Origin: Methanobrevibacter sp.
GTDB lineage: Archaea; Methanobacteriota; Methanobacteria; Methanobacteriales; Methanobacteriaceae
Length of the DNA stretch: 10,629 nucleotides
Assembly (NCBI GenBank): GCA_031261945.1
Contig: JAISIQ010000011.1
Coordinates: 1-10,629 of the forward strand
Direction: 5' to 3'
Positions 1 through 10,629 of the stretch are shown here, piece after piece. How positions within the stretch are numbered: the stretch's first letter is position 1; each line of letters begins with the position of its first letter. Both the position numbers and the translations under genes were made by a program. A model generated the notes under the pieces. The model searched no databases. It was given only the letters and a program-made list of their open reading frames with translations, and was not told the origin of the DNA.

Positions 1-255
1 CTAATAACAGGGAGTGGATGTATGTTAACTTCAATTCTTGGAAGTTTTTGTGGTGCTAATGATCCATTAAATGCAGCTATTTCTTCAACAATAGCTATGG
101 GAATAGCTGGAGAAAATGCGGGAAATTATGTAAAACAAGAAAATTCTGGAACTGGAACATTTAAATCAAAATTAATAGATTATTTATATATTTTAGATGA
201 AGAAGAAATATTAAATAAAGGAAAATTATATGAAATAAACTTAAGCAAGAAATGA
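1..255 (+). CDS. thiM: Hydroxyethylthiazole kinase, C-terminal part (open at left edge)
   Basis: The frame is open from base 1 and ends at TGA 253-255, giving 84 visible residues; the first ATG at 22 is internal, so the true start lies left of the window. The family (EC 2.7.1.50) phosphorylates 4-methyl-5-(2-hydroxyethyl)thiazole for thiamine salvage. The visible part opens with ITGSGCMLTS, the family's G-[ST]-G-C-x-L-T active-site loop with its conserved Cys near the phosphate-binding site. It continues with an Ala/Gly-rich helix (AMGIAGENAG) and the GTGTFKSKLIDYLY block that ends ThiM proteins. thiE follows 118 bases downstream on the same strand, the usual thiM-thiE pairing. Family assignment is confident; only the C-terminal third is seen. 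Confidence 0.9.
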   Translation, partial: LITGSGCMLTSILGSFCGANDPLNAAISSTIAMGIAGENAGNYVKQENSGTGTFKSKLIDYLYILDEEEILNKGKLYEINLSKK

Positions 256-322
256 CTCTTCACCTTCTTCGTCTTTAATTCAAAAAAAAAAACAATACAA
301 CAACAAACAATAATAAAAAAAC

Positions 323-353
323 AATACTAAAGCAAAAGAATACTAAGCAAAAG
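323..353. repeat. Imperfect tandem repeat between thiM and thiE
   Basis: AATACTAAAGCAAAAG at 323-338 is followed directly by AATACTAAGCAAAAG at 339-353, differing by one A. It lies just before thiE in an A-rich, gene-free leader (256-373). A function is not evident; slippage duplication is the simplest explanation. Confidence 0.6.
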
Positions 354-373
354 AATTATAAAAATGATCAAAT

Positions 374-1024
374 ATGAAAGAAAAAATAAAAGAAAAAATA
401 AAAAATATAGATTATTCACTTTATCTTGTTACAAATAGAGAAAACAAAACAAATTCTGAATTTTTAAACATTATAGAAGAAGCTATTTTAGGAGGAGTCA
501 CAGTTGTTCAAATAAGAGAAAAAACAGCTCCTACTGGAGAATTTTATAAAATAGCTAAAGAAACTAAAAAGATTACAGATAGTTATGATATTCCATTGAT
601 TATAAATGATAGATTAGATGTGGCTTTAGCTATTGATGCTTCTGGAGTTCATGTTGGGCAAAGTGATATGCCTGCACAAATAGTTAGAGATATTATTGGA
701 GAAGAAAAAATATTAGGTGTTTCAGCTGCTACTATAGAAACAGCTATTTCAGCAGAAAAAGATAGTGCAGATTATATTGGAAGTGGAGCTATTTCTCCTA
801 CAAAAACAAAAGATGCTGATTGTATAAGTCTTGATTATCTAAAAAAAATTGTAGATTCTGTAAATATCCCAGTAATAGCTATTGGAGGAATATCTGAAGA
901 TACTGTAAATTTATTAGATAAAACGGAGATAAAAGGAATCTCTGTTGTATCAGCTATTATGAATAGCTATGATCCTAAAAAATCTTCAAAGAATCTGAAA
1001 AATGAATTTAACAAATTAAAATAA
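374..1024 (+). CDS. thiE: Thiamine phosphate synthase
   Basis: 216 residues, the usual size for single-domain ThiE (EC 2.5.1.3), a cytosolic TIM barrel that joins HMP pyrophosphate and thiazole phosphate to form thiamine phosphate. Family motifs in order: VVQIREK (44-50, HMP-PP binding), IINDRLDVAL (76-85), GVHVGQSDMP (91-100), GSGAISPTKTK (136-146, the pyrophosphate loop usually written G-P-x-F-x-T-x-T-K), IAIGGI (168-173) and VVSAI (191-195, thiazole phosphate binding). The ATG at 374 has no clear Shine-Dalgarno. The N-terminus MKEKIKEKIK comes from a duplicated A-rich 12-mer and is a short extension before the conserved LYLVTN. It probably forms an operon with thiM and ends 8 bases from the convergent pgk. 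Confidence 0.95.
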   Translation: MKEKIKEKIKNIDYSLYLVTNRENKTNSEFLNIIEEAILGGVTVVQIREKTAPTGEFYKIAKETKKITDSYDIPLIINDRLDVALAIDASGVHVGQSDMPAQIVRDIIGEEKILGVSAATIETAISAEKDSADYIGSGAISPTKTKDADCISLDYLKKIVDSVNIPVIAIGGISEDTVNLLDKTEIKGISVVSAIMNSYDPKKSSKNLKNEFNKLK

Positions 1025-1032
1025 TTTAAATT

Positions 1033-2349
1033 TTATTTATCTGCAGATTTTTCAAGGGCTTCTACTGCAGCTAATTTTTTACCTGCTAAAATATTTATAC
1101 ACGCACCTCCACCACTACTTATGTGATTCATATCTTTTTCAAAACCCATAGAAACAGCTGCTGCTGCAATATGCCCTCCCCCTATAATTGAAAATCCTTC
1201 GGAATTAGCTATTGCATTTAAAATATCTTCTGTTCCCATTGCAAATTTAGGATCTTCAAATACTCCCGCAGGACCATTTGCAAATATAGTCTTTGCATTT
1301 CTTATAACTTGAGCATATTCTTTAATAGTTTCAATTCCAATATCATAAATAGGTTTATTTGGGATTTCAGCTATTGGAACATCTTTTCTTTTCTTATTTT
1401 CTTTGTTATTTACTTTATTATCTTCTTTATTATTTACTTTCTTAGTTCCTTTATTATTTCCTTTCTTGATTTCTTCATCATCATTTATTTCAATAGCTAC
1501 ATCTTTTGGAAAGAGAATTTTACCTTTGTATTTTTTAAGAAGCTTCTCTGATTTTTTAACCATATCACAATAGCCTTTTTCTTTTATAAACTCAATATTA
1601 GTTTTTCCTATGTTTATACCCGCTCCAAGAAGAACAATATTAGCTACAAGACCAGTTGTAAGAACAAAGTCAGCTGTTTTATTTTTTAAAACATTTTCCA
1701 TAACTTCAATAGAATCATCAGCTTTCATTCCCCCTAAAATAAATATACATGGTCTTTTAACATTGTTAATTGCGCTTTGAAGAATTTTTAGCTCTTTTTC
1801 CATTATTCTTCCAGCAGCAGTAGCTATTGGAGGATTTGTTTCTGTGAAGCCAACAAGAGATGGCTGAGACCTGTGAGCTGCCGCAAATGCATCATTTACA
1901 AAAATATCTATAAATGGAGAAAGTTTTTGAATGAGAAGAGTTTTTGCTTGTTCTTTTGGAGATCTATTTAAAGATTCTTCAGAAAAAAACCTTACATTTT
2001 CAAGAAGCATTATTTCTCCAGATTTAAGAGCTTTGATTTTAGCTATTGCATCTGAAGTAAAAATAGAATCTATATAATTAATATCAAGACCTAACCTATT
2101 TGAAAAAGCCTTTGAATGTTGTTTAAGTGTTGTGAAATCTTTTTTACCCGGCCTACTTTGGTGGGCGAGGATTATAGTTTTTGCTCCTTTTTCTGATAGC
2201 TCTTTAATAGTTTCACTATGAAGTTTCATTCGAGTATCATCTAAAATAAGTCCAGAATTAGGATCAACAGGAGAATTTATATCAATTCTGACTAAAACAG
2301 TTTTATTATTAAAGTCAAAATCATCTATTGTATTAAATTTAACTGACAT
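1033..2349 (-). CDS. pgk: Phosphoglycerate kinase, archaeal type, with Lys/Asn-rich insertion
   Basis: Cytosolic enzyme (EC 2.7.2.3) interconverting 1,3-bisphosphoglycerate and 3-phosphoglycerate; in a methanogen it works mainly in gluconeogenesis. Numbering from the ATG at 2349 (438 residues): RIDINSPVD (22-30) and LAHQSRPG (62-69) bind substrate, followed by FVNDAFAAAHRSQPS (150-164), GGMKADDSI (206-214), NGPAGVFED (358-366), the nucleotide loop IIGGGH (388-393) and SSGGGA (411-416). The frame can be opened six codons upstream at a TTG, but the ATG is preceded by AAGGTTGTAATA and the conserved domain begins right after it, so I prefer the ATG. Residues about 291-322 are a low-complexity K/N/E stretch inserted before VPIAEIPN, which makes the protein longer than the roughly 400-410 residues usual in archaea. 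No frameshift is seen. Confidence 0.95.
   Translation of the reverse strand: MSVKFNTIDDFDFNNKTVLVRIDINSPVDPNSGLILDDTRMKLHSETIKELSEKGAKTIILAHQSRPGKKDFTTLKQHSKAFSNRLGLDINYIDSIFTSDAIAKIKALKSGEIMLLENVRFFSEESLNRSPKEQAKTLLIQKLSPFIDIFVNDAFAAAHRSQPSLVGFTETNPPIATAAGRIMEKELKILQSAINNVKRPCIFILGGMKADDSIEVMENVLKNKTADFVLTTGLVANIVLLGAGINIGKTNIEFIKEKGYCDMVKKSEKLLKKYKGKILFPKDVAIEINDDEEIKKGNNKGTKKVNNKEDNKVNNKENKKRKDVPIAEIPNKPIYDIGIETIKEYAQVIRNAKTIFANGPAGVFEDPKFAMGTEDILNAIANSEGFSIIGGGHIAAAAVSMGFEKDMNHISSGGGACINILAGKKLAAVEALEKSADK
1384..1479 (-). repeat. Simple-sequence insertion inside pgk coding region
   Basis: About 96 bases of near-repeats of TTATTTACTTT and TTATTTCCTTT on the plus strand encode the Lys/Asn/Glu-rich run of the Pgk protein (repeated VNNKE/NNKG units). 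It stays in frame and sits between two conserved blocks of the C-terminal domain, where related Pgk proteins have a short surface loop (from memory of the family). Confidence 0.7.
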
Positions 2350-2808
2350 TATTACAACCTTATACAACCTTATTATCTAAATCATCAAATTAAATAATTG
2401 TATCAATATAACATTAATAATATAATTTAATAATTATTATTTTTATTATTGTTGTTATTGATATTAGTATTAGTATTAATATTAATATTATTAATTTTAA
2501 TTTTATTATGCTTAATTATTATTAATATATAAATTTATTATTAAAAGTATATATTAATTTATATTTTTAATTTATCATATGAGTAATATTACAAGTAATA
2601 TTATAATTATTAATTAAAATGATTAAAATAAATAATAGTATAAAAAAATAAAATAGTATAAAAAATAATATAAAATCTAATAAAAGGAATATGAAAAATA
2701 AGAAAAAAGAAAAATAAAAATAAAAAAAGAATAGTGATTATAAGTATTATAAATAAGCCATGATTTTAAAATATAACTAATTAACATTTAGCCATATATT
2801 TAGCCATA
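2350..2808. other. AT-rich spacer upstream of pgk
   Basis: About 460 bases with very few G or C and no credible gene. It should hold the pgk promoter near 2350-2430 (minus strand), but the whole stretch is so AT-rich that I cannot single out one TATA box. On the minus strand AAGGTTGTA occurs twice in tandem just before the pgk start. At 2461-2485 there are hexamer runs (ATTAGT/ATTAAT). The right end carries the 3' end region of the transglutaminase-like gene. Confidence 0.6.
2693..2731 (-). terminator. Possible U-rich archaeal terminator
   Basis: Read on the minus strand, about 80 bases past the stop of the transglutaminase-like gene, there are several T runs (seven, five, five and six T) separated by single bases. 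Archaeal termination often uses oligo-U tracts without a hairpin. The background is AT-rich, so this is suggestive only. Confidence 0.4.
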
Positions 2809-2809
2809 T
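2786..2809. repeat. Perfect 12-bp tandem repeat at a gene end
   Basis: ATTTAGCCATAT occurs twice head to tail (2786-2797 and 2798-2809), touching the stop codon of the transglutaminase-like gene. On the minus strand it reads ATATGGCTAAAT, and the related 10-mer ATATATGGCT also appears just upstream of that gene (3682-3691). Confidence 0.7.
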
Positions 2810-3648
2810 TATAATGTTCTTACAATACTATTTGCTTTTGCACAGGTTTTTGAATAGTGTTTACTTCCATATTTTTTAGTTACTAAAGAAGATTCGAAGT
2901 TGACCCACTTTCCAGACACCTTAACTTGAACCCATCTATGATTCCAAGCATAAGAACTTGCACCTTGAACAATTCTGACTTTATAACCATTAGATTTAAG
3001 CTGTTTAGCAGCCCATTCAGCTAGACCCCAACAATCTCCAACTTTTGATTTTACAACTCCTGCAAATGTAGATGGGCCACCATTAACATGGTTGAGGTAT
3101 TTATTCATGTATTTTTGTAATTTATCTAAACCACTCTTACCAGATAATTTGCCAGCTAATGGTAAGCTCTTAGTTGCTTTTTTAGCTTCTGATTCAGAAA
3201 CAACTTTATATTTAACCGCATTAAATATATTTACATAATTAGGGGCCTTTTTATATTTTTTTACCCACTTATTATATCTATTTATAGCATCAGAATAAGT
3301 TTTCTTAGTTAAATACAAATTTTTAGATTTCCAAAAATAGGAGTTTGGTTTAACACCTTTAGCTTTTTTATGTTTTTTAATAGTGGAAACCATTAATTTA
3401 TATTGATATGGACTCATTTTAGTAGTTTTTACAACAGTTTTAACAGTTTTTTTATTAGATGATTTTACAGTACTCTTAGCATTTTTATCAATGGTTTTTG
3501 AAGCTGCAGATGCTTTAACAATATTATTATTATTATCTTCTAATAATAATGAGTTTTGACTATCTATATTTTCTCCAAATGCTCCAAATGGACTTGCACA
3601 AACCATGAAAGTTAATGAAAACAATACCATAATGCCAATAATAGGCAT
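2809..3648 (-). CDS. Exported transglutaminase-like / C71-like cysteine peptidase with pseudomurein-binding-like segment
   Basis: 279 residues from the ATG at 3648. Residues 2-20 are a hydrophobic export signal or anchor (IIGIMVLFSLTFMV). Residues 40-80 are a Ser/Thr/Lys/Asn-rich linker. About 118-141 (TYSDAINRYNKW, then APNYV) match the style of the pseudomurein-binding repeat, N-R-Y and P-N-Y-V being its hallmarks. The C-terminal domain has GDCWGLAEWAA with Cys206, NHRWVQV with His237 and WVNFESS with Glu252. That is a Cys-His-acid triad with transglutaminase-core spacing, but the usual Asp is Glu. Archaeal relatives include the pseudomurein endoisopeptidases (family C71), so I infer cell-wall peptide cleavage or remodelling outside the cell. 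The start is uncertain: the frame extends to a TTG at 3696, and GGAGG (3677-3681) sits 7 bases before an ATT codon at 3669, which would add a basic RRNLK n-region. The DNA is less GC-poor than its spacers; no damage is seen. Confidence 0.75.
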   Translation of the reverse strand: MPIIGIMVLFSLTFMVCASPFGAFGENIDSQNSLLLEDNNNNIVKASAASKTIDKNAKSTVKSSNKKTVKTVVKTTKMSPYQYKLMVSTIKKHKKAKGVKPNSYFWKSKNLYLTKKTYSDAINRYNKWVKKYKKAPNYVNIFNAVKYKVVSESEAKKATKSLPLAGKLSGKSGLDKLQKYMNKYLNHVNGGPSTFAGVVKSKVGDCWGLAEWAAKQLKSNGYKVRIVQGASSYAWNHRWVQVKVSGKWVNFESSLVTKKYGSKHYSKTCAKANSIVRTL

Positions 3649-3713
3649 ATATTTTAAATTTCTCCTAATTATAACGCCTCCAAGCCATATATCCAAAACT
3701 AAATAAACTAAAA

Positions 3714-3743
3714 AAAATAAACCAAAACAAAATAAACCAAAAT
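3714..3743. repeat. 15-bp tandem repeat upstream of the transglutaminase-like gene
   Basis: AAAATAAACCAAAAC at 3714-3728 is followed by AAAATAAACCAAAAT at 3729-3743. It lies 20-50 bases before the longest possible start of the minus-strand gene, so it could be in its leader or core promoter. No known operator is recognised. Confidence 0.6.
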
Positions 3744-4192
3744 AAAATAAAATAAAAAAAATTTAAATATTTTTTAAATATTTCATAAATATTTTATTTT
3801 AGTATTTAATTGAAAAATTCATATTAAAATGTTTAGGTATTAAATATTTTAATTTTAAAGATATACGACCATTATCTTTATCATCTTTAACTTTGAGATA
3901 ACATAGCATATAAATGTTTTGGAAAATTTTTACAAAAAAAGCTCAAATAATGCTTATTTTTCCGCATACTCGAATTTGCATAGGAATTGATTATTGAAGA
4001 TTATATGGCAAATCACCAAATTAAAGTTATTTTAATAAATTTTTAAAAGATGCATATCGATGAGATTTAATATAAATAAGACCAAATAGGGCGAATTAAC
4101 TTCAAATAAAACAGAAGAAATTATTTTAAAAAAAAATAATATTTAGCTATTTATATAAAAAAATAAGTGAAATTAGCTATTAAAAAGATTTA

Positions 4193-4233
4193 AAAAAAAC
4201 TTAAAAGATATTATTTCAATAAATGAAAAAAAA
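4193..4233 (-). terminator. Possible U-tract terminator of tpiA
   Basis: On the minus strand, 55 to 95 bases after the tpiA stop, two runs of eight T occur (4226-4233 and 4193-4200). Oligo-U tracts are the common archaeal termination signal. No clear hairpin precedes them, and the AT-rich background weakens the call. Confidence 0.35.
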
Positions 4234-4288
4234 TAGCTAATTAAAATTAAAACAAATATAATTTAGAATAATTTTCAAAGCTATTTAC

Positions 4289-4966
4289 CTATATTTTACT
4301 TACTAAATCCAATAAAGCAGTTTTAGGGTTTTTAGATAAAATTATTCCAGAAGCTAGCAAAACTCCAGAAGCTCCTAAATCCATAGCTGCTTTCATATCA
4401 TCACCAGTAGCTATTCCTGCACCACAGAGAACTTTTATTTTTTTGTTGATTTCTTTTACTTTATTTACTGTTCCTTCTACTATTTCAGGTTCAGCTTGTG
4501 ATACTGGAATTCCAGAACCAATTAATTCAGGAGGTTCAACAGCTACAAATTCAGGGTTGAGAGTTGCTGCAGCTGCACTTGTTTCAATATTATTTGTACA
4601 TACTACTGAGGTAATTTTTTGTTCTTTAGTTCTTTGTATAACTTCAGCTATATCTGCTAATCTCATTCTTTGTTCTGAGTGATTAAGTAAAGTTCCATTA
4701 ATTCCTGATTCAATCAAAGCTTCCATTAAATTACTTCCAGTATTGCCTCCAGGAGATACTGGATCTATATGTTGAGCAAAAATAGGAATATTGGTTTCAT
4801 CGTTTATCCTAAATATATCTGTAGTTTGAGGGGCTGCCACCATTGTAATTCCAGATTCATAAGAAACACTTTCAAGAGCTTTGGATAATTCTAAAGCTTT
4901 TTCTCCACTTGACTCTAAATAAGTTTTAAAGTTCAATATAACTATAGGTGCTTTAATTTTAGACAT
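4289..4966 (-). CDS. tpiA: Triosephosphate isomerase, archaeal type
   Basis: 225 residues, the short archaeal form (bacterial and eukaryotic enzymes are about 250). It interconverts glyceraldehyde 3-phosphate and dihydroxyacetone phosphate (EC 5.3.1.1) in the cytosol, next to Pgk in gluconeogenesis. Visible active-site residues: Asn12 and Lys14 in LNFKTY, His96 in LLNHSEQRM, Glu144 in VAVEPPELIGSG, then the phosphate-binding GAGI (182-185) and GASGVLLASG (198-207). The ATG at 4966 is fixed by a strong Shine-Dalgarno, AGGAGGG at 4972-4978. It is transcribed away from comA across a 600-base spacer and does not share an obvious operon with pgk. Confidence 0.96.
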   Translation of the reverse strand: MSKIKAPIVILNFKTYLESSGEKALELSKALESVSYESGITMVAAPQTTDIFRINDETNIPIFAQHIDPVSPGGNTGSNLMEALIESGINGTLLNHSEQRMRLADIAEVIQRTKEQKITSVVCTNNIETSAAAATLNPEFVAVEPPELIGSGIPVSQAEPEIVEGTVNKVKEINKKIKVLCGAGIATGDDMKAAMDLGASGVLLASGIILSKNPKTALLDLVSKI

Positions 4967-4971
4967 ATAAT

Positions 4972-4978
4972 CCCTCCT
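4972..4978 (-). promoter_or_regulatory. Strong Shine-Dalgarno of tpiA
   Basis: AGGAGGG on the minus strand, 5 bases before the tpiA ATG. It is the clearest ribosome binding site placed next to a start in the window; most other genes here have weak or no such site. Confidence 0.85.
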
Positions 4979-5392
4979 AATATATAAACGATTTTTATAA
5001 ATTAATTGTATAAATTGTGTAATTCTAATTAATTAAATAATATTATTAACTAATCTTAAATTTATATAATCTTATTATATAATCTTAATATTTAAATCTA
5101 TTATGTAATAAGTTTTATTAGTATTTAATTTAGTATTTAATTTAATTTTTAATTTATTACTAGTATTTTTTTATATAGTATTTTTAGTAGTCTCATTATT
5201 TTTAATAATACTCATATTTTTAATAATGTTTTTAATAGTATTTTTAATAGTATTTTTTAATAAATGTATTATTTATAATATTTAATAATAATATTTTTAA
5301 TTTTAGAATTTTTATAATTAAGATTATTACTTTTAATATTATTATGATTATAATGATTATAATTATTATGATTATAATTAGTCTTTATAAGG

Positions 5393-5400
5393 ATATATAA
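5393..5400 (+). promoter_or_regulatory. Candidate TATA box for comA
   Basis: ATATATAA within GGATATATAAAC. It is preceded by AAGG, a purine-rich BRE-like context, and is followed by less repetitive DNA. If used, transcription would start near 5420-5425 and leave a leader of about 140 bases before the comA ATG. Position and context are the only support. Confidence 0.4.
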
Positions 5401-5420
5401 ACAAGTGGCAAAATGACTAA

Positions 5421-5460
5421 TTTAATTATCTTTAAATAATGAGATAAAGAGATAATTAAA
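5421..5460. promoter_or_regulatory. Inverted repeat in the comA leader/promoter
   Basis: TTTAATTATC (5421-5430) pairs perfectly with GATAATTAAA (5451-5460), with four further bases (TTTA/TAAA) pairing after a small bulge. It sits where transcription would begin from the TATA-like element at 5393. It could be an operator for a dimeric regulator or an RNA hairpin. In such AT-rich DNA, chance is not excluded. Confidence 0.4.
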
Positions 5461-5481
5461 TGAATATTATAAAATATAAAA

Positions 5482-5517
5482 AGATAATTACAATATAAGA
5501 GATAATTACAATATAAT
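5482..5517. repeat. 18-bp direct repeat upstream of comA
   Basis: AGATAATTACAATATA occurs at 5482-5497 and again at 5500-5515, separated by AG. The shared GATAATTA core is also the right arm of the inverted repeat at 5451-5458, giving three copies in 70 bases before comA. Confidence 0.65.
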
Positions 5518-5565
5518 AAGTATGATGAAGATTATAAAAATAAATCTAAAACAAAGAGTGAAATA

Positions 5566-6351
5566 ATGACATTTGATTTTCTTCTTCCAGATAGAGAAAC
5601 TAAGCCTCGTGAAACTGGAATAACAATGGTATTGGACAAAGGATTAGGTTATGAATATGCTAAAGACCTGATGGAAATAAGTGGAAATTATGTAGATTTG
5701 ATGAAATTTGGATGGGGGACAGCTATTATCCAAAATAAAAATATAATCTCAAAAAAAATCAAAATGTATCAATCTTATGATATAATTCCATATACTGGAG
5801 GAACTTTATTTGAAATAGCTTATATAAATGACAAAATAGAAGAATTACTAAAAGAAACAAAAGAATTAGGATTTACAGCTATTGAAATTTCAGATGGATC
5901 TACAGACATGAAAAGAGAGGAGAAATTAGACTTCATTTCTATAGCAAAAGAAGAAGGATTTTATGTCTTATCAGAAGTAGGAAAAAAAGATCTTGAAGAA
6001 GATAATAAAGTAGATTTAAAAAGTAGAATTCAATATATCAAAGAAGAGTTAAAAGTAGGGTCAGATAAAGTTATTATAGAAGCTAGAGAAAGCGGAAAAG
6101 GAATTGGAATATTTGATAATGATGGAAATGCTAAAACAGATGAAATAGACCAAATAATCCAAAAAATAGACAATAATAATCTTATTTGGGAAGCTCCAAA
6201 TAAAAATCAACAAGTTTATTTTGTTAAAAAGTTAGGAACTAACGTAAATCTTGGAAATATCTCCACAAACGATATAATTTCCATCGAAACAATCCGAAGA
6301 GGTCTAAGAGGAGATACAATAGATTTATTAAAAAGATTTAATAAAAGCTAA
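5566..6351 (+). CDS. comA: Phosphosulfolactate synthase
   Basis: 261 residues, full length. It is the first enzyme of CoM biosynthesis from phosphoenolpyruvate: PEP plus sulfite gives (R)-2-phospho-3-sulfolactate (EC 4.4.1.19), in a Mg-dependent TIM barrel. Conserved blocks in order: GITMVLDKGLG (18-28), VDLMKFGWGTA (43-53), YTGGTLFEIAY (76-86), GFTAIEISDGS (102-112), VLSEVGKKD (134-142), VIIEARESGKGIGI (169-182), LIWEAPNKNQQVYF (206-219), NVNLGNI (226-232) and the closing RRGLRGDT (244-251). The ATG is preceded by GAGTGA, a weak ribosome binding site. It is followed after 56 A-rich bases by the UPF0280 gene on the same strand, and comE/comD lie just beyond, convergent. Repeats upstream suggest local control. 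Confidence 0.96.
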   Translation: MTFDFLLPDRETKPRETGITMVLDKGLGYEYAKDLMEISGNYVDLMKFGWGTAIIQNKNIISKKIKMYQSYDIIPYTGGTLFEIAYINDKIEELLKETKELGFTAIEISDGSTDMKREEKLDFISIAKEEGFYVLSEVGKKDLEEDNKVDLKSRIQYIKEELKVGSDKVIIEARESGKGIGIFDNDGNAKTDEIDQIIQKIDNNNLIWEAPNKNQQVYFVKKLGTNVNLGNISTNDIISIETIRRGLRGDTIDLLKRFNKS

Positions 6352-6407
6352 AACTAAAAAAAACATAAAAATAGAAATAAAAATAATAAGAAAAATAATA
6401 AGAAAAA

Positions 6408-7148
6408 ATGTTCAATGCGAAAATAGAGATAAATGAAAGCAAATTAAAAATTGTTAGTGATATAAACACTGATTTTCTTGAAGATTATATTTTAAATGAA
6501 AGAAATCAACTAAATAGCTATTGTAAAAGAAATAGCTATTTTTTTAAATCACATACTCCCGTTGAAGTTGAAGAAGGACCAAAAATAGCTAAAATTATGT
6601 CAAAATCTGGAGAAATAGCTAAAATTGGACCAATGGGGGCTGTTGCAGGGACGATTTCAGAACTTTGTCTTGATCAGTTAATAGCTAAAGGTTCTAGTTA
6701 TTCACTCATTAATAATGGAGGAGATATTGCTTTCATAAATAAAAATAAAGATAAAAATATTATTTGTGGAATATATGCTGGAAATTCAGCTATTTCTGGA
6801 AAAATAGCTTTTAAATTCAAAAAATCTAATAAAAGTTATGGAGTTTGTACATCCTCAGGAACAGTGGGATATTCTTTTAGCTATGGAAAAGCAGATGCTG
6901 TTTCGATTATTGCAAATAAAGCAAGTATTGCAGATGCGCTTGCAACATCAATAGGAAATGCAGTTCAAGGAAAAAAAGAAGAAATAGCTATTGAAAAGGG
7001 ATTAGAAAAAGCAAAAGAATTTAAAAAACATTTTATTGGAGGAATAATTATTGTAAACAATTCAATAGGAACTATTGGAAAAATACCAGAATTAATAGCT
7101 ATTGAAAAAGGAGATTTAAAAGAGTTTTCAAAAGATACAATTAATTAA
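6408..7148 (+). CDS. UPF0280 (COG2122) protein, ApbE-related
   Basis: 246 residues. Blocks of the UPF0280 family are visible: HTPVEVEEGP (49-58), GPMGAVAGTISEL (74-86), SLINNGGDIAF (99-109), CTSSGTVGYSFSYGKADAV (147-165) and ASIADALATSIGN (172-184). The NNGGDI and ADALAT segments resemble ApbE, the flavin transferase, so an ApbE-like fold is likely. The reaction is not established. From memory, COG2122 members were implicated in sulfide assimilation and homocysteine synthesis in Methanosarcina. Four Cys are present (39, 87, 120, 147); Cys147 lies in the conserved CTSSGT block. It sits 56 bases after comA and probably shares its transcript, so a role in sulfur insertion or flavin loading for CoM synthesis is an inference. 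It contains many AATAGCTATT-type motifs. Its stop runs into a TTAA-type repeat. Confidence 0.88.
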   Translation: MFNAKIEINESKLKIVSDINTDFLEDYILNERNQLNSYCKRNSYFFKSHTPVEVEEGPKIAKIMSKSGEIAKIGPMGAVAGTISELCLDQLIAKGSSYSLINNGGDIAFINKNKDKNIICGIYAGNSAISGKIAFKFKKSNKSYGVCTSSGTVGYSFSYGKADAVSIIANKASIADALATSIGNAVQGKKEEIAIEKGLEKAKEFKKHFIGGIIIVNNSIGTIGKIPELIAIEKGDLKEFSKDTIN

Positions 7149-7182
7149 TTAATTAATTAACTAACTAATTAACTAATTAAAT
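7141..7182. repeat. TTAATTAA-type tetranucleotide repeat between convergent genes
   Basis: Reiterated TTAA/CTAA units cover the stop of the UPF0280 gene and most of the gap to the comE stop. The array puts several TAA codons on both strands, giving redundant stops for both convergent genes. Similar four-base reiterations occur in the other gaps of the comDE operon. Confidence 0.7.
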
Positions 7183-7716
7183 TGATTTCATAAACCTGGA
7201 TTTAATTTCTTCAGGACTTAAATCAATTATTCCAACATCTGCATTGCCAGGTTTGATTTTATAATGTATAAATATAGGTTCTTCTATATTTTGAGATAAA
7301 ATAGTTTTAAAATCAATATCATTATAATTATAAACATTTTTAAATCCAGTGGATTTAGCTATTTCTAATAAGTTTGTTTTTTTGCAATATGTTTCTTGAT
7401 TTCCAGTAGATCCATATGCTCCATTATCTAAAGCTATTAAAATAAAATTTTTAAGTTGTTGATTAGCTATTGTTACTAAAGAACCTAAATTCATAAGAAT
7501 TGAACCATCTCCATCTAAAACTATTACTTTTTTATCTTGAGAAAGTGCTAAACCTAATCCTATTGAAGAAGCAAGGCCCATAGAACCTAACATATAAAAA
7601 TTTTTATTTCTATCTTTGATTTCATATAATTCTCTTGATGGAAATCCAATATTAGCTATTACCAGCTCATCAGAGATATATTTTGAAATTTCATTTATTG
7701 CATCATATCTTTTCAT
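7177..7716 (-). CDS. comE: Sulfopyruvate decarboxylase, beta subunit
   Basis: 179 residues. It is the ThDP-binding half of sulfopyruvate decarboxylase (EC 4.1.1.79), which converts sulfopyruvate to sulfoacetaldehyde plus CO2, the step before CoM itself. The ThDP/Mg motif is intact: GDGS (69-72) followed by DNGAYGSTG (97-105), with NLGSLVTIANQ between. The N-terminal LGSMGLASSIGLGLAL (43-58) is also typical of this domain. The enzyme is a heteromer with ComD, encoded 45 bases upstream on the same strand. The ATG at 7716 is preceded by GTGAT, a partial Shine-Dalgarno. The fold is shared with the C-terminal domain of phosphonopyruvate decarboxylase, but the ComD/ComE split together with nearby comA settles the assignment. 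Confidence 0.94.
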   Translation of the reverse strand: MKRYDAINEISKYISDELVIANIGFPSRELYEIKDRNKNFYMLGSMGLASSIGLGLALSQDKKVIVLDGDGSILMNLGSLVTIANQQLKNFILIALDNGAYGSTGNQETYCKKTNLLEIAKSTGFKNVYNYNDIDFKTILSQNIEEPIFIHYKIKPGNADVGIIDLSPEEIKSRFMKSI

Positions 7717-7761
7717 AAAATCACAAACTATTCACAATTAAATAATCAATTAAATAATCAA

Positions 7762-8256
7762 TTACCAGTAATTTATATCTGCTAAAATAGCTATTGGTTT
7801 TTTTAATTCTGTTGATAAATTCCAAGAGTTTCCTACAATTTCTTTTGCTTCATCAGGTGTTTTAATTTGCTTGCAAGAAATGTTTAATATACTGAACAAA
7901 TCAGAAGTTACATTACCCATTGGTACTTGACCTATTATGGGTTCCCCCTCAGTTCCCCTATGACTTATTATCATAACAAGAGGGAATGAATATAATTCAT
8001 ATAATGAAGTTAAAGCATTTATAGAATTTCCAAGCCCAGAATTTTGCATTAAAATAGCTATTTTCTTTCCTGCTAAATATGCACCTGCACAAATTCCTAA
8101 TCCTTCTTCTTCTCTTGTGACGGGAATATGGATGATTTCTTCATCTTTATCTATCTTTATAAGAAGTTCTTTTAGATTAATACACGGAACACTAACTATA
8201 AAATCAATTCCTGCAGATTTTATTCCTTGATAAATAGCTTCTGTACTGTTTAACAT
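7762..8256 (-). CDS. comD: Sulfopyruvate decarboxylase, alpha subunit
   Basis: 164 residues. It forms the PYR (pyrimidine-binding) half of the ThDP enzyme and pairs with ComE to build the active site at the subunit interface. Visible blocks: VSVPCINLKEL (21-31), VTREEEGLGICAGAYLAG (46-63), where a Glu is expected to activate ThDP, MQNSGLGNSINALTSL (70-85), LVMIISHRGTEGEP (93-106) and QVPMG (110-114). The ATG at 8256 has no strong ribosome site. It lies between the HdrA-like gene (72 bases upstream) and comE (45 bases downstream), all on the minus strand, so one transcript is likely. The two gaps consist of short TAAT/CAAT-type reiterations. Confidence 0.94.
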   Translation of the reverse strand: MLNSTEAIYQGIKSAGIDFIVSVPCINLKELLIKIDKDEEIIHIPVTREEEGLGICAGAYLAGKKIAILMQNSGLGNSINALTSLYELYSFPLVMIISHRGTEGEPIIGQVPMGNVTSDLFSILNISCKQIKTPDEAKEIVGNSWNLSTELKKPIAILADINYW

Positions 8257-8267
8257 AATATCATCAT

Positions 8268-8328
8268 TAATAAATAAATAATAACTAAATAAATAAGTTT
8301 ATTGATTGATAAATAATTGATTAATTGA
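8268..8328. repeat. AT-rich short-repeat spacer between hdrA-like gene and comD
   Basis: Reiterated AAATAAATA and TTGATTGAT/TTGATTAAT units fill the gap. No terminator hairpin or promoter element is distinguishable, so read-through from the hdrA-like gene into comD is plausible. Confidence 0.5.
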
Positions 8329-10629
8329 TTAATTAATAGCTCTTATTTTCTCATCAAAATCTCTGAATTTTTCAGCAAGCCCTGAAAAATAAGGAATATA
8401 AACTTTAGAGAATTGGATTCTTTCTGGATCGATTCCTTGTTTTTTAATATATTTTTTAAGCTTTTTAACTTTGTTTTCTACTTTTTCATACATTAAATCA
8501 CCAGGATATTCTCCAATAAATACACCATCAGCTCCATTTTTGAGAGCGTAGATTATATGTTCAGGTGTTACCCTATTTACTGAATGAACTTTAATAATAT
8601 GTATAGAATCTGGATAAGACATTCTATTTATTCCAATATTATCTGCAGCAGTATAACCTACTTGATCCAAGAAGACTAATATTCTCTTTTCATCTGGTGA
8701 TTTATCTTTTAGCATACCCTCAATTGTTGCATAGATTTTTTCATTTATATTTCCTTGAATTGTGATTGCAGATGATTTACAAGCAGTTAAACATTCTCCA
8801 CAACCAGAACAAGCCATAGGATCTATAAAGATATTCTTATCCATAATAGAAATAGATTTATGCTTACATATATTTATACACTCCCCACAGCTATTACATT
8901 TATCATAATCTACTTCTGCAATAAATGGTTCTATTTCAAGACCATTATTCATTAATTCAAAAACTTTTGCAGAAGCTGTGTTTGATTGCATGATACTTTC
9001 TGTAATATCTTTTGGTCCTTGAGCAGTTCCACAAACAAAAGCTCCTTTTATGTCAGTTGCAACAGGTTTTATTTTTGGATGAGCTTCTTTTACAAAAAAA
9101 TCTTCTGTTAAACTCATATTTAAAGTTTTAGCTATTTCTTTTGTACCTTCTGAAGCTTCCATAGCTAATGATAAAACAACCATATCTGTTTCAACTTCAA
9201 GAAACTCTTTTGTAAGTGTGTCTTCTACTTTAACTACTAAATTATCATTTGAATTTTTAACAACCTCTCCAGGTCTTCCTCTGATTAACCTAACACCATT
9301 ATCTTGACAATGTTTATAATATTTTTCATACATTCCGGTAGTTCTCATATCAGTATAACATATAATAACATCAGTATCAGGATATTTATGTTTAATAATA
9401 TTAGCATTTTTTAAAGCAACCATACAACATACTTTAGAACAATATTTATGAGCATTGGGCTTCATATCACGAGAACCAACACACTGAATCATGACAACTC
9501 TTTTAGGAACTTTGTCTGAGTTAGGAATTCTTAATTCTCCTTTAGTTGGACCATTAACACCTAAAATACGAGCAAGTTCATTTTGAGTTATTACTTCTTC
9601 ATATCTATCATGCCCATATTCTGGTCTAAGTTTCGGATCAAAGATTTTATGCCCAGTAGCTACAATGACAGAACCTACATTAAGTGGAATTAGCTCTTTT
9701 TCATCATTTAGATTAATTGCACCAACATTACATGCTTTTACACATTTTTCACATTTTTTACAATTATCAATATCAATAGTATATGCATCAGGATAACTTT
9801 GAGAAAAAGGTTTATAAATAGCTTTTTTATAAGACATATTTTCATTAAAGCCATCTAATATTTCAACAGGACATGCTTCATTGCATTTACCACAAGAAAT
9901 ACATAAAGATTCATCAACATAGCGAGGTTTTTTTTCAAGAAGGAGATTGAATGTACCTGACCTTCTTGTTCCACTAATTACCTTAGTATTAGTTAAAATT
10001 TCAATATTTTCATTCCAAACTGTTTCATTAATAAGTGGATTAAGTAAACATAAACTACATTCTTCAGCTATTTTAACAGGAGAAAATACTTTACCTATTT
10101 TAACCATATTCCCCCCGATGGTTGGTTCTTCTTCAATAATATATGTTTTCATTCCACCTTTAGCTATTGATAATGCAGCACTAATTCCAGAAATTCCACC
10201 ACCAATTACAGCAACACTTTCAGGAGTTTGACATATAATTGGATTAACTGGATGAGATTCCTTAACTTTTTCAATAGAAGCATTAATAAGAGAAATAGCT
10301 TTAGAATTAATTTTAGAATTATTATTTATATCATTATTAATAGTAGAATTGATATTGGAATGGATATTAGAATTGATATTAGAATTAATAGTAGAATTGT
10401 TTTTATCATCTTCATTACCATGAACCCAAGAACATTGCTCCCTTAAATTAGCTATATCCATTAAATAAGGATTTAAAGGATTTACATAATCTTGGAATGT
10501 TTTTTCATGAGATATTGGAGAACAAGCAGCTATTACAACCCTATCAAGATCATTATTAACAATGCCATCCCTAATAGCTTTTTTTCCATTAATCGAACAA
10601 AGATTTTCAAATTCTTCAACTATATCTGC
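8329..10629 (-). CDS. HdrA-like iron-sulfur flavoprotein with cysteine-free MvhD-like C-terminus (open at right edge)
   Basis: 766 residues are visible, and the frame is open to 10629, so the N-terminus lies outside. The ATG at 10461 is internal: the 56 codons before it encode HdrA sequence (VVIAACSP, then LNPYLMDIANLREQCSW). Numbering from that Met: FAD-binding GGGISG (87-92), ECSLC (134-138), CVGSRD (327-332) and YCSKVCC (340-346). Four ferredoxin-like CxxCxxCxxxC motifs start at Cys187, 234, 522 and 551. Residues 593-706 align by eye with MvhD/FlpD (RMSYP, NGADGVFIG, PGDLMY), but all its Fe-S cysteines are replaced; no Cys occurs after 561. Residues 15-58 are an Asn/Ile/Ser-rich insertion. 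HdrA is the electron-bifurcating subunit of heterodisulfide reductase. This fused, degenerate form next to comDE is more likely a paralogue, perhaps an electron donor for CoM synthesis (inference). The role is uncertain; the family is not. Confidence 0.9.
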   Translation of the reverse strand, partial: ADIVEEFENLCSINGKKAIRDGIVNNDLDRVVIAACSPISHEKTFQDYVNPLNPYLMDIANLREQCSWVHGNEDDKNNSTINSNINSNIHSNINSTINNDINNNSKINSKAISLINASIEKVKESHPVNPIICQTPESVAVIGGGISGISAALSIAKGGMKTYIIEEEPTIGGNMVKIGKVFSPVKIAEECSLCLLNPLINETVWNENIEILTNTKVISGTRRSGTFNLLLEKKPRYVDESLCISCGKCNEACPVEILDGFNENMSYKKAIYKPFSQSYPDAYTIDIDNCKKCEKCVKACNVGAINLNDEKELIPLNVGSVIVATGHKIFDPKLRPEYGHDRYEEVITQNELARILGVNGPTKGELRIPNSDKVPKRVVMIQCVGSRDMKPNAHKYCSKVCCMVALKNANIIKHKYPDTDVIICYTDMRTTGMYEKYYKHCQDNGVRLIRGRPGEVVKNSNDNLVVKVEDTLTKEFLEVETDMVVLSLAMEASEGTKEIAKTLNMSLTEDFFVKEAHPKIKPVATDIKGAFVCGTAQGPKDITESIMQSNTASAKVFELMNNGLEIEPFIAEVDYDKCNSCGECINICKHKSISIMDKNIFIDPMACSGCGECLTACKSSAITIQGNINEKIYATIEGMLKDKSPDEKRILVFLDQVGYTAADNIGINRMSYPDSIHIIKVHSVNRVTPEHIIYALKNGADGVFIGEYPGDLMYEKVENKVKKLKKYIKKQGIDPERIQFSKVYIPYFSGLAEKFRDFDEKIRAIN
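10339..10398. repeat. 12-bp tandem repeats inside the hdrA-like gene
   Basis: Five 12-base units in a row on the plus strand: AATAGTAGAATT, GATATTGGAATG, GATATTAGAATT twice, and AATAGTAGAATT. On the coding strand they give the NSTI/NSNI/HSNI residues of the low-complexity insertion. Because the unit is a multiple of three, copy changes keep the reading frame. Confidence 0.85.

Follow-up and report, generated by a model that had tools for sequence, protein, structure and literature searches.

The gene block described here very probably belongs to a module for coenzyme M (CoM) synthesis that includes a second, dedicated HdrABC. The block lies in the window, that is, the whole stretch of 10,629 nucleotides from Methanobrevibacter sp. 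that was analysed, which is an entire contig (C14). Within the present analysis, this view is based on gene identities, a second hdrCBA set, its linkage to MMP16, comA and comDE, joint absence, one joint duplication and residue changes. The evidence suggests that the second HdrABC helps to build CoM and not to recycle it in methane formation; as for the step served, we infer, with belief and doubt evenly balanced, that it supplies electrons for CoM synthesis at the MMP16 step. Linking the last step of CoM synthesis with the role of HdrA1B1C1 offers one testable explanation for both. If true, it bears on gut methanogens, some species of which make CoM while others need a supply.

Gene content of the block

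The first-pass annotation had claimed five genes, and all of them are borne out by open reading frames and profile matches:

5566..6351, forward strand: comA, phosphosulfolactate synthase; TIGR03849 329.4 bits (cut-off 280), PF02679 319.6 bits
6408..7148, forward strand: UPF0280/COG2122 protein; best NCBIfam model NF003321 (PRK04334), 256.6 bits, slightly below the cut-off of 262
7177..7716, reverse strand: comE, sulfopyruvate decarboxylase beta; TIGR03846 254.5 bits (cut-off 221.5)
7762..8256, reverse strand: comD, sulfopyruvate decarboxylase alpha; TIGR03845 213.3 bits (cut-off 148)
8329..10629, reverse strand: hdrA of the second HdrCBA set, without its 5' end because the contig stops there; NF041891 1340 bits (cut-off 1300)
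8335..8682, reverse strand: MvhD/FlpD-like domain of the window HdrA, residues 650-765; PF02662 101 bits

ComA, ComD and ComE each exceed the curated NCBIfam cut-off in the profile search, and hdrA precedes comD by 72 bp, both genes being on the reverse strand. Approximately 30-45 N-terminal residues are absent from the window HdrA as compared to homologues, because the window is the entire contig; despite this truncation, the protein exceeds the cut-off of NF041891 (hdrA_Methbact). Against NF041778 it reaches 750 bits, below the cut-off of 1400, and the HdrA of the Methanosarcinaceae genome B4-05 (1342 bits) is also below. Between positions 4900 and 10629, promoter-like sites (41 vs 42.3 expected) and terminator-like sites (2 vs 1.3 expected) were counted by bacterial consensus, which is of little use for archaea.

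The ApbE fold that had been assigned to the UPF0280 protein proved correct, as its AlphaFold model (mean pLDDT 87.8) matches DVU1097 (PDB 2o34, E 3e-17) most closely, with ApbE structures next; the profile match to 2o34 has an E value of 8e-31. COG2122 (the MA1715 family) is a sulfur trafficking protein according to published work, and the UPF0280/COG2122 protein is proposed here to be the sulfur carrier. Of 71 good genomes that lack L-ASST, 61 contain both UPF0280 and MMP16, 7 contain neither and 3 are discordant; L-ASST carriers are at least 21 genomes with a long, high-scoring COG1900 ORF, a label assigned in the present analysis.

The second HdrABC set

The window HdrA consists of an FAD core, ferredoxin domains and a C-terminal MvhD-like domain. 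It is neither the sole HdrA of its genome nor an ortholog of the canonical Mvh-Hdr HdrA, and genomes of f2 and f3 have the canonical type only, among the matches listed. The objection that it might be the only HdrA of the genome, raised by the first-pass annotation itself, was rejected because a separate canonical-type HdrA of 659 aa, without the C-terminal domain and 41% identical to the window protein, is encoded at C107:4085-6064. The earlier description as a four-cluster flavoprotein HdrA holds for the HdrA-like identity but not for a bare four-cluster protein, given the C-terminal FlpD/MvhD-like domain and the presence of hdrC and hdrB directly upstream in relatives. There, the window-type HdrA closes a second hdrC-hdrB-hdrA set; in its own genome, contig C25 carries MMP16 together with hdrC and a fragment of hdrB.

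The features of a flavin-bifurcating HdrA are present, namely the FAD domain, the Fe-S ligands and the equivalents of K409 and E356. In alignment A1 the Fe-S ligand cysteines of the HdrA core are invariant. By pattern search, a lysine equivalent to K409 occurs in 78 of 81 HdrA proteins, and the E356 equivalent is E in 65 and D in 7 of the 81 (9 gave no pattern match). In the same alignment, none of the window-type HdrA proteins carries a cysteine where the canonical MvhD [2Fe-2S] motif has its ligands.

The HdrB encoded by the own genome is a 77-aa fragment, and the statistics of HdrB sites therefore derive from 93 sequences of relatives. The first cluster site is CC in 90 of these and SC in one, and was not found in two. 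At the second CCG site the first cysteine is missing in 92/93, with TCG, HCG or SCG instead; the second-set HdrB does not have the two CCG motifs of a canonical HdrB partner, a motif quoted in PMC5296606. The HdrB proteins of G085 (536 bits) and B4-05 (508 bits) exceed the NF041780 cut-off of 450, as does one M. acetivorans protein from the control genome, and the HdrC of G085 scores 171 bits against NF041779, below the cut-off of 350. A canonical HdrB was not found in the own genome, which says nothing because the assembly is 67% complete.

Linkage and joint occurrence

The survey started from at least 131 genomes with a ComE match, of which 127 were retained; weak matches in decarboxylase ORFs of about 375 aa and the weakest hits were left out. 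Window-type HdrA occurs within 20 kb of MMP16 in 65 of the 104 Methanobacteriaceae genomes having both genes, and 54 of these 65 belong to one genus, g3. In the remainder the genes are far apart on one contig (6) or on different contigs (33, contig breaks and true separation being pooled). MMP16 is present in 44 of 80 named HdrB loci (best 80 of 114).

Most often the genes run comA-mmp16-hdrC-hdrB-hdrA, a few bases apart, and this order is present at the inspected loci of g2, g3, g5 and g15. Median spacings, which depend on script-chosen start codons, are 13.5 bp for comA-mmp16 (≤60 in 31/40), 9 bp for mmp16-hdrC (≤60 in 38/43), and -4 for both hdrC-hdrB (≤60 in 63/74) and hdrB-hdrA (≤60 in 56/67). 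A second arrangement, with comDE downstream of hdrCBA and mmp16 beyond hdrC, is contained in one contig in G059 and, in the own genome, is interrupted by the gap between C14 and C25. In a third, the second copy of G033, hdrC-hdrB-mmp16 occurs without comA, and in G086 mmp16-hdrCBA is tandem-duplicated as a unit. Cysteate synthase, comDE, MMP16, MreA, hdrA, hdrC and hdrB adjoin one another, in this order, in B4-05, while among Methanosarcinales MMP16 falls within 20 kb in just 1 of 36 genomes with a window-related HdrB. The MMP16 profile matched only ferredoxin-type stretches in the PDB.

According to the first-pass annotation, absence of linkage in close relatives would speak against a common module. 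The outcome is divided: HdrA lies close to ComE and UPF0280 in its own genome and in members of g2, g3, g5, g9, g12 and g15, and to neither in the congener G057, in g4, or in genomes of g6, g7, g10, g11, g13 and g16, some of these assemblies being too fragmented for a verdict. The linkage exceeds chance, since several genera show it and its arrangement varies, although most linked genomes come from one genus.

Among 78 Methanobacteriaceae genomes at least 90% complete, 67 have both the second Hdr and MMP16, 1 has Hdr only, 2 have MMP16 only and 8 have neither; each of these 8 has one HdrA match of canonical score, among the matches listed. Genomes without MMP16 are mostly also without window-type HdrA and keep the canonical type. 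The HdrA survey is confined to the matches listed, and window-type fragments were possibly missed in G080, G119 and G145, none of which is ≥90% complete. As the genes are linked and the genomes akin, joint absence counts for less: a single deletion can take out several genes. The Fisher values for this pair and for UPF0280 with MMP16 take no account of relatedness. Window-type Hdr is absent, among the matches listed, from 12 f2/f3 genomes and from G039 and G072; MMP16 is present in 13 of these 14, and the second Hdr is therefore not required everywhere for CoM synthesis. G113, considered as a case of ComA without MMP16/Hdr, is uninformative, its contig stopping within the comA end.

Proposed role and alternative explanations

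The final step of CoM synthesis has been assigned to MMP16, a COG1900 protein identified in M. acetivorans as ComF, the coenzyme M synthase, and E. coli with an introduced MMP16 homologue is reported to convert sulfoacetaldehyde to CoM (PMC12068725). The step needs 2 electrons if sulfur comes as sulfide and 4 if it comes as S0, and both the sulfur species and the electron number were called unclear in that 2025 paper (PMC12068725). The earlier proposal of a dedicated sulfur/redox module is strengthened, as MMP16/ComF adjoins in many relatives and HdrA has its own HdrB and HdrC. Its account of the final thiolation is not supported in that form, the thiolating enzyme being MMP16, which lay outside its view; HdrA or UPF0280 as the enzyme itself was discarded, MMP16 being preferred (PMC12068725).

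In the proposed pathway, ComA and later enzymes would yield sulfopyruvate, which ComDE would convert to sulfoacetaldehyde. Sulfur would be passed from UPF0280/COG2122 to MMP16, by which the aldehyde would be replaced by a thiol. Low-potential electrons would enter the second HdrABC at HdrA via the FAD/ferredoxin domains and not via an MvhD [2Fe-2S] cluster, because the cluster ligands are missing; they would then cross HdrC and exit at HdrB, with its altered second cluster site, to MMP16 or a persulfide/disulfide intermediate.

Results published for M. acetivorans hdrABC mutants agree in part with a role in biosynthesis. In dMMP16, hdrABC, cs and comDE are up. In dhdrABC, total CoM is 41% lower and the CoM pool more reduced, CoB is below detection, the CoM and CoB synthesis genes are up, and growth is poor with cysteine as the only sulfur source; rescue is obtained by CoM plus acetate, not by CoM alone. 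The fall in CoB counts against a CoM-only role and is not explained by it. The phenotype was attributed by its authors to heterodisulfide recycling. In a 2018 review, what HdrA1B1C1 does in Methanosarcina was named as a point that needs validation.

In this regard, it is conceivable, if rather unlikely, that the second HdrABC is an isozyme reducing CoM disulfides (CoM-S-S-CoB or CoM-S-S-CoM), clustered with MMP16 since both sustain the CoM-SH pool. Such a role agrees with homology, with the names of NF041890, NF041780 and NF041891 (all "ferredoxin:CoB-CoM heterodisulfide reductase"), with the published interpretation of HdrA1B1C1, with CoM production by E. coli carrying MMP16 and with the acetate requirement of the dhdrABC rescue. 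However, MMP16-less genomes, although CoM users for methane, mostly lack the second set while keeping canonical-type HdrA; a pure recycling defect predicts otherwise than less total CoM with a larger reduced fraction; and the second CCG site of HdrB has almost always lost its first cysteine.

It is improbable that the complex instead makes sulfite for ComA, or for the Methanosarcina cysteate synthase, which also uses sulfite, by oxidising a UPF0280-borne persulfide. The sHdr complexes of sulfur-oxidising bacteria are a precedent for persulfide oxidation, and comA is closely linked in one arrangement, as is cysteate synthase in B4-05. Nevertheless, mmp16 stands between comA and hdrC in the comA-linked operon, the second copy of G033 is without comA, and an oxidant would be required inside a strongly reducing cell. 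Least probable is that the genes adjoin without shared function on an inherited chromosome segment of gut Methanobacteriaceae, as the many unlinked genera and the predominance of g3 might suggest, in view of the different arrangements, the duplication as a unit, the link in another archaeal order and the overlapping genes.

Electron supply to MMP16 is the reading preferred here. A wider one is put forward tentatively: the NCBI name "hdrA_Methbact" would be a misassignment, MMP16 with an HdrA1B1C1-type HdrABC would be the working CoM synthase, and the soluble heterodisulfide reductases known as the second ones in Methanobacteriaceae and Methanosarcinales would primarily serve the synthesis of cofactor thiols (CoM, perhaps also CoB) as its reductase arm.

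Comparison with known systems

The second set shares with canonical MvhADG-HdrABC (PDB 5odc, 8rvu) the HdrA FAD domain, the invariant Fe-S cysteines, the lysine/glutamate pair equivalents and the HdrB and HdrC partners. It differs in the fused MvhD-like domain without cluster cysteines, in TCG, HCG or SCG in HdrB, and in forming a gene set of its own, linked with genes for CoM. HdrA1B1C1 of Methanosarcinaceae and M. acetivorans is similar in its NF041780-level HdrB, its TCG site and a C-terminal extension without the MvhD ligand motif, whereas its gene order is A-C-B instead of C-B-A and it was published as a methylotrophic heterodisulfide reductase; the window HdrA is 46% identical to two Methanosarcinaceae HdrA proteins, the M. 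acetivorans protein itself being outside this comparison. HdrA2B2C2 of M. acetivorans has the same HdrA-MvhD fusion architecture, but in HdrA2 a [2Fe-2S] cluster is predicted for the MvhD domain, consistent with iron content (PMC5296606), while the window-type domain is without ligand cysteines. The L-aspartate semialdehyde sulfurtransferase system (COG1900 + NIL/ferredoxin + COG2122) is alike in that a COG1900 protein thiolates an aldehyde reductively, aided by COG2122 and by electrons from an Fe-S source; here, by contrast, MMP16 is the COG1900 protein, CoM is formed and HdrABC is proposed to provide the electrons.

Gene content of the window and of its neighbourhood

The window is the whole of contig C14 in an assembly of 1.15 Mb, 196 contigs and 67% completeness. 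It holds the following genes.

Genes of the window
hydroxyethylthiazole kinase gene, end only
thiE
PGK gene, minus strand
pseudomurein-binding/transglutaminase protein gene, minus strand
triose-phosphate isomerase gene, minus strand
comA, plus strand
UPF0280 gene, plus strand
comE, minus strand
comD, minus strand
HdrA-like gene, minus strand, continuing past the contig end

The block from comA to the HdrA-like gene is present as the first-pass annotation had described it. By the window gene coordinates, hdrA, comD and comE share a strand and are separated by 72 and 45 bp, consistent with a single transcript. Behind its N-terminal domain, the HdrA carries an Asn/Ile/Ser-rich insertion (window 10301-10399) encoded by a 12/24-base repeat and absent from the 14 other proteins aligned. 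In the PGK, window 1384-1475 encodes an Asn/Lys-rich stretch that contains repeats.

In 18 loci of relatives (L022-L039) holding 19 hdrA copies of the window type, a 310-357-aa gene of one family adjoins all 19 copies, and a further gene of about 200 aa accompanies 18. Their versions in genome G085 score above the curated cut-offs for HdrB (NF041780) and HdrC (NF041890). A gene of about 420 aa lies between comA and hdrC in the loci inspected from genera g2, g3, g5 and g15; its G085 product scores 542 bits (cut-off 364) on TIGR03287, methanogenesis marker 16 (MMP16), the primary coenzyme M (CoM) synthase, ComF, of M. acetivorans (PMC12068725). The window's own genome has counterparts on another contig, C25.

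Genes on C25
1-233, minus strand, hdrB fragment running off the left contig end
448-1056, minus strand, hdrC
1818-2996, plus strand, MMP16

Across the gap between C14 and C25 we infer the order comA>, UPF0280>, <comE, <comD, <hdrA, <hdrB, <hdrC, mmp16>. On a single contig, G059 has <comE, <comD, <UPF0280, <hdrA, <hdrB, <hdrC, a ThiF-family gene>, mmp16>, with comA elsewhere. The entire mmp16-hdrC-hdrB-hdrA unit occurs in two tandem copies in G086 (L057), and G033 has a separate hdrC-hdrB-mmp16 group in addition to its main mmp16 and hdrCBA loci.

Some loci have further neighbours. A ThiF-family (E1-like) gene, possibly acting in sulfur-carrier activation, adjoins hdrC or mmp16 in G059, G046 and the second copy of G033.

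ThiF-family genes in the fetched loci
L053:1948-2700
L055:240-992
L051:10491-11243

Another sulfur-transfer neighbour, thiI, adjoins MMP16 in G057 and in one genome each of g18, g6 and g7 (L048, L050, L052, L054); in L048, alaS lies on the opposite side of MMP16. A divergent second hdrCBA set in G035 (L030) encodes an HdrB with CCG at the second site and without CC at the first.

Two types of HdrA

The idea of the first-pass annotation would have been refuted had the HdrA-like protein been the only HdrA of its genome. This does not apply, since a second HdrA (659-aa ORF, 41% identity) lies on contig C107, and this type is the sole HdrA in 12 genomes of families f2 and f3 (658-683-aa ORFs, 40-41% identity with the window protein). 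The C107 protein stops short of the window protein's C-terminal domain and equals in length the solved HdrA 8rvu (659 residues), presumably that of M. marburgensis. The window type, of about 770 aa, occurs in at least 106 of the 149 genomes of the order, none from f2 or f3. What the NCBIfam model NF041891, named for the HdrA of Methanobacteriaceae, captures is the CoM-linked paralogue; its cut-off is 1300, and the canonical-type HdrA from the same genome reaches 637.

The window-type HdrA retains its cluster cysteines in the alignment, and a pattern screen found the lysine and acidic residue of bifurcating HdrA, named in PMC12054007, mostly retained. Its C-terminal MvhD/FlpD domain is detectable (101 bits); cysteines are lacking from the MvhD ligand positions in all 14 window-type proteins aligned. 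Among 80 long HdrA screened (89 collected), such cysteines number zero in 59, one in 19, two in one and seven in one bacterial protein. The first CC site of HdrB is retained in 90 of 93 proteins, whereas the second, CCG in the canonical solved HdrB, is T/H/S-CG in 92 of 93, Methanosarcinaceae included; it is TCG in G291, which we take to be M. acetivorans.

Distribution of the linkage

Linkage was tabulated over the 149 genomes, with 20 kb or less from the window-type hdrA counted as near. MMP16 is near in 65 of the 104 genomes with both, as is ComA (65/104), and genus g3 supplies 54 of the 65. The other 39 genomes, in which MMP16 is distant on the same contig (6) or on a different one (33), mix true separation with contig breaks. 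On the linkage in relatives, for which the first-pass annotation had proposed a survey of comDE neighbourhoods, the result is mixed: ComE is near hdrA in 53/101 genomes and UPF0280 in 55/99. The linkage did not extend to the presumed Methanosphaera genomes (g4), whose HdrB loci contain no CoM genes among the best 80 of 114 HdrB-centred loci; those 80 include MMP16 in 44 and ComA in 40. Median spacings are 13.5 bp for comA-mmp16 (n=40), 9 bp for mmp16-hdrC (n=43) and -4 for both hdrC-hdrB (n=74) and hdrB-hdrA (n=67), which is spacing of the tight-operon type.

In 78 Methanobacteriaceae genomes at least 90% complete, MMP16 and the window-type HdrA occur together in 67, HdrA alone in one (G050), MMP16 alone in two (G039, G072) and neither in eight; for all 137 the figures are 104, 2, 6 and 25. 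All eight have a single HdrA match each, whose E-value is in keeping with the canonical type. They include G113, where a break in the assembly at the comA end probably accounts for the absence, and G025, which we take to be M. ruminantium M1. That strain is reported to require CoM and to be without comADE (PMC10658910). Given that a 2026 survey has CoM made by nearly all species of the phylum (PMC13135261), the count of CoM-less genomes here may surprise. G026 and G067 retain the cofH-comD-comE flank and that of UPF0058 with its neighbour, and have lost comA-mmp16-hdrCBA and UPF0280. From the gene order of G085 this takes two deletions, because UPF0058 sits between UPF0280 and comA; from that of G034 one suffices. 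Joint absence supports a shared role of MMP16 and HdrABC and falls short of proof, given the adjacency of the genes and the kinship of the genomes.

In the order of the Methanosarcinaceae archaeon B4-05 (159 genomes), this HdrB type occurs in 36, MMP16 in 92 and both in 35; by coordinates, B4-05 alone has them within 20 kb. Its locus (L142) joins cysteate synthase, comDE, MMP16, an MreA-family regulator gene, hdrA, hdrC (tblastn, E 1e-49) and hdrB, the com genes, MreA gene and hdrACB being contiguous. About 190 kb separates the hdr locus of G291 from its MMP16 locus. In G291 and G304 (L161, L162, L165, L166) an MreA-family gene lies within about 4 kb of hdrA1C1B1 and of the cs-comDE-MMP16 locus; in G163 one lies near the hdr locus only. 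On a Helarchaeota contig (L138:8178-10933), hdrC-hdrB of the window-set type adjoin two paralogues of about 400 aa, which resemble dehydratase components; that genome also has an MMP16 match above cut-off.

Possible roles of the second HdrABC

As the best reading, held at about even confidence, the second HdrABC would supply electrons for the MMP16 step. MMP16 of the window's clade has lost cysteines of its first 4Fe-4S motif, which makes an outside electron source at least plausible. As to sulfur, the aspartate-semialdehyde sulfurtransferase L-ASST, like MMP16 a COG1900 enzyme, depends on COG2122/MA1715 (UPF0280) to use sulfide efficiently (PMC12068725, PMC5764234). By a PF01837 search, most of the Methanobacteriaceae genomes have no COG1900 proteins other than the MMP16 type; a longer family member, read from sequence as a putative L-ASST, occurs in f2, f3, g7, g8, g10, g14, g16, g17 and one g4 genome. 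UPF0280 tracks MMP16 in 71 good Methanobacteriaceae genomes without the longer member: both occur in 61, neither in 7, and 3 are discordant (G113, G043 and G128, with comA at a contig end in the first two). This fits sulfur delivery to the CoM synthase by UPF0280, whose modelled fold is that of DVU1097, with ApbE next.

Disulfide recycling ranks second and is rather doubtful. Slowed heterodisulfide reduction is the authors' account of the M. acetivorans hdrABC deletion, in which CoM and CoB synthesis genes rise (PMC11619418), doubling on cysteine as sole sulfur source takes 27.8 vs 15.3 h (PMC9963511), total CoM is 16.7 vs 28.2 nmol/mg, the reduced fraction is higher (92.6 vs 82.3%) and CoB was unmeasurable (PMC12713407). 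A lower yet more reduced CoM pool is, in our view, easier to explain by poor synthesis. Against that, growth was restored by CoM plus acetate and not by CoM alone (PMC9963511), com overexpression did not rescue on methanol or methanol plus acetate (PMC9963511, PMC12713407), and MMP16 functions in E. coli (PMC12068725). Deleting MMP16 from M. acetivorans increases the expression of cs, comDE, ssu and hdrABC when the cells are starved of CoM (PMC12068725). Sulfite formation by the second HdrABC ranks third and is improbable.

Comparison with known systems

In searches of an open-access library, no title or abstract on the linkage of HdrABC and CoM genes was found. The main text of an HdrA survey (PMC12054007) contains neither 'biosynthesis' nor 'Methanobrevibacter'. 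According to excerpts of PMC12068725, the genes often found beside those for CoM encode an ATPase, a GTPase and a COG2000 protein, and hdrABC is not named; excerpts of PMC13135261 place an electron-bifurcating HdrABC in all genomes and mention no second set. Many Methanobacteriaceae have a second HdrABC as part of the gene neighbourhood for CoM synthesis: the enzymes are ordinary, and it is their company that is unusual.
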